Assembly: GCA_024349765.1 (NCBI GenBank)
Contig: AP026073.1
Location: forward strand, 5,022,001-5,086,000
From: Streptomyces nigrescens
Lineage (GTDB): Bacteria > Actinomycetota > Actinomycetes > Streptomycetales > Streptomycetaceae
Direction of reading: 5' to 3'
Length of the DNA: 64,000 bases
The stretch's first letter is position 1, and each line of letters begins with the position of its first letter. Shown in pieces: positions 1-64,000 of this stretch. Both the position numbers and the translations under genes were made by a program. A model generated the notes under the pieces. The model was given only the letters and a program-made list of their open reading frames with translations, was not told where the DNA came from and searched no databases.

Positions 1-286
1 CGGAGGCACAGAAGCGGTTCTCCTGGACGCCGGCGACGGTGTCGGGCAGGCCGGCGGCGATCGCGGCGATGCGGGCGATGTCGGAGCCCTGGTCGCCGAC
101 GGGGCCGACGACGCCGAGGACGATGTCGTCGATCGCGGCCGGGTCGAGGCCGGGGAAGCGGCGGCGTACTTCGTGGAGCAGGCCGACGACGAGGTCGATG
201 GGCTTGGTGCCGTGCAGCGCGCCGTTGGCCTTGCCGCGGCCGCGCGGGGTGCGGATCGCGTCGTATACGTACGCTTCGGAACTCAC
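1..286 (-). CDS. Thiolase (acetyl-CoA C-acyltransferase), N-terminal part
   Basis: Thiolases cleave 3-ketoacyl-CoA in the last step of beta-oxidation, or condense two acyl-CoAs. About 95 residues are visible before the window edge. They open with the typical thiolase start ([14 protein letters not shown]) and reach NRFCAS, whose cysteine (about residue 93) is the acyl-accepting catalytic residue. The start is a GTG with a GGAAAGG ribosome site just upstream. It lies 22 bases behind the acyl-CoA dehydrogenase, so it is the last visible gene of a leftward operon for acyl-CoA breakdown. The C-terminal catalytic Cys/His are outside the window, so degradative and biosynthetic thiolase cannot be separated here, although the neighbours favour degradation. 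Confidence 0.88.
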
Positions 287-308
287 TGGTAAGCCTTTCC
301 GGGGAGGG

Positions 309-1463
309 TTAGCCGAGCAAGGAGCGGCCGATGATCTCCTTCATGATCTCGGTCGTCCCGCCGTAGATGGTCTGGATGCGGCCGTCGGTGAAGGCCTTGG
401 CGACGCGGTATTCGGTCATGTAGCCGTAGCCGCCGTGGAGTTGGAGGCAGCGGTCGGCGACGCGTTTCTGGAGTTCGGTGGCCCACCACTTGGCCATGGA
501 GGCGTGTACGGCGTCGAGGGTGCCGTCGGAGTGGTCGGCGATACAGCGGTCGAGGAAGGTGCGGGTGACGGCGCATTCGGTGGCCATCTCGGCGATCTCG
601 AAGCGGATGTGCTGGAGCTTGGCCAGCGGTCGTCCGAATGCCTCGCGTTCCTTGACGTATTGGGTGGTGATCTCCAGGAGGTGTTCGGCGGCGGCGATGC
701 CGGCGACGGCTATGCCCATGCGTTCCTGTGCGAGGTTGGTCATGAGGTGGACGAAGGCGCCGTTGAGCTCGCCGAGGAGGTTGTCCTTGGGGACGCGTAC
801 GTCGTGGAAGAACAGTTCGGCGGTGTCCTGGGATTTCTGGCCGATCTTGTCGAGGTTGCGGCCGCGTTCGAAGCCTGGCGTTCCGCGTTCGACGACGAGC
901 AGCGACAGGCCGTGTGCGCCGCCTTCGGGTGTGGTCTTGGCGACGACGATGACGAGGTCGGCGAGGATGCCGTTGGAGATGAACGTCTTGGAGCCGTTCA
1001 GCAGCCAGTGGTCGCCCTTGTCCTCGGCGGTGGTGCGGATGCCCTGGAGGTCGGAGCCCGCGCCCGGTTCGGTCATGGCGATGGCGGTGATGATCTCGCC
1101 GCGGCAGAAGCCGGGCAGCCAGCGTTGCTTCTGTTCGTCGGTGGCGAGGGAGGTCAGGTAGGGGCCGATGATGTCGTTGTGCAGGCCCAGGGCGAGTCCG
1201 GGGGTGCCGGCGCGGGTGAACTCCTCGGCGAGGACGGCGCTGTAGCGGAAGTCGGGGTTGCCTCCGCCGCCGTATTCCTCGGGCACGGCCATGCCCAGCA
1301 GGCCCTGTCGGCCGGCGGCGCGCCAGGCGTCCCGGCTGACGATGCCGTCCTTCTCCCACTGTTCGTAGTGGGGCGTCACCTCTTTGGCGAGGAAGGTGCG
1401 GACGGTTTCCCGGAAGGCCTCGTGGTCCTCGGTGAAGATCTGGCGCGGCAGTGGGGCGGTCAT
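309..1463 (-). CDS. Acyl-CoA dehydrogenase, long-chain type
   Basis: FAD enzyme that introduces the alpha-beta double bond into acyl-CoA. The 384-residue length is typical. Visible marks are [10 protein letters not shown] (130-139, flavin/substrate loop), [13 protein letters not shown] (153-165) and the C-terminal [13 protein letters not shown]. The last motif has Gly where medium-chain enzymes carry their catalytic Glu, as in the long-chain/isovaleryl branch. In that branch the base sits in the middle of the protein, and Glu247 in the AQER motif fits. The ribosome site GAGGAGGG begins at the stop codon of the preceding 44-codon ORF. Its place between an alpha-methylacyl-CoA racemase and a thiolase suggests branched or long acyl-CoA substrates, which is an inference. 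Confidence 0.92.
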
Positions 1464-1478
1464 CTCGGTGGGCCCTCC

Positions 1479-1613
1479 TCAGAGCCAGTTCTTGACGGTC
1501 TCGATGGGCCGGGCGGCCCGGGTGGTGGCCGGGGCGGCCGGTTCCGGGGCGACGGTGCCTTCGGTGGTCGGGGGTGGGTCGGCCGCGTGGCGGAGTGTGG
1601 TGGTGGGTTCCAT
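1479..1613 (-). CDS. Small hypothetical protein, 44 residues, translationally coupled
   Basis: An ATG overlaps the stop codon of the upstream racemase gene (TGATG). The frame runs 44 codons to a TGA that in turn overlaps the ribosome site of the acyl-CoA dehydrogenase. The product is rich in Pro, Ala and Thr and ends in TVKNWL; I do not recognise it. No signal peptide, membrane segment or known motif is visible. The perfect start/stop couplings at both ends argue for translation, possibly as a coupling device that keeps the two enzymes in step. Codon bias alone cannot decide at this length. It could also be just a spacer. Confidence 0.45.
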   Translation of the reverse strand: MEPTTTLRHAADPPPTTEGTVAPEPAAPATTRAARPIETVKNWL

Positions 1614-2794
1614 CAGTGGGCCGCGTCCTTCTGTTCGGTGCGGCCCGGGGTGTGGGCGGGGCCTTCGGGGGGTGGGGTGAGGAGGCTGGGGGTCTGCCAG
1701 TCGTGGGCGATGTCCTCGGTGTCCGCGCCGGGCCGGGCGGGTGGTGTGCGGACCGTGCCCGGGGTATGCGAGAAGCGGGGTGCGGGCGCGGGTTGGGTGA
1801 TGCCGCCGTGGTCGACGAAGGTGCCGCGGGCGGCGAGATGGGGGTGGTGTGGTGCCTCGCGCAGGGAGAGGACCGGCGCGACGCAGGCGTCGGAGTCCTG
1901 GAAGACGGTGGTCCATTCGTCCCTGGTGCGGGTCTTGAAGCGGGCCGCGATGGCGGTGCGCAGTTCGTTCCAGGCGGCGAGGTCGTCTCGTGCCGGGGCT
2001 TCGTCCTCGATGCCCAGCAGCCGGATGAATTCGCCGTAGAAGCGCTTTTCCAGGGCGCCGACGGCCATGTATCCGCCGTCGGCGGTCCGGTAGGTGCCGT
2101 AGAACGGTGTCCCGCCGTCCAGCAGGTTGGCGCCGCGCCGGTCCTGCCAGCCGCCGGCCGCCAGCATGCCGTGGATCATCGCGGTCAGATGGGCGGTGCC
2201 GTCGACGATCGCGGCGTCGACGACCTGGCCCCGGCCGTTTTCGGTGCGGGCGTGCTGGAGTGCGGCGAGGACGCCGATGACGAGGTAGAGGGAGCCGCCG
2301 GCGTAGTCGCCGAGGAGGTTGGCGGGGAGGGCGGGCGGGCCGTCGGGCGGGCCGATCATTCCCAGGGCGCCGGTGATGGCGATGTAGCCGATGTCGTGGC
2401 CGGCGGTGTCGGCGAGCGGGCCCTGCTGGCCCCAGCCGGTCATCCGGCCGTAGACGAGCCGGGGGTTGCGTGCCAGGCATTCCTCGGGGCCGACGCCGAG
2501 TCGCTCGGCGACGCCCGGGCGGTAGCCCTCCAGCAGTACGTCGGCGCGTTCGGCCAGGTCGAGGACCTGGGCGACGCCGTGGGGGGTCTTCAGGTCCACG
2601 AGCACGGAGCGTTTGTTGCGGTTGGTGATGTCGTAGGCGGGGTCGATGGCCAGCCCGGCGCCCCCGGGGCGGTCGACGCGGACGACGTCGGCGCCGAGGT
2701 CGGCCAGGAGCATGGCTGCGAACGGCCCGGGGCCGATGCCCGCGAGCTCGACGACCCGTACGCCGTGGAGCGGGCCGTTGTCTGACTCCGTCAT
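1613..2794 (-). CDS. CaiB/BaiF-family alpha-methylacyl-CoA racemase
   Basis: Class III CoA-transferase fold protein of 393 residues, most like alpha-methylacyl-CoA racemase, which inverts the 2-methyl centre so that branched acyl-CoA can enter beta-oxidation. The start MTESDN was chosen because the family motif VRVVELAGIGPGPFAAMLLAD begins right after it. The longer frame upstream, running to 2926, lacks family character. His133 (GHDIGYIA) and Asp163 (LLGDYAGG) match the catalytic His/Asp pair known from the mycobacterial racemase. The gene heads the operon racemase, small ORF, acyl-CoA dehydrogenase, thiolase. A palindrome lies in its promoter region. A true CoA-transferase role is the alternative. 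Confidence 0.87.
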   Translation of the reverse strand: MTESDNGPLHGVRVVELAGIGPGPFAAMLLADLGADVVRVDRPGGAGLAIDPAYDITNRNKRSVLVDLKTPHGVAQVLDLAERADVLLEGYRPGVAERLGVGPEECLARNPRLVYGRMTGWGQQGPLADTAGHDIGYIAITGALGMIGPPDGPPALPANLLGDYAGGSLYLVIGVLAALQHARTENGRGQVVDAAIVDGTAHLTAMIHGMLAAGGWQDRRGANLLDGGTPFYGTYRTADGGYMAVGALEKRFYGEFIRLLGIEDEAPARDDLAAWNELRTAIAARFKTRTRDEWTTVFQDSDACVAPVLSLREAPHHPHLAARGTFVDHGGITQPAPAPRFSHTPGTVRTPPARPGADTEDIAHDWQTPSLLTPPPEGPAHTPGRTEQKDAAH

Positions 2795-2831
2795 CGCGCC
2801 CCATGCCCTTCCGCACTGTGACACTTCTGAT

Positions 2832-2850
2832 GTAACACTCGTGATGTTAA
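2832..2850. promoter_or_regulatory. Candidate operator upstream of the racemase operon
   Basis: On the minus strand, 38-56 bases upstream of the racemase start, the sequence reads TAACA-7-TGTTA (perfect 5-base arms). A GAAC-2-GTTC repeat lies close by at about 2851-2860. Two dyads in the promoter of a lipid-degradation operon fit a TetR- or GntR-type repressor, but no cognate regulator is adjacent. Confidence 0.4.
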
Positions 2851-2900
2851 GAACGTGTTCCACTTTCCACAAGACCCCCTTGCCACGTGGCGACCACGCG

Positions 2901-2951
2901 GAAAGGCCCGTGCCGACGAGGCTCAACTGCCCTCGCCGCCACGGGCCTTTC
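2901..2951. terminator. Stem-loop terminator downstream of the YjbR-like gene
   Basis: GAAAGGCCCGTG (2901-2912) pairs perfectly with CACGGGCCTTTC (2940-2951), and the loop holds an inner CGAGG/CCTCG stem. It lies 24 bases beyond the stop of the leftward YjbR-like gene and upstream of the racemase promoter. No T-run follows, as is common in Streptomyces. Confidence 0.75.
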
Positions 2952-2974
2952 GCGCGCCTGCTGCCGCTGCGCCG

Positions 2975-3355
2975 CTATCCCCCGTCGAGCTCGGCGATGA
3001 GCTTCTTGGGGGCTATGACGCGGTACGACTCCTCCGCCCAGTCACAGAGCAACTCGGCCGCCGGCGCCCCCTGCTCGTCGAGCGGGATCCGCACCCAGCC
3101 GGCCTTGCCCAGGCCGTAGCCCGCCGGCTCGGCGCCGGGCGAGGTCAGGGCATGGGCATGCGCCTCGGGATCCTTCAGCTTGACCGTGACGCCCGGCGGA
3201 TGGCTGCCGTCATCGACTCCGAGGAAGACGAAGACCTTCTTGTTCACCTTGATGACGCTTTCGCCCCAGGGAAATTCCTCCACCGCCCCGGGCAGTCCGA
3301 GCGCGAACGCCCGCACCCGCTTCCGGACCGCCTCCGGACCCGCCGCCTTCGTCAT
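2975..3355 (-). CDS. MmcQ/YjbR-like protein
   Basis: A 126-residue member of the MmcQ/YjbR family (CyaY-like fold, often called DNA-binding). Visible family features are the N-terminal FALGLPGAVEEFPWGESVIKV, where FPWG is the family hallmark, the strand KKVFVFLG, and the C-terminal LLCDWAEESYRVIAPKK. The ATG was chosen over a longer frame because GGAGGAG lies 5-11 bases upstream and the extra N-terminus is low-complexity. Its molecular role is not established in actinomycetes. It is divergent from the MgtC-like gene and followed by a strong stem-loop, so it is probably monocistronic. Confidence 0.82.
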   Translation of the reverse strand: MTKAAGPEAVRKRVRAFALGLPGAVEEFPWGESVIKVNKKVFVFLGVDDGSHPPGVTVKLKDPEAHAHALTSPGAEPAGYGLGKAGWVRIPLDEQGAPAAELLCDWAEESYRVIAPKKLIAELDGG

Positions 3356-3517
3356 GAGCTCCTCCACGTCCGTTCCCCCGTACGGCACCGCTGCGGCACC
3401 GCCCCGGCACCGCGCGTCTCGCGCACGGGCCGACCGACGCATCCCACGCTAACCGCGGGCACTGACAACGGCCCGCGCAGCGCCGGTCGCCCGGCCGACA
3501 GAGGGACAATTGCCGCC

Positions 3518-4258
3518 ATGTCTGATCCGCAACTCGCCGCCGCGCTGTTCGGCTTCCATGCCGGTCAGGGACTGCGCCAGTTCACCGAACTGGCCCTGGC
3601 GCTGCTGCTGTCCTCGCTGATCGGCCTCGAACGGGAGGCCCGGCAGAAAAGCGCCGGACTGCGCACCCACACGCTGGTCGGTGTGGGCAGCGCGCTGTTC
3701 ATGGAGGTGTCGATCCACGGCTTCGGGGCGCTGCTGGGAGCCGACGGTGTGGCGTTCGATCCGTCCCGCGTCGCCGCCCAGGTCGTCTCGGGCATCGGCT
3801 TCATCGGCGGCGGCCTGATCTTCGTCCGGAAGGACGCCGTCCGCGGGCTGACGACGGCCGCCACCATCTGGCTGACCTGCGCCATCGGCATGGCGTGCGG
3901 GGGTGGGCTGCCGCTGCTGGCGATCGGTGCGACCGCGGTGCACTTCCTCATCGTCCGCGGCTTCACGAGAATCTCCGACCGGATCGCGAAGGAGCCCTCC
4001 CTCACCCGGGTCGATCTGCGCGTCGCCTATCGCACGCAACGCGGATTGCTGGGGCGGATGTTGGAGATATGCACCGGCCGGGGGTTCCGGGTGACGGACG
4101 TCCAGGTGGAGACCGGCGTGGACGAGCGGCGGTTCGCGGCCGAGGTGCTGCTCCGTCTGGAGGGCGCCGCCGCGGCCCATCCCCTGGTGGAGGAGCTGTC
4201 CGAGCTGGAGGGGGTGCGCGGGGTGACGCTGGGGCGGCAGGACGACCGTACGGAGTGA
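3518..4258 (+). CDS. MgtC/SapB-family membrane protein
   Basis: 246 residues: an N-terminal MgtC domain with four to five hydrophobic segments (about 20-135), then a cytoplasmic ACT-like C-terminal domain (about 160-240). Family marks are LLSSLIGLEREARQKSAGLRTHTLVG and SGIGFIGGGLIF, plus the conserved TTAATIW segment. MgtC proteins support growth at low magnesium and modulate membrane ATP synthase in some bacteria; transport itself is not shown. The ATG at 3518 places the conserved region 15-30 residues from the N-terminus, as is usual. The 162-base divergent region carries its promoter. I see no magnesium riboswitch. Confidence 0.88.
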   Translation: MSDPQLAAALFGFHAGQGLRQFTELALALLLSSLIGLEREARQKSAGLRTHTLVGVGSALFMEVSIHGFGALLGADGVAFDPSRVAAQVVSGIGFIGGGLIFVRKDAVRGLTTAATIWLTCAIGMACGGGLPLLAIGATAVHFLIVRGFTRISDRIAKEPSLTRVDLRVAYRTQRGLLGRMLEICTGRGFRVTDVQVETGVDERRFAAEVLLRLEGAAAAHPLVEELSELEGVRGVTLGRQDDRTE

Positions 4259-4294
4259 ACAGGCCGCGGCGGGCCGGTACGGGGCGAGGCCGGT

Positions 4295-5839
4295 TCAGCC
4301 CGGCGTCTCTTCGGCGGCCGGACGCGGTGAGGCGCCCCTGGGGACGCCTGCCCCCGCATCGGGCTGCGGTACGAGGTGGTCGTCGGGCGCCTGACGGTCG
4401 AGCAGTCTTCCCAGGCGCTGCGGCACATTGCCGCCCACCAGGAGGATGACGAGCAGTGTCAGCCCGAAGGTGAGCACGGCGAGTGCGCGTCCCAGGGGCA
4501 TGCCTTCGGCCAGATGGGCTCCGAGGACGGGCGCCACCGCGCCGCCCAGGGCGCCGACGTTGTAGACGAAGCCCAGGGAGGCGGCGCGGTTCGCGGTGGG
4601 GAAGTGACCGGCGAGGTATTTCGGCAGGATGCCGGAGATGCCCTGGCTGAGCGCGAGCAGACCGAAGACCAGCACACCGAGGAGGGGCAGGTTGTCGCGG
4701 ACCGCGAAGACCGGGAAGACGAAGGCGAGCGAGGCCAGCAGGGTGCAGGCGTAGGCGCGCCGGGTCCCGAGCCGGTCGCCGGTGTAGCCCGCGAGCCAGC
4801 ATCCCGCCATGGTGCCGAAGCCCGCGTAGAACATCACGTCGGTGACCTGTCCGGGCGCGTAGCCGAGGTCGGTCTTGAGGTAGGTGGGCAGCAGGGCCTG
4901 GACGGGCCAGCTGTAGAGGAAGGCGCAGAACACGGTCGCCATCAGGGACACGTACAGCAGCCATCCGCGGCGGCCGCCGAGCTGCACGGCGAAGGCGACC
5001 AGGCACAGCGCCGCGACACCCGACAGCCAGGGAACGTACCCCGTTCCTGCGGGTGTGAAGACGCAGTACAGGGCGGCCGAGGCGGTCGCGGCGAGGACGG
5101 CGTTGAGCCAGCGGCGGCGCCCGGTGAACAACGGCCGGAACGGATGCGGACGTTCCTCTTCGGGGCGCGTAGCGGACGCGCCGATCTCCCGGTGCCAGTC
5201 CCCGGCCTCCGGCAGCGATCTGCGCACCCAGAGGGCGACGAGGACGGGCAGTACTCCGATCCAGAACATCCAGCGCCAGCCCCAGTGGGGCACCACCCAC
5301 TTGTAGAGCTCGGCCGCGACGACGGTGCCGCCCGCGTACCCGGAGATGAGGAACCCGGACGCCCGGTTGCGCCACCGGGTGGGCCAGGTTTCCAGCACGT
5401 AGGTCGCACTGGCGCTGTACTCCCCCGCCATGCCCAGGCCGATCACCAGACGGGCGACGAACAGGCTGCTGTAGTCCCAGGCGAAGCCGCAGGCGAAGGT
5501 GCCGAGCGAGTAGAGCAGGATGCTGGCGACCATGGCGGCCCTGCGGCCGTAGCGGTCGCCCAGCGCACCGAGGAGCGCGCCGCCCAGCCACCGGGTGATG
5601 AACGCACCGGAGATCAGCGAGGCGGCGGTGGCGGTGCTCAGGTGGAACTCGTCGGCGATCTCGGTCAGCACCAGGGTGATCAGGACGAAGTCGAAGCCGT
5701 CGAGGAGATAGCCGATCCAGGCGGCGAACACCGCCTTCCACTGCCGTGGCGTGACCTCCTGGTACCAGCGCCGTGTTCCCTGAGGGGCTGGTCCGGGTCG
5801 GCGGTCGTCATGGTGATCGTCCAAGGGGCGCGTCGTCAC
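4295..5839 (-). CDS. nanT: MFS transporter, sialate:H+ symporter (NanT) type
   Basis: A 514-residue, 12-helix major facilitator. The sequence follows E. coli NanT along its length from memory: GYLLDGFDFVLI near the first helix, the loop motif GDRYGRR, GMAGEYSASATYV, FLYSWPVQALLPTYLKTDL and YNVGALGGA. That goes well beyond general MFS similarity and supports a sialic-acid or closely related carboxylate substrate. Start is GTG, with a GGATGAGG upstream. It is convergent with the MgtC-like gene (36-base gap) and stands alone, with no lyase, kinase or epimerase of sialate catabolism in the window. A secreted sialidase is encoded about 49 kb away. Other aromatic or hydroxy acids remain possible substrates. 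Confidence 0.75.
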   Translation of the reverse strand: MTTRPLDDHHDDRRPGPAPQGTRRWYQEVTPRQWKAVFAAWIGYLLDGFDFVLITLVLTEIADEFHLSTATAASLISGAFITRWLGGALLGALGDRYGRRAAMVASILLYSLGTFACGFAWDYSSLFVARLVIGLGMAGEYSASATYVLETWPTRWRNRASGFLISGYAGGTVVAAELYKWVVPHWGWRWMFWIGVLPVLVALWVRRSLPEAGDWHREIGASATRPEEERPHPFRPLFTGRRRWLNAVLAATASAALYCVFTPAGTGYVPWLSGVAALCLVAFAVQLGGRRGWLLYVSLMATVFCAFLYSWPVQALLPTYLKTDLGYAPGQVTDVMFYAGFGTMAGCWLAGYTGDRLGTRRAYACTLLASLAFVFPVFAVRDNLPLLGVLVFGLLALSQGISGILPKYLAGHFPTANRAASLGFVYNVGALGGAVAPVLGAHLAEGMPLGRALAVLTFGLTLLVILLVGGNVPQRLGRLLDRQAPDDHLVPQPDAGAGVPRGASPRPAAEETPG

Positions 5840-6092
5840 GGCAAACCGGCCTCATCCTGGAGTCGGCAACGACGGGGAGCGGAGACATGGGACGTCCTAC
5901 GTCGCCGCGCTCACGGTGAATGTGGCCCGGCCACCCCACCCTGTCAAGGGTGCGCGCCGCACCCCACCGCCGCACGGCACTTCCGGCCGCCCCGGCCCCA
6001 ACGGGGAGGCGTCAGGGCCGCGTTGACGGGACGACGGCGACTGCCTAGGGTCCGAACACCAGCTCACCAGGGCGGTCGAGAGGACGCGCAGC

Positions 6093-7283
6093 ATGCAACG
6101 GCAGAACACCGAGGGACGGGCCCACGACCTCGTCCTCTACGGGGCGACCGGCTTCGCCGGCGCTCTCACCGCGGCCTATCTGGCCGAGCACGCGCCCCAG
6201 GACTGCCGCTGGGCGCTGGCCGGCCGCAATCTCTCCAAGCTGGAGCGTCTGCGGGACCGCCTGGCGGAGATCAACCCGGCCTGCGGTGATCTGCCGTTGC
6301 TGCGGGCCGAGAGCGACGACCGGGACGCCGTGCACGCCCTCGCCGCCGACACCCGGGTGCTGGCAACCACAGTGGGCCCGTATCTGCTGCACGGCGAGCC
6401 GCTGGTCGCCGCGTGCGCCGCGGCCGGTACCGACTACGTCGACCTCACCGGCGAGCCGGAATTCATCGACCGCATGTTCTTGCGGCACGACGCGACGGCC
6501 CGTACCTCGGGCGCGCGCCTGGTCCACGCCGCCGGTTTCGACTCCGTCCCCCACGACCTCGGCGTCCACTACACCGTGGGCCTGCTCCCCGAGGGCGTCC
6601 CACTGCGCATCGACGGTTTCGTCCGCACCAACGCGACGTTCTCCGGCGGCACGCTGGCCTCCGCGCTGACCGTCGCCTCGCGGCCGGTCGCCATGGCACG
6701 GGCGGCCCGCGAGCGGCAGCGGGCCGAACCCCGGCCGGCCGGGCGCCGGATCCGGGCCCCCTTCGGCCCGCCGCTCAGGAGCGCGGAAACCGGCACGTGG
6801 GGCGTGCCGCTGCCGACCCTCGACCCGCAGATCATCGCCCGCTCGGCCGCCGCCCTGGACCGCTACGGCCCGGACTTCCGCTACCGCCACTACGCCGGCG
6901 TCCGGCGGCTGCCGATCGCCGTGGGCGGGGCCCTGGGCGCCGGGGCGCTGTGTGCGGCCGCGCAGGTGCCGCCCGCCCGGCGGTGGCTGTCGGGCCGTCT
7001 GGAGCCGGGCCAGGGGCCGAGCCCGGAGCGGCGCGCCCGGAGCTGGTTCACGGTGCGGTTCGTCGCCTCCGGTGGCGGCAAGCGCCTGATCACCGAGGTC
7101 GCGGGCGGCGACCCCGGTTACGACGAGACGGCGAAGATGCTCGCCGAGTCGGCGCTCAGCCTGGCGTTCGACGATCTGCCGCGGACGGCCGGTCAGGTGA
7201 CGCCCGCGGTGGCCATGGGGGACGCGCTGACGACGCGGCTCCAGAAGGCGGGCATCACCTTCCGGGTCGTCCGGGAGGGATAG
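6093..7283 (+). CDS. Saccharopine-dehydrogenase-like NAD(P)-binding oxidoreductase
   Basis: 396 residues resembling the trans-acting enoyl reductase/saccharopine dehydrogenase NADP-binding family of actinobacteria. The N-terminal Rossmann motif is LVLYGATGFAGALTA, followed by WALAGRNLSKLERL and TTVGPYLLHGEPLVAACA, then GTDYVDLTGEP and HAAGFDSVPHDLG, all characteristic. In mycobacteria a relative acts with polyketide synthases in lipid synthesis. No such partner is here, so the substrate is unknown. The ATG lies 12 bases after a GGGCGGTCGAG stretch. The gene ends 34 bases from the convergent endonuclease V gene. Confidence 0.85.
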   Translation: MQRQNTEGRAHDLVLYGATGFAGALTAAYLAEHAPQDCRWALAGRNLSKLERLRDRLAEINPACGDLPLLRAESDDRDAVHALAADTRVLATTVGPYLLHGEPLVAACAAAGTDYVDLTGEPEFIDRMFLRHDATARTSGARLVHAAGFDSVPHDLGVHYTVGLLPEGVPLRIDGFVRTNATFSGGTLASALTVASRPVAMARAARERQRAEPRPAGRRIRAPFGPPLRSAETGTWGVPLPTLDPQIIARSAAALDRYGPDFRYRHYAGVRRLPIAVGGALGAGALCAAAQVPPARRWLSGRLEPGQGPSPERRARSWFTVRFVASGGGKRLITEVAGGDPGYDETAKMLAESALSLAFDDLPRTAGQVTPAVAMGDALTTRLQKAGITFRVVREG

Positions 7284-7317
7284 CCGGACCGCCGCCCCGC
7301 CAGCAGGAGTTCCGGTG

Positions 7318-8022
7318 TCAGATGCCGGCCAGGGCGCGGCGGCACAGCGCGTCGGCGGCCCGGGTGGTCTCCGGAATCCGGTAGTCCGGCGCCAGGTGCA
7401 GCGTGTGGGCGCAGGCCCGGTCGAGGCTGACCCGGTGTCCCACGGAGACGAAGACCGGTTTGACGCCCGTCTGGGTCCGCAGCGCTCGTCCCACCTCCTC
7501 GTCGCCATCCAGGAGCGGAGAGGTGGCGCCCCGCTCCGGGCCCGGAGGGGCGTACCGGAAGGTGAAGGGGTTCTTGGCGACACCGATGGTGGGCAGGCCG
7601 GTGAGCACTCCCAGGTGGCTGGCGAGCCCGAAGCGGCGTGGGTGCGCCACCCCGTAGCCGTCACAGATCACCAGGTCGGGAGTGCGGGCCAGGCGGTCCA
7701 GTGCGGCGAGCACGGTGGGGATCTCCCGGAAGGCCAGCAACCCCGGCACGTACGGGAAGGAGACCTGGCCGACGGCGGTGGCCTCGTCGACGACGGCGCG
7801 GGTACGGGCGTCCAGCGCCACGGCGGCCGCGGCGACGACATCGCGGGCGTCGTCGTAGGCGACGTCCACGCCCACGACCGTGCCCTCGAACCCTGGTTCC
7901 GGGCCGGGTTCGTCGAGCAGTACGTAGGGCCGCAGCCGGTCCTGAACCGCGCGGGCCCGGTCCTCGTCCGCCGGCCAGCGCCGCAGTTCCTCGTCGCGGG
8001 AGATCGTTCCGGGAGTGTCCAT
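7318..8022 (-). CDS. nfi: Endonuclease V
   Basis: DNA repair enzyme that nicks near deaminated adenine (hypoxanthine). 234 residues, normal for the family. The conserved blocks are visible: GVDVAYDD (catalytic Asp), PYVPGLLAFREIP, DLVICDGYGVAHPRRFGLASHLG and GVAKNPF. The ATG was taken because it starts just before the family domain; the longer open frame upstream, to 8205, has no family character and crosses the amidase promoter. Divergent from the amidase gene by 170 bases. Expected to work alone in the cytoplasm. Confidence 0.93.
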   Translation of the reverse strand: MDTPGTISRDEELRRWPADEDRARAVQDRLRPYVLLDEPGPEPGFEGTVVGVDVAYDDARDVVAAAAVALDARTRAVVDEATAVGQVSFPYVPGLLAFREIPTVLAALDRLARTPDLVICDGYGVAHPRRFGLASHLGVLTGLPTIGVAKNPFTFRYAPPGPERGATSPLLDGDEEVGRALRTQTGVKPVFVSVGHRVSLDRACAHTLHLAPDYRIPETTRAADALCRRALAGI

Positions 8023-8192
8023 GATGACCGCCACGCTACCGAACGGCTGACCGGCCCGTTCGCCGGGCGGAACGGCGACCGGACGGACTGTCAGTACCCC
8101 TCGGTACGGTGAGGAGAGTGGTCGCGGCACCGCACGCCGCCGCCCTTCCCTCCGCCCTCGACACACGTCCCAGACACCAGCAGAGGCCCGCC

Positions 8193-9614
8193 ATGTCCGA
8201 CGCACTCCACGAGCTCGACGCCACCGATCTCGCCGCCCGGTTACGCCGCCGCGAGCTGTCCGCCCGGGAGGTCGTGCAGGCTCATCTGGACCGGATCGAA
8301 CAGGTCAATCCCGCCGTCAACGCCGTCGTCACGCTCGATCCCGAGGGCGCCCTGGTCGCCGCCGCCCAAGCCGACGAGCGTCTGGCCCGGGGCGCCGAGG
8401 TGCCGCCTCTGCACGGACTGCCGATCGCCTTCAAGGACACCCACCTCACCCGCGGTATGCGCACCACGTTCGGCTCGCCGCTCTTCGCCGACTATGTGCC
8501 CGCCGAGGACGACCTGGTGGTCGACCGCCTCCAGCGGGCCGGCGTCATCCGCCTCGGCAAGACCAACGTCCCCGAGTTCGCCGCCGGTTCACACACCTTC
8601 AACCCGGTCTTCGGCACCACCCGCAATCCGTACGACACGAGCCGGTCGGCGGGCGGGAGCAGCGGCGGTGCCGCTGCGGCCCTGGCGGCGGGGCTGCAAC
8701 CCCTCGCCGATGGCAGCGACATGGGTGGCTCGCTGCGCAATCCGGCGTCCTTCTGCAACGTGGTCGGGCTGCGGCCCACCCCGGGGCGGGTGCCTCCCCA
8801 CCCCGGCGGCAATATCTGGGACACCCTTGCGGTCCCGGGCCCCATGGGGCGGACCGTCTCCGACACCGCGTTGCTGCTGTCCGCGATGGCCGGTCCGGAT
8901 CCGCGCTGCCCCTTCAGCCTGGAGACCCCCGGCGCGGCGTTCCGGGTGCCGCTCGACCGCGAGCTGCGCGGTCTGCGCGTCGCCTGGTCCCCGGACCTCG
9001 GCGGACACGCACCGGCCGACCCGGACGTCCTCGCCGTGCTGGAGCCGCAGTTGAGCGTCCTGGAGGCGCTCGGCTGCCATGTGGAGACGGCGTGCCCGGA
9101 CCTGGCCGGGGCCGACGAGGCGTTCCGTACGCTGCGGGCGCACAGCTTCGACCTGACGCTGGGCGTGCTGCTCGACGCCGACCGGGAGGCCCTCAGGCCC
9201 AGCCTTGCCCGGAACATCGAGCAGGGCCGCCGGCTCACCCCGGCCGATCTCATCACCGCCACGACGGTCCGCAGTCGGCTCCACCTCGGCGCGGTGGACT
9301 TCTTCTCCCGCTACGACCTGCTGCTCGCCCCGGTCAGTCAGGTCACGCCGTTCGACGCGGAACTGGAGTACCCGACGGAGGTCGCCGGCCGCCCCACGGA
9401 GACCTATCTGGACTGGATGCGCTCGGCCTACCTGATCTCGCTCCTCGGGCTGCCCGCCCTGTCGGTTCCGGCGGGCTTCACGCCCGGTGGCCTTCCCGTG
9501 GGCCTGCAGTTCATCGGTGCGCCGAGGGCCGACCTCGCCGTATTGCAGGCCGGCCATGCCTACGAGACCGCGACCCGCCACGGGCGACGGCGCCCGGACC
9601 TGCCCACCACCTGA
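8193..9614 (+). CDS. Amidase (amidase-signature family)
   Basis: 473 residues with the complete Ser-cisSer-Lys triad: Lys81 in IAFKD, the glycine/serine loop SAGGSSGGAA (cis-Ser near 156) and the nucleophile Ser180 in SDMGGSLRNPA. The family hydrolyses a wide range of amides, and the specificity cannot be read here. It is not GatA-like in context, since no gatB or gatC is nearby. The ATG follows a weak AGAGG ribosome site. It is followed by a YciI-like gene 34 bases downstream, possibly cotranscribed. Confidence 0.88.
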   Translation: MSDALHELDATDLAARLRRRELSAREVVQAHLDRIEQVNPAVNAVVTLDPEGALVAAAQADERLARGAEVPPLHGLPIAFKDTHLTRGMRTTFGSPLFADYVPAEDDLVVDRLQRAGVIRLGKTNVPEFAAGSHTFNPVFGTTRNPYDTSRSAGGSSGGAAAALAAGLQPLADGSDMGGSLRNPASFCNVVGLRPTPGRVPPHPGGNIWDTLAVPGPMGRTVSDTALLLSAMAGPDPRCPFSLETPGAAFRVPLDRELRGLRVAWSPDLGGHAPADPDVLAVLEPQLSVLEALGCHVETACPDLAGADEAFRTLRAHSFDLTLGVLLDADREALRPSLARNIEQGRRLTPADLITATTVRSRLHLGAVDFFSRYDLLLAPVSQVTPFDAELEYPTEVAGRPTETYLDWMRSAYLISLLGLPALSVPAGFTPGGLPVGLQFIGAPRADLAVLQAGHAYETATRHGRRRPDLPTT

Positions 9615-9648
9615 GAGCGAGGAATCCGGCAGTGCATATATTGCAACC

Positions 9649-9948
9649 ATGTTCGTACTGGAACTGACCTATACCGCACCCCTCGAACGCGTCGACGCCG
9701 TCCTCGAGGAGCATGTGGCCTGGCTGCAGCAGCAGTACGCGGCCGGGCACTTCATCGCCGCCGGGCGCAAGGTCCCGCGTGACGGCGGCGTGATCCTCGC
9801 CGCCGGCGTGGACCGGGCGGCCGTGGAGGGCATCGTGGCCCAGGACCCGTTCACCCTCGCCGGTGTGTGCGAGTACCGCATCACGGAATTCGTGGCGACG
9901 ACGACCGCCCCGGCCCTGGAGGCGTACCGGGAGCAGCTGCCGACCTGA
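9649..9948 (+). CDS. YciI-family protein
   Basis: A 99-residue single-domain protein with the YciI ferredoxin-like fold pattern: LELTYTAPLERVDAVLEEHVAWLQQQYAAG, then GRKVPRDGGVILA and DPFTLAGVCEYRITEF. The conserved His in LEEHVAW and Asp in QDPF are those thought to form the family active site. Enzymatic role unknown, although dehydrochlorinase-like chemistry is known for relatives. The start at 9649 is the only one that leaves the domain intact. A perfect 22-base stem-loop follows. Confidence 0.85.
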   Translation: MFVLELTYTAPLERVDAVLEEHVAWLQQQYAAGHFIAAGRKVPRDGGVILAAGVDRAAVEGIVAQDPFTLAGVCEYRITEFVATTTAPALEAYREQLPT

Positions 9949-9981
9949 GGCGGTGACTGGGGGTAACGGGGGTAATGGCGT

Positions 9982-10033
9982 GGCGGGCACCCGGTAGCGG
10001 GCGCCCGGCCCCGCCCGCTACCGGGTGCCCGCC
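9982..10033. terminator. Bidirectional terminator, 22-base perfect stem
   Basis: GGCGGGCACCCGGTAGCGGG and two further bases (9982-10003) pair without mismatch with 10012-10033 around an 8-base loop. The element lies between the converging YciI and sugar-transporter genes and can end transcription from both. Confidence 0.88.
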
Positions 10034-10048
10034 GGCCTGGCGAGAAGG

Positions 10049-11515
10049 CTAGGAAGACGTAGTAGGCGGCACCGCCGACTTGCCGAGCGGGGCGGCGCCC
10101 ACCGGTTCGGGCACGCCGGCCACGGGCCAGCGGCCGCCGTTCCGCCAGTACCCCTGGATCTCCTCCAGCTGGCGCCCCTTGGTCTCCGGTGCGGTGACGG
10201 TCGCGAAGGCCAGCGCGGCGACGGCGAGCACGCCGAGCGCCGCGAAGGTCCGCGCCGCTCCTGCCCAGGCCATCAGCGACGGGAAGAACTGGGCGATCAG
10301 CAGATTAGCGACCAGATCCGCGGTGAGCATCACCGAAGCCCCGGTCGACCGCAGCTGCGCCGGGAACGCCTCACTCGCGTAAACCCAGATCAGCGACCCG
10401 AAACCGAAGTTGAAGGCCGCGGTGAACAGCAGGATCGCCCCGAAACCGACCCACGTCATCGTGCCGTGCAGCTCTCCCGAGCCGAAGACCGCGGTCAGCA
10501 CGCCCAGCATCACGACCATGGTGCCGATGCCGCAGAGCAGCACCACCCGGCGGCCGAGCCGGTCGATGATGAGGATGGCGAGCACGGTGGCGGCCAGTGA
10601 GGCGAGCTGGACGAAGGACGGCAGCAGGAAGTTCTGCCCGTTGCCGGTGAAGCCCATCTCCTCGAAGATCTGCGGGCTGTAGTACGTCACGGCGTTGATG
10701 CCGGTGATCTGACAGAAGAACCCCAGCCCGATGACGAAGAGCGCCGCGCGGGCATAGGGCTTGCGCAGCAGGGAACGCGCCGATCCGCCGCTCTCCTCGG
10801 CGAGCGCGGCACCGACGGCCGCGACCTCCGCGTGAGGGTCGACGTCCGGGTCGGTCATGGCCATCACTTCGACGGCCCGTTCCGTGCGCCCTTTGAGGAC
10901 GTACCACCGCGGGGTGTCCGGCAACCGGAACAGCGGAATCAGGACGAGCGCGGCAGGGATCGCGGAGAGACCGAGCATCCAGCGCCAGTGCCCGCCACCG
11001 GACAGGCCCCAGTTGACGAAGTACGTGAGGACGATGCCGGCGACCGTGGCCACTTGATAGGCGGCGACGGAGGCGCCCCGGATACGGGCCGGGGTGGATT
11101 CGGCGATGTAGAGCGGCGCGGCGACGATCGAGATCCCGATGGCGACGCCGAGCAGGAAACGGACGACGTCCAGCACGACGACGTTGGGCGCGGCGGCGGA
11201 GAGCGCGACGAACACCGCGTACGAGCCGGCGACGATCAGCATCGCCGCCTTTCGCCCCAACGCGTCGGCGAGCTTGCCGCCGATCAGTGCTCCCACGATG
11301 GAGCCGAACACCAAGATGCTGTTGACCAGCCCTTTTTCGGTTTCGGTGAGGTGGAAGTCCTTGCTCAGGAACACCAGGGCACCGGAGATGCTGCCGGTGT
11401 CGTAGCCGTAGATGACGCCAACGATGGCGCCGGTGAGCGCGAACAGCCTGCCGGTGCGACCGGAAGTCCCGGCGGACGGCGGCGGAGGCGTCGCGGAGAT
11501 CGTGGCAGTGGACAT
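10049..11515 (-). CDS. MFS sugar porter
   Basis: A 488-residue, 12-helix sugar/H+ symporter of the GalP/XylE/GLUT type. Signature elements: GAIVGVIYGYDTGSISGAL in helix 1, GGKLADALGRK (loop 2-3), FLLGVAIGISIVAAPLYIAE, the central QITGINAVTYYSPQIFEEMGF and PETKGRQLEEI near the end. The QITGIN/YY block binds hexose or pentose in structurally known relatives. It is divergent from the SIS isomerase, aldolase and DeoR genes, which suggests that it imports the sugar they metabolise. The exact sugar cannot be read from the sequence. Confidence 0.9.
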   Translation of the reverse strand: MSTATISATPPPPSAGTSGRTGRLFALTGAIVGVIYGYDTGSISGALVFLSKDFHLTETEKGLVNSILVFGSIVGALIGGKLADALGRKAAMLIVAGSYAVFVALSAAAPNVVVLDVVRFLLGVAIGISIVAAPLYIAESTPARIRGASVAAYQVATVAGIVLTYFVNWGLSGGGHWRWMLGLSAIPAALVLIPLFRLPDTPRWYVLKGRTERAVEVMAMTDPDVDPHAEVAAVGAALAEESGGSARSLLRKPYARAALFVIGLGFFCQITGINAVTYYSPQIFEEMGFTGNGQNFLLPSFVQLASLAATVLAILIIDRLGRRVVLLCGIGTMVVMLGVLTAVFGSGELHGTMTWVGFGAILLFTAAFNFGFGSLIWVYASEAFPAQLRSTGASVMLTADLVANLLIAQFFPSLMAWAGAARTFAALGVLAVAALAFATVTAPETKGRQLEEIQGYWRNGGRWPVAGVPEPVGAAPLGKSAVPPTTSS

Positions 11516-11876
11516 GGGGAGTCCTTTGTGCGGCGGGGCGGCCTTGCTGCGCGGGTGAGTGCGTCAGCGCGTGCGTCAGTGATTGCGTCAGTGATTGATC
11601 ATGCGAGTATTTGACGCTCTTCGCGCAACTGTCAACACCCACGTGTCGCCTCAGAACCTCACAGCGCGGCACAGCCATCCCCCACACATCCCCTTTCCCT
11701 CCGGCACAGCCACCCATTCGAGGGATGGATCGCTGGAGCGATGTTGCGTACAGTCGATTGCAGCAGGCGAGAAAGTTGCAGTTTCGAGCAATCCGATCGC
11801 AGAGTATCCAGCCGAGGCCGGAGGGAACCGGCCGCAACGGAGCAAGACCGCTTCACACATCACGGGAGGGTGGGCC
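11516..11876. promoter_or_regulatory. Divergent regulatory region of the sugar locus
   Basis: 361 bases between the porter and the isomerase. Next to the porter, GTGCGTCAGC and two GCGTCAGTGATTG direct repeats lie at 11561-11600. Nearer the isomerase, at 11768-11788, is an imperfect dyad CGAGAAAGTTGCAGTTTCGAG. The DeoR regulator encoded downstream is the obvious candidate to bind here. No open frame in the region looks coding. Confidence 0.45.
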
Positions 11877-12782
11877 ATGAGCGAGACCTCGTACATGGAG
11901 CAGGAGCTGCACAGCCAGCCGGAGACCTGGCGGCAGGCCGCACGGATCGGAGCGGCCGCCGGCCCGCTGCCGAAGGCGGGGCAACGAGTGGCCGTCATCG
12001 GCTGCGGCACCTCATGGTTCATGGCGCAGTCGTACGCGGCGTTGCGCGAGAGCGCCGGCTTGGGCGTGACGGACCCGTTCGCCGCTTCCGAGGCCTTCCT
12101 CGGCGGCGACCGCGGCTATGACGCGGTGGTGGCGATCACCCGCTCGGGCACCACGACCGAAGTGCTGCGGGTACTCGACGCGGTCCAGGGACGTATTCCA
12201 ACGGTGACGATCCTCGGCGACCCCGAGACGCCGGCCGTGGCTCTGTCCGACGAAACGGTCGAGCTTCCGTTCGCCGACGAGAAGTCGGTGGTGCAGACCC
12301 GCTTCGCGACCACGGCGCTGACGCTGCTGCGCGCACATCTGGGCGAGGACGTCTCCCGGGCCGTGACCGACGCGGAAGAGGCCCTGACCGCAATGGTCGA
12401 GAAGGAATGGGTGGACGCCGAGCAGTTCTCCTTCCTCGGCACGGGCTGGACGTTCGGGCTGGCCAACGAGGCGGCCCTCAAGATGCGGGAGGCTTCGCAG
12501 AGCTGGACGGAGTCCTACCCCGCCATGGAGTACCGCCACGGCCCCATCTCGATAGCCGCGCCCGGTCGGGTGACCTGGCTGTTCGGCGAAGCCCCGGAGG
12601 GGCTGGAGGCCGATGTGGTGCGGACGGGTGCGCGTTTCGTGCGCCATACGCGCGATCCGCTGGCGGATCTGGTCCTGGTCCAGCGCGTGGCGCTGGAGCG
12701 TGCCCGGGCCCGTGGCCTGGACCCGGACAACCCGCGCAGCCTGACCCGCTCGGTGATGCTCGGGGCCCCGGCCGCCTCATAG
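11877..12782 (+). CDS. SIS-domain sugar isomerase (AgaS/GlmS-isomerase-like)
   Basis: 301 residues made of two sugar-isomerase (SIS) domains, like the isomerase half of GlmS without the glutaminase. Phosphosugar-binding motifs: GCGTSWFMAQSYAAL in domain 1 and ITRSGTTTEVL, then SFLGTGWTFGLANEAALKMREA in domain 2, and MEYRHGPI near the end. Relatives (AgaS, FrlB) deaminate or isomerise amino-sugar phosphates. Followed 70 bases on by a tagatose/fructose-bisphosphate-type aldolase, which fits a route from hexosamine- or galactosamine-6-phosphate to triose phosphates, although no kinase or deacetylase is adjacent. Start: ATG with GGGAGGG upstream. Confidence 0.87.
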   Translation: MSETSYMEQELHSQPETWRQAARIGAAAGPLPKAGQRVAVIGCGTSWFMAQSYAALRESAGLGVTDPFAASEAFLGGDRGYDAVVAITRSGTTTEVLRVLDAVQGRIPTVTILGDPETPAVALSDETVELPFADEKSVVQTRFATTALTLLRAHLGEDVSRAVTDAEEALTAMVEKEWVDAEQFSFLGTGWTFGLANEAALKMREASQSWTESYPAMEYRHGPISIAAPGRVTWLFGEAPEGLEADVVRTGARFVRHTRDPLADLVLVQRVALERARARGLDPDNPRSLTRSVMLGAPAAS

Positions 12783-12852
12783 CCCGCCGCTCCTCCGCGC
12801 CGCCCTCCCTTCCCTCCCCATCTCACCTGCTCTGCAAGGGAGTTCACATCCC

Positions 12853-13734
12853 ATGCCCCTGGTCCCCACCTCGTCACTGATCGACGCCGCACGTGAGGCG
12901 CACGTCGGTGCAGCGGCCTTCAACGTCATCCATTTGGAAACCGCCGAGGCACTCGTCACGGCCGCCGAACGCACCGGCATTCCGCTGATCCTGCAGATCA
13001 GCGAGAACTGCATCCGCTACCACGGCAGCCTGCTCCCCATCACCCGCGCCACGCTGGCCCTTGCCGAGGGCTCCAGCGCCCGGATCGCGGTCCATCTCGA
13101 CCACATCACCGATGCCGAACTGGTCCGCGAGGGCATCACCGCAGGGGTCGGTTCGGTCATGGTGGATGCTTCCGCCCTTCCCTACGAGGAGAACGTCGCC
13201 ACCACCGCCGAACTCACCTCCTGGTGCCACGACCGTGGGGCCTATGTCGAGGCGGAGCTCGGCGAGGTGGGCGGCAAGGACGGCGTACACGCGCCGGGCG
13301 TGCGCACGGATCCGGACGAGGCATTGGCATTCGTCAGCGCGACCGGCGTGGATGCCCTCGCCGTGGCCGTGGGCTCGTCCCATGCGATGCACGAGCGCAC
13401 GGCCGTCCTGGACAAGGAGCTCATCGCGGCGCTCCGTGCCACGTTGCCGGTGCCGCTGGTCCTGCACGGGTCCTCCGGCGTGCCGGACGACGAGTTGCGC
13501 CGGGCCATCGCCGCCGGAATGACGAAGATCAATATCTCCACTCATCTGGTCTCCGTCTTCACCCAGTCGATACGCGGGACGCTGGACGCGAACCCGTCAC
13601 TGGTCGACTCCCGGAAGTACGTCAAGCCGGCCCGGGAGGCCGTGGCCGAAGAGGCCGCACGACTGCTGGGCGTGCTGGCCACTCCGGCGACGGTGCCGGG
13701 GCAGTACGCGGCCCAGGCGCCGGCGCGCGGCTGA
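12853..13734 (+). CDS. Class II aldolase, KbaY/GatY (tagatose-bisphosphate) type
   Basis: 293-residue zinc-dependent aldolase. VHLDHITD (80-87) supplies the catalytic Asp83 and zinc ligand His84. EAELGEVGGKDG is the glycine-rich loop, AVGSSHAMH and VLHGSSGVPDDELRRAI carry the other zinc His residues, and GMTKINISTHL is the phosphate site. It cleaves a ketose (bis)phosphate to dihydroxyacetone phosphate and an aldehyde. The size and the amino-sugar-type context favour a GatY/KbaY-like role over glycolytic FBA. Start ATG follows CAAGGGAG. A tandem GCAAGGAG array begins 33 bases after the stop. Confidence 0.87.
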   Translation: MPLVPTSSLIDAAREAHVGAAAFNVIHLETAEALVTAAERTGIPLILQISENCIRYHGSLLPITRATLALAEGSSARIAVHLDHITDAELVREGITAGVGSVMVDASALPYEENVATTAELTSWCHDRGAYVEAELGEVGGKDGVHAPGVRTDPDEALAFVSATGVDALAVAVGSSHAMHERTAVLDKELIAALRATLPVPLVLHGSSGVPDDELRRAIAAGMTKINISTHLVSVFTQSIRGTLDANPSLVDSRKYVKPAREAVAEEAARLLGVLATPATVPGQYAAQAPARG

Positions 13735-13766
13735 GCACCGGCCCGCGGCTCAGCGGGGCCAGACAT

Positions 13767-13814
13767 GCAAGGAGGCAAGGAGGCAAGGAGGCAAGGAGGC
13801 AAGGAGGCAAGGAG
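13767..13814. repeat. Tandem repeat, six copies of GCAAGGAG
   Basis: Six exact head-to-tail copies of the 8-mer GCAAGGAG, followed to about 13890 by a strongly purine-biased stretch (AGAGAGATAGAGAGAAAGAG and similar). It lies between the aldolase and deoR genes, is non-coding, and each copy resembles a ribosome-binding site. Confidence 0.95.
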
Positions 13815-13951
13815 ACGGTGCCACATAGAGAGATAGAGAGAAAGAGAGGAGGCGGACGGAGAAGAGAGGGAGGAGAAGAGCAAGAGATGCGGCGAACGAG
13901 GGGGCCGACCGGGCGTCATCGTGGTCGATTGAAACGAATTAGGCTCGCGCT

Positions 13952-14773
13952 ATGAAGCGCCATGAACGGATGAACGCACTGCTCGAGCTGCTCGGTGAGC
14001 GGGGTCGGGTGGATGTCGAGGAGGCAGCGACCGCACTGGAGGTCTCGGCCGCCACGATGCGGCGCGACATGGATGCTCTCGCCGAGCAGCAGTTGCTGAC
14101 CCGCACCCGGGGTGGGGCAGTGCTCAGCTCCGTGGCGTACGACCTGCCGATCCGCTACAAGCATGCGCACCGGTCGGCGGAGAAGGAAGCGGTGGCACAG
14201 GCTGCGGCGAAGCTGGTCGAGCGTGGTGATGTGGTCGGGCTGAGTGGTGGCACCACGACCACGGCGATCGCCCGGGTGCTCGCCACACGTCCGGACTTCG
14301 CGGAGGCGGGCCCGCAGCCGCATCTGACGATCGTCACCAATTCGCTGAACATCGCCAATGAGCTGGCCGTGCGGCCGCAGATCAAGATTGTGCTCACTGG
14401 CGGGGTGGCGCACTCGCGGTCGTTCGAACTGGTCGGGCCCTTCAGCGAGTTGGTGCTCCAGCAGATCTCGATCGATATCGCGTTCATCGGGGCGAACGGC
14501 ATGGACCCGGTGATGGGGGCCACCGTTCACGACGAGGCCGAGGCCCGGGTCAACCGCCTCATGGCGGAGCGCGCCCGGCGTGCGGTGATCGTCGCGGACT
14601 CGTCGAAGATCGGCGAACGGTGCTTCGCCCGGGTCGGTGACACGGACGTCTTTGACACCTTCATCACGGATGCGAGCGCCAAGGAAGCCACTCGCCGGGA
14701 GTTCGCAGACCGAGGGCTGCGGGTGGTGACGGCACGCCCGCCCGCGACCGAGCGAGTGAGTGAGAGTGAGTGA
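13952..14773 (+). CDS. DeoR-family transcriptional regulator
   Basis: 273 residues. An N-terminal DeoR helix-turn-helix (about 1-58; RHERMNALLELLGERGRVDV, then ALEVSAATMRRDMDAL) is joined to a DeoRC sugar-phosphate sensor domain (about 75-250; GLSGGTTTTAIAR, VTNSLNIANELA, LTGGVA, FIGANGMD, ADSSKIG). It should respond to a phosphosugar intermediate and control the adjacent isomerase, aldolase and divergent porter. The C-terminus ends in a Ser/Glu run encoded by a GAGT-type simple repeat that continues past the stop codon, so the exact end may vary among strains. Confidence 0.9.
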   Translation: MKRHERMNALLELLGERGRVDVEEAATALEVSAATMRRDMDALAEQQLLTRTRGGAVLSSVAYDLPIRYKHAHRSAEKEAVAQAAAKLVERGDVVGLSGGTTTTAIARVLATRPDFAEAGPQPHLTIVTNSLNIANELAVRPQIKIVLTGGVAHSRSFELVGPFSELVLQQISIDIAFIGANGMDPVMGATVHDEAEARVNRLMAERARRAVIVADSSKIGERCFARVGDTDVFDTFITDASAKEATRREFADRGLRVVTARPPATERVSESE

Positions 14774-15533
14774 GTAGGTAGGTAGTTGGTAGGTAGTTGG
14801 TAGGTAGTGCGAGCGGGTGGCGAGGTTGATTGCTTCTCGTTGGGTTGCCTCTCGTTGGGTGAGGGTGGGGCGAGGGCTGGGACGCGGGTGGGCTGGGGTG
14901 GGCGGGGCGGGCGGGGGCCGGGGGCCCGGGGGGAGAGGCCCCCGGGGACGGCAGCTGCGGGCGGCAGCTGCGGTCGGCCCCAGGCTGTGGTTGGGAAGGC
15001 CGGGGGCAACTGCGCGGGGAGGCCGGCGGTGGGGAGTACGTGGCGTGGCAGGCCGAGCAGGGTGACATGGCCGAGCCGACTCGGCGGGCCGAACTGACTT
15101 GACATGACCTGGAGTATCGGCGGATCGACGAGCTGTAGTCGGCCGGGGTCGAGGACGGGATGGTTGTCGAGCTCGCCGGGGCTGACCCTGCCTTCAGCCC
15201 GAGATGGCAAGGCACCTTCCGTCGGAGCTGGCGCGGCACCTTCGGCTCGAGGTGGCAAGGCATCTTCCGTCAGAGCTGGCGCGGCACCTTAGGCCCAAGC
15301 CGGCGCAGTGCCTTCGGCCCGAGCTGGCGTGGCACCTTCGGGCAGGCGGCGGGGTCGGGGAGGGATGGGGCTGGTTCCTAAAGGGGCGCTCTTGTGTCGC
15401 GCTCGTGTCCCTGTGAGACCCCCGAGGCTGTTTTCCCGGGGCGCGTGTGGACAATGGGGAATGAACGTGCGAAGCCAGTCGTGTGCTTCGCGGGGGATTG
15501 CATTTGAACCTGAGTTTCCACGGGGGAGATCAC
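14774..15533. other. 760-base non-coding region with several short repeats
   Basis: The stretch starts with 11-base TAGGTAGTTGG repeats continuing from the deoR end. It then has G-runs (14870-14945) with a GGGGGCCGGGGGCCC-type self-complementary stretch, two GGCAGCTGCGG copies near 14950, and the 24-base tandem array at 15206-15349. No frame shows coding character. The last 150 bases hold the promoter of the small secreted protein. Confidence 0.7.
15206..15349. repeat. 24-base tandem repeat, six copies
   Basis: Six head-to-tail 24-mers of the form GGCGCGGCACCTTCGGCCCG plus four bases, beginning at 15206, 15230, 15254, 15278, 15302 and 15326. A decayed copy lies at 15182. Copies 1 and 3 are nearly identical, as are 2 and 4, so a 48-base higher-order unit is visible. 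Because the unit is a multiple of three, a frame reads as 8-residue repeats (ARHLRPEL-like), but no start, ribosome site or family supports translation. Confidence 0.92.
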
Positions 15534-15845
15534 GTGCGGAAGATCATGGCCATATCGCTGGCAGCGGTGGCGTGCAGCGCCTCGCTCACCCTTGTCGCCT
15601 CGTCGCCGGCGGCGGCGGCCGACCACTCACCGCAGTGCGTCAAGGTCCGGAAGTTCTTCAACAAGGGCCAGCAGCGATACGTGCGCCTGGCGAACCTGTG
15701 CACCCAGCGCGTGTCGTGCTACAAGATCGTCATTCCTCACCACAAGGACCCGAGTGGTCGCCTTGCCAAGGGGGCGACGAGGGACGTCTGGTACGGCACG
15801 ACGGGGATTCCGCGAGCGCTGTATGTGAAGAACGTTTCCTGCTGA
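15534..15845 (+). CDS. Small secreted protein with four cysteines
   Basis: 103 residues from a GTG preceded by GGGGGAG. A Sec signal peptide (RKIMAISLAAVACSASLTLVA) ends at SPAAAA-DHS. The mature part, about 70 residues, is basic and has four cysteines (SPQC, NLC, VSCYK, NVSC), consistent with two disulfides in a compact exported domain. I do not recognise a family; small beta-rich Streptomyces exported proteins of this layout are common. It stands alone between repeat-rich stretches, in the opposite direction to the TetR gene that follows. Confidence 0.75.
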   Translation: MRKIMAISLAAVACSASLTLVASSPAAAADHSPQCVKVRKFFNKGQQRYVRLANLCTQRVSCYKIVIPHHKDPSGRLAKGATRDVWYGTTGIPRALYVKNVSC

Positions 15846-15852
15846 GGACAGT

Positions 15853-15957
15853 GAGTCTTGAGCGGTGAGACTTGAGCGGTGAGCAGTGAGCAGTGAGCCG
15901 TGGGCAGTGAGCGGTGCGCTGCGAGCAGTGAGTAGTGAGAAGTGAGCGGTGGGCCGT
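15853..15957. repeat. 7-base tandem repeat, about 15 copies of GAGCRGT
   Basis: Immediately after the secreted-protein stop codon, units such as GAGCGGT, GAGCAGT, GAGCCGT and GAGTAGT follow in strict 7-base register for about 105 bases. With a 7-base period, no frame is preserved, so it is not coding. The array could vary in length between isolates. Confidence 0.93.
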
Positions 15958-16046
15958 CGAGGGAATCGGCGGCCCTTCGTTCGTCCGTCCGCCGCCGCGT
16001 GGACGCACGGCGCGCGGGCTTGCACGTCAGGCCGGCCGTACTTGAT

Positions 16047-16134
16047 TGCGGGCAGCCGCCCACGGCGTTGCGGTCGGTTGCGCACGGCGCTGCGGTCAGA
16101 CGCGTACGGGCTTGCGGTCAGACGCGTACGGCGA
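16047..16134. repeat. 22-base tandem repeat running into the TetR gene 3' end
   Basis: Four copies start at 16047, 16069, 16091 and 16113. The last two share TGCGGTCAGACGCGTACGG exactly. The copy at 16113 contains the stop codon and last codons of the leftward TetR gene, so the array looks like outward duplication of that gene end, with older copies progressively diverged. Confidence 0.88.
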
Positions 16135-16735
16135 TGCCGTCCAGGACCATGGAGAGGTACTGGCGGGCGATCTCCTCGGGGCTGTGCAGGCCGCCCGGGC
16201 GGTACCAGCTCGCGGCGACCCAGACGGTGTCGCGCACGAAGCGGTAGGTGAGCCGGATGTCGAGGTCAGCGCGGAAGACGCCGTCGGCCACGCCTCGTTC
16301 CAGGGTGCCCAGCCACGCCTTTTCGAACTTCTGCTGGGAGTCGGCGAGATAGCCGAAGCGGGGCTGGTCGGCGAGGTGCCGGGCCTCCTTCTGATAGATG
16401 GCGACGGCGGCGCGGTGCCGGTCGATCTCCCGGAAGGACTCGGTGACCAGGGCCTCGATGGTTTCCCGGGGGCCGAGTCCGGCGGCGAGTACGGTGTCGT
16501 AGCCGTCCCAGAGCTCGGTCAGGAACGTGGACAGGATCTCGTCCAGCATCGATTCCTTGGAGTCGAAGTGATAGTAGAGGCTGCCCGCGAGCATTCCGAC
16601 CTCGTCCGCGATCCGGCGGACGGTGGTGGCGTTGTAACCCTGCGCGGCGAACACCTCGGCCGCGGTGTTGAGCAGTTCGCTGCGGCGCTCCGGTGACGCC
16701 GGGGCGGTCATGGTCTTCTTCTTGGCGGCTGGCAC
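16118..16735 (-). CDS. TetR-family regulator, KstR2-like
   Basis: 205 residues. The N-terminal helix-turn-helix (about 15-65) includes NTAAEVFAAQGYNATTVRRIADEVGMLAGSLYYHF. The C-terminal half follows KstR2 of Mycobacterium closely: AIYQKEARHLADQPRFGYL and the very specific FVRDTVWVAASWYRPGG. KstR2 represses genes for late steroid-ring or acyl-CoA degradation and binds CoA thioesters. No such genes are adjacent, so the target is unknown. A GTG start is chosen; an ATG 24 bases inside (16711), with AAGAAGA before it, is an alternative. Divergent from a FUSC-type membrane gene. Confidence 0.82.
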   Translation of the reverse strand: MPAAKKKTMTAPASPERRSELLNTAAEVFAAQGYNATTVRRIADEVGMLAGSLYYHFDSKESMLDEILSTFLTELWDGYDTVLAAGLGPRETIEALVTESFREIDRHRAAVAIYQKEARHLADQPRFGYLADSQQKFEKAWLGTLERGVADGVFRADLDIRLTYRFVRDTVWVAASWYRPGGLHSPEEIARQYLSMVLDGIAVRV

Positions 16736-16829
16736 CCGGCCATTGTCACTCCCGTTGCGGCTGCGCCGGAGCCGCAGGCCTGTATTTCGCGAGTAAAACA
16801 CTTGAGAATCTTCTGCTAGCCTCAAAGGT

Positions 16830-18920
16830 ATGGGGAAGCACGCCAGACCTGCCGGGATGTGGACGACAGGGCGCCGGAACGCCGGGCCCGGGAGCGTCGT
16901 GGTGCGCGTCCGGCCGTTGCCGATCAAGAGCACCGTGCGGCTGCGCCGTCCCGTCGACATCTGGCACAAGCCGGCGCTCAGCGCGGTCGTGGCTCTCGGG
17001 ATCCCCGACCTCATACTGTTCGCGCTGGGCCGGCTGGATCTGGTCCTCTACACCTCGGCCGGGGCGATGTGTGCGCTGTACGCGCACGGGCTGCCGTACG
17101 CCGCTCGTGCCCGCACGCTGCCGTGGGTCGTGCTCGGCATGGTCGCGAGCGTGGGTGTCGCCCTGACCGCGGCGTCGCTCATCACCTCGACCGCTCTGCT
17201 CGTGGTCCTCGCCTCGCTGGTCGCGGCAGTGCACAAGATGCTCTGCGACGCCACGCGCATCGGGCCGCCGGGGAACCTCATCCTGACGTTCATCGCGGCG
17301 TCCGCCTTCTTCGTGCCGCAGCGCCTCGGGCAGGTGCCGCTCCACCTCGCGCTGGCGCTCGGGACCGGCGTCCTGGCGTGGCTGGTGTGTATGGCGCCCG
17401 CGCTCGTACGGCCGCACGGTCCGGAGCGGATCGCGGTCGCCCGGGCGTTGGAGGCCGCGGCGGGGCTGCTGCGCGCGGAAGAGAGGAACCTCATCGAAGC
17501 GGTGCACGCGGAAGCGGTGCACGCGGAAGCGGAACAGGTGGGCGCGGGGCACACAGGTGTGGTGCCCGCGGGTGTGGTGCCCGCGGGTGTGGTGCAGGCT
17601 CGGCATGGGGCTGCGGCCGCGGTTGATGCGGCCTGGCACACGTTGTTCCTGGTGCCGGCTCGTACCCCGGAGAGGGCTGCGGTGCGTGCCGCACTCGAAC
17701 GACTGCTGGTGCGGGCGGAGTCGGCGCTGGGCGGGGCGACGGCACGGGGCGGGACAGCGGCAGGGGAAGGAGCGGCGGCACCGGCAGGGGCGGCACCGAA
17801 AGGCGCGGCGGCGTCGGGGTGGCTGGGGCGGGTGGCCGAGGCCGAGCGGCTCGGTGGGTGGGCTCGTGTGTTGCGGAGCGGGCGGTCGATGCCGCGGGTC
17901 ACGCTCTCGGCGGCGGAGGCCGAGGAAACGGCGGGGGTCGCGGCGGAGGACGCGGCCGTCGTCGGTGACGAGGGGGCAGCCGGGTTGCGCCGGCCCGGGC
18001 CGGGGCATCCGCGGGGCGCAGGTGCAGTACGGGCGGTGCTGGCGCGCCTCGCCCCCGGGTCACCCTTGCTGCCCATAGGTGCGCGGGTCGCCGTCGGGTG
18101 TGTACTGGCGGGCTGGGCGTCGATGGCTGTCGGTGTCGGGCATCCGTATTGGGCCGTGGTCACGGCGGCCTCCATCTACCAGGCGAACACCACGCTCTCC
18201 TGGCAGCGTGCGCTGCAACGCACGCTGGGCAATCTGCTCGGGCTGCTGCTGTTCACGGTGCTGCTGCCGCTGATCCACACGGGCCAGCTCGCGATGATCG
18301 TGCTGGCACTGGCCTTCCAGCTCGGGGCGGAGGCGTGCATCACCCGCAACTACTGGCTGGGGTCGGTCTGCGTGACGCCGATGGCGCTGCTGCTGACCGC
18401 ATTCGGCAATCCTCTGCCGGCGCACACCCTGATCGCGGACCGCTGGATCGACACTGTGGTGGGCGCGGCGTTGGGGGTGGCCTGCTGCATGCTGGTCACC
18501 AATCGACGGGCCGCGGACCGGATCGAATCCGCGCTGGAACGGGTCGTGGCGGCGGAGGGCGCCGCGCGGGAGCTGCTCGCCCGCGCGGGCGAGCCGTCGC
18601 CACGGGGGTCGGAGGGCGACGTGCGGAAGGTCGGCTGGGCGCGTGACCGGCTGGCCGGGGGGCTGGTCGAGCTGCGGGAGGCGGTGGAAGTGGCGTCCGG
18701 GGAGTGGTGGCAGCGTGCGCTCCCGGAGGAACGGATCGCCCGTGCCGAGCAACAGGGGCACCGTACGCTGGCCGGCCTCGTACGGCGCCTCTCGGAACCG
18801 GCTTCCGCGTCGGCGCCGGCTTCCGATTCGGCGTCGGCATCCGTTTCGGTGTCGGCATCCGTTTCGGTGTCGGCCTCCGCGTCTGCGCACGCTGCGGCTG
18901 CCGCGTCCGCTCCGCCCTAG
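16830..18920 (+). CDS. FUSC-family (aromatic-acid exporter-like) membrane protein
   Basis: 696 residues with two hydrophobic bundles (about 50-190 and 405-550) separated by a long soluble part. This is the layout of FUSC/ArAE-type proteins, thought to export aromatic acids or act in envelope homeostasis. The second bundle has the typical GHPYWAVVTAASIYQ and LQRTLGNLLG. The soluble linker contains short in-frame duplications (EAVHA twice, GVVPA twice). The tail is a Ser/Ala/Val low-complexity run encoded by 18-base repeats (18833-18886). The ATG at 16830 has AAAGG very close; a GTG near 16899 behind GGGAG is an alternative. Divergent from the KstR2-like gene. Confidence 0.78.
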   Translation: MGKHARPAGMWTTGRRNAGPGSVVVRVRPLPIKSTVRLRRPVDIWHKPALSAVVALGIPDLILFALGRLDLVLYTSAGAMCALYAHGLPYAARARTLPWVVLGMVASVGVALTAASLITSTALLVVLASLVAAVHKMLCDATRIGPPGNLILTFIAASAFFVPQRLGQVPLHLALALGTGVLAWLVCMAPALVRPHGPERIAVARALEAAAGLLRAEERNLIEAVHAEAVHAEAEQVGAGHTGVVPAGVVPAGVVQARHGAAAAVDAAWHTLFLVPARTPERAAVRAALERLLVRAESALGGATARGGTAAGEGAAAPAGAAPKGAAASGWLGRVAEAERLGGWARVLRSGRSMPRVTLSAAEAEETAGVAAEDAAVVGDEGAAGLRRPGPGHPRGAGAVRAVLARLAPGSPLLPIGARVAVGCVLAGWASMAVGVGHPYWAVVTAASIYQANTTLSWQRALQRTLGNLLGLLLFTVLLPLIHTGQLAMIVLALAFQLGAEACITRNYWLGSVCVTPMALLLTAFGNPLPAHTLIADRWIDTVVGAALGVACCMLVTNRRAADRIESALERVVAAEGAARELLARAGEPSPRGSEGDVRKVGWARDRLAGGLVELREAVEVASGEWWQRALPEERIARAEQQGHRTLAGLVRRLSEPASASAPASDSASASVSVSASVSVSASASAHAAAAASAPP

Positions 18921-19204
18921 GCTGCCCTGGGCTGCGGGCTCGCGCCGCCGCTCCGGCGTCGGCTTCCCCCGTTGCAGCGGCTTCGTCGCGGGCTTCGACT
19001 TTCCCCGCTGCCGCTGCCGCGGCTCCGGCGTCCGCTCCCGCTCCCGCTCCCGCCTCGATTCCGGCTTCGGTCTGCGCCTCCCCCGGTGCTCCCCCCCGGT
19101 ACTCCTCCCCCGGTGCTCCCCCGGTACTCCTCCCCCGGTCCGCGCCCCGGCCCCACGGCGCGCGTCCGGTGCCGTATGAGCAGGCACAATTGAAGGCGTA
19201 CGCA
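18921..19204. other. 284-base non-coding, C-rich repeats
   Basis: Holds GCTCCC triplications near 19030 and two to three CCCCCGGTGCTCCC/CCGGTACTCCT copies of about 26 bases at 19080-19140. No gene is supported. The MarR promoter presumably lies in the last 60 bases. Confidence 0.6.
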
Positions 19205-19732
19205 ATGGCCGAGAGGAGAGTGCGGGTGACCGAGGACATCGTCGCGGGGGTGCTGCGCCAGTGGCAGCAGGTGCACCCCGGGCTGGACACCGGCCCGATG
19301 GCGGTGATCGGACGGCTCAACCGCTGCTCCGCGCTGCTGCAGCAGGCGGCCGATGCGCCGTTGCGGCGGGCCGGGCTGACCCGTCCCGAATTCGACATCC
19401 TCGGCACGCTGCGCCGGATGGACCGCGAGCTGACGCCCGGGCGGGTGGCCCGCGAGACGTTCGCGTCCGGTGCGGCGGTGACCAAGCGGGTGCGGCAACT
19501 GGAGGAGCGGGGGCTGATCGCCCGTCGGCCCGACGACCGCGACCGCCGGGTCGCCCATCTGTCGCTGACCGACGAAGGACGCGAGATCATCGACCGGCTG
19601 CTGCCGGAGCAGTTGCGGTACGAGGCCTCGCTGCTCGACGGCATCGGCGATCAGCGCCAGGAGGAACTCTCCGCGGCGCTCAGCGAGTTGCTGGTCGTAC
19701 TGGAGGGGCGGCTCGGCAGCCTGTTGGACTGA
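19205..19732 (+). CDS. MarR-family transcriptional regulator
   Basis: 175 residues with a winged helix centred on PLRRAGLTRPEFDILGTLRRM, then GRVARETFASGAAVTKRVRQLEERGLIARRPDDRDRR, where DDRDRR is the wing, and a C-terminal dimer helix. MarR proteins sense small phenolic or oxidising ligands. Together with the preceding FUSC-type exporter this is a plausible sensor/efflux pair, although the two genes are 284 bases apart. The ATG at 19205 is one option; GTG codons at 19220 or 19226 have a better-placed GAGAGGAGAG. Confidence 0.85.
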   Translation: MAERRVRVTEDIVAGVLRQWQQVHPGLDTGPMAVIGRLNRCSALLQQAADAPLRRAGLTRPEFDILGTLRRMDRELTPGRVARETFASGAAVTKRVRQLEERGLIARRPDDRDRRVAHLSLTDEGREIIDRLLPEQLRYEASLLDGIGDQRQEELSAALSELLVVLEGRLGSLLD

Positions 19733-19784
19733 CGCGGCGCGCGAAATGCGGCCGACTCGCTTCTCACGGCTCCAGGCGTGCGGC

Positions 19785-19936
19785 CGGAGCCCTGCGTCTG
19801 ATCACCACTCCAATCGTGCGACCGGAGCCATGCGTCTGATCACCGCCCCAGTCGTGCAGCCGGAGCCATGCGTCTGATCACCGCCCCAGCCATGCAGCCG
19901 GAGCCATGCGCCTGATCACCACTCCAGCCGTGCGAT
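19785..19936. repeat. 38-base tandem repeat anchored on the beta-propeller gene end
   Basis: Copies start at 19785, 19823, 19861 and 19899 (exact 38-base spacing), each of the form CGGAGCCATGCGTCTGATCA followed by CCRCYCCAGYCGTGC. A decayed copy precedes them at about 19747. The copy at 19899 includes the TGA (19916-19918) and last codons of the leftward secreted propeller gene. Confidence 0.94.
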
Positions 19937-21124
19937 CCGTCCCCGTTCGCCCGCGGCCCAGCAGCCGAGGTCGGGGGCGCAGTCGACGGTGTCGTACGAG
20001 CCGGTGTCGAACGGGTGCCAGGTGCGGCCGCCGTCGGCGGTCAGATCGCTGCCGGACGGGCCGACCGCCAGGGCGAGCCGGCGGGAGTGCGGGAGCCAGG
20101 CCACGCCCGAGCGGTACGCCTGCGGGGGACGGGCGGCCGCCGACCAGGTGGCGCCGGCGTCGGCGCTGACCGCGGCGGCGTGGGGCGACGGCTGGTCGGC
20201 GCGGAAGTCGCCGCCGACCGCCAGCCCGTGGGCGCGGTCGCGGAAGGCCAGCGCGAAGACGCCGCGGGCCGGGTCGCCCGCGGGGATCGGGGCGTCGGCG
20301 ACGGACCAGGTGCGGCCGCGGTCGGCGGAGTGCAGTACGCGGGCGGTGGCCGCGCCGCCGGTCGCGATCCAGGCGTCATGGCTGCCGGCGGAGACCAGGC
20401 ACTGGCCGCTGGCGGCGAACGCCGCCTCGCCCTGCTGCGCCGGAGGCATACCGTCCGACGGCAGTACGCGCCAACTCCGGCCGCCGTCCGCGGTGGACAG
20501 CACGCGGTACCTGCCGTCCACGGGGTCGCTGAGGGCGATGCCGTGGCGCCGGTCGAAGAAGGTGAGGCAGTCGTAGAACGCGTGTGGGTCGGTGTTGCGG
20601 AAGCTTTCCGTCCAGGTGGCGCCGGCGTCGTCGGTGCGGAAGACGCGGGACGCCTCCCCCTCGCCGATCGCCAGGACGACCGCACGGCGCGCGTCGAACG
20701 CCTCGATGTCGCGGAACTCCAGCGTCGCGGCGCCCGGCGGCGACACATCGGTCCAGTGCCGGCCGCCGTCGCGGGTGCGCAGCACGGTGCCGGACGTACC
20801 GGCCACCCAGGCGGTGCTGCGGCTGACGGCCGCCAGACCGCGGAAGCGGGCGGTGCTGCCGCTGTCCTTGAGGTGCCAGCCGGCGTGCGGGCCGGTGAGC
20901 GCCGCCGCCGGCACCGGCTCGCGGACGGCAGTCGGGTCGGGCGGGGCGGGCGTGGCGGCGGCCGGGCCGGCGGCGAGGGAGAGGAGCGCGGCCGCGAGTG
21001 CGGTCACTGCAACTGCGAGCTCGCGCAGGCGAGTTCGCCTGCCACGGCCACCGCCGACGGCTCGGCCCACGCCAACACCGACGCCAGCACCGACGCCAGC
21101 ACCGACACCAACGTCCTGAGTCAT
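19916..21124 (-). CDS. Secreted BNR/WD-like beta-propeller protein
   Basis: 402 residues. The N-terminus has a Gly/Val repeat, then a basic stretch and a signal peptide (about 28-60) ending near GPAAATPAPP. The rest is a seven-bladed propeller pattern with repeated BNR/Asp-box motifs: TRDGGRHW, TDDAGATW, TADGGRSW, SADRGRTW, SADAGATW and TADGGRTW. It resembles sialidase-type and Ycf48-like propellers, but the sialidase FRIP motif and Arg triad are not seen, so hydrolase activity is doubtful. More likely it is an extracellular binding or assembly protein. The start at 21124 has a GGGGG-rich ribosome site; a further in-frame start lies 57 bases upstream. Confidence 0.75.
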   Translation of the reverse strand: MTQDVGVGAGVGAGVGVGVGRAVGGGRGRRTRLRELAVAVTALAAALLSLAAGPAAATPAPPDPTAVREPVPAAALTGPHAGWHLKDSGSTARFRGLAAVSRSTAWVAGTSGTVLRTRDGGRHWTDVSPPGAATLEFRDIEAFDARRAVVLAIGEGEASRVFRTDDAGATWTESFRNTDPHAFYDCLTFFDRRHGIALSDPVDGRYRVLSTADGGRSWRVLPSDGMPPAQQGEAAFAASGQCLVSAGSHDAWIATGGAATARVLHSADRGRTWSVADAPIPAGDPARGVFALAFRDRAHGLAVGGDFRADQPSPHAAAVSADAGATWSAAARPPQAYRSGVAWLPHSRRLALAVGPSGSDLTADGGRTWHPFDTGSYDTVDCAPDLGCWAAGERGRIARLEW

Positions 21125-21562
21125 GCCCCTGCCCCCGTTCCCCCTGCGCACCGTGCGCCGCATCGGCCCCACCCCGCTCACGCCCCACCCCGCTCACGTC
21201 AGTGCGTGGAAGCTAGCCGAGCCGGGTGGTCACGTCCAGACCGTCGGCCGGCCGACCTGGGCGATGTGCCGACACATCGCCATATGCCAAGGCTCACTTC
21301 ATGCGGCCTGCCCTTCCCTCCCCACTCCGGGCCCTCCCCTCGTGACGCAGCTCACGCTTAATCCCGCGGTCACCGGCGCACCCGGTCCCGCCGCCCGCTC
21401 GTCCTAATGGACGGGGGCCGCATCCGCACTCCTGCACCACCGCACCACTGCACCACCGCACTTCGCAGTGTCCGCGATGCGCCGTGTCAGCGATGCGCGG
21501 CGCCGGCGAGGCGCGGTGTCCGCACGTCCGCACCACCGTCACCACCGTTAGGGAGTCACGCG
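21125..21562. promoter_or_regulatory. Divergent promoter region
   Basis: 438 bases between the propeller gene and the first SsgA-like gene. It contains CACCAC-rich short repeats (21436-21460, 21525-21548) and no convincing gene. The sequence just before the SsgA-like start (CCGTTAGGGAGTCACGCG) resembles that before the second SsgA-like gene at 25115, which suggests a duplicated leader. Confidence 0.4.
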
Positions 21563-21976
21563 ATGTCCAGCGTCATCGACCATGCCGTTCAGGCCCGCCT
21601 CATCGCGACCGCTCCCCGGTCGCGGGTGATTCCGGCGAGCCTGCGGTACGACCGCACCGACCCGTTCGCGGTGCGTCTGGTCTTTCCGCCGGCGGCCTCT
21701 CTGGACGGGGCCGAGGTGGTGTGGACGTTCGGCCGGGAGCTGCTGGAGGAGGGGCTGTACGGGCCGGCCGGGGCGGGTGACGTGCAGGTCTGGCCGTGTA
21801 CGTCCGAGGAGATCATGGTCGAGTTGCGCACCGACGGTGGGATGGCGGTCGTGGAGTTCATGGCGCAGGAGCTGCGGGAGTTCCTGGAGCTGTCGTACGG
21901 GGTCGTCGCGCAGGGAGATGAGGCGCGGCATCTGGACGTCGAGGCGGATCTCGCCGCCCTGTTGCGCGAGGCGTAG
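21563..21976 (+). CDS. SsgA-like sporulation/cell-division regulator (SALP)
   Basis: 137 residues of the SsgA/SsgB family, found only in sporulating or otherwise complex actinomycetes. SALPs steer septum placement and peptidoglycan remodelling; SsgB recruits FtsZ. Family marks: an N-terminal VIDHAVQARLIAT, SLRYDRTDPFAVRLVFPP, WTFGRELLEEGL, GAGDVQVWPC and the C-terminal acidic helix LDVEADLAALL. It is closely similar to the SALP at 25115, including the first ten residues, so the two arose by local duplication. Start: ATG with TTAGGGAG upstream. I cannot assign it to a numbered Ssg subgroup with confidence. Confidence 0.9.
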   Translation: MSSVIDHAVQARLIATAPRSRVIPASLRYDRTDPFAVRLVFPPAASLDGAEVVWTFGRELLEEGLYGPAGAGDVQVWPCTSEEIMVELRTDGGMAVVEFMAQELREFLELSYGVVAQGDEARHLDVEADLAALLREA

Positions 21977-22013
21977 GCCCCCCGTAAGTGCCCAGCCCCC
22001 CGGGGCCCCTCGC

Positions 22014-22616
22014 TCACCCCTTCCCGAAGAGGTTGTCCAGACAGCGGTCCAGGAGCCGGAGGGCGGTTTCCGGCTCGTGGACGTCCAGCAGGACGTAGGT
22101 GGCGAGCCCGTCGACCGTGCCGATCAGCAGCATGGCCTCCTCCGCGGTGGCCCGCCCGGGGTCCAACTCACCGCGCTCCACGGCGCGTTGGAGCTGGCTG
22201 ACGAAGAAGTCGCGGAGCTCCGGGATGCCCTGCTGGGCCTCGGCGCGCAGGGCGGGGTCGTGGACGGCGCGCACGTAGTAGGCGGCGCCGACCAGCAGGC
22301 CGGTGCGGCTCTTCTCGTCCAGCGGCAGCATTCCGGAGAGGCAGGCGCGCAGCACCTCCCGGGGCGTCGGCTCGCCCGCGAGGGCCTCGATGCGCTCGCG
22401 GACGCGGTCGGCGGCCAGTTGGTTGATCCGCCGGAGGGCGAAGAGCAGCATCTCGTCCTTGGTGCGGAAGTAGTGCTGCAGCCGGCCGAGCGAGATGCCG
22501 GCCTCGGCGGCGACATCGCGCAGGCTGGCGCCGTCGAGGCCGCGGGTGACGGCGATCCGCCAGAGGGCGGCGGAGATCTCCTGCCGTCTGGCTTCGTGGT
22601 CCACCTTCTTGGGCAC
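22014..22616 (-). CDS. TetR/AcrR-family regulator
   Basis: 200 residues. Helix-turn-helix at about 10-55 (ISAALWRIAVTRGLDGASLRDVAAEAGISLGRLQHYF) and a BetI-like C-terminal ligand domain (about 80-195). GTG start at 22616 with AAAGGAAG upstream. The frame stays open upstream through a repeat array that would encode an Arg/Glu/Lys-rich tail, so a longer start cannot be excluded. Divergent from two PH-domain membrane genes. A 15-base palindrome between them is a likely operator. Ligand unknown. Confidence 0.85.
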   Translation of the reverse strand: MPKKVDHEARRQEISAALWRIAVTRGLDGASLRDVAAEAGISLGRLQHYFRTKDEMLLFALRRINQLAADRVRERIEALAGEPTPREVLRACLSGMLPLDEKSRTGLLVGAAYYVRAVHDPALRAEAQQGIPELRDFFVSQLQRAVERGELDPGRATAEEAMLLIGTVDGLATYVLLDVHEPETALRLLDRCLDNLFGKG

Positions 22617-22631
22617 GGCGGAGGACTTCCT

Positions 22632-22713
22632 TTCGCGCTCCTCGCGCTTCTTGCTTCTCTCGCGCTCCTCGCGCTTCTTGCTTCTCTCGCGCTTCTTGCT
22701 TCTCGCTTCTCGT
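22632..22713. repeat. 27-base tandem repeat in the TetR leader
   Basis: CTCGCGCTCCTCGCGCTTCT plus TGCTTCT occurs at 22632-22658 and 22659-22685, followed by an 18-base partial copy and a shorter one. On the minus strand it reads as alternating Arg/Glu and Lys codons in frame with the TetR gene. It occupies the region that would be the regulator's 5' leader. Confidence 0.92.
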
Positions 22714-22716
22714 TTT

Positions 22717-22731
22717 TGCAAGTCGCTTGTA
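22717..22731. promoter_or_regulatory. Palindrome TGCAAG-TCG-CTTGTA, likely TetR operator
   Basis: A 15-base near-perfect dyad between the TetR gene and the divergent PH-domain gene, overlapping a TTGTAC/TATAAC-like rightward promoter (22727-22745). The position fits autoregulation plus control of the membrane-protein pair. Confidence 0.5.
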
Positions 22732-22784
22732 CCGTTATAACCTATCGCTATCCAATACAGTTGACCTGGAAACGGTGACTCCGC

Positions 22785-23318
22785 ATGTCCGAGCCCGAGG
22801 CCGAGCCGCACGCCGCCCTCGTCCTGCGCCCGCCCCGCCATCGCGTCGATCCCCGCGCCCGCCGCTGGTGGGCGGCGCAGGCGCTGCTGACGCTCAGCGG
22901 TCCGATGCTGCTGACCGCACTGGTCATGGCGGTCCTGTCCGTGCTGTTCTTCCCGGGCGCCCTGCCGTGGCTGGGGCCCCTGCTGCTGGTCGTGCTCGTC
23001 GTGCCGGGCCTCGGCTATCTCGTGGTGATGCCGCGGTGGCGGTACGCGGTGCACGCCTGGGAACTCGGCGAGCGGGCGGTGTACGCGGCGGGCGGCTGGT
23101 TCTGGCAGAAGCGGCGGATAGCCCCGCTGTCCCGGGTGCAGACGGTGGACACCGTGCGCGGTCCGTTGCAGCGGCGGTACGGGCTGGCGACGGTGACCGT
23201 CACCACCGCCTCGACCGCCGGGGACATAAAAATCGCGGGGCTGTCGGACGCGGACGCCGAGGAGCTCTCGCGGCGGATCGGCGAGGCCGCGCAGCAGGTG
23301 CCGGGTGATGCCGTATGA
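22785..23318 (+). CDS. PH-domain membrane protein, YdbS-like
   Basis: 177 residues: two membrane helices (about 32-52 and 56-80) followed by a bacterial PH domain (bPH2, about 85-165) with WRYAVHAWELGERAVYAAGGWFW, RIAPLSRVQTVDTVRGPLQRRYGLATVTVTT. This matches YdbS-type proteins, which pair with a larger YdbT-type partner, as here. In Bacillus the pair contributes to envelope stress and resistance. The stop overlaps the next start (ATGA). ATG at 22785 follows a weak site. Confidence 0.85.
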   Translation: MSEPEAEPHAALVLRPPRHRVDPRARRWWAAQALLTLSGPMLLTALVMAVLSVLFFPGALPWLGPLLLVVLVVPGLGYLVVMPRWRYAVHAWELGERAVYAAGGWFWQKRRIAPLSRVQTVDTVRGPLQRRYGLATVTVTTASTAGDIKIAGLSDADAEELSRRIGEAAQQVPGDAV

Positions 23319-24991
23319 GCACCTCACACCCGGCGCGGCCGGTGCGGTGGGACCACCCCTCGCCCCCGCCCCGGTGGCGGCGGTTGGACCCGCGGACGCT
23401 GCTGGTGCACTGCGGCTGGATGGCGGCGCCGCTCGGTTCGCTGGCGTTGACGGCGCTGGCCACCGGGGGCCGGATCAGCGCCCGCGGCTGGATCACCCTG
23501 GCCGTCATCGCCGCTTCGTTCGCCGTCGTCACCACCCTCGGTCTGATCCGCTGGGCCCGTACCGAGTTCCGGGTGAGCCTCGACGGGGGTGCCGACGCGG
23601 CGGGCCACGCGACCGTGCGGCCCGACCCCGCAGGCGGCGCCGCGCCCGGTCAGTACGCCGCCACCCTCGACATCCGCAGCGGGCTGTTCAACCGGCGGCT
23701 GCGGAGCATCCCGCTGCACCGCATCCGCACCGTCGATCTGACCGCGTCACCGCTGCACCGGCTGCTGGGCGTCACCGTGTTGCGGGCCGGTACGGCCGGC
23801 TCGGGCGAGGGCGGCGGGGCGCTGTCGCTGGATGCGCTGGCGGCCCCGGAAGCGGCGCGGCTGCGTGCGGAACTACTGGCCCGGGCCGGCAGTGCGGCGG
23901 CCGACGGCGACCCGGTGCTGGCCCGTGTCGACTGGCGCTGGCTGCGGTACGCGCCGCTCACGTTCTGGGTCGTCGGCGGGGTGTTCGCGGCGGCGGGTTC
24001 GGTCTACCGGGTGCTGGACGGCATCGGCATCGAGCCGTGGAAACTCGGCATCGTCCGGGAGGCGTTCGCCGAGTTCGGCACGAGCGCCCTGTGGGTGACG
24101 GTCCCGGTGGCGCTGCTGGCCGTCCTCGCCCTGGGCTCGGTCGGTGCCCTGGCGCTCTACGTCGAGAACTGGTGGAACTACCGCCTGGAGTGGACCGACG
24201 GCCGCACGCTGCAGGTGCGGCGCGGGCTGTTCACGACCCGGTCGGTCGCCATCGAACGCGCCCGGTTGCGCGGGGTGTTGCTGCGGGAGCCGCTGATGTT
24301 GCGGGCCGGCGGTGGTGCGCTGGTCAGGGCGGTGGCCGGCGGTCTGGGCAACCGCGAGGAGAACCGCAAGCGGAGCGGGCTGCTGCCGCCGGCGCCGCGC
24401 GCGGAGGCACTGCGGGTGGCGGCCGGCGCCCTCCGCACACCCTTGCCGGCCGCTTCCGCCTCCCTGGCCCCCCACCCCCGCGCGGCCCTCCGGCGCCGCA
24501 GGATGCGCGGGATGCTGTGCGTCGTGCTGCCCGGCACCGCGCTGCTCGCCGGGCTGGGGGCGGCCCTCACCCCCGTACTGCTGCACTGCGCCTGGGTCTT
24601 CGCGGTGGTGGCCACGCCGCTGGTGCTGTGGCTGGCGCGGGACGCGTACCGCAGTCTGGGGCACGGTCTCCAGGGCGGCTTTCTGGTCGCCCGGTCGGGC
24701 ACCTTCAGCCGCGACACCCTCGTCCTCCAGCGGTCCGCGATCGCGGCGTGGACGTTCACGGATTCGCCGTTCACCCGCCGGTCCGGTCTGGTCACCCTGA
24801 CCGCGGCGGTCGCGGCGGGTGAGGACGGCTATCGCATCCGGGATCTGGCGGCCGGCGAGGCGGCCGGGTTCGCGGCGGCCGCGGGGCCGGGGATTCTGGC
24901 GGAGTTCCTCGTTCCGGCCGGGCAATCCCCGGTGGCATCGGTGGATTCCCGGACGTTCCCGGGGAGTTCGGGGGGAACGCAGCAGGGGTGA
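23315..24991 (+). CDS. PH-domain membrane protein, YdbT-like
   Basis: 558 residues with three bPH2 domains (about 75-185, 285-380 and 455-525) separated by hydrophobic helix pairs (about 30-72, 210-275 and 395-445). The motif pattern repeats: RSGLFNRRLRSIPLHRIRTVDLT, VRRGLFTTRSVAIERARLRGV, VARSGTFSRDTLVLQRSAIAAW. It is translationally coupled to the YdbS-like gene, so both probably form one membrane complex on the cytoplasmic face. Lying between two SsgA-like genes, it may be connected with division or envelope work, but that is only positional. Confidence 0.85.
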   Translation: MSTSHPARPVRWDHPSPPPRWRRLDPRTLLVHCGWMAAPLGSLALTALATGGRISARGWITLAVIAASFAVVTTLGLIRWARTEFRVSLDGGADAAGHATVRPDPAGGAAPGQYAATLDIRSGLFNRRLRSIPLHRIRTVDLTASPLHRLLGVTVLRAGTAGSGEGGGALSLDALAAPEAARLRAELLARAGSAAADGDPVLARVDWRWLRYAPLTFWVVGGVFAAAGSVYRVLDGIGIEPWKLGIVREAFAEFGTSALWVTVPVALLAVLALGSVGALALYVENWWNYRLEWTDGRTLQVRRGLFTTRSVAIERARLRGVLLREPLMLRAGGGALVRAVAGGLGNREENRKRSGLLPPAPRAEALRVAAGALRTPLPAASASLAPHPRAALRRRRMRGMLCVVLPGTALLAGLGAALTPVLLHCAWVFAVVATPLVLWLARDAYRSLGHGLQGGFLVARSGTFSRDTLVLQRSAIAAWTFTDSPFTRRSGLVTLTAAVAAGEDGYRIRDLAAGEAAGFAAAAGPGILAEFLVPAGQSPVASVDSRTFPGSSGGTQQG

Positions 24992-25114
24992 CAGCGTTCC
25001 GACAAGGACCCCGCAACATGAGATACATCACACCCCTGTCGCGTGCACGGCGAGAGCGGGCACACCGTCCTACTGGACGAGCCATTGCCCAAACAGCCGT
25101 GAGGGAGCAGCGCG

Positions 25115-25528
25115 ATGAACACCGTCATCGACCACGCCGTCCAGGTCCGTCTCATCGCCACCACTCCCGGCCCGTACGGGGTGCCCGCGGTGTTGCACTA
25201 CCAGCCGGCCGACCCGCTGGCCGTACGGATGTCCTTCCCGCCGGAGATCTCGCTGGACGGCTCGGCGGTGGACTGGGCGTTCGCGCGCGAGCTGCTGGCG
25301 GAGGGCGTGCGGGCGCCGGCCGGGCGGGGCGACGTACGGGTGCGGCCGTGCGGCCCGGACCGCACGGTGATGGAGTTCCACGCGGACGAGGGCATCGCGA
25401 TGGTGCAGTTGAACACGGTGGACGTGCGGCGGTTCCTGGACCGGTCGTACGAGGCCGTGCCGGCCGGCAGTGAGCTCGCCCACCTGGGCATGGACCGCGG
25501 ACTCGCCGAGCTGTTCGGCGCGGCGTAG
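25115..25528 (+). CDS. SsgA-like sporulation/cell-division regulator (SALP), second copy
   Basis: 137 residues, the same length as the SALP 3.5 kb upstream and plainly paralogous (VIDHAVQVRLIAT, FPPEISLDG, WAFARELLAEGV, GDVRVRPC, SYEAVPAGSE). Start ATG follows GTGAGGGAGCAG. The C-terminal DRGLAELFG is the family acidic end. Its leader resembles that of the first copy. SALPs control local peptidoglycan synthesis and septation, and paralogues usually act at different stages of sporulation, so the two copies need not be redundant. Confidence 0.9.
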   Translation: MNTVIDHAVQVRLIATTPGPYGVPAVLHYQPADPLAVRMSFPPEISLDGSAVDWAFARELLAEGVRAPAGRGDVRVRPCGPDRTVMEFHADEGIAMVQLNTVDVRRFLDRSYEAVPAGSELAHLGMDRGLAELFGAA

Positions 25529-25679
25529 GGCCGCGGGGGAAAGACGGCCGATGGGCGGCGACGGCCGCCCACGAACGCCCAGCGCCGAACGCCGACAGAT
25601 GGCCGCAGACAGCGCCGACAGGCGGCCACGGACTGGGCCGACCGCGCCGTGACGTGACCGGCGCCGCCGGCCCGCAGAA

Positions 25680-25718
25680 CGGCCGTCGCCCCCCGGGGGT
25701 TCCCGGGGGCGACGGCCG
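25680..25718. terminator. Strong stem-loop terminator
   Basis: CGGCCGTCGCCCCC (25680-25693) pairs with GGGGGCGACGGCCG (25705-25718), 14 perfect base pairs. It separates the rightward SALP gene from the leftward deacetylase gene and can serve both. Confidence 0.85.
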
Positions 25719-25780
25719 CTTACCCTCTGCGCAGCTCGCTACGCATCGACGTTCCGTAGGTGAGCAGGCGGTTGCCCCGG

Positions 25781-26557
25781 CTACCGCTTGGGGAACCCGA
25801 AGCCGTAACCCTGCTGCTTCATCCACGGCAGGAGGCGGTCCAGCGACGCGACGGTCAGGGCGCGGTTGCCGCCGCCGTCGTGGAAGAGGACGGTCGGCCC
25901 GTTGCCGATCTCGCCGCGGACGGTGGCGTCGATCGCCTCGACGCTGCCGCTCTCGAAGTCCTTGCTGTCGACGTTCCAGCCGAGCGGGCGCATGCCGTGG
26001 TCGGCGGCCAGCTTCCGGCTGTAGGGCGTGAAGGCGCCGCCGGGCGCGCGGTAGTACTCGACCTTGGCGCCGCCCGCCGCGTCCTCGATCATCTTCTGGG
26101 CGTCGAGGATCTGCTGCGACTGGTAGCGCTCCGGCTGGTGGTCCATGCCGGTGTTGTGGCTGACGGTGTGGTCGCAGAGCTTGTGGCCGGCGGCCACCAC
26201 CTGCTTGACCAGGTCGGGGTGGGCCCTGGCCTGCGGGCCGATCATGCAGAAGACCGCCTTGACGTCGTGCTTCTTCAGCACTTCGAGGACCTTGGGGGTC
26301 CAGACCGGGCTGGGGCCGTCGTCGATGGTGATGTTCAGGCTGCGGCCCGGGCGGTCGGAGGCGTGCGCGATGGACGGGTCGACCCTGACGTTCTGCGGCG
26401 CCCGCATGCTCTGCTGGCCCGAGTTGAGGGTGTCCGCCTCGGCCTTGGACGGGCCGCCGAGTTGGCCGGAGGCGACCGCCCCGACGATCCCCAGCGACAC
26501 CACCGCCGCCGCCACCACTGTGATGATGCCGCCCTCGATACCGAAGCGCCGAGCCAT
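25781..26557 (-). CDS. Polysaccharide deacetylase (NodB domain), membrane-anchored or secreted
   Basis: 258 residues. A hydrophobic N-terminal segment (about 9-30) without an obvious cleavage site is followed by a NodB domain (70-255). Metal and catalytic motifs are present: TIDDGP (Asp79/Asp80), HTVSH (His130, His134 as zinc ligands), RAPGGAF, GWNVDSKDF and VLFHDGGG (catalytic His). It should remove acetyl groups from peptidoglycan or another surface polymer outside the membrane. Its neighbours, a SALP and a two-component/lipoprotein operon, fit a cell-wall role. Monocistronic, with a good terminator. Confidence 0.88.
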   Translation of the reverse strand: MARRFGIEGGIITVVAAAVVSLGIVGAVASGQLGGPSKAEADTLNSGQQSMRAPQNVRVDPSIAHASDRPGRSLNITIDDGPSPVWTPKVLEVLKKHDVKAVFCMIGPQARAHPDLVKQVVAAGHKLCDHTVSHNTGMDHQPERYQSQQILDAQKMIEDAAGGAKVEYYRAPGGAFTPYSRKLAADHGMRPLGWNVDSKDFESGSVEAIDATVRGEIGNGPTVLFHDGGGNRALTVASLDRLLPWMKQQGYGFGFPKR

Positions 26558-26705
26558 CCCGATCCCGTCCCCTATGCCGTGCCGGTGTCCGTGCCGACGG
26601 CGGGCGCGGGAGGCGTCCGCCGTCTTCCACCACGACAGATGCGCCCCGGGCCGGGGAGGCTGCTCCTGTTACGGATCCATCATGAAACTTATTGATACTG
26701 GTGCC

Positions 26706-27410
26706 ATGCCACGAGTACTTCTGATCGAGGACGACGCCGCCGTACGGGACGGGGTGTCCCTTGCGCTACGGCGGCGCGGCCACGAAGTGGCGGCCGCGGC
26801 CAGCGGCGAGGAGGGTCTGACGGTGCTGCCCGGGTTCCGCCCGGACATCGTGCTGCTGGATCTGATGCTCCCCGGCAAGGACGGTTTCGAGGTGTGCCGG
26901 CTGATCCGCGCCGAGCGGCAGCTGCCGATCATCATGCTCACCGCCCGCGGCGACGATCTGGACGTGGTGCTCGGGCTGGAGGCGGGGGCCGACGACTACA
27001 TCGTCAAACCGGCCCGTGGTGAGGTGCTGGAGGCGCGCATCCGGGCGGTGCTGCGCCGTACGGCGCTGCCCGCCGACGGGGCCCCGGCCGTGGAGCCGGG
27101 GCCCGCGCCGGTCGAGACCTACGGCGAACTGGCCATCGACCGGGCCGGTCTGGTCGTCGCCAAGGGCGGCAAGGACCTGGCGCTGGCGCCCTCGGAGATG
27201 AAGCTGCTGCTGTTCCTGTCCGCGACGCCGGGGCAGGTCTTCAGCCGCCAGCAGTTGCTGGAGCACGTGTGGGAGCACAGCTACCACGGCGATTCCCGGC
27301 TGGTGGACGCCTGTGTGATGCGGTTGCGGACGAAGATAGAGGACACCCCGCGCAGCCCCCGTTACGTCCAGACCGTGCGCGGCTTCGGTTACCGCTTCGG
27401 TCCGCTGTGA
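26706..27410 (+). CDS. OmpR/PhoB-family response regulator
   Basis: 234 residues: receiver domain (1-115; acidic pocket LLIEDD, phospho-acceptor Asp52 in LLDLMLPG, MLTAR, and VKPA) and a winged-helix DNA-binding domain (about 135-232; LAPSEMKLLLFLSA, FSRQQLLEHVWEH, RLVDACVMRLRTKIED, VRGFGYRF). Closest in style to the AfsQ1/CseB group of Streptomyces envelope-stress regulators; I cannot tell which orthologue. The ATG at 26706 gives the normal N-terminus; an in-frame ATG at 26682 would add eight residues. It is translationally coupled to the kinase gene (GTGA). Confidence 0.9.
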   Translation: MPRVLLIEDDAAVRDGVSLALRRRGHEVAAAASGEEGLTVLPGFRPDIVLLDLMLPGKDGFEVCRLIRAERQLPIIMLTARGDDLDVVLGLEAGADDYIVKPARGEVLEARIRAVLRRTALPADGAPAVEPGPAPVETYGELAIDRAGLVVAKGGKDLALAPSEMKLLLFLSATPGQVFSRQQLLEHVWEHSYHGDSRLVDACVMRLRTKIEDTPRSPRYVQTVRGFGYRFGPL

Positions 27411-28984
27411 ACCGCCTCGCCGGCAAGGTGCCGTCGCGCACCCTGCTGCGTGGGTTGCGGGCGCGGCTCGTCGTGGGGTTCCTGGTGGTGGCGGCCGTCA
27501 GTGCGCTGACCACGGCGCTGCTGACGTATCGCGAGGCCCGTAACGCCATTCTGCAGCGGTCCCAGGACATCGCGGTGAACGATCTGCGGGCGCAGGTCAA
27601 CTCGCTCGCGCCGGAGCTGATGGTGCCGCCGACGCAGGCGGACCTGGACAACTTCCGGGTGCAGCTGGAACGCTCCGGCAAATCCCGCGAATGGGATATT
27701 TCCGTCCACTACCGCGGTGTTCCGGACAGTGACGAGGGCGGGCTGCAGCGCAGTGTGGTGATCCCGGCCGACCTGAAGGCCTCGGTGGAGAAGCGGCACG
27801 TCCCGGCCTTCCAGCGGATCAACCGCGCGGGGTCGCCCTGGCTGCTGATCGGCATGCCGGTCCGGCAGTCCGACGGCCAGGCGTCCGCGCTGTCCGTCTA
27901 CGCCCAGCTGCCGCTCAGCGCCGAGGAGTCCAACGTCGAGGCGCTGGTGACCGCGGCCCAGCGGGGCGCCCTGCCGGTGCTGATCCTCGCGGTGATCCCG
28001 GCGCTGCTCGCCGCGCGCGGGGTGCTGCGGCCGGTGCGCGGGCTGCGGCAGGCCGCCGGGCGGATCGCCGAGGGCAAGCTGGACACCCGGCTGGAGGTCA
28101 AGGGCGGCGACGAACTCGCCGACCTCTCCCGCACGTTCAACGACATGGCGGCCCGGCTGGAGGAGAGCATGGCCGAGCTGCGCCGCCTGGAGGCCAACTC
28201 CCGGCGGTTCGCGGCCGATGTCTCGCACGAGCTGCGCACGCCGCTGGCGGCGATGACCGCGGTGACCGACGTGCTCGACGAGGACGCCGACTCCCTCGAC
28301 CCGGACACCGCCTCCGCGGTCCGGCTGATCAGCCAGGAGACCGGCAAGCTGGCGCGGATGGTGGAGGACCTGATGGAGGTCTCCCGGTTCGACGCCGGCG
28401 CCGCGGCGCTCCATCTGGACGAGGTCGACGTCGCCGAGACCATCCGCAAGACGCTGCAGGCCCGGGCCTGGCAGAAGCGGGTGACCGCGGACCTGCCCGA
28501 GGACGTCCGGGCCCAGCTCGATCCGCGACGGCTCGACGTGGTGGTCGCCAACCTGGTCGGCAACGCGCTGCACCACGGTGGCGAGCCGGTGCGGGTGGTG
28601 CTGCACGCCCCGGAGCCGGGCGCGGACCGGCTGCTGATCGAGGTCCACGACAGCGGTCCGGGGATAGACCCCGAGGTCCTGCCGCACGTCTTCGAGCGCT
28701 TCTACAAGGCGGACTCGGCCCGGGCCCGTTCGGAGGGCAGCGGTCTGGGCCTGGCCATCGCGATGGAGAACGTACGGCTGCACGGCGGCACGATGCGGGC
28801 GGCCAACTCCCCGGAGGGCGGCGCGGTGTTCACCGTGGACCTCCCGCTGCGCCAGGACGAGCCGGGCGAGCCCGGCGGCAGGTCCGACGTGAGCGGGGCG
28901 GCCGCGGCGGACGGTCCGGGCAGGACGGACGGGGCGGGCGGGGCCGAAGGGACCCGGGCGGCCGGTGAGGAGAACGACGGATGA
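27407..28984 (+). CDS. Sensor histidine kinase
   Basis: 525 residues from a GTG overlapping the regulator stop. TM1 about 18-38, an extracytoplasmic sensor of about 150 residues, TM2 about 188-205, HAMP (about 206-260, VLRPVRGLRQAAGRIAEG), DHp with His274 in DVSHELRTPLAA, and a catalytic domain with NLVGNALHH (N box), DSGPGI (G1) and GSGLGLAI (G2). A Gly/Ala-rich tail of about 45 residues follows. It phosphorylates the partner regulator in response to an envelope signal. Downstream coupling to a GerMN lipoprotein suggests that the lipoprotein modulates sensing, as lipoproteins do in other actinomycete kinase operons. Confidence 0.9.
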   Translation: MNRLAGKVPSRTLLRGLRARLVVGFLVVAAVSALTTALLTYREARNAILQRSQDIAVNDLRAQVNSLAPELMVPPTQADLDNFRVQLERSGKSREWDISVHYRGVPDSDEGGLQRSVVIPADLKASVEKRHVPAFQRINRAGSPWLLIGMPVRQSDGQASALSVYAQLPLSAEESNVEALVTAAQRGALPVLILAVIPALLAARGVLRPVRGLRQAAGRIAEGKLDTRLEVKGGDELADLSRTFNDMAARLEESMAELRRLEANSRRFAADVSHELRTPLAAMTAVTDVLDEDADSLDPDTASAVRLISQETGKLARMVEDLMEVSRFDAGAAALHLDEVDVAETIRKTLQARAWQKRVTADLPEDVRAQLDPRRLDVVVANLVGNALHHGGEPVRVVLHAPEPGADRLLIEVHDSGPGIDPEVLPHVFERFYKADSARARSEGSGLGLAIAMENVRLHGGTMRAANSPEGGAVFTVDLPLRQDEPGEPGGRSDVSGAAAADGPGRTDGAGGAEGTRAAGEENDG

Positions 28985-29601
28985 GCGCCATGAACGGCCG
29001 GAACGCGGCGCGGACGCCCAGGGCCCGGCGGCGCGTGCTGGGCGGCGTGGTCAGCGGCGCGCTGGCCGGCGCGCTGGCCGGCTGCGGGATCGCGCCCACC
29101 GATGTGATCGACGCGGGTGAGCCGGCCTCGGGGGTGAAGTCGCCGGGCCAGCCCGCGGCCGACGTCCAGCTGTTCTTCTACGGACCGTCCGGGCTGCGCT
29201 CGGCGACCCGGCCGGCGAAGGCCCCGGTCGACCCGGACCAGGCGCTGTCGCTGCTGATGGAGGGGCCGAACCACGCCGAGCGGATGCGCGGCCTGTCCAG
29301 TGTGCTGCCGAAGTTCCCGGGCCCGCTGACCGCGACCACCGGCGAGGGCACGGTCGTGATCAACCTGCCGATGAACGCCAAGCTGCTGGACTCCGCCTCG
29401 CTCAACCAGCTGGTGTGCACCGCCGCCAATGCCCGGGTGCCGGGCAACAAGCCGCCGGGCCAGGTGATGGTGACCCTGGCGGGCGACTCGGTCCGGGTCG
29501 GCCCCATGGTGTGCGGCGGCAACAACGCCTTCCCGATCGTCCAGCCCAGCCCGACCACGCCGGGCGGCACCGGCGGTACGGGGGCCGGCGGCGTAGGCTG
29601 A
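28981..29601 (+). CDS. GerMN-domain lipoprotein
   Basis: 206 residues. A lipoprotein signal (RRRVLGGVVSGALAGALAGC) has its lipobox cysteine at residue 36, followed by a GerMN domain (about 60-170; VQLFFYGPSGLRSATR, LLMEGPNHAERMRGLSSVLP, VVINLPMNAKLLDSASLNQLVC). GerMN domains occur in spore and cell-wall lipoproteins and in LpqB of the mycobacterial MtrAB system. The gene overlaps the kinase stop (ATGA), so kinase and lipoprotein are made together. The C-terminus is a Pro/Thr/Gly tail. The function of the domain is unknown; an accessory sensor is the likely role. Confidence 0.87.
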   Translation: MSAMNGRNAARTPRARRRVLGGVVSGALAGALAGCGIAPTDVIDAGEPASGVKSPGQPAADVQLFFYGPSGLRSATRPAKAPVDPDQALSLLMEGPNHAERMRGLSSVLPKFPGPLTATTGEGTVVINLPMNAKLLDSASLNQLVCTAANARVPGNKPPGQVMVTLAGDSVRVGPMVCGGNNAFPIVQPSPTTPGGTGGTGAGGVG

Positions 29602-29644
29602 TCACAGGGCCAGGGCCGCAAGCCGCGACGTGGGGAGTCTCGCG

Positions 29645-30046
29645 ATGTCCGAGCGCAAGCCACCAGGAGTCAGCTTCGAGAGCTGGGTCGACAAGCAGAT
29701 CCGCGAGGCGACGGAGCGCGGCGATTTCGCCGACCTCCCCGGTGCCGGCAAGCCCCTTCCACATCTCGATCAGCCGTATGACGAGATGTGGTGGATCAGG
29801 GAGAAGATGCAGCGCGAGCACCTCTCCTACCTGCCGCCGAGCCTGGTGTTGCGCAAGGACGCCGAGGAGGCGCTCAAGGCGGCCGCGAACGCCCCGAGCG
29901 AGGCCGCGCTGCGGCGCATCCTGACGGCGGTCAACGAGCGGATCCGCTCGGCGCTGCGCACTCCCCTGGAGGGCCCACCGCTGAATCTGGTGCCCTTCGA
30001 CATCGACGAGCAGGCCCGCAAGTGGCGGGAGCGGCACGGCAGTTGA
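29645..30046 (+). CDS. DUF1992 (DnaJ-C28-like conserved domain) protein
   Basis: 133 residues. The conserved part is near the N-terminus: SWVDKQIREATERGDFADLPGAGKPL, where FxxLPGxGKPL is the hallmark of DUF1992, also found in eukaryotic DNAJC28. Then helical sequence to FDIDEQARKWRERH. Function unknown; no J-domain is present. The ATG at 29645 was chosen for GGGGAG eight bases upstream. Separated by 43 bases from the lipoprotein gene, so it may be read through from that operon. Confidence 0.82.
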   Translation: MSERKPPGVSFESWVDKQIREATERGDFADLPGAGKPLPHLDQPYDEMWWIREKMQREHLSYLPPSLVLRKDAEEALKAAANAPSEAALRRILTAVNERIRSALRTPLEGPPLNLVPFDIDEQARKWRERHGS

Positions 30047-30064
30047 GGCACGCGGCGTCGGACG

Positions 30065-31351
30065 TCAGGGCGCGGCGGCGGCCGTCCGTACGCGGAGGAA
30101 GCGCGGCCGGTAGAGGTCGACGTCGCCGTTGACGCGGGGGTCGGCCGGGGCGCCGGGCGGGCCGAGCCAGTTGATGTCGTAGCTGAGCAGCAGGGTGCCG
30201 TCCGCGCTGGATCCGGGGTGGGCCTGCGGGTTGTAGGCGACGACGTACTGCGGGTCGGGGGCGGGTGGCCGGGGCGGGGTGATCCGGCCGTGCGGGCCGT
30301 GCCAGGGGCCCTCGGGTGCGCAGGCCCGGTAGGTGGTGATGGTGCGCAGCCCGGCGGTGCCGCTGCCGCCGGTGTCCATGGTGAACAGCAGCCAGGACCG
30401 GGAGGGTCCCGCGCCGTCGCGGACGACGGTGAAGGCGCTGCCGACGCCGCGGCGGCCGCCGTCCCGTAGTACCGGTGCGGCTCTGTCGGCGTGCGGCTGC
30501 CAGTGGGTGCCGTCCCAGAAGCGCCAGCCGGCTCGGTCCGCGAGCCGGCCGGCGGGGGCCCGGGCGAGGTAGGCGCGGGAGGCCGGTGCGGAGGGCGGGT
30601 CGTCGGCGCCGTAGACGTAGGTCCAGTGGCCGTCCCGGACCGCCGCGGCGCCGTAGAGGACGCGCCGCCCGGGGTCGGCGGCGGCGTCCGGGCCGACGGT
30701 CTCGTCGATGCGTTCCAGGTGCAGGCCGGGCAGCGAGAGGGTGGCGACCTCGGTGGCGTACGGCATGCCGAAGATCCACGGTCCGGTGCCGGGCGCCCGG
30801 CGCCACAGCAGTACCCGGACCACCCGCTCGGCGGCGCCGGGCGACCGGGGCTCGACCCGCGCCTGGACCGGCCAGCGCCAGCCGCCGCCCGGCGGGTCGG
30901 GGAAGTACGGGCCGGGTGCGTCCGGGGTGCCGCCGGTCAGGGTGCGCTCCGGGCGGCCCGAACGGGAGGTCACCACCAGGGAGTTGTGCCGGAGGTACGG
31001 GGTGCCGCCGTGGTCGGCGGTGCGCCAACGGTGCCGCTGGCCTTGGGGGTTGGGGGGTGGCTGGATGCGGTCGAGGAAGGTGTCGGAGAAGAGCCAGAGC
31101 GTGCGCCCGTCGGGGAGGCGCACCGAGTGGGTGCCGTCGCCGCCGGTCCAGTCGTCGGTGCGGGCGTTGTCGTTGCCGTAGCGGGCGAATGCGGCGGTTT
31201 GCCGGGAATCGACCGACCAGGAGGCGATCCGGCGTCCGGTGCAGCCGGCCGTCCGGCCGGGGCCGTCGGCCCCGGGCAGCGCCCACAGCAGCGCGACGGC
31301 GGCCAGGAGCAGGGCGGCGGCCGTGGTGCGGCGGTGCGGCGCCCTGGCCAT
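30065..31351 (-). CDS. Secreted propeller-type protein, DUF5005-like
   Basis: 428 residues with an N-terminal Sec signal (about 8-30, [17 protein letters not shown]). The body resembles five-bladed-propeller glycosidase-like proteins: [26 protein letters not shown] at the start, [24 protein letters not shown] and YLAR blade motifs, then YRPRFLRV at the end. I would place it near DUF5005 or related putative glycosyl-hydrolase propellers; no catalytic residue assignment is possible. Start ATG with GAGGAG upstream. Divergent from mutA. Confidence 0.65.
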
Positions 31352-31511
31352 CGTGCTCCTCGGTCGGTGTCCGAAGTGGTCGGGTGTCCGAGATCACCGT
31401 ACAGAACCGGTCAGCCACGCATAGATATGAACATGCGGGGGTGGTCAACGAGTGCAACGTCACAGCGGGAGCCCCTGCTCCAGCTAACGGTCGTTCGCCT
31501 AGCCTGCTGCC

Positions 31512-33398
31512 ATGACCGCCGAGTCCACCGAACTCCCCCTGGCCGCGGCCTTCCCGGATGCCGATCGCGAGCAGTGGCAGCGCCTTGTCGAAGGCGTGCT
31601 GCGCAAATCGGGCGCCACCGAGGCAACGGGCGCCGCCGCCGAGGACGCGCTCGCCACGGATCTCCAGGACGGGATCCGCGTCCGCCCGCTCTACACCGCC
31701 GAGGACGGCACGGCCGCTTCGGGCCGCCCCGGCTTCCCGCCCTTCGTACGGGGCGGCCGGCCCGAGGGCACGACCGTCGCCGGCTGGGACGTACGCCAGC
31801 GCCAGGTGCACACCGATCCGCGGCGCGCCAACGAAGCCGTGCTCGCCGATCTGGAGAACGGCGTCACCTCGGTCTGGCTGACCGTCGGGCACGGCGGGGT
31901 GCCGGTGTCCGGTCTTGCGGAGGCCCTCAAGGGCGTCTATCTGGACCTGGCCGCGGTGGTGCTGGACGCGGGCGCCGATTTCGCCCCGGCCGCCGAGGAG
32001 TTGCTGCGCCTGTACGCGGCGGCCGGTGTGCCGGCGGCCGAGGCCACCGGCGCGCTGGGCGCCGATCCGCTGGGGCTGCTGGCCCGCACCGGCGACGACA
32101 GCAAGCTGCGGGTGCAGCTGGAGGCGGCGGCCCGGCTGGCCGGCCGCTGCCTCGCGGAGGCGCCCGGGGTGCGGGCGCTGGCGGTCGACGCGCTGCCGTA
32201 CCACGAGGCGGGCGGCTCGGCGGCCGAGGAGCTCGGCGCCTCCCTCGCCACCGGTGTGGCCTATCTGCGGCACCTGACCGCGGCCGGGGTGGGCGTCGAC
32301 GACGCCTGCCGGCAGCTGGAGTTCCGCTACGCCGCGACCGCGGACCAGTTCCTGACCATCGCCAAGCTGCGCGCGGCCCGCCGGCTGTGGGCGCGGGTCG
32401 CGGAGGTGTGCGGGGCCGCGCCCGGCGGGTCCGCGCAGGTCCAGCACGCGGTGACCTCACCGGTGATGATGACCCGTCGGGATCCGTGGGTGAACATGCT
32501 GCGCACCACGGTCGCCGGGCTGTCGGCGGGGGTCGGGGGTGCGGACGCGGTGACGGTGCTGCCGTTCGACGCGGCGCTCGGCCTGTCCGACGCGTTCGCC
32601 CGCCGGATCGCCCGGAACACCCAGTCGGTGCTGCTGGAGGAGTCGCACCTGTCGAAGGTGATCGACCCGGCGGGCGGCTCCTGGTACGTGGAGCGGCTGA
32701 CCGACGAGCTGGCCCGGGCGGGCTGGGCGTTCTTCCAGGAGATCGAGGCGGCGGGCGGTCAGGCCGCGGCGCTGCGCTCCGGGATGCTCCGCGAGCGGCT
32801 GGCCACGACCTGGGCGCGCCGCACCGAGGACCTGGCGCACCGCCGCGAACCGATCACCGGTGTCAGCGAGTTCCCGTTCCTCGCCGAGGCGCCGGTGGAG
32901 CGCGAGCCGGCGCCCGCGCCGGTGTCCGGTGGGCTGCCGCGGGTGCGCAGGGACGACGCGTACGAGGCGCTGCGGGCCCGTTCGGACGCCCATCTGGCGG
33001 CGACCGGGGACCGGCCGAAGGTGTTCCTGGCCGCGCTGGGCCCGGTCGCGGCGCACACCGCGCGGGTGGCGTTCGCCGCCAACCTGTTCCAGGCGGGCGG
33101 CATCGAGACCGTGCAGGAGCCGGCGGCGGTGGACGCGGAGTCGGTGGCGGAGGCGTTCGCCCGGAGCGGCGCGCGGACCGCCGTGCTGTGTTCGAGCGAT
33201 GCGGTCTACGGCGAGCAGGCGGCCGCGGTGGCGGCGGCGCTCACGTCGGCGGGTGCGGTGCGGGTGTTCCTGGCCGGCCGGCCGGGCGAGCGCCGGGAGG
33301 AATTCGAGGCGGCCGGGGTGGACGCGTTCGTCTTCGCGGGCTGCGACGCGGTCGAGGTGCTGTCCTCGGCCCTGGACGTCATGGAGGTGGCGGGATGA
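31512..33398 (+). CDS. mutA: Methylmalonyl-CoA mutase small subunit
   Basis: 628 residues. The mutase beta chain dimerises with MutB and helps form the active site entrance but does not bind cobalamin. The TIM-barrel part spans about 20-480 ([59 protein letters not shown]). In the C-terminal Rossmann part (from about 500) the B12-ligand motif DxHxxG is replaced ([11 protein letters not shown]), as expected for the small subunit. The stop overlaps the mutB start (ATGA), so the subunits are made in equal amounts. Confidence 0.94.
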
Positions 33399-35635
33399 CC
33401 GAGATGCAGGAAGCAACGCAACAGGCCGGCGCCATCCCGGACTTCAGCACCGTCGAGCTGGGCGATGCGGCCGCGGCGGACGGCGCGGCCGGGGCGGAGC
33501 AGTGGGCCCAGGCCGTGGAGGCGGCCACCGGCAAGGGACTCGCGGACCTGACGTGGGAGACGCCGGAGGGCATCGACGTCAAGCCGCTGTACACCGAGGA
33601 CGATCTGGCGGGCGTGGACTTCCTGGGCACGTACCCGGGCGTCGCGCCGTACCTGCGCGGTCCGTACCCGACGATGTACGTCAACCAGCCCTGGACGATC
33701 CGGCAGTACGCCGGCTTCTCCACCGCGGAGGAGTCCAACGCCTTCTACCGCCGCAATCTGGCGGCCGGTCAGAAGGGCCTGTCGGTCGCCTTCGACCTGC
33801 CCACCCACCGCGGCTACGACAGCGACCACCCGCGGGTGACCGGTGACGTCGGCATGGCGGGCGTCGCCATCGACTCGATCTACGACATGCGGCAGCTCTT
33901 CGAGGGCATCCCGCTGGACAAGATGACGGTGTCGATGACGATGAACGGCGCGGTGCTGCCCGTGCTGGCGCTGTACATCGTGGCCGCCGAGGAGCAGGGC
34001 GTACCGCCCGAGAAGCTGGCCGGGACCATCCAGAACGACATCCTCAAGGAGTTCATGGTCCGCAACACCTACATCTATCCGCCGCAGCCGTCGATGCGGA
34101 TCATCTCCGACATCTTCGCGTACACCTCGCAGAAGATGCCGCGCTACAACTCCATCTCGATCTCCGGCTACCACATCCAGGAGGCCGGCGCGACGGCCGA
34201 CCTGGAGCTGGCGTACACCCTCGCGGACGGTGTGGAGTACCTGCGGGCGGGGCTGGCCGCCGGGATGGACGTGGACGCGTTCGCGCCGCGGCTGTCGTTC
34301 TTCTGGGCGATCGGCATGAACTTCTTCATGGAGATCGCCAAGCTGCGCGCGGCCCGGCTGCTGTGGGCCCGGCTGGTCCAGCGCTTCGAGCCGAAGAACC
34401 CCAAGTCCCTCTCGCTGCGCACCCATTCGCAGACCTCGGGCTGGTCGCTGACCGCGCAGGACGTGTTCAACAACGTCACCCGTACCTGTGTGGAGGCGAT
34501 GGCGGCGACCCAGGGCCACACCCAGTCGCTGCACACCAACGCCCTCGACGAGGCGCTGGCGCTGCCCACCGATTTCTCGGCGCGGATCGCCCGCAACACC
34601 CAGCTGTTCCTGCAGCAGGAGTCGGGCACCTGCCGGGTGATCGACCCGTGGGGCGGCAGCGCCTACGTCGAGAAGCTCACGTACGACCTGGCGCGCCGGG
34701 CCTGGCAGCACATCGAGGAGGTCGAGGCGGCCGGCGGGATGGCCAAGGCGATCGACGCGGGCATCCCGAAGCTGCGGGTGGAGGAGGCCGCGGCCCGTAC
34801 CCAGGCGCGGATCGACTCCGGGCGGCAGGCGCTGATCGGCGTCAACAAGTACCGGGTGGCCAGCGACGAGGAGATCGAGGTCCTCAAGGTCGACAACTCC
34901 GCGGTCCGCGCGCAGCAGATCGAGAAGCTGAAGCGGCTGCGGGCCGAGCGCGACGAGGCGGCCTGCCAGGACGCGCTGCGGGCGCTGACCGCGGCGGCGA
35001 AGTCCGGTCCCGGCAAGGGACTTGAGGGCAATCTGCTGGCGCTGGCGGTGGACGCGGCCCGGGCCAAGGCGACCGTCGGGGAGATCTCGGACGCCCTGGA
35101 GGAGGTCTACGGCCGGCACTCCGGCCAGATCCGTACGATCTCGGGTGTGTACCGAGACGAAGCGGGCCCCTCCTCCGGTGTGGAGCGCACCCGGGCGCTG
35201 GTGGCCGAGTTCGAGCGCGCCGAGGGGCGCCGGCCGCGCATCCTGGTGGCCAAGATGGGCCAGGACGGCCATGACCGCGGCCAGAAGGTGATCGCCACGG
35301 CCTTCGCCGACCTGGGCTTCGACGTGGACGTCGGCCCGCTGTTCCAGACCCCGGCCGAGGTGGCCCGCCAGGCGGTCGAGGCGGACGTGCACATCGTCGG
35401 GGTGTCCTCCCTGGCCGCCGGTCACCTCACCCTGGTGCCGGCGCTGAAGGAGGCGCTGGCGGCGGAGGACCGGGAGGACATCACGATCGTGGTGGGTGGG
35501 GTGATCCCGCCGCAGGACGTGCAGCCGCTGCGCGACATGGGTGCGGCCGCGGTGTTCCTGCCCGGCACGGTCATCCCGGATGCCGCGCACGACCTGGTGC
35601 AGGACCTGGCGTCGGTCCTCGGCCACGAGCTGTAG
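33395..35635 (+). CDS. mutB: Methylmalonyl-CoA mutase large (catalytic) subunit
   Basis: 746 residues. Interconverts (R)-methylmalonyl-CoA and succinyl-CoA using adenosylcobalamin. Substrate barrel at about 50-560 ([63 protein letters not shown]). The C-terminal B12 domain has the complete DxHxxG (Asp624, His626, in [10 protein letters not shown]), then [22 protein letters not shown] and [10 protein letters not shown]. The enzyme links propionate and branched-chain catabolism to the TCA cycle and supplies methylmalonyl-CoA for polyketides. Starts on the mutA stop and is followed 11 bases on by the chaperone meaB. Confidence 0.96.
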
Positions 35636-35646
35636 AGCGGGGGGTC

Positions 35647-36654
35647 ATGCCTGCGACGATCGACGTCGAACGGTACGCCGAGGGGGTCCGGGCGGGTTCC
35701 CGGGCCTGGATCGCCCGCGCCGTCACCCTGGTCGAGTCCACCCGTGCGGACCACCGGGCGGCGGCCCAGCGGCTGCTGGTGGAGCTGCTGCCGTACTCCG
35801 GTGCGGCCCGCCGGGTGGGCATCAGCGGGGTGCCCGGTGTCGGCAAGTCGACCTTCATCGACGCGCTGGGTTCGCTGCTGACCGGGATGGGGCACCGGGT
35901 GGCGGTGCTCGCCGTCGACCCGTCGTCCAGCCGGACCGGCGGCTCCATCCTGGGTGACAAGACCCGGATGGAGCGGCTGGCGACCGACCCGGCGGCGTTC
36001 GTCCGCCCCTCCCCCACGTCCGGGACGCTGGGCGGGGTGGCCCGCGCCACCCGGGAGTCCATCGTCGTGATGGAGGCCGCGGGCTATGACGTCGTGCTGG
36101 TGGAGACGGTGGGGGTCGGCCAGTCGGAGACGACCGTGGCCAACATGGTCGACACGTTCCTGCTGCTGACCCTGGCCCGCACCGGCGACCAGCTCCAGGG
36201 CATCAAGAAGGGCGTGCTGGAGCTGGCGGACCTGGTGTCGGTGAACAAGGCGGACGGGCCGCACGAGCGGGACGCCCGGTCCGCGGCCCGCGAACTGGCC
36301 GGTGCGCTGCGGCTGTTGCAGCCGGCGGACGCGGCATGGACGCCGCCCGTGCTGACCTGCAGCGCCCGCGAGGGCACCGGCCTGAAGGCGGTCTGGGAAC
36401 GCGTCGAGCAGCACCGCACGCTGCTCGAATCGACCGGTGCGCTGGCCGAGCGGCGCCGTACCCAGCAGGTCGACTGGACCTGGTCGATGGTCCGCGAGCG
36501 GCTCATCGACCGCCTCCAGGAGCATCCCGAGGTGCGCCGGCTGGGTCCGGACGTCGAGCGGGCGGTGCGGGACGGCGAGATCACCGCGACGCTGGCGGCC
36601 GAACGGCTGCTGTCCGCGTTCGGCCTGGCGGACCCGGCGGCCGGGGAGGCGTAG
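35647..36654 (+). CDS. meaB: MeaB/ArgK-family GTPase, mutase chaperone
   Basis: 335-residue G3E P-loop GTPase that protects and reloads methylmalonyl-CoA mutase with cobalamin. Walker A GVPGVGKST (61-69), VDPSSSRTGGSILGDKTRM switch region, VETVGVGQSE (Mg2+/switch II) and the VNKAD base-recognition motif are all present. Directly behind mutB (11 bases, GGGGGG ribosome site). The arrangement mutA-mutB-meaB is the classic complex-forming operon, so the assignment to the mutase rather than to arginine metabolism (old name ArgK) is secure. Confidence 0.94.
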   Translation: MPATIDVERYAEGVRAGSRAWIARAVTLVESTRADHRAAAQRLLVELLPYSGAARRVGISGVPGVGKSTFIDALGSLLTGMGHRVAVLAVDPSSSRTGGSILGDKTRMERLATDPAAFVRPSPTSGTLGGVARATRESIVVMEAAGYDVVLVETVGVGQSETTVANMVDTFLLLTLARTGDQLQGIKKGVLELADLVSVNKADGPHERDARSAARELAGALRLLQPADAAWTPPVLTCSAREGTGLKAVWERVEQHRTLLESTGALAERRRTQQVDWTWSMVRERLIDRLQEHPEVRRLGPDVERAVRDGEITATLAAERLLSAFGLADPAAGEA

Positions 36655-36701
36655 CGGTGTCCGGCCGGGGTACTCACCCGGGCACCTGAGTAGCTCAGCT
36701 C

Positions 36702-37088
36702 ATGACGGCCCCGCGCCGGGCCCCGAGTATGTCGATGACGCATGGACGGACGTTTTCGGCATCTTCCCTGGGGGCCATCATCAATCCGCAGGACGTCGCA
36801 CACGGGCTGTACGAGGACAATCCGCTGGCCGGGCTGATCGAGGGGTTCTGTGTGGCGCCGGCCGGCGGTGAGCTGGAGTCCCGGCCGGTCGTCCATGTCG
36901 AGCTGCGGCCGGGGGTGCGGCTGTCGGCCGTCGAGGCGGACCGGCTGGCGCTCGCCTGCCAGCAGGGCGTGCTGCGCCAACTGGCCGCCGGCTGCCGGGA
37001 CTTCCTCCCCTCGCCGGCGGACTGCCCCTCGGCCCACGAGGTCGCGATCACCCTGCACGGGTACGGCACCGGGCCGTTCGCCCCCTAG
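36702..37088 (+). CDS. Hypothetical protein, 128 residues
   Basis: Unrecognised. Codon third positions are strongly G/C and the composition is protein-like (NPQDVAHGLYEDNPLAGLIE, then VVHVELRPGVRLSAVEADRLALACQQGVL), so it is probably real. No signal peptide or membrane segment. Three possible ATGs (36702, 36729 and 36735) lack a good ribosome site. The stop codon shares CTAG with the stop of the convergent LysR gene. Lies 47 bases after meaB and might be read from that operon. Confidence 0.5.
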   Translation: MTAPRRAPSMSMTHGRTFSASSLGAIINPQDVAHGLYEDNPLAGLIEGFCVAPAGGELESRPVVHVELRPGVRLSAVEADRLALACQQGVLRQLAAGCRDFLPSPADCPSAHEVAITLHGYGTGPFAP

Positions 37089-37987
37089 AGCATCCCGCGC
37101 GCCCGCCGGGCCCGTTCGGCGAAGTGTGTGACGGCGAGGTCGCGGAACCGCGTGGCCGCCGTGGAGAGGTAGCCGTCCTCGCGGCGCACCAGGCTCAGGA
37201 CCCGTGCGCAGTCGGGGGCGTCGATGCGCAGCCAGGCCAGCGGGGCGGCGGCCAGGTCGGCGCGGGCGATGGAGGGCATCAGGCCGATGCCGAGGCCGGC
37301 GATGACGAGGAAGTGGGTGGCGCCGGGTTCGTCGCCCTCGCAGCCGATGACCGGGCGCCGGTCGATGGTGGTGAACAGCCGGTCCAGCAGGGCGCGTTGC
37401 CAGTGTCCGGGGCGGGTGGTGATGAAGGGCTCGTCGGCGAGTTCGGCCACCGTCACCCGTTCCCGGCCGGCCAGCGGATGCGCCGTCGGGACCGCGAGCA
37501 GCACCTCCTCGTGCAGCAGTCGCACCGCGCCGAGCCCGGGCCCGGTCAGCGGCTGCGAGGCGACGCAGAAGTCCACTTCGCGGGTGCGCAGGTGCTCGCG
37601 CATCAGGTCGGGGGTGGACTGGAAGCAGCGGACGGTGACGGCGGGGTGGGCGGCGCGGAAGCCGGCGAGCAGTTCGGTGAGCGGCAGCAGGGTCTCCGCG
37701 GCGATGGTGACGCTGCCGTTGTCGAGTCCGGCGGCGTCGGCCATCTCCCGGCGGGCGTCGTCGAGTTCGGCCAGGGCCCGTTCCACCCGGGTGAGGAAGG
37801 CGGCGCCGTGGCGGTTGAGCCGGATCGTGCGGCCCTGCCGGTCGAAGAGCGGCAGGCCCAGTTCGGCTTCGAGGCGGGCGATGGTCCGGCTCACCGAGGG
37901 CTGGGCCACCCGGAGTTCCTCGGCGGCGCGGCTGATGTGTTCCCGGCGCGCGACGACCCGGAAGTACCGCAGGGACAGCAGATCCAT
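37085..37987 (-). CDS. LysR-family transcriptional regulator
   Basis: 300 residues. Winged helix-turn-helix at 1-60 (MDLLSLRYFRVVARREHISRAAEELRVAQPSVSRTIARLEAELG) and a periplasmic-binding-protein-like effector domain (90-295). No divergent target gene is attached. The neighbours are an uncharacterised ORF tail to tail and, behind its start, the anti-sigma-like ATPase gene in the same direction 83 bases upstream. Effector and regulon unknown. Confidence 0.9.
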   Translation of the reverse strand: MDLLSLRYFRVVARREHISRAAEELRVAQPSVSRTIARLEAELGLPLFDRQGRTIRLNRHGAAFLTRVERALAELDDARREMADAAGLDNGSVTIAAETLLPLTELLAGFRAAHPAVTVRCFQSTPDLMREHLRTREVDFCVASQPLTGPGLGAVRLLHEEVLLAVPTAHPLAGRERVTVAELADEPFITTRPGHWQRALLDRLFTTIDRRPVIGCEGDEPGATHFLVIAGLGIGLMPSIARADLAAAPLAWLRIDAPDCARVLSLVRREDGYLSTAATRFRDLAVTHFAERARRARGML

Positions 37988-38070
37988 CGGTGCCTCGGGC
38001 CTTCGGGTCGGATGACGGCGACCCGGAAATGGTCACACAGGGCGCACCGGAGGGCCCGGGTGACGGTGTT

Positions 38071-38598
38071 TCAGCCGCGCAGCGACACCGTGGCCCACAC
38101 CGTCTTGCCCGAGTGGTCCGGCGGGGTCCAGCCCCAGGCGTCGCTCAGCCGGTCGACGAGGTGCAGCCCCCGGCCGGATTCCGCCAGCGGGTCGGGGGTG
38201 CGCACGACGGGTGCGTCGGTGCCGGCGTCGGAGACGGCGCACAGCACGGCGGTCTCCTGCCGGGTCAGGGCGAGCCAGGCCGGGCAGACCGGCGCGGGCA
38301 CCACGCAGAACCCGCGGGCGACCGGCGCCGCGTCCGGCTCCCCCGTACGGAGGCCGTGCCGCAGTGCGTTGCTGACGAGTTCGGTGACGACGAGTGCCGC
38401 GTTCTCGGTCACGTCCGCGGCGAGTCGCCAGCCGGTGAGGGTCGAGCGGGTGAAGCGGCGGGCCTCCGCCACGGTCTGCGCGGAGCTGCTGAGGGCACAG
38501 GCGGCGAATCCGTCGGGGGCGGGCATCCACCAGCTCTCCTCTAACGCTTCCTCTCCAAGGGCGTCGTACACGGTCTCTGCCGGATGAGCGGTCATCAA
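38071..38598 (-). CDS. Anti-sigma-factor-like ATP-binding protein (HATPase_c_2)
   Basis: 175 residues with the GHKL ATP-binding fold of the SpoIIAB/RsbW-type regulators abundant in Streptomyces: AARRFTRSTLTGW-like helix, ALVVTELVSNALRHG (N box) and GRGLHLVDRLSDAWGW (G box). Such proteins sit next to WhiJ-type regulators and DUF397 proteins in many paralogous developmental loci, exactly as here, with the DUF397 gene divergent and the XRE gene beyond. The kinase or anti-sigma target is not known. Start at the first of two adjacent ATGs. Confidence 0.85.
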   Translation of the reverse strand: MMTAHPAETVYDALGEEALEESWWMPAPDGFAACALSSSAQTVAEARRFTRSTLTGWRLAADVTENAALVVTELVSNALRHGLRTGEPDAAPVARGFCVVPAPVCPAWLALTRQETAVLCAVSDAGTDAPVVRTPDPLAESGRGLHLVDRLSDAWGWTPPDHSGKTVWATVSLRG

Positions 38599-38672
38599 CG
38601 TCTCCGCGAGGGCGATTTACGGGGCTGGGCCGGACTGCCTCGGAGAGTTAATATCCTCGGCAGCCGTCGCTC

Positions 38673-38686
38673 GATGCAAGTGCATC
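38673..38686. promoter_or_regulatory. Palindrome GATGCA-AG-TGCATC
   Basis: A perfect 6-base dyad in the divergent region between the ATPase gene and the DUF397 gene, followed at once by TGCAATTACATC, a further pair of similar half-sites. A probable operator for the XRE/DUF5753 regulator encoded nearby. Confidence 0.45.
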
Positions 38687-38792
38687 TGCAATTACATCGG
38701 TAAGGACGGTCGCTCAGGGGCTCGTTCACGCCAACGTGATCGCGGGCTCGGGATCGGTCGGAGGGATGTCCTCCAGCAAGGGAGCAGGTCTG

Positions 38793-39026
38793 ATGGAGTC
38801 GGTGACCAACGGCATGCAGGCGACCCGCATCGAGGGCGTCGTGTGGCGCAAGAGCCGCCGCAGCAATCCCAGCGGCAACTGCGTTGAGCTGGCCGTTCTT
38901 TCGGACGGCGGGGTGGCCGTGCGCAACTCCCGGTTCACTTCGGGGCCGGCTCTGATCTACACCCGCGACGAGATGGCCGCCTTCGTCCAGGGCGCCAAGG
39001 ACGGCGACTTCGACGACCTCGTCTGA
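38793..39026 (+). CDS. DUF397 protein
   Basis: 77 residues. The DUF397 signature is clear: WRKSRRSNPSGNCVELA, then GVAVRNSRF and FTRDEMAAFVQGAKDGDFDDL. In Streptomyces these small proteins are encoded beside WhiJ-like XRE regulators and are thought to bind them and relieve repression. The ATG at 38793 was chosen because GGGAG lies eight bases upstream; two starts further upstream lack proper spacing. Confidence 0.88.
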   Translation: MESVTNGMQATRIEGVVWRKSRRSNPSGNCVELAVLSDGGVAVRNSRFTSGPALIYTRDEMAAFVQGAKDGDFDDLV

Positions 39027-39033
39027 CGCATCG

Positions 39034-39047
39034 GCGGCATATGCCGC
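39034..39047. promoter_or_regulatory. Palindrome GCGGCATATGCCGC with a second half-matching site
   Basis: A perfect 14-base palindrome 110 bases before the XRE gene. A related GGCGCATATGTCG follows at 39055-39067. Two CATATG-centred sites about two helical turns apart suggest cooperative binding, perhaps autoregulation. Confidence 0.5.
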
Positions 39048-39155
39048 AGAGATTGGCGCATATGTCGTTCGGATAGTCGCCCTGACTGTACGAACACGTG
39101 GCGCGATGGGACACTGGGCGTTCGCCCGACCACTCAGGGGAGTCAGGGAGTCAGC

Positions 39156-40061
39156 ATGAGTGAGGCGCAGCCGAGCAGCGGTGCGTCCCTGCGCCGGTAT
39201 CTCGACCATCCGAGGGGCGGGCCGACCGTCCTGCGGATCGTGCTGGGCACGCAGTTGCGCCGGCTGCGTGAGACCGCCGGCGTCACCCGCGAGGCCGCCG
39301 GGGACGCCATCCGCGGTTCCCACGCGAAGATCAGCCGCCTGGAGCTCGGCCGGGTCAGCTGCAAGGAGCGCGACGTCGCCGATCTGCTGACGCTCTACGG
39401 CGTCACGGACGACACGGTCCGCGACGACTTCCTCAAGCTGGCCCGGCGGACCAGCAGTCCGGGCTGGTGGCACCAGTACGGCGATGTGCTGCCCGGCTGG
39501 TTCGAGACCCATCTCGGCCTGGAAGAGGCCGCGTCGGTGATCCGCACGTACGAAGTGCAGTTCGTGCCGGGCCTGTTGCAGACCGCCGACTACGCCCGTG
39601 CGGTGGCGCAGCTCGGCCATCCGCGGTCGACGCCCGAGGAGATCGATCGGCGGGTGCGGCTGCGCGTGCAGCGGCAGGAGTTGCTGACGCTGCCGGACGC
39701 GCCGCGGGTGTGGGCGGTGCTCGACGAGGCCGCGCTGCGCCGTCCGCTGGGCGGCCGGGAGGTGATGGCGGGCCAGCTGAGACATCTGCTGACGATGTCG
39801 GAGCTGCCGAACGTCACGCTGCAGATCGCGCCGTTCAGCCTCGGCGGCCTGGCGGCGGCCGGTGGTCCGATCACGATCCTGCGCTTCCTGGAGCCGGATC
39901 TGCCGGACATCGTCTATCTGGAGCAGCTGACCAGTGCGCTGTATCTGGACAAGCGCGATGACGTCGACCACTACCTGGCGGTGATGGACCGCCTCAGCGC
40001 CCAGTCGGAATCGCCGCGCGAGTCGCTGGCGATGCTGGAGCGCATGCTCAAGGAGATCTGA
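39156..40061 (+). CDS. WhiJ-like XRE regulator with DUF5753 domain
   Basis: 301 residues: helix-turn-helix at about 28-85 (LGTQLRRLRETAGVTREAAGDAI, SHAKISRLELGR) and a DUF5753 ligand/partner domain (about 105-285; FVPGLLQTADYARAV, LTMSELPNVTLQIAPF, IVYLEQLTSALYLD). With the DUF397 gene and the ATPase gene it forms the WhiJ-type triad that modulates sporulation and secondary metabolism in Streptomyces. Genomes carry many such sets, so the specific function of this one is open. ATG follows AGGGGAGTCAGGGAG. Confidence 0.9.
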   Translation: MSEAQPSSGASLRRYLDHPRGGPTVLRIVLGTQLRRLRETAGVTREAAGDAIRGSHAKISRLELGRVSCKERDVADLLTLYGVTDDTVRDDFLKLARRTSSPGWWHQYGDVLPGWFETHLGLEEAASVIRTYEVQFVPGLLQTADYARAVAQLGHPRSTPEEIDRRVRLRVQRQELLTLPDAPRVWAVLDEAALRRPLGGREVMAGQLRHLLTMSELPNVTLQIAPFSLGGLAAAGGPITILRFLEPDLPDIVYLEQLTSALYLDKRDDVDHYLAVMDRLSAQSESPRESLAMLERMLKEI

Positions 40062-40067
40062 TACCGG

Positions 40068-40119
40068 TCACTCAGGTCTGATGCGGCGACGAGTCACTCA
40101 GGTCTGATGCGGCGACGAG
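40068..40119. repeat. 26-base perfect direct repeat, two copies
   Basis: TCACTCAGGTCTGATGCGGC plus GACGAG occurs at 40068-40093 and again, identical, at 40094-40119. The sequence around the XRE stop codon (CTCAAGGAGATCTGATACC) looks like a further, diverged copy. Confidence 0.93.
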
Positions 40120-40158
40120 CGGCGTCCGGGCCCGGTGGGCGCCCCGCCGCTCGTCGCC
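40111..40158. terminator. Bidirectional terminator
   Basis: GGCGACGAGCGGCG (40111-40124) pairs perfectly with CGCCGCTCGTCGCC (40145-40158); 20-base loop. Lies between the converging XRE and methyltransferase genes, and its left arm is part of the 26-base repeat. Confidence 0.8.
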
Positions 40159-40174
40159 GTCCGGGCCCGGTGCG

Positions 40175-40990
40175 TCAGACCTTGCGGGCGACCCCGCCGT
40201 ACTCGATCCACTCCAGGGTCAGCTGCTTGGGGCCGATGTCCGCGTCCGGTTTCCAGGTCGAGACCTCCACCAGCCCGGGCTCCTGGATCTCCAACCCCTC
40301 CAGGAATCCGGCCAGTTCGTGCGCCTGGCGCACCCGTCCCCACTGGCCGTGGGTCTGCTCGGCCATGAAGTTCGTGACGAAGTCACGGGTCGCGGCGTCC
40401 TCGCTGACCAGCTGGCACACCACCAGGAAGCTGCCCGGGGCCAGCCGGTCGGCGACCCGCTTGATCAGACCGCCCGGATCGTCGGTGTCCGGGATGCAGT
40501 GGAGCACGGAGACGAACAGCGCGGCGACCGGCCGGCTGAAGTCGATCAGCCGCTCGACCTCCGGGCTGCCGAAGATGCCGTCGGTGTCCCGCATGTCGGC
40601 CTGGATGACCGCCGTGTTGGCGTTCTCCTCCAGCAGCGCCCGGCCGTGCGCCAGCACGATGGGGTCGTTGTCGACGTACACCACCCGGGTCTCCGGGTCG
40701 ACGCGCTGGGCGACCTGGTGGACGTTGTCCTGGGTCGGCAGGCCGGAACCGTGGTCGATGAACTGCCGGATGCCGTGTTCGGTGGCCAGCCAGCGCACCA
40801 CCCGCTGCAGGAAGCGGCGGTTGTTGAGGGCCAGCACCTGGGTGCTCGGCACGACCTTGCTCAGCTGCTCGCAGGCCTCGCGGTCGACGGCGTAGTTGTC
40901 CTTGCCGCCGAGGTAGTAGTCGTACATCCGCGCGACGCTCGGGACGGTGACATCGACGGTGCTGGACTGCGGTGCTGATTCTTGGCTCAT
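40175..40990 (-). CDS. SAM-dependent methyltransferase, DUF574/Methyltransf_19
   Basis: 271 residues. Family marks: ARMYDYYLGGKDNYAVDRE at the N-terminus, QFIDHGSGLPT (SAM loop), VVYVDNDPIVLAHGRALL, and VLHCIPDTDDP. The family is very expanded in Streptomyces, usually close to WhiJ-type or DUF397 loci, and its substrate is unknown. The ATG at 40990 has GGGGAAA upstream; the longer frame to 41200 is unlikely. Possibly part of the same developmental neighbourhood. Confidence 0.87.
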   Translation of the reverse strand: MSQESAPQSSTVDVTVPSVARMYDYYLGGKDNYAVDREACEQLSKVVPSTQVLALNNRRFLQRVVRWLATEHGIRQFIDHGSGLPTQDNVHQVAQRVDPETRVVYVDNDPIVLAHGRALLEENANTAVIQADMRDTDGIFGSPEVERLIDFSRPVAALFVSVLHCIPDTDDPGGLIKRVADRLAPGSFLVVCQLVSEDAATRDFVTNFMAEQTHGQWGRVRQAHELAGFLEGLEIQEPGLVEVSTWKPDADIGPKQLTLEWIEYGGVARKV

Positions 40991-41283
40991 TCGACATTTC
41001 CCCGTCGCTTCGACAGCCCTCGGCCATGGCGCGGCAACGGCGCCGTTCCGTGTCGGAACGACCACGCCGCGCAGTCCAACATACCTATGAGTGGCGGCTG
41101 TTGCAGGTGAGTGACGAGGGTTCTTACGTCTCGTCAGCGACGCCCGGCCCCGGCAGCGGGCGCACGCCGCGCCGACGATTCTCATCACGCTCTCACCCAC
41201 CGCTTATCGTCCGGTCACACCCCTTTCCTACGGTCGGCGAAGGCGCGTCGCGGGCCCACCCGGCGGCCGGAGGAGAGCGCACC

Positions 41284-42066
41284 ATGTACCACCTGACCGG
41301 CGTGACCACGCGCTGCCGGAGCGGCCGGGACGGGGTGGCGGTGCGCGCCCTGGACGGCGCCCGGCTGTACGTCGAGGACGGCGGTGCGCTGGTCGTGCAC
41401 GGTCCGGCGGAGGCGGGCCCGGCGTCGCTGCTGCGGGTCCTCGGCGGGCGGGAGCGGCCGGTCCGGGGCAGCGTGGTCCTCGACGGCACGGATCTGGCCA
41501 CCGTCGCCGAGTCCCGGCTGGCCCGGATCCGCACCGAGTCGATCGGGGTGGTCCGCGGCGCGGACGACGGTCTGGTCCCGGGGCTCACCGCGTGGCAGAA
41601 CGTGGCGAGCGCGCTGGTCCCGCTGCGGCTGCGGCCCGCCGACCGTCAGGAGCTCGCCGCGGAGGCCCTGGCGGAGGTCGGTCTCGGAGCTCAACCCCAT
41701 GCGTTTCCGGCCGAGTTGCCGGAAGGGGAGCGGCGGCGGGTGGCGCTGGCGCGGGCCCTGGTGAAGCGGCCGTCGGTGCTGCTGGCGGACGAGCCGACCG
41801 CCGGTCTGGACGCCCGGGAGCGCACCGGGCTGGTGGAGCTGTTCGTACGGCTGTGGGGCGAGCGGCGGGTCTGCTGCGTCGTGACCACCACGGACGCCGC
41901 GCTCGCCCGCCGGGCGCCACGGCTGGCGACGCTCACCGCGGGCCGGGTGACCGTCCTCGACGGCCACCGGCGCACGGTTCCGGCCGTCCCTTCTGGTGGC
42001 CCTTCCGCACGGCCGGTAGAAGGGAGGGATGAGCGTCGTGACGAGTACATCCGGGGACAGCGGTGA
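41284..42066 (+). CDS. Degenerate ABC-type ATPase
   Basis: 260 residues with the overall order of a LolD/MacB-like ABC ATP-binding protein (LYVEDGGALVVHGP, VRGSVVLDGTDLA, GLVPGLTAWQNVASALVPLRLR, SVLLADEPTAGLD). The catalytic motifs are altered: Walker A is GPAEAGPAS (40-48), with Pro where the Lys should be. The signature LSGGQ is LPEGE, and the switch His is replaced (VTTTDAAL). Walker B is intact. ATP hydrolysis is therefore doubtful. No permease is adjacent. It overlaps the following methyltransferase gene by 38 bases. It may have become a regulatory or structural protein. Confidence 0.8.
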   Translation: MYHLTGVTTRCRSGRDGVAVRALDGARLYVEDGGALVVHGPAEAGPASLLRVLGGRERPVRGSVVLDGTDLATVAESRLARIRTESIGVVRGADDGLVPGLTAWQNVASALVPLRLRPADRQELAAEALAEVGLGAQPHAFPAELPEGERRRVALARALVKRPSVLLADEPTAGLDARERTGLVELFVRLWGERRVCCVVTTTDAALARRAPRLATLTAGRVTVLDGHRRTVPAVPSGGPSARPVEGRDERRDEYIRGQR

Positions 42067-42940
42067 GCAGGGGGACGGCGGGCGGATACCGCCGCGGCCG
42101 GCAGCTCCCGGCGTCGAGGAGATGATCCGCGCCAACCAGGCCAACTGGGACGCCCGCACCCCGGTCCATGTGGCCAGCGAGTTCTACGGGCTGGACGGTT
42201 CGCGGACCGCCGAGCACTGGTTCGCGCCGTTCGAGTGGGCGGACCTGGGCGAGCTCGACGGGCGGGACGTGCTGCATCTGCAGTGCCATCTGGGCACCGA
42301 GACGGCCGCGTTCGCCGACCGGGGCGCGGCGCGCACCGTGGGCCTGGACTTCTCGGCCGCGGCGGTGCGGGAGGCCCGGCGGCTGGCCGGTGAGGCGGGC
42401 CGGGACATGGAGTTCGTGCGGGCGGACGTGCACGACGCGGTGTCCGCGCTGGGCGGCCGCCGCTTCGACGTGGTCTACACGGGCAAGGGCGCACTGTGCT
42501 ATCTGCCGGACCTCGCCGCGTGGGCGGGGATCGTCAGCGAACTGCTCCGGCCCGGTGGGACGTTCTACCTGGTGGAGTTCCATCCGCTGCTGGACGCCCT
42601 CGGCCCCACGCCGGACCCGGAGCGGCAGGACCTCCGGCTGCGCCATGACTACCTGGGCGGCCGCGGCGCCCTCCGGAGCGACACGCCGCACACCTACACC
42701 GACGGGCCGCCGGTGCGCGGCGCCACCACCAGTTACGAGTGGCGGCACGGTATCGGCGAGGCGATCACGGCCGTGACCGGAGCCGGTCTGTCCGTCCAAC
42801 TGGTGCGGGAGACCGAGCTGTTGCCCTGGAAGCGGTTCGACGCCATGGTGCCCACCGAGAACGGCTGGTGGCGGCTGCCGCCGTCGGAGCCGTTCATTCC
42901 GCTGCTGTACGCACTGCGGGCGGTCAAGCCGCACGACTAG
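42029..42940 (+). CDS. Class I SAM-dependent methyltransferase
   Basis: 303 residues. Motif I is VLHLQCHLGTETAAFADRGA, then VGLDFSAAAVREARRLA (motif II acidic), FDVVYTGKGALCYLPDL and LRPGGTFYLVEFHP. The sequence has an N-terminal NWDARTPVHVASEFY, typical of a small-molecule methyltransferase subfamily of unknown substrate. The first ATG sits right on its AGGGAGGG; the GTG nine bases later (42038) has better spacing and is an equally good start. Overlaps the degenerate ABC gene, so both are translated together. Confidence 0.87.
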   Translation: MSVVTSTSGDSGEQGDGGRIPPRPAAPGVEEMIRANQANWDARTPVHVASEFYGLDGSRTAEHWFAPFEWADLGELDGRDVLHLQCHLGTETAAFADRGAARTVGLDFSAAAVREARRLAGEAGRDMEFVRADVHDAVSALGGRRFDVVYTGKGALCYLPDLAAWAGIVSELLRPGGTFYLVEFHPLLDALGPTPDPERQDLRLRHDYLGGRGALRSDTPHTYTDGPPVRGATTSYEWRHGIGEAITAVTGAGLSVQLVRETELLPWKRFDAMVPTENGWWRLPPSEPFIPLLYALRAVKPHD

Positions 42941-43256
42941 CGGCGGTCGCGGAGCCGAATCCCCTTACCTCACATATGCACCTGCCGTCGTCACGGACAC
43001 GCCGACACACGCTCCGCCAATCGGGTGGCCTTGTGTCCCGTCCGTGGTCCCGCGTGCGGCCGCTCGCTTCAATGAGTGGTACCGACGGTGGGTGCCCATC
43101 CCCTGGCGGGGACCACGGACGGCTGCCTGCACGATGCAGTCCGCTGTGCTTCTTCAGGGCACCCCCGGCAGGAGAGCGCGCTCGGCACAGGGTTCTGGCT
43201 GTGCGGCGCGACGGCCCCACCTCCCCAGCGGAGCCTTCGAAAGGGGCTGTCCAAAC
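42941..43256. other. 316-base leader region of the Ig-like gene
   Basis: No gene supported. Contains a 14-base perfect inverted repeat, CCGTCCGTGGTCCC (43038-43051) with GGGACCACGGACGG (43109-43122). The AAGGGG ribosome site of the downstream gene is at 43241-43246. The long structured leader might influence expression. Confidence 0.5.
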
Positions 43257-44678
43257 ATGGCACTCATCATCACCCTGACCCCGTCGACCGTCGCGGCGGG
43301 CCAGACCTTCACGGCAACGATCAGCGGTGCCAACGCGGGCGACACGCTCACCATCACGTACGACGCGCAACCGGCGCAGACGGTGGTCGCCGACGTCAAC
43401 GGCAACGCGACCGTGTCGTTCACCGCGACCACGTCGGGGCTGGTGGTTGCCACCGGCACGACAAGTGGAACGAGCGTGGCAACGCTCACCGTGACCACAT
43501 CGAACTGTGTGGTCACGGTGTCGTCCACGCCCGCCAACCCGACCGCCGGCCAGCCCGTCACCGTCACCGCCACCGTCACCTGCAACGGAGTCGCGGTCCC
43601 CGGCGCGGTCGTCACCTTCACCTCCGGCGGCGGCAGCCTCAATCTGGGCGCCGGCACCACCAATGCCTCCGGCCAGGCCAGCGTCACCAGCAGCGCACTG
43701 CCGGCCGGCGCCAACGTCGTCGTCGCCACCGTGGTCTCCGCCAGCACCACCTGCACCTGTGTCGGCGTCACCGGCACCGCAACCGTCAATGTCGCAGCGG
43801 CGACCAACTGTGTGGTCACCGTGTCCTCCACCCCCGCCAACCCGACCGCCGGCCAGCCCGTCACCGTCACCGCCACCGTCACCTGCAACGGAACCCCGGT
43901 CCCCGGCGCGGTCGTCACCTTCACCTCCGGCGGCGGCAGCCTCAATCTGGGCGCCGGCACCACCAATGCCTCCGGCCAGGCCAGCGTCACCAGCAGCGCG
44001 CTCCCGGCCGGCGCCAACGTCGTCGTCGCCACCGTGGTCTCCGCCGAGACCACCTGCACCTGCGTCGGCGTCGCCGGCACCGCGACCGTCAACGTCGGTG
44101 CGGCGCCCACCTGCGTGGTCACCGTGTCCTCGACGCCCGCCAACCCGACCGCCGGCCAGCCCGTCACCCTCACCGCCACCGTCACCTGCAACGGGGCCCC
44201 GGTTCCCGGCGCGATGGTGCTCTTCTCCACCTCCAGCGGTGCCCTGGGGGTCGGCACCACCAATGCCTCCGGACAGGCCAGCGTGACCACGAGTGCGCTG
44301 CCGGCCGGGGCCAACGTCGTCACCGCCACGGTGATCTCCTCTTCAGGCGCCTGCACCTGCACCGGTGTCTCCGGCACCGTGACGGTGAACGTCGGCGTGG
44401 GAACCCCCGTGCTGACCGCGAAGCCGGCCTGCTACGTGCTGAACTTCCCGCCGGTGCCCTGGGCGTTCGCGCACGCCACGTTCAGCGTGAGCGGCGCGAC
44501 CCCCGGATCGACGGTGACCTTCTCCGTGCTGGGAGGCACGGTGTGCACGGCCGTCGCCGACGCGTACGGCAACGCCTCCTGCACCGGCAACCTCAGCGTC
44601 ACGCAGGTGCTGGCCTCCAGCTACACCGCGACCAGCGGCGGGGTGACCGCCACCGGCAGCCTGAAGGCCTGCCTCTGA
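43257..44678 (+). CDS. Ig-like repeat protein with cysteine-bearing repeats, no signal peptide
   Basis: 473 residues, almost entirely beta-strand-prone. An N-terminal Ig-like unit (1-82) is followed by three near-identical units of about 101 residues (about 83-183, 184-284 and 285-381) and a distinct last unit (about 382-473). Each repeat reads CVVTVSSTPANPTAGQPVT, TATVTCNG, PGAVVTFTSGGG, TTNASGQASVT, CTCVGV, close to invasin/intimin-type bacterial Ig domains (Big_1). Each has four cysteines, 16 in all. The N-terminus (MALIITLTPSTVAAG) has no signal peptide, and no LPXTG or membrane anchor is visible, which is odd for such a protein. A terminator follows. Confidence 0.82.
   Translation: MALIITLTPSTVAAGQTFTATISGANAGDTLTITYDAQPAQTVVADVNGNATVSFTATTSGLVVATGTTSGTSVATLTVTTSNCVVTVSSTPANPTAGQPVTVTATVTCNGVAVPGAVVTFTSGGGSLNLGAGTTNASGQASVTSSALPAGANVVVATVVSASTTCTCVGVTGTATVNVAAATNCVVTVSSTPANPTAGQPVTVTATVTCNGTPVPGAVVTFTSGGGSLNLGAGTTNASGQASVTSSALPAGANVVVATVVSAETTCTCVGVAGTATVNVGAAPTCVVTVSSTPANPTAGQPVTLTATVTCNGAPVPGAMVLFSTSSGALGVGTTNASGQASVTTSALPAGANVVTATVISSSGACTCTGVSGTVTVNVGVGTPVLTAKPACYVLNFPPVPWAFAHATFSVSGATPGSTVTFSVLGGTVCTAVADAYGNASCTGNLSVTQVLASSYTATSGGVTATGSLKACL
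43503..44400. repeat. 303-base coding tandem repeats within the Ig-like gene
   Basis: Repeat starts at about 43503, 43806 and 44109, a constant 303-base spacing. The first two are almost identical at DNA level, including silent positions; the third has lost five codons and diverged more. This indicates recent duplication or ongoing gene conversion. Confidence 0.9.
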
Positions 44679-44693
44679 CACCCACCGCCCCAC

Positions 44694-44728
44694 AGCCGTC
44701 CCCCGTAACGCAACTACGGGGGACGGCT
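44694..44728. terminator. Bidirectional terminator
   Basis: AGCCGTCCCCCGTA (44694-44707) and TACGGGGGACGGCT (44715-44728) form a perfect 14-base stem with a 7-base loop between the converging Ig-like and DUF6314 genes. Confidence 0.88.
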
Positions 44729-44774
44729 GCTTGCCCTCAGGATAGGGGCGCGAGGTACGCCCTGACCGCCGTTC

Positions 44775-45314
44775 TCAGTCCGTCCGCCGCCGGTACACCG
44801 TGCGCAGCAGCTGCCGCTTGGCCGGGCCGGTGACCCGCCACTCCAGGTGCCATTCGTCGGCCGAGCGGACCGTGAAGGTCCCCTCGTAGCGGTCCTCGGC
44901 GCAGGGGTGGACGGGGGTCCAGCGGCCGGTGGTGAGGTCGAGGTCGTGGAAGGGCCGGCCGTCGGCGAAGTCGATCTCGGCGCTGCCGTCGGGGCGGGGC
45001 CGCAGGCGGAGCGTCCGGCTCGCCGGGTAGGCCGTGCCGTCCCAGGTCAGCTCGCCCTCCTCCACGTGCAGCAGCGCGCCGCCGGCCGGGTCGGGCCGGA
45101 AGTCGGCGGTTCCGTGGAAGCGGCCCTCGGTGCCGGTCCGCAGGTCGTGCACGGTGCGCTCGATGCTCCAGCGTCCCGACAGGTACCCGGCGACGTCGGG
45201 GACCGGGTGCAGCGACCCCTGGTGCGGGTCCGCCTCGTGCGCCTCCTCGTGCGGGTCCGCCTCGTGCGGGTCCGGAGCCTGCCGCTCCGCGTCTGCTGAC
45301 TGCGCGCTGGACAT
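44775..45314 (-). CDS. DUF6314-family protein
   Basis: 179 residues. After an acidic, His-rich N-terminal run of DPHEA-type repeats (about 13-32), a lipocalin-like single domain follows: VAGYLSGRWSIERTVHD, FHGTADFRPD, LLHVEEGELTW, ASRTLRLRP, EIDFADGRPFHDLDL, HPCAEDRYEGTFTV, EWRVTGPAKRQLLRTVYRR. This matches the small conserved domain now called DUF6314; function unknown. No export signal. The HE/D repeats are encoded by a GTGCGGGTCC-type DNA repeat and might bind metal. Confidence 0.75.
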   Translation of the reverse strand: MSSAQSADAERQAPDPHEADPHEEAHEADPHQGSLHPVPDVAGYLSGRWSIERTVHDLRTGTEGRFHGTADFRPDPAGGALLHVEEGELTWDGTAYPASRTLRLRPRPDGSAEIDFADGRPFHDLDLTTGRWTPVHPCAEDRYEGTFTVRSADEWHLEWRVTGPAKRQLLRTVYRRRTD

Positions 45315-45545
45315 GCCCCCATTCTCCCGTCCGCGCGGCCCGTCACCCCATCGGCCCCACCCGGGGCCCCGCCGCTCTCCGCCGGCCCTCCGTACCGTGC
45401 GGACCCGCGGTGGCGGTCTTACGCTCGGTGCAGTGATCGTCACGGAGGTGCGCACGGCGGCCGGACGGTGGCCGGGCGCCCCCGGACCGTCCGCCGTGCC
45501 CCGCGCTGCCGCCCCGTGAGCGCCCGGAGAACGAAAGGCACCACC

Positions 45546-47015
45546 ATGCCGGAGCTGTTCATCGGCGGTCAGTGGACCGCAGCGGCCGACGGACAGGTGC
45601 GGGAGATCCGCTGTCCGGCGGACGGCACGCTGGTCGCGACCGTCGACGAGGGCGGGCCGAAGGACGCCGCGGCGGCGATCAGCGCGGCCCGTACCGCCTT
45701 CGACGACGGCCCCTGGCCGCGCACACCGGCGGCCGAGCGCGGCCGGCTGGTGCTGCGCGTCGCCGAGCTGCTGCTGCGCGACAAGGACGCGCTGGCCAGG
45801 GCGGAATCGCTGGACACCGGCAAGCGGCTGGTGGAGAGCGAGTACGACATGGACGACATCGCCAACTGCTTCCGCTACTTCGGCAACCTCGCCGCGGCCG
45901 GCGGCACCGACCGGGTGGTGGACACCGGGATGGCGGAGACCGACAGCACGGTGCGGCACGAGCCGGTCGGGGTGTGCGCGCTGATCACCCCGTGGAACTA
46001 CCCGCTGCTGCAGACCGCGTGGAAGGTCGCGCCCGCACTGGCCGCCGGCAACACCTTCGTGCTCAAGCCCAGCGAGCTCACCCCGCACACCGCCGTCCAC
46101 CTGATGCGGCTGCTGGACGAGGCCGGGCTGCCGGCCGGTGCCGGCAATCTGGTGCTGGGCACCGGTCCGGTGGTGGGCGCGCCGCTGACCGAGGACCCGC
46201 GGGTGGACATGGTGTCGTTCACCGGCGGGCTGCTCACCGGGCGGCGGATCATGGCCGCGGCGGCGCCGACGGTGAAGAAGATCGCCCTGGAGCTGGGCGG
46301 GAAGAACCCGAACATCGTCTTCGCGGACGCGGACTTCGACACCGCGGTCGACTACGCCCTGACGGCGGTCTTCCTGCACTCCGGACAGGTCTGCTCGGCG
46401 GGCGCCCGGCTGCTGGTCCAGGAAACCCTGCACGACGCGTTCGTGGACGAACTGGTCTCGCGGGCCCAGCGGATCCGGCTGGGCGGGCCGTTCGACGAGC
46501 ACGCCCGCACCGGTCCGCTGATCTCGGCCGAGCACCGGGCCAAGGTCGAGGCGTATGTGGCGGCCGGGCTCGACGAGGGCGCGGTGCTGCTCTGCGGCGG
46601 CTCGGCGCCGGACGACCCGTCGCTGTCCAACGGCTACTACTACCTGCCGACGGTGCTGGACGAGTGCACGCCGGACATGTCCGTGATCCGCGACGAGTCG
46701 TTCGGCCCGGTGCTGACCGTCGAGCGGTTCCGGGACGAGGACGAGGCCGTCTCGCTCGCCAACGACACGGTCTACGGCCTGGCCGGGGCGGTGTGGACGC
46801 AGGACGGCGAGCGCGCGCACCGGGTCGCCGCGCGGCTGCGCGCCGGGACGGTCTGGATCAACGACTTCCACCCGTACGTGCCGCAGGCCGAGTGGGGCGG
46901 GATGAAGCAGTCCGGTGTGGGCCGGGAGCTGGGGCCGGCGGGGCTGGCGGAGTACCAGGAGGCCAAGCACGTCTGGCGCAATACCGCGCCACGGCCGCAG
47001 AGGTGGTTCGAATGA
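45546..47015 (+). CDS. Aldehyde dehydrogenase, betaine-aldehyde type
   Basis: 489 residues, NAD(P)+-dependent. Motifs: ITPWNYPLLQTAWKVAPALAAGN, KPSELTP, FTGGLLTGRRIM, the general base Glu249 in LELGGKNP and nucleophile Cys283 in SGQVCSAG, ending with WGGMKQSGVGRELG. First gene of a three-gene operon with an amine permease and a choline-dehydrogenase-like GMC enzyme, so betaine aldehyde to glycine betaine is the best guess, supporting osmoprotection or use of choline. ATG with GAACGAAAGG upstream; the stop overlaps the permease start. Confidence 0.88.
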   Translation: MPELFIGGQWTAAADGQVREIRCPADGTLVATVDEGGPKDAAAAISAARTAFDDGPWPRTPAAERGRLVLRVAELLLRDKDALARAESLDTGKRLVESEYDMDDIANCFRYFGNLAAAGGTDRVVDTGMAETDSTVRHEPVGVCALITPWNYPLLQTAWKVAPALAAGNTFVLKPSELTPHTAVHLMRLLDEAGLPAGAGNLVLGTGPVVGAPLTEDPRVDMVSFTGGLLTGRRIMAAAAPTVKKIALELGGKNPNIVFADADFDTAVDYALTAVFLHSGQVCSAGARLLVQETLHDAFVDELVSRAQRIRLGGPFDEHARTGPLISAEHRAKVEAYVAAGLDEGAVLLCGGSAPDDPSLSNGYYYLPTVLDECTPDMSVIRDESFGPVLTVERFRDEDEAVSLANDTVYGLAGAVWTQDGERAHRVAARLRAGTVWINDFHPYVPQAEWGGMKQSGVGRELGPAGLAEYQEAKHVWRNTAPRPQRWFE

Positions 47016-48628
47016 CCGGCCCCGGCCCGTCCCGCCCGGAACCCGGTAACGACCACGCCCAGGGGAACGACCCCGCGCACGGGGACGAGCACGAGCACGA
47101 CGACGCCTCGCTCGCCGAGCTCGGCTACAAGCCGGAACTCAAGCGCACACTGGGCAACTTCCACACCTTCGCCGCCGGGATCAGCTACATCTCCATCCTG
47201 ACCGGCACCTTCCAGCTGTTCTACTTCGGTGTCGCGCACGGCGGCCCGGCCTACTGGTGGTCCTGGCCGATGGTGTTCGTCGGCCAGCTGATGGTGGCGC
47301 TGTGCTTCTGCGAGCTGGCCGCCCGGTATCCGGTGGCCGGTTCGATCTACAACTGGTCCAAGCAGCTGGGCGGTCCGCACGTCGGCTGGCTCGGCGGCTG
47401 GCTGATGCTGACCGCGTCGATGGTGTCGCTGTCCGCGGTGGCGCTGGCCTACCAGGTCACGCTGCCGCAGATCTCCTCGTGGTTCCAGTTCATCGGTGAC
47501 GGCACCGGGAAGTCCGCGGCCGCCAACGCCGTCCTGCTCGGCACCGTCCTGGTCGCCTTCACCACCCTGGTCAACGCCTTCGGCGTGAAGCTGATGGCCC
47601 GGATCAACTCCGCGGGGGTGGCGATCGAGCTGATCGCCGCGGTCGTCCTGGTGCTGCTGCTCGCCGCGCACGTCACCCGCGGCCCGAGCGCGGTCACCGA
47701 CACCTTCGGCCTCGGCCAGGGAGAGACCCTCGGCTATTTCGGCGCGTTCCTCACCGCGTCCCTGGCCTCGGCGTACGTCATGTACGGCTTCGACACCGCC
47801 TCGTCGCTCGGCGAGGAGTCCAAGGACCCCGGCCGCAACGCCCCGCGCGCGATCCTGCGGGCCCTGATCGCGTCCTTCCTGATCGGCGGACTGATCCTGC
47901 TCTTCGCCCTGCTGGCGGTACCGGACCTGCACGCCAAGGAGCTGTCGGTGGACGGCCTCCAGTACGTCGTACTGGCCACCCTCGGTTCGACGATCGGGCA
48001 GATCGTGCTGTGGTGCGTGGTCATCGCGATCACGGTGTGCGAGCTGGCGGTGCACACCGCGGGCATCCGGCTGGCGTTCGCCATGGCCCGGGACAACAAC
48101 CTGCCGGCCGCCTCGCTGCTGGCCAAGGTCAGCCCGCGGTTCCAGACGCCGGTGCTGCCCGCGATCATCATCGGGCTGGTGGCGGTCGGCATCCTGTTCC
48201 TCAACGTCAACCAGCCGCAGATCTTCTCGGTGATCACCAGCATCGCGATCATCATGATCTACCTGGCGTACCTGGCGGTGACGCTGCCGATGCTGGTGCA
48301 GCGGCTGCGCGGCAACTGGACGCCGCTCAAGGGCAAGTTCTCGCTGGGCAGGTTCGGGCTCCCGGTCAACGTCCTGGCGGTGCTGTGGGGCGCGGGCATG
48401 TCCCTCAACCTCGCCTGGCCGCGCGCCGCGGTCTACAACGCGACCGGCCCGCAGCACTGGTACCTGCGCTGGGGCGCGTTCCTGTTCATCGGCGTCGTCG
48501 CGCTCGGCGGCTTCGCCTACTACTGGTTCGTCCAGCGCAAGAAGACCGGTGTGCTGGCCATGCACGCCGCCGAGCTCCCCGACGACACCCTGCCGGGCGG
48601 CCCGGGCACCCCTCCCTCCTCCCCCTGA
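47012..48628 (+). CDS. APC-superfamily amine/amino-acid permease
   Basis: 538 residues, about 12 to 14 membrane helices after a His/Asp/Glu-rich cytoplasmic N-terminus (about 10-35). APC marks: FAAGISYISILTGTFQLF, ELAARYPVAGSIYNWSKQLGG, YGFDTASSLGEESKDPGRNAPRAI. Related to GABA, choline or ethanolamine permeases. Its start overlaps the aldehyde dehydrogenase stop (ATGA), and the GMC oxidoreductase follows, so uptake of choline or a related amine for the flanking enzymes is the natural reading. Substrate unproven. Confidence 0.87.
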   Translation: MTGPGPSRPEPGNDHAQGNDPAHGDEHEHDDASLAELGYKPELKRTLGNFHTFAAGISYISILTGTFQLFYFGVAHGGPAYWWSWPMVFVGQLMVALCFCELAARYPVAGSIYNWSKQLGGPHVGWLGGWLMLTASMVSLSAVALAYQVTLPQISSWFQFIGDGTGKSAAANAVLLGTVLVAFTTLVNAFGVKLMARINSAGVAIELIAAVVLVLLLAAHVTRGPSAVTDTFGLGQGETLGYFGAFLTASLASAYVMYGFDTASSLGEESKDPGRNAPRAILRALIASFLIGGLILLFALLAVPDLHAKELSVDGLQYVVLATLGSTIGQIVLWCVVIAITVCELAVHTAGIRLAFAMARDNNLPAASLLAKVSPRFQTPVLPAIIIGLVAVGILFLNVNQPQIFSVITSIAIIMIYLAYLAVTLPMLVQRLRGNWTPLKGKFSLGRFGLPVNVLAVLWGAGMSLNLAWPRAAVYNATGPQHWYLRWGAFLFIGVVALGGFAYYWFVQRKKTGVLAMHAAELPDDTLPGGPGTPPSSP

Positions 48629-48642
48629 CTGGAGACGGCCCG

Positions 48643-50205
48643 ATGTCCCAAGAGATCCCTGCGGACGAGTTCGACTACGTCGTGGTCGGTGGCGGCACGG
48701 CCGGCGCGGTCGTGGCGGCCCGGCTCAGCGAGGACCCCGCGGTCACCGTGTGCCTGCTGGAGGCCGGCCCGAGCGACGTCGGCGACGACAACATCCTGCG
48801 GCTGGACCGCTGGATGGGCCTGCTGGAGTCCGGCTACGACTGGGACTATCCGGTCGAGCCGCAGGAGAACGGCAACAGCTTCATGCGGCACGCCCGCGCC
48901 AAGGTGCTGGGCGGCTGTTCCTCGCACAACTCCTGCATCGCCTTCTGGGCACCCGCCGAGGACCTCGACGAGTGGGCCGCGCTGGGCTGCACGGGCTGGC
49001 ACTCCCGGGACACCTTCCCGCTCTACACGCGCCTGGAGAGCAATGACGCACCCGGTGACCACCACGGCCGCACCGGCCCGGTCACCCTGCGCACCGTCCC
49101 GCCGCACGACCCCTGCGGGGTGGCCCTGCTGGAGGCGTGCGCGGCGTCCGGGATCCCCACCACCCCGTTCAACACCGGCCGGACCGTCGTCCGCGGCGCC
49201 AACTGGTTCCAGATCAACTGCCGCCCCGACGGCACCCGTTCCTCGTCCTCGGTGTCCTACCTCCACCCCGTCATGGGCACCCGCGGCAATCTGGACGTCC
49301 GCACCGGGCTCCAGGCCAAGCGGCTGACCTTCGACCCGGACCGGCGGTGCACCGGTGTGGACTACCTGGCCCCGGACCTGATCCGCACCCACGGCGTACG
49401 CGCCCGCCGCGAGGTCATCGTCTCCTGCGGCGCCATCGACACCCCGAAACTGCTGATGCTCTCCGGCATCGGCCCGGCCGACCACCTCCGCGACGTCGGC
49501 GTGGACGTGCTGCTCGACTCCCCCGGTGTCGGCGCGAACCTCCAGGACCACCCGGAGGGCGTGATCATGTGGGAGGCCAAGCAGCCGATGGTCACCTCGT
49601 CGACGCAGTGGTGGGAGATCGGCATCTTCGTCGACACCGAGCCGGGCCTGGACCGCCCGGACCTGATGTTCCACTACGGCTCGGTGCCGTTCGACCTGAA
49701 CACCTACCGCCGCGGCTACCCCACCTCGGAGAACGCCTTCTGCCTCACCCCGAACGTCACCCGCGCCCGCTCCCTGGGCACCGTGCGCCTGCGCACCCGG
49801 GACTTCCGCGACAAGCCGAGGGTCGATCCGCGCTACTTCACCCACGAGCACGACGTCCGGGTGATGCTGCACGGCCTGCGGCTGGCCCGCGAGATCGTCG
49901 CCCAGGCCCCGATGGCCGACTGGGCCGGCCCGGAACTCGCGCCGGGCTCCTCCGCCCGGTCCGACGCCGAGCTGCTGGACTACGTCCGCGCCACCCACAA
50001 CACCGTCTACCACCCCGCCTGCACGGTCCACATGGGCGCCCCCGACGACCCGGCCGCCCCGCTCGACCCGGAACTGCGGGTCAAGGGCGTCAGCGGACTG
50101 CGGGTGGCCGACGGCTCCGCGATGCCGTTCCTGCCGGCCGTGAACCCGTGCATCACCACGATGATGATCGGCGAGAAGTGCGCCGACCTGATCCGCGCCA
50201 CATGA
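48643..50205 (+). CDS. GMC-family FAD oxidoreductase, choline-dehydrogenase-like
   Basis: 520 residues. FAD-binding YVVVGGGTAGAVVAARLSE (12-30) and LLEAGPSD, GMC signature 1 near ARAKVLGGCSSHNSCIAFW, signature 2 ARREVIVSCGAIDTPKLLMLSGIGP, and the catalytic region NTVYHPACTVHMG plus NPCITTMMIGEKCADLI. Oxidises an alcohol to an aldehyde, which the operon's aldehyde dehydrogenase would then oxidise; choline to betaine aldehyde fits best. Last gene of the operon. A TPP riboswitch on the opposite strand starts only 36 bases beyond its stop. Confidence 0.88.
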   Translation: MSQEIPADEFDYVVVGGGTAGAVVAARLSEDPAVTVCLLEAGPSDVGDDNILRLDRWMGLLESGYDWDYPVEPQENGNSFMRHARAKVLGGCSSHNSCIAFWAPAEDLDEWAALGCTGWHSRDTFPLYTRLESNDAPGDHHGRTGPVTLRTVPPHDPCGVALLEACAASGIPTTPFNTGRTVVRGANWFQINCRPDGTRSSSSVSYLHPVMGTRGNLDVRTGLQAKRLTFDPDRRCTGVDYLAPDLIRTHGVRARREVIVSCGAIDTPKLLMLSGIGPADHLRDVGVDVLLDSPGVGANLQDHPEGVIMWEAKQPMVTSSTQWWEIGIFVDTEPGLDRPDLMFHYGSVPFDLNTYRRGYPTSENAFCLTPNVTRARSLGTVRLRTRDFRDKPRVDPRYFTHEHDVRVMLHGLRLAREIVAQAPMADWAGPELAPGSSARSDAELLDYVRATHNTVYHPACTVHMGAPDDPAAPLDPELRVKGVSGLRVADGSAMPFLPAVNPCITTMMIGEKCADLIRAT

Positions 50206-50241
50206 CCCCGTGGGTGCCACCCCCTGCGCGCACATCAAAGA

Positions 50242-50415
50242 CCTACGAGGTGGGCTCCCTTCGCCGGCATGGTCCGGATCAGGTGCTTGGGGGTCGCCGT
50301 CCGGTCCGCATGACCTTTCAGCCTCTCAGCCCGACCTTCACTCGCGTCCTCGGCGAGAACCGAAGTCCTCGTTGCGAGGTCCGCTCCAATCGGACTCCCT
50401 CGCTCGCCCCGTAGG
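50242..50415 (-). promoter_or_regulatory. TPP (thiamin pyrophosphate) riboswitch, orphan
   Basis: On the minus strand the conserved thi-box elements occur in the right order: GGGAGTCC, GGCTGAGAGG (50321-50331), CACCTGATCC (50275-50284) and CATGCCGGCGAAGGGAG (50254-50270). P1 closes with CCTACG (50410-50415) and CGTAGG (50242-50247); P2 with GTCCGA (50390-50395) and TCGGGC (50329-50334); P4 with CCGG/CCGG around ACCATG. The P2 arm carries about 55 extra bases. A TATCCT at 50425-50430 could be its -10. No thiamin gene follows: leftward transcription runs into the 3' end of the GMC gene, antisense. Confidence 0.88.
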
Positions 50416-50539
50416 CCGGTCTTCAGGATACTCCCGACGAAAGGGTATGGAACAGGTCAGGAGCCTCTTTTTCGGATAATTTCCGACATCCCCCGCGACC
50501 ATCCCTCCACGCGCCTCCCAGACGCCCCAGAAATGCAGA

Positions 50540-50563
50540 AAACCCCTGGTCAACCAGGGGTTT
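50540..50563 (-). terminator. Terminator of tRNA-Leu
   Basis: AAACCCCTGG, TTGA, CCAGGGGTTT read on the minus strand, 10 paired bases followed by T residues, 15 bases beyond the tRNA 3' end. A classical intrinsic terminator. Confidence 0.85.
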
Positions 50564-50577
50564 CCAGGGGTTCTCAG

Positions 50578-50665
50578 TGGTGTCCGAGGGGGGACTTGAA
50601 CCCCCACGCCCGATAAAGGGCACTAGCACCTCAAGCTAGCGCGTCTGCCATTCCGCCACCCGGAC
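50578..50665 (-). tRNA. tRNA-Leu (anticodon GAG)
   Basis: Minus strand GTCCGGGTGGCGGAATGGCA opens a class II tRNA: acceptor GTCCGGG pairs with CTCGGAC (one G-T), the anticodon arm is CTAGC-TTGAGGT-GCTAG giving GAG, a long variable arm (CCCTTTATCGGG) is present as expected for Leu, the T arm is GGGGGTTCAAGTCCCCC, and CCA is encoded (50578-50580). Length 88 with CCA. Confidence 0.96.
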
Positions 50666-50750
50666 TAGGTGTGATCTTCGCGGGGCGTTTCCCGCGGCGA
50701 CGTGGACAACCATACCAAGGTTTCGGAGTGCCTTTCACCTGCGGATCCGC

Positions 50751-51277
50751 GGGGCGCTGCGCTTGGCTTTGCCTCCCACGTACCTGGCCGTCCCGCCGCG
50801 GGGCTCGCTCACCGTTGCGCTTTGCGGCGCCCCGCACGTACCCGTCTCTCCCGCCGTCGGGCTTGTTCGCCGTTGCGCCTGGCGGCGGGCGTTTGTGTGT
50901 CGGGTGCGGTGCCGGCCCTCCAGACTTCGTCCTCCGGTCCAGCCCCTCCCGTGAGTGGGAGGTGAGGGGCCGGTGGGGGCGTGCGTTGTCTTTTGCCTGC
51001 GGGCGCGTGGGCATTACGTGCACCCCCACCGTCCTTCACTTCCCCCCAACGGGAGGGGACGGGCCGGAGGGGCCGGTTGTGTGGACGTAAAGCGTCAGCA
51101 GTCCACACAACCGGCCCCGGAGGCCCGTCACCGCACCCAACAACCACCCAGCCCGCCGCAGGCGCAACGGCGAGCAAGACCCGCGGCGGGAGAGACGGGT
51201 ACGTGGGAGGCGCCGCAAAGCGCAGCGCCCCGCGGCGGGAAAGCCAGGTACGTGGGCGGCAAAAGCCACGCGCAACG
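50751..51277. repeat. Large palindromic repeat element beside tRNA-Leu
   Basis: A roughly 50-base unit of the type CCGCGGCGGGAGAGACGGGT-ACGTGGGAGGC occurs four times: twice rightward (51181-51229, 51230-51277) and twice inverted (about 50751-50802 and 50803-50862). Between lie an 18-base perfect hairpin (51069-51086 with 51101-51118), a CCCCTCCC/GGGAGGTGAGGGG stem near 50943-50970 and a GGTGGGGGC/GCCCCCACC-like pair. The whole region can fold on itself and abuts the stop of the chorismate mutase gene. No coding evidence. Confidence 0.8.
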
Positions 51278-51619
51278 TCACGCGTGGTTCTGTCGGGCGA
51301 TCGCCTTATGGTGGCGGACCACTTCATCGATGATGAAGTTGAGGAACTTCTCCGCGAACGCCGGGTCCAGCCGGGCGTCCTCGGCCAGGCGGCGCAGGCG
51401 CTCGATCTGGGCCGCCTCGCGGGCCGGGTCGGCGGGCGGCAGGCTGTGCCGGGCCTTGAGTTCGCCGACCTGCTGGGTGCACTTGAAGCGCTCGGCGAGC
51501 AGATGCACCAGCGCGGCGTCGAGGTTGTCGATGCTGCCGCGCAGATAGCGCAGTTGCTCACGGGCTGCCTGGTCGGCGACGCTGGCCGCTTCGCCGGCCG
51601 CCGGTGTCCCTTCGCTCAT
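51278..51619 (-). CDS. Chorismate mutase, AroQ type
   Basis: 113 residues, all-helical AroQ fold: REQLRYLRGSIDNLDAALVHLLAERFKCTQQVGELKARH (helix 1 with the active-site Arg and Lys), a PP-rich loop, IERLRRLAEDARLDPAFAEKFLNFIIDEVVRHHKAI. Converts chorismate to prephenate at the entry to phenylalanine and tyrosine. A free-standing enzyme with no aroG or pheA neighbour. The stop lies at the edge of the palindromic repeat element. Upstream, 217 bases separate it from the divergent fdhD. Confidence 0.9.
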   Translation of the reverse strand: MSEGTPAAGEAASVADQAAREQLRYLRGSIDNLDAALVHLLAERFKCTQQVGELKARHSLPPADPAREAAQIERLRRLAEDARLDPAFAEKFLNFIIDEVVRHHKAIARQNHA

Positions 51620-51836
51620 GTGCCTCTCGCCATCGTCGGTACTTCGCTGGTGATCGGATGCAGATTACCCGGCCGAGGGGCGCCGGCCGGGTACGGTCTC
51701 GCGGATCGGACCACCCGGGACGTGGTCGGTCGCCGCCAGGCGTCCGTGCGTTCACGGCCGGGGTGCGTCGTGCAGGACAATGAGGTCGTGAAGCGCATCG
51801 ACCACCAGCACATACCGAACCGGGACTGAGGACGAC

Positions 51837-52685
51837 ATGGGACGAGTCACGGAGCGACGCAAGGTCATCCGCATCCGGGACGGGGCGGTCTCCACCCGTC
51901 CGGACACGCTCGTCGCCGAGGAACCCCTGGAGATCCGGCTGAACGGGAAGCCGCTGGCGATCACCATGCGCACCCCGGGCGACGACTTCGCGCTGGCGGC
52001 GGGATTCCTGGTCAGCGAGGGGGTGCTGGGCGGCGCCGGCGATCTGCAGAACATCCTTTACTGCGCGGGCGCCACGGCGGACGGCGCGAACACGTACAAC
52101 GTGGTGAACGTGAAGACCACGCCGGGCGTGGTCCTCCCCGACATCACCCTTGAGCGGAACGTCTACACGACCTCGTCCTGCGGACTGTGCGGCAAGGCGA
52201 GTCTGGACGCGGTGCGTACGACGGCCCGCTGGCCGATCGACGACGCCCCGCCGCTGCGGCTGGCGCCGGAGCTGCTGGCCGGACTTCCCGACCGGCTGCG
52301 GGCGGCCCAGCGGGTCTTCGACCGGACCGGGGGGCTGCATGCGGCGGCCCTGTTCACCGAGGACGGCGAGCTGCTCGACATACGGGAGGACGTGGGGCGG
52401 CACAACGCCGTCGACAAGCTGATCGGCCGGGCGCTGCAGAACGGGCAACTGCCGCTCTCCCGGGCGGTTCTGCTGGTTTCGGGCCGGGCGTCGTTCGAGC
52501 TGGCGCAGAAGGCCGTGATGGCGGGGATTCCGGTGCTGGCCGCGGTCTCGGCGCCCTCGTCGCTGGCCGTGGACCTGGCGGCCGAGACGGGTCTGACCCT
52601 GGTGGGCTTTCTGCGCAGTGCGTCGATGAACGTGTACGCGGGTGAGCACCGCCTCGCGCTGCCGGCGACGGCCGCGACGGGCTGA
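51837..52685 (+). CDS. fdhD: FdhD, sulfurtransferase for formate dehydrogenase
   Basis: 282 residues. FdhD passes sulfur from a cysteine desulfurase to the molybdenum cofactor, which formate dehydrogenases need. The sulfur-carrying CxxC is Cys115/Cys118 in TSSCGLCGK. Other conserved blocks are TPGDDFALAAGFLVSEGV, DIREDVGRHNAVDKLIG and LLVSGRASFELAQKAVMAG. No formate dehydrogenase gene lies in the window. ATG follows GAGGACGAC. It converges with a MarR gene, leaving six bases between stops. Confidence 0.95.
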   Translation: MGRVTERRKVIRIRDGAVSTRPDTLVAEEPLEIRLNGKPLAITMRTPGDDFALAAGFLVSEGVLGGAGDLQNILYCAGATADGANTYNVVNVKTTPGVVLPDITLERNVYTTSSCGLCGKASLDAVRTTARWPIDDAPPLRLAPELLAGLPDRLRAAQRVFDRTGGLHAAALFTEDGELLDIREDVGRHNAVDKLIGRALQNGQLPLSRAVLLVSGRASFELAQKAVMAGIPVLAAVSAPSSLAVDLAAETGLTLVGFLRSASMNVYAGEHRLALPATAATG

Positions 52686-52691
52686 GGCCGG

Positions 52692-53138
52692 TCACCGGTC
52701 CGGCACGGCGATCTTGCCGAGCAGGGTGATCAGCTGGGCGCGTTCGTCGGGGGTCAGGGACGCGGTGAGTTCCGCGTTGGCCTGATCGCCGAGCTGCTGG
52801 GTGCGGCGGAGCCGCTGTCTGCCGGCGGTGGAGATCTCGACGGCGTTCTTGCGCCGGTCCTTGGGGTCGGGGGTGCGGGTGACCAGTCCGTCCTTCTGCA
52901 GGTCGTTGACCAGCGTGACCATGTCCTTGGGGTCGATGCCGACGGTCCGGCCGAGTTCCGCCTGGGAGACCGGGCCGAGCTCGTCGACCGCCGACAGGAC
53001 GGCGTGGTGCATCATCCGCATGCCCTCGGTGGCGAGGGCGTCGGCGACCAGGCGGTGGCCGCGGGCCGCGGCGCGGCCGAGCAGCCAGCTGGGGAGGGCG
53101 CGGATACGGCTGGGGGCGTACGGGGTGTCGTCGGACAT
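52692..53138 (-). CDS. MarR-family transcriptional regulator
   Basis: 148 residues; winged helix VLSAVDELGPVSQAELGRTVGIDPKDMVTLVNDLQKDGLVTRTPDPKDRRKNAVEI, where DPKDRR is the wing, and dimerisation helices at both ends. Divergent from a quinone-oxidoreductase-like gene with a perfect palindrome in between, the standard layout for a MarR repressor that controls itself and its neighbour in response to a reactive small molecule. Confidence 0.9.
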   Translation of the reverse strand: MSDDTPYAPSRIRALPSWLLGRAAARGHRLVADALATEGMRMMHHAVLSAVDELGPVSQAELGRTVGIDPKDMVTLVNDLQKDGLVTRTPDPKDRRKNAVEISTAGRQRLRRTQQLGDQANAELTASLTPDERAQLITLLGKIAVPDR

Positions 53139-53169
53139 GGGACCACCGTAGCGAATTCCATGGGGAGCA

Positions 53170-53187
53170 CCAACGAAAAAACGTTGG
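53170..53187. promoter_or_regulatory. MarR operator CCAACG-6-CGTTGG
   Basis: Perfect 6-base arms around AAAAAA in the 135-base region between the marR and oxidoreductase starts. An extra CGTTGG half-site follows at 53211-53216. The most likely binding site of the adjacent MarR protein. Confidence 0.7.
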
Positions 53188-53273
53188 CACCCCCCACGGT
53201 TTGTGGTTATCGTTGGGGCACCCAATGAAACCGGCCGGCGCTCGTCGGCCGACTCTCCTGGAGGTGCCGGCCC

Positions 53274-54215
53274 ATGCGCCGAGTCCGATTCCATTCCTAC
53301 GGCGGTCCCGAGGTCCTGCGCGTCGAGGAGGCCGAGGCGCCGGTGCCCGGTCCCGGTGAACTCCTGGTCCGCACCGAGGCGATCGGCGTCACGCTGCCGT
53401 GCGTGCGGCGGGTGCGCGGCGACGGCAAGGGCGGCGGCGATCCGCTGCCCTCGATGCCCGGCGGGGAGATCGCCGGCGAGGTCGTCGCGCTCGGTCCGGA
53501 CGTCACCGGCTTCGCCGTGGGCGACCGCGTCACCTCGGTCACCCTCACCGGCTCGTACACCGAACTCGCCCTGGCGCCCGCCTTCCTGGCGAGCCGGATA
53601 CCGGACGGGGCGAGCGCGGTGGAGGCGGTGGCGCTGGTGCGCAGCGGGCATGTCGCGCTCGCCGCACTGAGCACCGCGAACCCGCAGGGCGCCGAGTCGG
53701 TGCTGATCACCGGTGCGGCCAGCGGCACCGGGCACCTCGCGGTCCAACTGGCCAAGTTGCAGGGGGTGCCGCGCGTGGTGGCCGCCGTCAGTTCGGCCGC
53801 CAAGGCGGAGTTCCTGTACGGCCTGGGCGCCGACGAGGTGGTGACGTACGACCAGGAGTCCTGGGGCGAACCGGTGGACGTGGTGCTGGACGGCGTGGGC
53901 GGTGAGGTGCTGCCGTGGGCGCTGGCCGCGGTGGCCGAGGGCGGCCGGCTGGTCTTCTTCAACTCCGGTGGCGGGACGATCCCGGCGTACGAGCTGCTGG
54001 CCGGTTCCAGGACCGTCATCGGGCTGACCATGCGCCGGTTCACCACCGTCCACCGGGAGCGGTACGAGGCCCACCGCGAGCGGCTGTGGGAACTGGCCGG
54101 TTCCGGGCGGCTGCGGGCCGTGGTCCATGCCGAACTCCCGCTGGCGGACGCCGCGAAGGCGCACGAGATCATCGAGGGCCGGACCAACCTCGGCAAGGTC
54201 GTGCTGCGGCCGTGA
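53274..54215 (+). CDS. Zinc-type alcohol dehydrogenase/quinone oxidoreductase family
   Basis: 313-residue MDR protein. GroES-like domain (1-120; GGPEVLRVEEAEAPVPGPGELLVRTEAIGV, PGGEIAGEVVALGPDVTGFAVGDRV) and a Rossmann domain with an AASGTGHLAVQLAK nucleotide-binding loop. No zinc-binding Cys/His set is seen, so it fits NADPH:quinone oxidoreductase rather than alcohol dehydrogenase. Probably derepressed by the divergent MarR protein under quinone or electrophile stress. ATG follows CTGGAGGTG. Confidence 0.88.
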   Translation: MRRVRFHSYGGPEVLRVEEAEAPVPGPGELLVRTEAIGVTLPCVRRVRGDGKGGGDPLPSMPGGEIAGEVVALGPDVTGFAVGDRVTSVTLTGSYTELALAPAFLASRIPDGASAVEAVALVRSGHVALAALSTANPQGAESVLITGAASGTGHLAVQLAKLQGVPRVVAAVSSAAKAEFLYGLGADEVVTYDQESWGEPVDVVLDGVGGEVLPWALAAVAEGGRLVFFNSGGGTIPAYELLAGSRTVIGLTMRRFTTVHRERYEAHRERLWELAGSGRLRAVVHAELPLADAAKAHEIIEGRTNLGKVVLRP

Positions 54216-54450
54216 GCACCGGCGACCGGCGAGCTCGCAGGCCGGGAGGGCGGCGGATGCACGGCCCGGAGGGCGGGGCGGAGAGCGGGGCAGGTGCGGC
54301 CGGGCGGGTGAATTCCGGCTGGGGCAGGGAGAACCGTCGCACGCTCCTTGTCGCGGTCCGCACGCGGCAGTAGCTTCCGTCAGGGATGCACATAGGACGT
54401 GGGATGTCCTGATGACCCGACCGCCGATCCCTCGAAGGGCAGGCCGGACC

Positions 54451-56427
54451 ATGACGTCAGTTCTCCGCGCACACCCCAGCCCCCGCCGCAGATCCAGGCG
54501 CCGCCGCGCCGCCCTCCTGCTCTCCGCGCTGACCGCCGCGGCCCTCTCCCTCCTGCCGAACTCCCCCGCCCAGGCCGCGCCTGACGCGGCGTCGGACGCG
54601 CCCGGTTCCGCCGTGGCAGCGCCGCCGGCCGGCGGCTTCGAACAGCAGGTCCTCTTCAAGGCCGCCCAGGAACAGGGCTACTTCTGCTTCCGGATACCGG
54701 CCGTGGTCAGGTCCACCCACGGCACCCTGCTCGCCTTCGCCGAGGGCCGGCGGCACGACTGCGGCGACTCCGGCGACATCGACCTCGTCCTCAAACGCTC
54801 CACCGACGGCGGCCGCACCTGGGGCCCGCTCCAGGTCGTCAACCGCGGCGGCGGCGACACCCACGGCAACCCGGCGCCCGTCGTGGACCGCCGTACCGGC
54901 CGCATCGTCCTCGCCGAGACGTACAACAAGGGCCGTACCGACGGCCTCAGCTGCGACGTGCCGTGCGATCGCACCCCGCACCTCCAGTACAGCGACGACG
55001 ACGGCGCCACCTGGTCCGCGCCGCGTGATCTGACGTCCGACATCCGACCTGCGCAGTGGAATTCCTGGTACGCCACCGGCCCCGTGCACGGCATCCAGCT
55101 CACCCGCGGGCGGCACGCGGGCCGGCTGGTCTTCGGCATCAACGCCGAGAGCTACGCGGGCAACCGGGTCACCGCCAACCACGCCGCCCTGGTCCACAGC
55201 GACGACGACGGGAACACCTGGAAGGTCGGCGCGCTCGACACCTGGCCGATCGCCGCGGACGGCACCTTCCGGCAGAAGCCCTCGGAGATGACGCTGCTGG
55301 AACGCTCCGACGGCGCGATCTACGTCAACGGCCGCGAACAGGACGGCACGGACCTGGGACATCGGACGTGGGCGGTCAGCCGCGACGGCGGCGACTCCTT
55401 CGCCGCCCCGTTCCGCGCCCTCCCCGACCTCTACACGCCGATGGTGCAGGCCTCCGCGCTGCGCCTGCCGCACTCGTCCGCCGCCGGCGGCCGCAGCCGC
55501 ACCCTCTTCGCCGCGCCCGCCGACCCCGACCGCCGCCGGACCATGACCATCCGCTCCTCCTGGGACGAGGGCCGCACCTGGGAGGGCGTCGACCGGGGTG
55601 CCCGGGTCACCACCGACTGGTCCGGCTACTCGGACCTGGTCGCCGCCTCCCCCGACGTCACCGGCCTGATGTACGAGGGCGGCCGGGTCGACGCCCGGGA
55701 CGAGATCCGCTTCGTCCGCTTCACCGAGGAGTGGCTCGGCCCGCGCCGCGGCCCCGACCCGACGACCCGCGACACCGCCCCCGGCGCCCGGCCCGCGCTC
55801 GTCCTCGGCGGTCCGCGGCGCACCGACGGCCGGTTCGGCGGGGCGCTCGACTTCGACGGCAAGGACGACGCCGTACGCCTGCCGTTCCGCACCTCCCTCC
55901 CGCTGGGCACGCACGACTTCACCTGCAGCCTGTGGTTCCGCTACGAGGCCGGGACCGGGGAGCAGCCGCTGCTGTGGATGGGCGGCGTGGGCACCAGGGC
56001 ACCCCAGGTCGCGCTGGAGGGCGATCCGGCGCACGGCAGGATCGTCGCCCGGCTCACCGCCGTCGACGGCGCCCAGCCGGCCGCCACCGCCCAGGCCCTC
56101 ACCAACGATGCCTACAACGACGGCGACTGGCACCATCTGGCGCTGCGCCGCACCGGCGGCCGCCTGCTGCTCACCGTCGACGGCACCGAGACCACCGTCG
56201 TCCCCGACGTCCCGGGGTCGGTCAGCCGTGGTTCGGTCTTCGGCGTCCACCTCGGCCAGAAGCCGGACGCCCGCGCGCAGTTCACCGGCGCGCTGGACGA
56301 GGTGCGGGTCTACCGCCGGGCGCTGACCGACGCGGAGCTGTCCGGCGTCCGCGAGGACGACGCCTCGGTGCCCGCGCCGCTGGTGCTGGGGCTGTCGTTG
56401 GACCGGGTGACCGGGCCGGGCAGGTAA
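54451..56427 (+). CDS. Secreted exo-alpha-sialidase with LamG domain
   Basis: 658 residues. Signal peptide with an Arg-rich n-region (RRRSRRRR) and cleavage near SPAQA-APD. A six-bladed sialidase propeller (about 65-430) carries FRIPAVV (the first active-site Arg), several Asp boxes (STDGGRTW, SDDDGATW, SDDDGNTW, WDEGRTW) and the Glu/Tyr-containing WSGYSDLV. A concanavalin-like LamG domain follows (about 450-635; GALDFDGKDDAVRLPF, DFTCSLWFRYE, WHHLALRRTGGRLLLTVDG, FTGALDEVRVYRRALTDAEL). Releases terminal sialic acid outside the cell. The 3' end overlaps the opposite-strand symporter gene by 118 bases. A start 39 bases upstream is possible. Confidence 0.9.
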   Translation: MTSVLRAHPSPRRRSRRRRAALLLSALTAAALSLLPNSPAQAAPDAASDAPGSAVAAPPAGGFEQQVLFKAAQEQGYFCFRIPAVVRSTHGTLLAFAEGRRHDCGDSGDIDLVLKRSTDGGRTWGPLQVVNRGGGDTHGNPAPVVDRRTGRIVLAETYNKGRTDGLSCDVPCDRTPHLQYSDDDGATWSAPRDLTSDIRPAQWNSWYATGPVHGIQLTRGRHAGRLVFGINAESYAGNRVTANHAALVHSDDDGNTWKVGALDTWPIAADGTFRQKPSEMTLLERSDGAIYVNGREQDGTDLGHRTWAVSRDGGDSFAAPFRALPDLYTPMVQASALRLPHSSAAGGRSRTLFAAPADPDRRRTMTIRSSWDEGRTWEGVDRGARVTTDWSGYSDLVAASPDVTGLMYEGGRVDARDEIRFVRFTEEWLGPRRGPDPTTRDTAPGARPALVLGGPRRTDGRFGGALDFDGKDDAVRLPFRTSLPLGTHDFTCSLWFRYEAGTGEQPLLWMGGVGTRAPQVALEGDPAHGRIVARLTAVDGAQPAATAQALTNDAYNDGDWHHLALRRTGGRLLLTVDGTETTVVPDVPGSVSRGSVFGVHLGQKPDARAQFTGALDEVRVYRRALTDAELSGVREDDASVPAPLVLGLSLDRVTGPGR

Positions 56428-57452
56428 CTGCCGCCCTCGGCCGCCGCGGCGGGATCGCCCTCCCGCCGCGGCTCCGGTTCCGGTTCCGCGCCCCACCGCC
56501 GGGCCAGCACCGCACACACCATCAGCTGCATCTGGTGGAAGAGCATCAGCGGCAGCACCGCCAGGCCGGCCTGGGCGCCGAACAGCACGCTGGCCATCGG
56601 CAGACCGGCCGCCAGGCTCTTCTTGGACCCGGCGAAGGTGATCGCGATCCGGTCCGCGCGGCCGAAGCCGAGCCGGCGCGCGCCGTACGACGTCCCGGTC
56701 AGCATCACCGCGAGCAGCACGGCCTCCACGCCCAGCAGGCACAGCAGCCGCAGCGGCGAGACCTGGTGCCAGATGCCCTGGACCATCCCGGTGCTGAAGG
56801 CGCTGTAGACGACGAGGAGTATCGAGCCGCGGTCCACGTAGCCGAGGGCCTTCTTGCGGCGGGTGAGGAACGGCCCGATCCAGCGGCGCAGCAGCTGCCC
56901 GGCCAGGAACGGGAGCAGCAGCTGGCAGACGATCGAGACCAGCGAGCCGGCCGAGAACCCGCCGCCGTCCCCGTGCAGCACCAGCCCGGCGAGCAGCGGG
57001 GTGACGACGATGCCGACGAGGCTGGAGAAGGAGCCGGCGCAGATCGCGGCCGCGACGTTGCCGCGGGCGAGGGAGGTGAAGGCGATCGACGACTGGACCG
57101 TCGAGGGGACCAGGCACAGGAACAGCAGCCCGGTGTAGAGGGCGGGCGGCAGGACGTACGGGACGAGCCCGCGGGCGGCCAGGCCGAGCACCGGGAAGAC
57201 GGCGAAGGTGCAGGCCAGGACGGTCAGGTGGAGCCGCCAGTGACGCAGGCCGGCCATCGCCTCGCGGGTGGAGAGCCGGGCGCCGTAGAGGAAGAAGAGG
57301 AGCCCGACGGCTCCGGTGGAGGCGCCGTCGGCGACCGTGGCGGCCGGTCCGCGGGCGGGCAGCAGTGCGGCCAGGGCGACGGTGCCGACCAGCGCCAGGA
57401 TGTAACCGTCCACGGGCAGCCACGAGGGCGGCTTGGGCAAAGGGCGGCGCAT
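56310..57452 (-). CDS. Bile-acid:sodium-symporter-like (SBF-like) membrane protein
   Basis: 380 residues, about ten helices, PF13593-like (YfeH/RCH1 type): GAVGLLFFLYGARLSTREAMAGLRHWRLHL, LCLVPSTVQSSIAFTSLARGN, CAGSFSSLVGIVVTPLL, ITFAGSKKSLAAGLPMA. Natural substrate unknown for bacterial members. The last 40 or so residues form a hydrophilic Ser/Thr/Glu tail encoded opposite the sialidase C-terminus. Divergent from a LysR gene that probably controls it. ATG start behind GAAGAGAGACC. Confidence 0.87.
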   Translation of the reverse strand: MRRPLPKPPSWLPVDGYILALVGTVALAALLPARGPAATVADGASTGAVGLLFFLYGARLSTREAMAGLRHWRLHLTVLACTFAVFPVLGLAARGLVPYVLPPALYTGLLFLCLVPSTVQSSIAFTSLARGNVAAAICAGSFSSLVGIVVTPLLAGLVLHGDGGGFSAGSLVSIVCQLLLPFLAGQLLRRWIGPFLTRRKKALGYVDRGSILLVVYSAFSTGMVQGIWHQVSPLRLLCLLGVEAVLLAVMLTGTSYGARRLGFGRADRIAITFAGSKKSLAAGLPMASVLFGAQAGLAVLPLMLFHQMQLMVCAVLARRWGAEPEPEPRREGDPAAAAEGGSYLPGPVTRSNDSPSTSGAGTEASSSRTPDSSASVSARR

Positions 57453-57668
57453 GGTCTCTCTTCGGTGGTCCGGCGGCTGGCGGGCGGTGCGGGGTGGACG
57501 GTGCCCCGTCCAGGGTGCCGGGCGGTGCGGCGATCGGGAAGCCCTCTTACCGTGGTCACTGTCATCATGAATGGCGATGGGCATGGATTGCGATGCGTCG
57601 GGTGGCCCGATGGTGTCTGGGTCCCTGAGCGCCGGCCGCCCCCGCCGCCCCCGTCCCCTGGAGGTGTC

Positions 57669-58532
57669 ATGTTCGAGCCCATGCAGCTGCGCACCTTCCT
57701 GGCGGTGGCGCAGACGCTCAGCTTCACGCAGGCCGCGCAGCGGATCGGACTGCGGCAGTCCACCGCGAGCCAGCACGTGCGGAAGCTGGAGGAGGCGGCC
57801 GGGCGGCGGCTGTTCGTCCGGGACACCCACGGCGTGGAGCTGACCGAGGACGGCGAGGCGATGCTCGGGTTCGCGCGCACGATCCTGGAGGCGAACGAGC
57901 GGGCCGCGAGCTTCTTCGCGGGGACCCGGCTGCGCGGGCGGCTGCGGTTCGGCGCGTCCGAGGACTTCGTGCTGACCCGGCTGCCGGAGGTCCTCGAAGG
58001 GTTCCGGCGGGACCACCCCGAGGTCGATCTGGAGCTGACCGTGGAGCTGTCGGGCACGCTGCACGAGCTGCTGGCGGCCGGGCGACTGGATCTCGTGCTC
58101 GCCAAGCGGCGACCGGAGGAGACCGGCGGCCGGCTGGTGTGGCGCGACCGGCTGGTGTGGGTGGGCGCCGAGCGGCTGCGGCTGGATCCGCAGCGGCCGG
58201 TCCCGCTGGTGGTCTTCCCGCCGCCCGCGGTGACCCGGGCCCGGGCGCTGGAGGCGCTGGAGCGGCAGGGCCGGGAGTGGCGGATCTCCTGCACCAGCGG
58301 AAGCCTCAACGGACTGATCGCCGCAACCCGGGCAGGTCTGGGCGTTATGGCGCATACCAAGGGCATGATCCCGCCAGGCCTGGTTCAGATTCCGCCACGG
58401 TCGGGTCTGCCGGAACTGGGAGGCGTGGATTTCGCTCTTCTCCATGGGCGGCGCGATCGCGCGGCCCGGGGTCCGGCGGAGGCACTGGCCGAGGCGATCC
58501 TGGCCGGCGGCGACCGGCTGCAGCTTCCGTAA
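57669..58532 (+). CDS. LysR-family transcriptional regulator
   Basis: 287 residues: helix-turn-helix at 1-62 (MQLRTFLAVAQTLSFTQAAQRIGLRQSTASQHVRKLEEAAG), then an effector domain (90-280; LRFGASEDFVLTRLPEVLEGFRRDHPEVDLELTVE). Starts behind GGAGGTG. Divergent from the SBF-like gene across 216 bases, the usual arrangement for a LysR activator and its target. Effector not evident. Confidence 0.9.
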   Translation: MFEPMQLRTFLAVAQTLSFTQAAQRIGLRQSTASQHVRKLEEAAGRRLFVRDTHGVELTEDGEAMLGFARTILEANERAASFFAGTRLRGRLRFGASEDFVLTRLPEVLEGFRRDHPEVDLELTVELSGTLHELLAAGRLDLVLAKRRPEETGGRLVWRDRLVWVGAERLRLDPQRPVPLVVFPPPAVTRARALEALERQGREWRISCTSGSLNGLIAATRAGLGVMAHTKGMIPPGLVQIPPRSGLPELGGVDFALLHGRRDRAARGPAEALAEAILAGGDRLQLP

Positions 58533-58793
58533 CGGCCTGACCACGGATGTTCCGCGAACAGCGCGGGTGATCCGGTGTCAGGTGCAGAGATTTGGTGCAG
58601 ATATGGTCCCGGCGTCGTGATCGTACGGCGTTGAACAGCCCGGATCGTGTCCCTGCTTCTCCGAAGTCATCCGTTTTCTCCTCTTGGCGCGTTCCCGCGG
58701 GGACACCTGCGCGCCATGGCAGGGGCCTGCCGGACCTCGTCCCCGTGGGGTACGGTCGCGGCCTTGTGAGCAACACCACGAGGAGCTAGGTCA

Positions 58794-60620
58794 TTGCGCG
58801 AGTTCACCGTCCCCCCTCTGGCGACCGCGCCCCGGGTCGGCGGGCTGGCGGATGCCGTGTACGACAACGCCGAGGCCGATCCCGGACGCGTCGCGCTGGC
58901 CCGCAAGGACGACGCGGGGAACTGGCAGGACGTCACCGCCGCCCAGTTCCGGGACGAGGTGATCGCGCTGGCCAAGGGCCTGCTCGCGCAGGGCGTCCGG
59001 TTCGGTGACCGGGTCGGCATCATGTCCCGCACGCGCTATGAGTGGACCCTGTTCGACTTCGCGCTGTGGTCGATCGGCGTCCAGTCCGTGCCGCTGTATC
59101 CGACGTCCTCCGCCGAGCAGGTCTTCTGGATGCTGCACAACGCGGGCGTCTCGGCGTGCCTGGTGGAGCACGAGGACCACGCGATGACCGTCGGCTCGGT
59201 CATCGACCGGCTCCCGCAGCTGCGCAAGCTGTGGCAGCTGGACGCCGACCCGGTGGCCGAACTGACCGCGGCGGGTGCGCACATCGACGACGACGTGGTG
59301 CACCGCCACCGGATGGCGGTCACCCCGGACGCCACCGCGACGATCATCTACACCTCGGGCACCACCGGCCGACCCAAGGGCTGTGTGATCACCCACGCCA
59401 ATTTCATGGCCGAGTCCGACAACATCGTCATGCGCTACGAGACGGTCTTCACCTCGAAGCCGAACGACGAGGCGGCGACCCTGCTGTTCCTGCCGCTGGC
59501 GCACGTCTTCGGGCGGATGGTGCAGGTCGCCGCGGTCCGCGGCCGGGTCAAGCTGGGCCACCAGCCCGAGCTGGCGGCCCGGGCGCTCCTGCCCGACCTG
59601 CAGACCTTCCAGCCGACGTTCATCCTGGCGGTGCCGTACATCTTCGAGAAGGTCTTCGCCGCGGCCCGGCGGAAGGCCGAGGCGGAGGGCAAGGTCGGGC
59701 CGTTCGACAAGGCCGTGGAGATCGCGGTCCGTTACGCCGAGGCGCAGGAGAACAAGGCGTTCGGCACCGGCCCGGGCCCCGGCGCCTCCCTGCGGATGCA
59801 GCACCAGCTCTTCGACAAGCTGGTCTACAGCAAGGTCCGTACGGCGATGGGCGGCCGGGTGCGGCACGCGATGTCCGGCGGCTCGGCGATGGGGCGCCGG
59901 CTCGGGCTGTTCTTCGCCGGTGCCGGGGTGCGGATCTTCGAAGGCTACGGCCTGACGGAGAGCACCGCGGCGGCCACCGCCAACCCGCCCGAGCGGACCC
60001 GCTTCGGCACGGTCGGCACGCCCGTCCCCGGCACGACCGTGCACATCGCGGAGGACGGCGAGATCTGGCTGTACGGCGGGCAGGTCTTCCACGGCTACCA
60101 CAACGACCCCAAGGCGACCGACGCGGTGCTGCACGACGGCTGGTTCTCCACCGGTGACCTGGGCGCCCTCGACGAGGACGGGTATCTGACGATCACCGGC
60201 CGGAAGAAGGAGGTGCTGGTCACCTCCGGTGGCAAGACGGTCTCGCCGGTGTCCCTGGAGGAACGGGTGCGGGCGCATCCGCTGGTCGCGCAGTGCATCG
60301 TCGTCGGCAACGACCGGCCGTTCATCGCCGCGCTGGTCACCCTCGACCCGGAGGCCGTCGCGCACTGGCTGACCATGCGCGGCAAGCCGGAGATGCCGCC
60401 GTCGGACCTGGTGCGCGACCCGGACCTGGAGACCGAGATCCGGCGCGCCGTGGTGGCCGCCAACACGCTGGTCTCGCAGGCCGAGTCGATCCGTACGTTC
60501 CGGATACTGGCCCACCAGTTCACCGAGGAGCACGGGCTGCTGACGCCGTCGCTGAAGCTCAAGCGCAAGGCGATCGAGACGGCGTACTCGGTGGAGGTGG
60601 ACGCGCTGTACAAGGGCTGA
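58794..60620 (+). CDS. Long-chain fatty-acid-CoA ligase (AMP-forming)
   Basis: 608 residues. P-loop-like YTSGTTGRPKG at 186-196, LPLAHVFGRMVQ, GYGLTESTAA, the A8 region DGWFSTGDLGALDEDGYLTITGRKKEVLVTSGGKTVSP and the C-terminal SLKLKRKAIETAY with the adenylation Lys. Activates fatty acids to acyl-CoA for degradation or lipid synthesis. Start is TTG with AGGAGC upstream; no better start exists in frame. A stem-loop follows the stop. The 260-base region upstream carries its promoter. Confidence 0.93.
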   Translation: MREFTVPPLATAPRVGGLADAVYDNAEADPGRVALARKDDAGNWQDVTAAQFRDEVIALAKGLLAQGVRFGDRVGIMSRTRYEWTLFDFALWSIGVQSVPLYPTSSAEQVFWMLHNAGVSACLVEHEDHAMTVGSVIDRLPQLRKLWQLDADPVAELTAAGAHIDDDVVHRHRMAVTPDATATIIYTSGTTGRPKGCVITHANFMAESDNIVMRYETVFTSKPNDEAATLLFLPLAHVFGRMVQVAAVRGRVKLGHQPELAARALLPDLQTFQPTFILAVPYIFEKVFAAARRKAEAEGKVGPFDKAVEIAVRYAEAQENKAFGTGPGPGASLRMQHQLFDKLVYSKVRTAMGGRVRHAMSGGSAMGRRLGLFFAGAGVRIFEGYGLTESTAAATANPPERTRFGTVGTPVPGTTVHIAEDGEIWLYGGQVFHGYHNDPKATDAVLHDGWFSTGDLGALDEDGYLTITGRKKEVLVTSGGKTVSPVSLEERVRAHPLVAQCIVVGNDRPFIAALVTLDPEAVAHWLTMRGKPEMPPSDLVRDPDLETEIRRAVVAANTLVSQAESIRTFRILAHQFTEEHGLLTPSLKLKRKAIETAYSVEVDALYKG

Positions 60621-60626
60621 GGCGTC

Positions 60627-60654
60627 CCGGGCCGGGGGGTTCGGCCCGGCCCGG
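60627..60654 (+). terminator. Stem-loop after the acyl-CoA ligase
   Basis: CCGGGCCGG (60627-60635) pairs with CCGGCCCGG (60646-60654), seven bases after the ligase stop. GC-rich and without T-run; a plausible terminator. Confidence 0.55.
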
Positions 60655-60729
60655 CTCCCCCGTGCGGCGGAGCCGGATCGGTCCCGGGCACGAGGACCCG
60701 CGGGCCGGCGGCGCAGCAGACTCCGCCGC

Positions 60730-61737
60730 ATGGACTCTCGCCGTCTCCCCCTCCTCGGCCGGATCGCGGTCGTCGCCTGCCTGCCCTATCTGGCGCTCAA
60801 ACTGCTGTGGGTGCTGGGTTTCGACGTCGGTGTGGTCGACAACCACCGCATCGGCCGCGCCGCCTGGTTCGCGGCCAACCTCTTCACCTTCCTGCTCGAC
60901 GCGGTCGCGGCGGCGGTGGCGCACACCCTGACCCGCCCGGGCGGCCGGCGTGCCCCGGCCTGGCTGCTGGCCTTCCCGCTGTGGATGGCCTCCGGGCTGC
61001 TGGTGCCGCTGCTGACGGGGCTGGTGGGCGGCAGCGTCGCCGGTCTCCTGACGGGCCGGCCGAATCCGCTGGCGGCCGGGGACTTCCTCGCGCCGTGGGT
61101 CTTCGGGGTGGTCTACGGCGGCTTCCTCGTGGAGGGCGTGACCCTGCTCGGCGCCTTCGCGGTGTACGCGCACCAGCGGTGGGGCGGTCTGCTGCGGCGC
61201 CCGGTGGACGCGCTGCCGGACACCGGCAGCCGGGCGCTGCAGCGGATCTTCCTGGTGCCCGCGGCGGTGCTGCTCGCCGTACTGGGCGGGGTGCGGGTGC
61301 TGTGGGGCGCGGGCTCGACGCTCGGGGTGCCGGCGGGTGACGCGGCCGGGCGTACGGTGCTGAGCGCCGCGGCGGACTGGTCGCAGGGCCTGCTCTCGCT
61401 CGCCGGCGCGGCCGGGCTGCTGCTCCTGGTCCTCCCGCGGCTCGGGCCCCGGCTGCGGGTGCGGGTGCCGCTCGCCCTGGCCTGGACGGGCGGGGCGTCG
61501 GCGTTCGCGTGCGGCGGTTGCCTGTGGCTGGGCCGGGCGGTGGCCGACGGCCTCTTCCCCGGTGCGCCGGCGGTCTCCGGCGGGCTGCCCGGCCTGGTGG
61601 GTGCGCTGGAGCTGTTCGCCGGGGTGGTGGTGCTCTGCGCGGGGAGCTTCACTCTCGGCGAACTCACGGCCGGCGTGCGCGGGAATGCGCCGGGGCGGAT
61701 GATCGTTGAACGATTCGGAACACGAACGTCGACGTAA
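60730..61737 (+). CDS. Multi-pass membrane protein, function unknown
   Basis: 335 residues with about eight hydrophobic helices (around 12-30, 46-65, 76-98, 112-135, 160-182, 205-228, 238-262 and 280-305). No family motif that I can name; similar proteins of unknown role are common in Streptomyces. The tail VERFGTRTST is hydrophilic. The start follows GGACTC rather weakly. The next gene begins 14 bases downstream, so the two may be cotranscribed although nothing connects their functions. Confidence 0.75.
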   Translation: MDSRRLPLLGRIAVVACLPYLALKLLWVLGFDVGVVDNHRIGRAAWFAANLFTFLLDAVAAAVAHTLTRPGGRRAPAWLLAFPLWMASGLLVPLLTGLVGGSVAGLLTGRPNPLAAGDFLAPWVFGVVYGGFLVEGVTLLGAFAVYAHQRWGGLLRRPVDALPDTGSRALQRIFLVPAAVLLAVLGGVRVLWGAGSTLGVPAGDAAGRTVLSAAADWSQGLLSLAGAAGLLLLVLPRLGPRLRVRVPLALAWTGGASAFACGGCLWLGRAVADGLFPGAPAVSGGLPGLVGALELFAGVVVLCAGSFTLGELTAGVRGNAPGRMIVERFGTRTST

Positions 61738-61751
61738 GGACCGATCCCCCC

Positions 61752-62585
61752 GTGAGCAAGGTTCCGTCCATCACGCTCAACAACGGCATCGCCATGCCGC
61801 AGCTCGGCTTCGGCGTCTGGCAGGTCGAGGACGACCAGGCGTTCACCGCCGTCGGCCAGGCCCTGGACGCCGGTTACCGCAGCATCGACACCGCGGCGAT
61901 CTACGGCAACGAAGAGGGCACGGGCAAGGCGCTCGCCGCCTCGGGCATCCCCCGGGACGAGCTGTTCGTCACGACCAAGCTGTGGAACTCCGACCAGGGC
62001 TACGACGCGGCGCTCCGCGCCTTCGACGCCTCGCTGACCAAGCTCGGCCTGGAGTACGTGGACCTCTACCTCATCCACTGGCCGGTCCCCTCCAAGGACG
62101 CGTACACCGAGACGTACAAGGCGTTCGAGAAGATCCTCGCCGACGGCCGCGCCAAGGCCATCGGCGTCTCGAACTTCCTCCCCGGGCACCTGGAGCGACT
62201 GCTGGGCGAGACCTCCGTCGTCCCGGCCGTCAACCAGATCGAGCTGCACCCGCATCTCCAGCAGGAGGAGTCCCGCGCCTTCCACGCCCGGCACGGCATC
62301 GCCACCGAGGCCTGGTCGCCGCTCGGCCAGGGCCGGGGCCTCCTCGACGACCCGACCATCGGCCGGATCGCCGCCAAGCACGGCAGGACGCCGGCCCAGG
62401 TGGTGCTGCGCTGGCACCTCCAGATCGGCAACGTCGTCATCCCGAAGTCCGTCACCCCCTCGCGGATCGTCGAGAACATCGACGTGTTCGGCTTCGAGCT
62501 GGACGGTGACGACCTCGCGACGCTGGCCGGGCTGGACACCGGCGAGCGCCTCGGCCCGGACCCGGCCACGTTCGACGTCGCCTGA
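61752..62585 (+). CDS. Aldo/keto reductase, DkgA/2,5-diketogluconate-reductase type
   Basis: 277-residue NADPH-dependent TIM-barrel reductase. Tetrad Asp46, Tyr51, Lys76 and His109 (SIDTAAIYGNE, TTKLWNSD, LIHWP) is complete. AKR signatures: GYRSIDTAAIYGNEEGTGKAL, KAIGVSNFLPGHLERL, VIPKSVTPSRIVENIDVF. GTG start. Reduces carbonyl compounds such as diketogluconate, methylglyoxal or larger ketones; specificity not evident. A stem-loop (62594-62631) follows. Confidence 0.93.
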   Translation: MSKVPSITLNNGIAMPQLGFGVWQVEDDQAFTAVGQALDAGYRSIDTAAIYGNEEGTGKALAASGIPRDELFVTTKLWNSDQGYDAALRAFDASLTKLGLEYVDLYLIHWPVPSKDAYTETYKAFEKILADGRAKAIGVSNFLPGHLERLLGETSVVPAVNQIELHPHLQQEESRAFHARHGIATEAWSPLGQGRGLLDDPTIGRIAAKHGRTPAQVVLRWHLQIGNVVIPKSVTPSRIVENIDVFGFELDGDDLATLAGLDTGERLGPDPATFDVA

Positions 62586-62593
62586 GCCCCGCG

Positions 62594-62631
62594 CACACGG
62601 CGCCTCCCGGACTCCCGGGCGGCGCCGTGTG
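62594..62631 (+). terminator. Terminator after the aldo/keto reductase
   Basis: CACACGGCGCC (62594-62604) pairs with GGCGCCGTGTG (62621-62631), with an inner CCCGG/CCGGG stem; followed by GTGTGTG. Confidence 0.8.
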
Positions 62632-62766
62632 TGTGTGCCCTCCGGCCCGAGTGGCGGGGTCGGCGGACGGCAGGAAGTGTGGAGGGATGAGCGTGCGGCG
62701 TCTCCCGGGCGCACCCGGCGGGCGGTTCGCGCGGCCCGGACCGCCCCTGCCCCCGAGGAGGCCACG

Positions 62767-63558
62767 ATGCCCGACGTCACCTCTCCCTACCAGCCCGGGA
62801 CCCCCTGCTGGGTCGACCTCGCGGCCCCCGACCAGCAGGCCGCCATCGATTTCTACGCGAGCGTCTTCGGCTGGACCGGTGAGATCGGGCCTCCCGAGAC
62901 CGGCGGTTACGCGGTGTGCCGGCTGAAGGACAGGCCGGTGGCCGGCATCATGGCCGCGATCGCGATGGACAACCAGCCTCCGCCGCCCACGGTGTGGACG
63001 ACCTATCTCGCGGCCGACGACGCGGACACCGCAGCGGAGGCGGTCAGCAAGGCCGGCGGCACGATCCTGATGCCCGTCACGGACGTGATGTCGCTCGGCC
63101 GGATGTGCATCGCGGCCGATCCGACGGGCGCGGTGTTCGGCGTCTGGCAGGCCGTCGACTTCCCCGGCGCGGGCATCGTCAACGAGCACGGCGCGCTGAT
63201 CTGGAACGAGCTCAACACCACCGACCGTTCCGCCGCGGCCGCCTTCTACCGGGCCGCGCTGGGCATCGAGGACGTCCCCCTGCAAGGGGCTGACAACTAT
63301 TACGCGCTCAAGGTGCACGACCGTGCCGTGGGCGGGATGCAGCCGATGTCCGAGCAGATGGCGCCCGATACGCCGTCGCACTGGCTGGCGTACTTCTCGG
63401 TCGCGGACACCGACCGGACGGTCGAGAAGGTGACCGCGGCCGGCGGTGCGGCGCTCCAGCAGCCGTTCGACATGATGGCCGGCCGGATGGCCGTGGTGAC
63501 GGACCCGCAGGGCGCCACCTTCGCCGTGATCACCCCGAATCCGCTGAACCAGGGCTGA
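62767..63558 (+). CDS. VOC-family (glyoxalase/bleomycin-resistance fold) protein, two tandem domains
   Basis: 263 residues made of two vicinal-oxygen-chelate modules (about 10-125 and 138-255): GTPCWVDLAAPDQQAAIDFYASVFGW and ALIWNELNTTDRSAAAAFYRAALGI start each, DPTGAVFGVWQ and DPQGATFAVITP end each. Relatives are called hydroxylases or resistance proteins without proof. Start ATG behind GAGGAGG. No partner gene suggests a substrate. Confidence 0.88.
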   Translation: MPDVTSPYQPGTPCWVDLAAPDQQAAIDFYASVFGWTGEIGPPETGGYAVCRLKDRPVAGIMAAIAMDNQPPPPTVWTTYLAADDADTAAEAVSKAGGTILMPVTDVMSLGRMCIAADPTGAVFGVWQAVDFPGAGIVNEHGALIWNELNTTDRSAAAAFYRAALGIEDVPLQGADNYYALKVHDRAVGGMQPMSEQMAPDTPSHWLAYFSVADTDRTVEKVTAAGGAALQQPFDMMAGRMAVVTDPQGATFAVITPNPLNQG

Positions 63559-63656
63559 AGACCCCGGCCGGGCCGTCGGGCCGGGCCGCAAGCGGCCTTG
63601 CCGGGCCGGCAACCCCGAAGTCCACGGCGCGCGGCGGTGATCGTAGGGTCGGAGCC

Positions 63657-64000
63657 GTGGCAACTCCTGGATGGATGCCGCCGACGGACACCGAGCGGCG
63701 GCTGTGCGAAGCGACGGCGCGTGGTGACGGGGACGGACAGGTCGCCGCGATCGCGGGCGAGGACCTGTATCTGGCGGCCCCGCAGCAGGGTCAGGACCCG
63801 CTGCCCGTCTACGACGATCCGGCGGTGGGCGGGACGTGCATCCCCGTCCTGACCCGCGGCATGCTGCCGCCGTGGCAGCCGCAGCAGGTCTTCGACCGGG
63901 TGTCGCTGGAGGAGCTGGCGCAGGACTGGCCGAACGACAAGTGGCGGCTGGCGGTCAATCCGGGCACGCCGTGCGCCGCGTACCTGGCGGCCACGCCCGC
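63657..64000 (+). CDS. SseB-like domain protein, N-terminal part
   Basis: The frame starts at a GTG behind TCGGAG and runs out of the window after 114 residues. RLCEATARGDGDGQVAAIAGEDLYLAAPQ, then GTCIPVLTRGMLPPWQPQQVF, SLEELAQDWP and KWRLAVNPGTPCAAYLAA resemble SseB N-terminal domain proteins of Streptomyces, several of which are linked to ESX-type secretion loci. The call is tentative because the C-terminus is missing. Confidence 0.6.
   Translation, partial: MATPGWMPPTDTERRLCEATARGDGDGQVAAIAGEDLYLAAPQQGQDPLPVYDDPAVGGTCIPVLTRGMLPPWQPQQVFDRVSLEELAQDWPNDKWRLAVNPGTPCAAYLAATP

Follow-up and report, generated by a model that had tools for sequence, protein, structure and literature searches.

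A minus-strand TPP aptamer in Streptomyces nigrescens is best read, from its sequence and that of its relatives, as a small RNA gene and not as a detached riboswitch. The whole reading, in which an autonomously transcribed TPP-sensing RNA is predicted to act in trans, was given a probability of about 0.6. Its observed basis comprises the conservation of the RNA as a unit, the pairing of its helices, the promoter-like sequence ahead of it, the changing neighbors, and the repeated loss of the TPP core elsewhere in Streptomyces. Coordinates refer to the window, the whole stretch of 64,000 nucleotides that was analyzed.

The element is confirmed as a TPP aptamer with pocket motifs, a P4/P5 arm, and a 14-pair P1, running from P1 to P1′ at 50240..50420 (-). 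The intact minus-strand aptamer that a first-pass annotation had placed at 50242-50415 was thereby borne out, with its motifs and its P1, P2, and P4 pairings all present. Along the RNA, P1 and P2 are followed by a long P3 arm, then by CUGAGA and a hairpin, and lastly by the P4/P5 arm with GCG. Pair counts on alignment A1 placed the 5′ strand of P1, including the family-specific GCGAGYGA segment, at 50402..50417 (-) and the 3′ strand, with the terminal letters CTCGTAGGTC, at 50240..50255 (-); the 14 pairs counted in the alignment of 18 relatives join GGCCUACGGGGC-G-AGC with GCCCACCUCGUAGGUC. The lineage-specific P3 arm (50330..50395, -) is an irregular helix of a type kept in most Streptomyces members and diverged in the lineage of the window. 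The pyrimidine-binding motif CUGAGA was read from the sequence at 50324..50329 (-) and occurs, as CUGAGAG, in every one of the 81 members scanned among the matches listed; L021, one of the 18 aligned relatives, has AUGAGA in its place. The P4/P5 arm with the GCG pyrophosphate-binding motif (50258..50283, -) was located by the RF00059 match, the alignment, and the family model. The window copy is predicted with good confidence to bind TPP.

Covariance model R1, built from the 18 relatives, gave the window element 163 bits (E ~1e-43) and placed it at 50420-50240 (-). The covariance search with the TPP family proposed in the first-pass annotation did return a match in a 701-base search at a permissive threshold (RF00059, 50361-50239 (-), 37.8 bits, E 9.2e-6), but under the gathering score of 54.3 bits, so a default Rfam scan of the window shows the tRNA only. 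The same low score may be why no annotation of this RNA was found. None of the 18 family members reached the gathering score with RF00059, 15 of them scoring 29.7-43.3 bits and three having no match at E<=0.1. As the printed RF00059 alignment begins within the presumed P3 arm, Rfam probably misplaces the 5′ side of the element.

RNAalifold on the 18-relative alignment gave 41 pairs, and for 16 of these one or more compensatory sequences were present. Across the 81 members among the matches listed, 97.9% of cells pair in the consensus structure, and both sides changed in 15 of 34 pairs compared to a shuffled mean of 5.9 and at most 4 in slid versions. The covarying pairs in these listed members fell in P1 (nine), the hairpin after CUGAGA (five), and P3 (one), with no covariation in P2, P4, or P5. 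The invariance of P4 and P5 reflects how the members were collected: the 80 named relatives (81 with the window) are among the matches listed of a scan for the P4/P5 GCG pattern, such that full cores are over-represented in them and they offer no independent test of the GCG motif. Folding energy of the window element was ordinary (z -0.75; 41 of 200 shuffles fold equally well) and was dropped as an uninformative line of evidence.

A tRNA-Leu(GAG) gene identified by the default Rfam scan (50578..50665, -) is the upstream neighbor on the same strand and is followed by a hairpin and T-run read from the sequence (50538..50563, -) that likely separates the tRNA from the RNA gene. On the downstream side, 34 nt separate the element from the stop codon (50203-50205) of a convergent GMC oxidoreductase gene, which is choline-dehydrogenase-like by profile search (48643..50205, +). 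Long inverted repeats occupy 50747-51235 between tRNA-Leu and a chorismate-mutase gene, for example 50813-50921 with 51119-51227 (109 nt, 82% complementary), and sequence resembling them was seen by eye beside tRNA-Leu in L092. The order tRNA-Leu/RNA/GMC recurs in L092; other lineages have other neighbors.

No thiamin gene was seen on the minus strand near the element, where the convergent GMC gene lies instead, as the first-pass annotation had stated; a hidden minus-strand thiamin gene, which it had named as evidence against its own view, was looked for and none was seen. The annotation had offered a rearrangement next to the tRNA as the event that parted a thiamin riboswitch from its gene and left it decaying or newly stranded. 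The intact pocket, the missing downstream thiamin gene, and the adjoining tRNA gene all agree with such an event, but it is highly improbable given that a gene-less, promoter-bearing RNA occurs at different places in about one third of the Streptomyces sampled and in other genera, that the 163-bit match ties the window copy to this family, and that the lineage of the window keeps the RNA while its flanks diverge. Also against it are three further TPP elements in this genome, which lie ahead of thiO, thiC, and a thiamine ABC transporter gene, each of these loci having its own.

The family to which the small RNA gene belongs was found by its model at >100 bits in 88 of 295 Streptomyces genomes, with one copy per genome among the matches listed; ordinary thiamin riboswitches in the Streptomyces sample scored only ~43-49 bits under the same model. 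An order-level sample sharing some genomes with the former contained matches in 91 of 293 genomes at E<=1e-12, six of the 91 being from another family. Members carried the labels Kitasatospora, Actinacidiphila, Kribbella, and Actinopolymorpha, along with unclassified actinobacterial assemblies. Two full-length copies of the RNA were observed in G046 from another family of the order (C31 61462-61637 and C23 41503-41668), and some copies in related genomes of that family have damaged TPP cores (L016, L021, and L023). Phylum-wide, matches occurred in 37 of 396 genomes at E<=1e-10; inspection of 18 of these loci revealed 13 that resemble ordinary riboswitches just ahead of a start codon, one shortened Streptomyces member (L185), and four whose long closing helix resembles that of the orphan type (L186, L188, L195, and L196). 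The latter four represent a different long-P1 TPP element from a family in another class of the phylum and have OsdR-like boxes.

Promoter-like sequence precedes the aptamer and is conserved with it. A -10 element TATCCT (50425..50430, -) lies 7 bases ahead of the P1 helix and is kept in 64 aligned relatives; it is preceded across a 16-nt spacer by a -35-like TTCCAT (50447..50452, -), the TT of which is conserved in these 64, and by an A-tract at the position of an UP element (50468..50472, -), conserved 38-42 nt before the -10 in the same set. The 64 members aligned on the -10 thus share a block of A-tract, TTYCRT-like -35, 15-16 bases, TATCCT, and P1, with a -10 to P1 distance of 7-8 bases in 59 of them, and their conservation per column sinks to background ~12 nt beyond P1′. 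Comparison of the window with L092, L102, and L086 gave RNA identities of 99, 86, and 86%, compared to 0.87, 0.60, and 0.54 in the upstream flank and 0.61, 0.51, and 0.46 in the downstream flank (shuffled 0.51 for both). The 52-nt promoter region gave 0.83, 0.64, and 0.57 in the same order, and the identity of just 57-64% to L102 and L086 indicates that its conserved part consists of few positions. Selection on the element, as argued in the first-pass annotation, is supported, and these sequences make it very probable that the window element is an independent RNA gene.

Sequence beyond P1 contributes little to the conserved unit. A terminator hairpin after P1 was rejected as a general feature, being barely above shuffled sequence (43/105 versus 32/105 below -20 kcal/mol). 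Neither a recognizable expression platform behind the window element nor a same-strand thiamin gene, the two features that would identify a cis-riboswitch, was found in the window. The RNA might instead control a short reading frame right downstream, as an ATG or GTG often follows 6-8 nt past P1 and a weakly conserved YTTC..GTG is present there, but this is hardly credible: information is at background past ~+12, so that no conserved peptide follows, and the window's own frame crosses the GMC gene in antisense orientation. A peptide after P1 was accordingly rejected.

The genes beside the RNA differ between members. By a reading-frame heuristic (codon-position G+C), the nearest downstream frame among the matches listed was KstR-like in 27/81 members, a cysteine desulfurase in 11/81, and a GMC oxidoreductase in 4/81 including the window, each cluster being named from one profiled representative; that of the KstR-like cluster matched the KstR model at 204.7 bits, under the cut-off of 280. 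In 23/23 loci whose genomes lack a strong match beside the KstR gene, including the genome of the window, no motif of the RNA was found within 420 nt of that gene. The differing neighbors and the empty KstR sites therefore indicate that the unit occupies different places in different lineages. One Streptomyces group has the RNA between cysteine desulfurase and MnmA-like genes and on the opposite strand to both (L080, L101, L111, L048, and L071 on both sides, L082 on the upstream side), the MnmA-like genes forming an upstream cluster. Nineteen members among the matches listed have a same-strand nearest frame, of which 12 were assigned to a Pfam family, all 12 assignments being different (RamC kinase, amylase, aldehyde dehydrogenase, cold-shock, PNPOx, CBS, baeRF, and others), and seven to none; no thiamin-related gene was among the 12, nor was any thiamin gene found among the neighbors identified in the three named clusters and the 19 profiled same-strand genes.

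Convergent neighbors raise the alternative of a cis antisense role, in which TPP would set a stop at P1 versus read-through into the convergent gene, here that for GMC oxidoreductase. Riboswitch-controlled antisense RNAs are known (PMC8383071). Among the matches listed, 56 of the 78 members called by the heuristic, and three more (the window, L092, and L102), have an opposite-strand nearest frame, and a short pyrimidine run often comes after the long P1. Nevertheless, this role is unlikely in view of the variation of the neighbor by lineage, the 19 listed members with a same-strand nearest frame, a P1 that seems too stable for switching, and conservation that ends about 12 nt past P1. The first-pass annotation had proposed an antisense or short non-coding transcript over a betaine operon. 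A short non-coding RNA would agree with the present reading, but the specific operon role found no support, as the neighbor differs between lineages and the GMC product scored 395 bits against the curated choline dehydrogenase model, under its cut-off of 605. The GMC gene stands behind amino-acid permease and aldehyde dehydrogenase genes in a plus-strand run (43044-50205: Ig-like-domain protein, aldehyde dehydrogenase, amino-acid permease, and GMC oxidoreductase), for which "betaine operon" is a plausible though unproven name.

Some relatives of the small RNA gene carry a further signal. A matrix built from 26 published Streptomyces coelicolor sites (PMC5069765, section 7) identified an OsdR-like box, at positions -46 to -52 relative to the element, in 12/27 members of other RNA types compared to 0/58 Streptomyces-type members, a split made by hand from RNA and promoter type after the box had been noticed by eye; downstream control stretches reached the box score in 2/27, and members with <120 bases upstream were left out. 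Eight of the 27 other-type members are labeled Streptomyces, one of which (L110) has the box. An OsdR box was rejected at this position for the Streptomyces-type members, and for the window promoter, where the best score was -6.49. Genes near other-type members include those for a universal stress protein (L110), phosphoribosyltransferase (L087), Hsp20 (L100), baeRF (L044), PNPOx (L097), and GAF-ANTAR (L021). In the box-carrying relatives, the RNA is probably also switched by a dormancy/low-oxygen regulator.

The same relatives bear on whether the family was at its root a cis leader of dormancy-type genes, from which the Streptomyces copies would be derived or degenerate. L188 lies 21 nt ahead of a same-strand phosphoribosyltransferase-like/hydrolase gene and L088 (4088-4248, an actinobacterial assembly) is leader-like just ahead of a same-strand CBS-domain gene; cis control is possible in both because they directly precede these genes. 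Along with L044, which is followed by a baeRF gene, and the OsdR-like boxes of this section of the family, they give this origin some footing, but it is quite unlikely when set against same-strand genes that vary among the listed members (12 Pfam assignments in 19, seven without any) and a Streptomyces unit that is conserved without a same-strand gene and includes core-less forms.

These core-less forms separate the parts of the small RNA. At least 12 Streptomyces members (L185 and L213-L223), a lower bound among the matches listed, are without P4/P5 and have CUGAGA altered or gone, in several ways, and all 12 retain the promoter, P1, and the P3 arm. The core-less label needs eight changes on the protein tree of the KstR-like neighbor, and at least three core losses are forced by branches passing both support limits on that tree, for which the bootstrap was not settled. 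Seven core-less representatives were 78% identical in 5′ P1 plus the P3 arm and 86% in 3′ P1, with 58% in the promoter region (45 nt), 55% downstream, and 51% further upstream. With the core lost and P1 and P3 kept, an output body (P1/P3) can be told apart from an input that the RNA can do without (the TPP core); decay plus short divergence could imitate part of this pattern. The window copy retains the TPP core and its P3 arm differs from the conserved type.

Two further alternatives are weighed by the core-less members. An RNA that is mainly a structural 3′-end element, a terminator or roadblock between convergent genes with the TPP fold a relic, would explain its frequent position between gene ends, the strong P1, and the absence of the core from at least 12 Streptomyces members; it is rendered improbable by features that a terminator does not need, i.e. 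the promoter-like sequence and OsdR-like boxes, CUGAGA in the 81 scanned members among the matches listed, and a P3 arm kept in the core-less members. An abundant RNA serving as a TPP sink or buffer, which takes up and gives off TPP and has no target, is consistent with the promoter and its A-tract, the intact pocket, and the lack of a visible platform. It is very unlikely, as the core-less members keep the promoter and P3 arm and TPP binding is therefore not the sole function retained.

For the small RNA gene, the following mechanism is proposed from the sequence features. RNA polymerase would use a promoter belonging to the RNA itself and probably start no more than a few bases from P1, giving a product of about 180-200 nt with its ends closed by the long P1 helix. 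The complete TPP pocket would serve as input and the P3 arm is the candidate output; bound TPP may alter how stable the RNA is or how far its P3 arm is exposed, and the RNA would act in trans on some RNA or protein. Weighed against a cis role or a sink, trans action is rated as less secure than the independent gene and TPP binding. A 12-base target pattern from a Streptomyces P3-arm segment had 56 places in 15 genomes versus 101 for the reversed control, and 30 of the 56 that were compared comprised eight cases of the RNA gene itself, one shared site (L272 and L278), and otherwise single sites; a conserved complementary target was rejected for lack of a broadly recurring site in the 15 genomes.

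A broader interpretation, put at even odds, is that the Actinobacteria have widespread free-standing TPP-aptamer RNA genes that would sense TPP, be dormancy-regulated in several lineages, and act in trans, and that in Streptomyces the sensor was deleted on several occasions, which released the output body of P1 plus the P3 arm from TPP and yielded metabolite-independent small RNAs. Nothing recognized as a description of this RNA family was found in the literature searched, from which subscription papers and preprints were outside the scope, including PMC8079986, PMC5069765, PMC9544697, PMC7824784, PMC8383071, PMC8388888, PMC3765725, and PMC11678152. S. lividans has been described with two TPP elements, each with genes, and a S. 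ambofaciens paper mentions TPP riboswitches in its supplement. What defines a riboswitch is the gene that follows it; if the present reading is true, a conserved TPP aptamer is here its own gene. It would then show a riboswitch turning into an independent regulator, with intermediates that kept or lost the sensor in living species, and would connect vitamin B1 status with regulation other than that of thiamin synthesis, as well as, in relatives, with the dormancy regulon.

The RNA shares with RF00059 (THI element) the CUGAGA pyrimidine pocket, the GCG pyrophosphate site in P4/P5, and the P2/P3 layout, the roles of these motifs in TPP riboswitches having been described (PMC9544697; PMC7824784). 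It differs in the absence of a downstream thiamin gene and recognizable expression platform, its own promoter-like sequence, a 14-pair P1 with the conserved GCGAGYGA, a long lineage-specific P3 arm, and a score below the cut-off. A resemblance to the OsdR/DevR dormancy regulon, for which the consensus and sites have been published (PMC5069765), is seen in the boxes of 12/27 other-type members and in the Usp, Hsp20, phosphoribosyltransferase, baeRF, and PNPOx genes near some of them, whereas the box is missing from the Streptomyces-type count (0/58) and the window copy. SroA of Salmonella is the leader of a thiamin transporter operon and, unlike it, this RNA precedes no such operon. SroA has also been described as an sRNA that shares the structural features of riboswitches (PMC8383071), and the same source describes Listeria SreA/SreB (SAM) and Rli55 and EutX (B12) as trans-acting riboswitch RNAs, with SreA and SreB derived from leaders. 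The RNA described here would work like SreA, Rli55, and EutX, and its membership of this group is putative: as with SreA/SreB, Rli55, and EutX, it would be a ligand-binding riboswitch RNA, for which a distant target is a possibility, and it is distinguished from SreA/SreB by having no recognized associated gene, varied locations, and derivatives that exist without the sensor.
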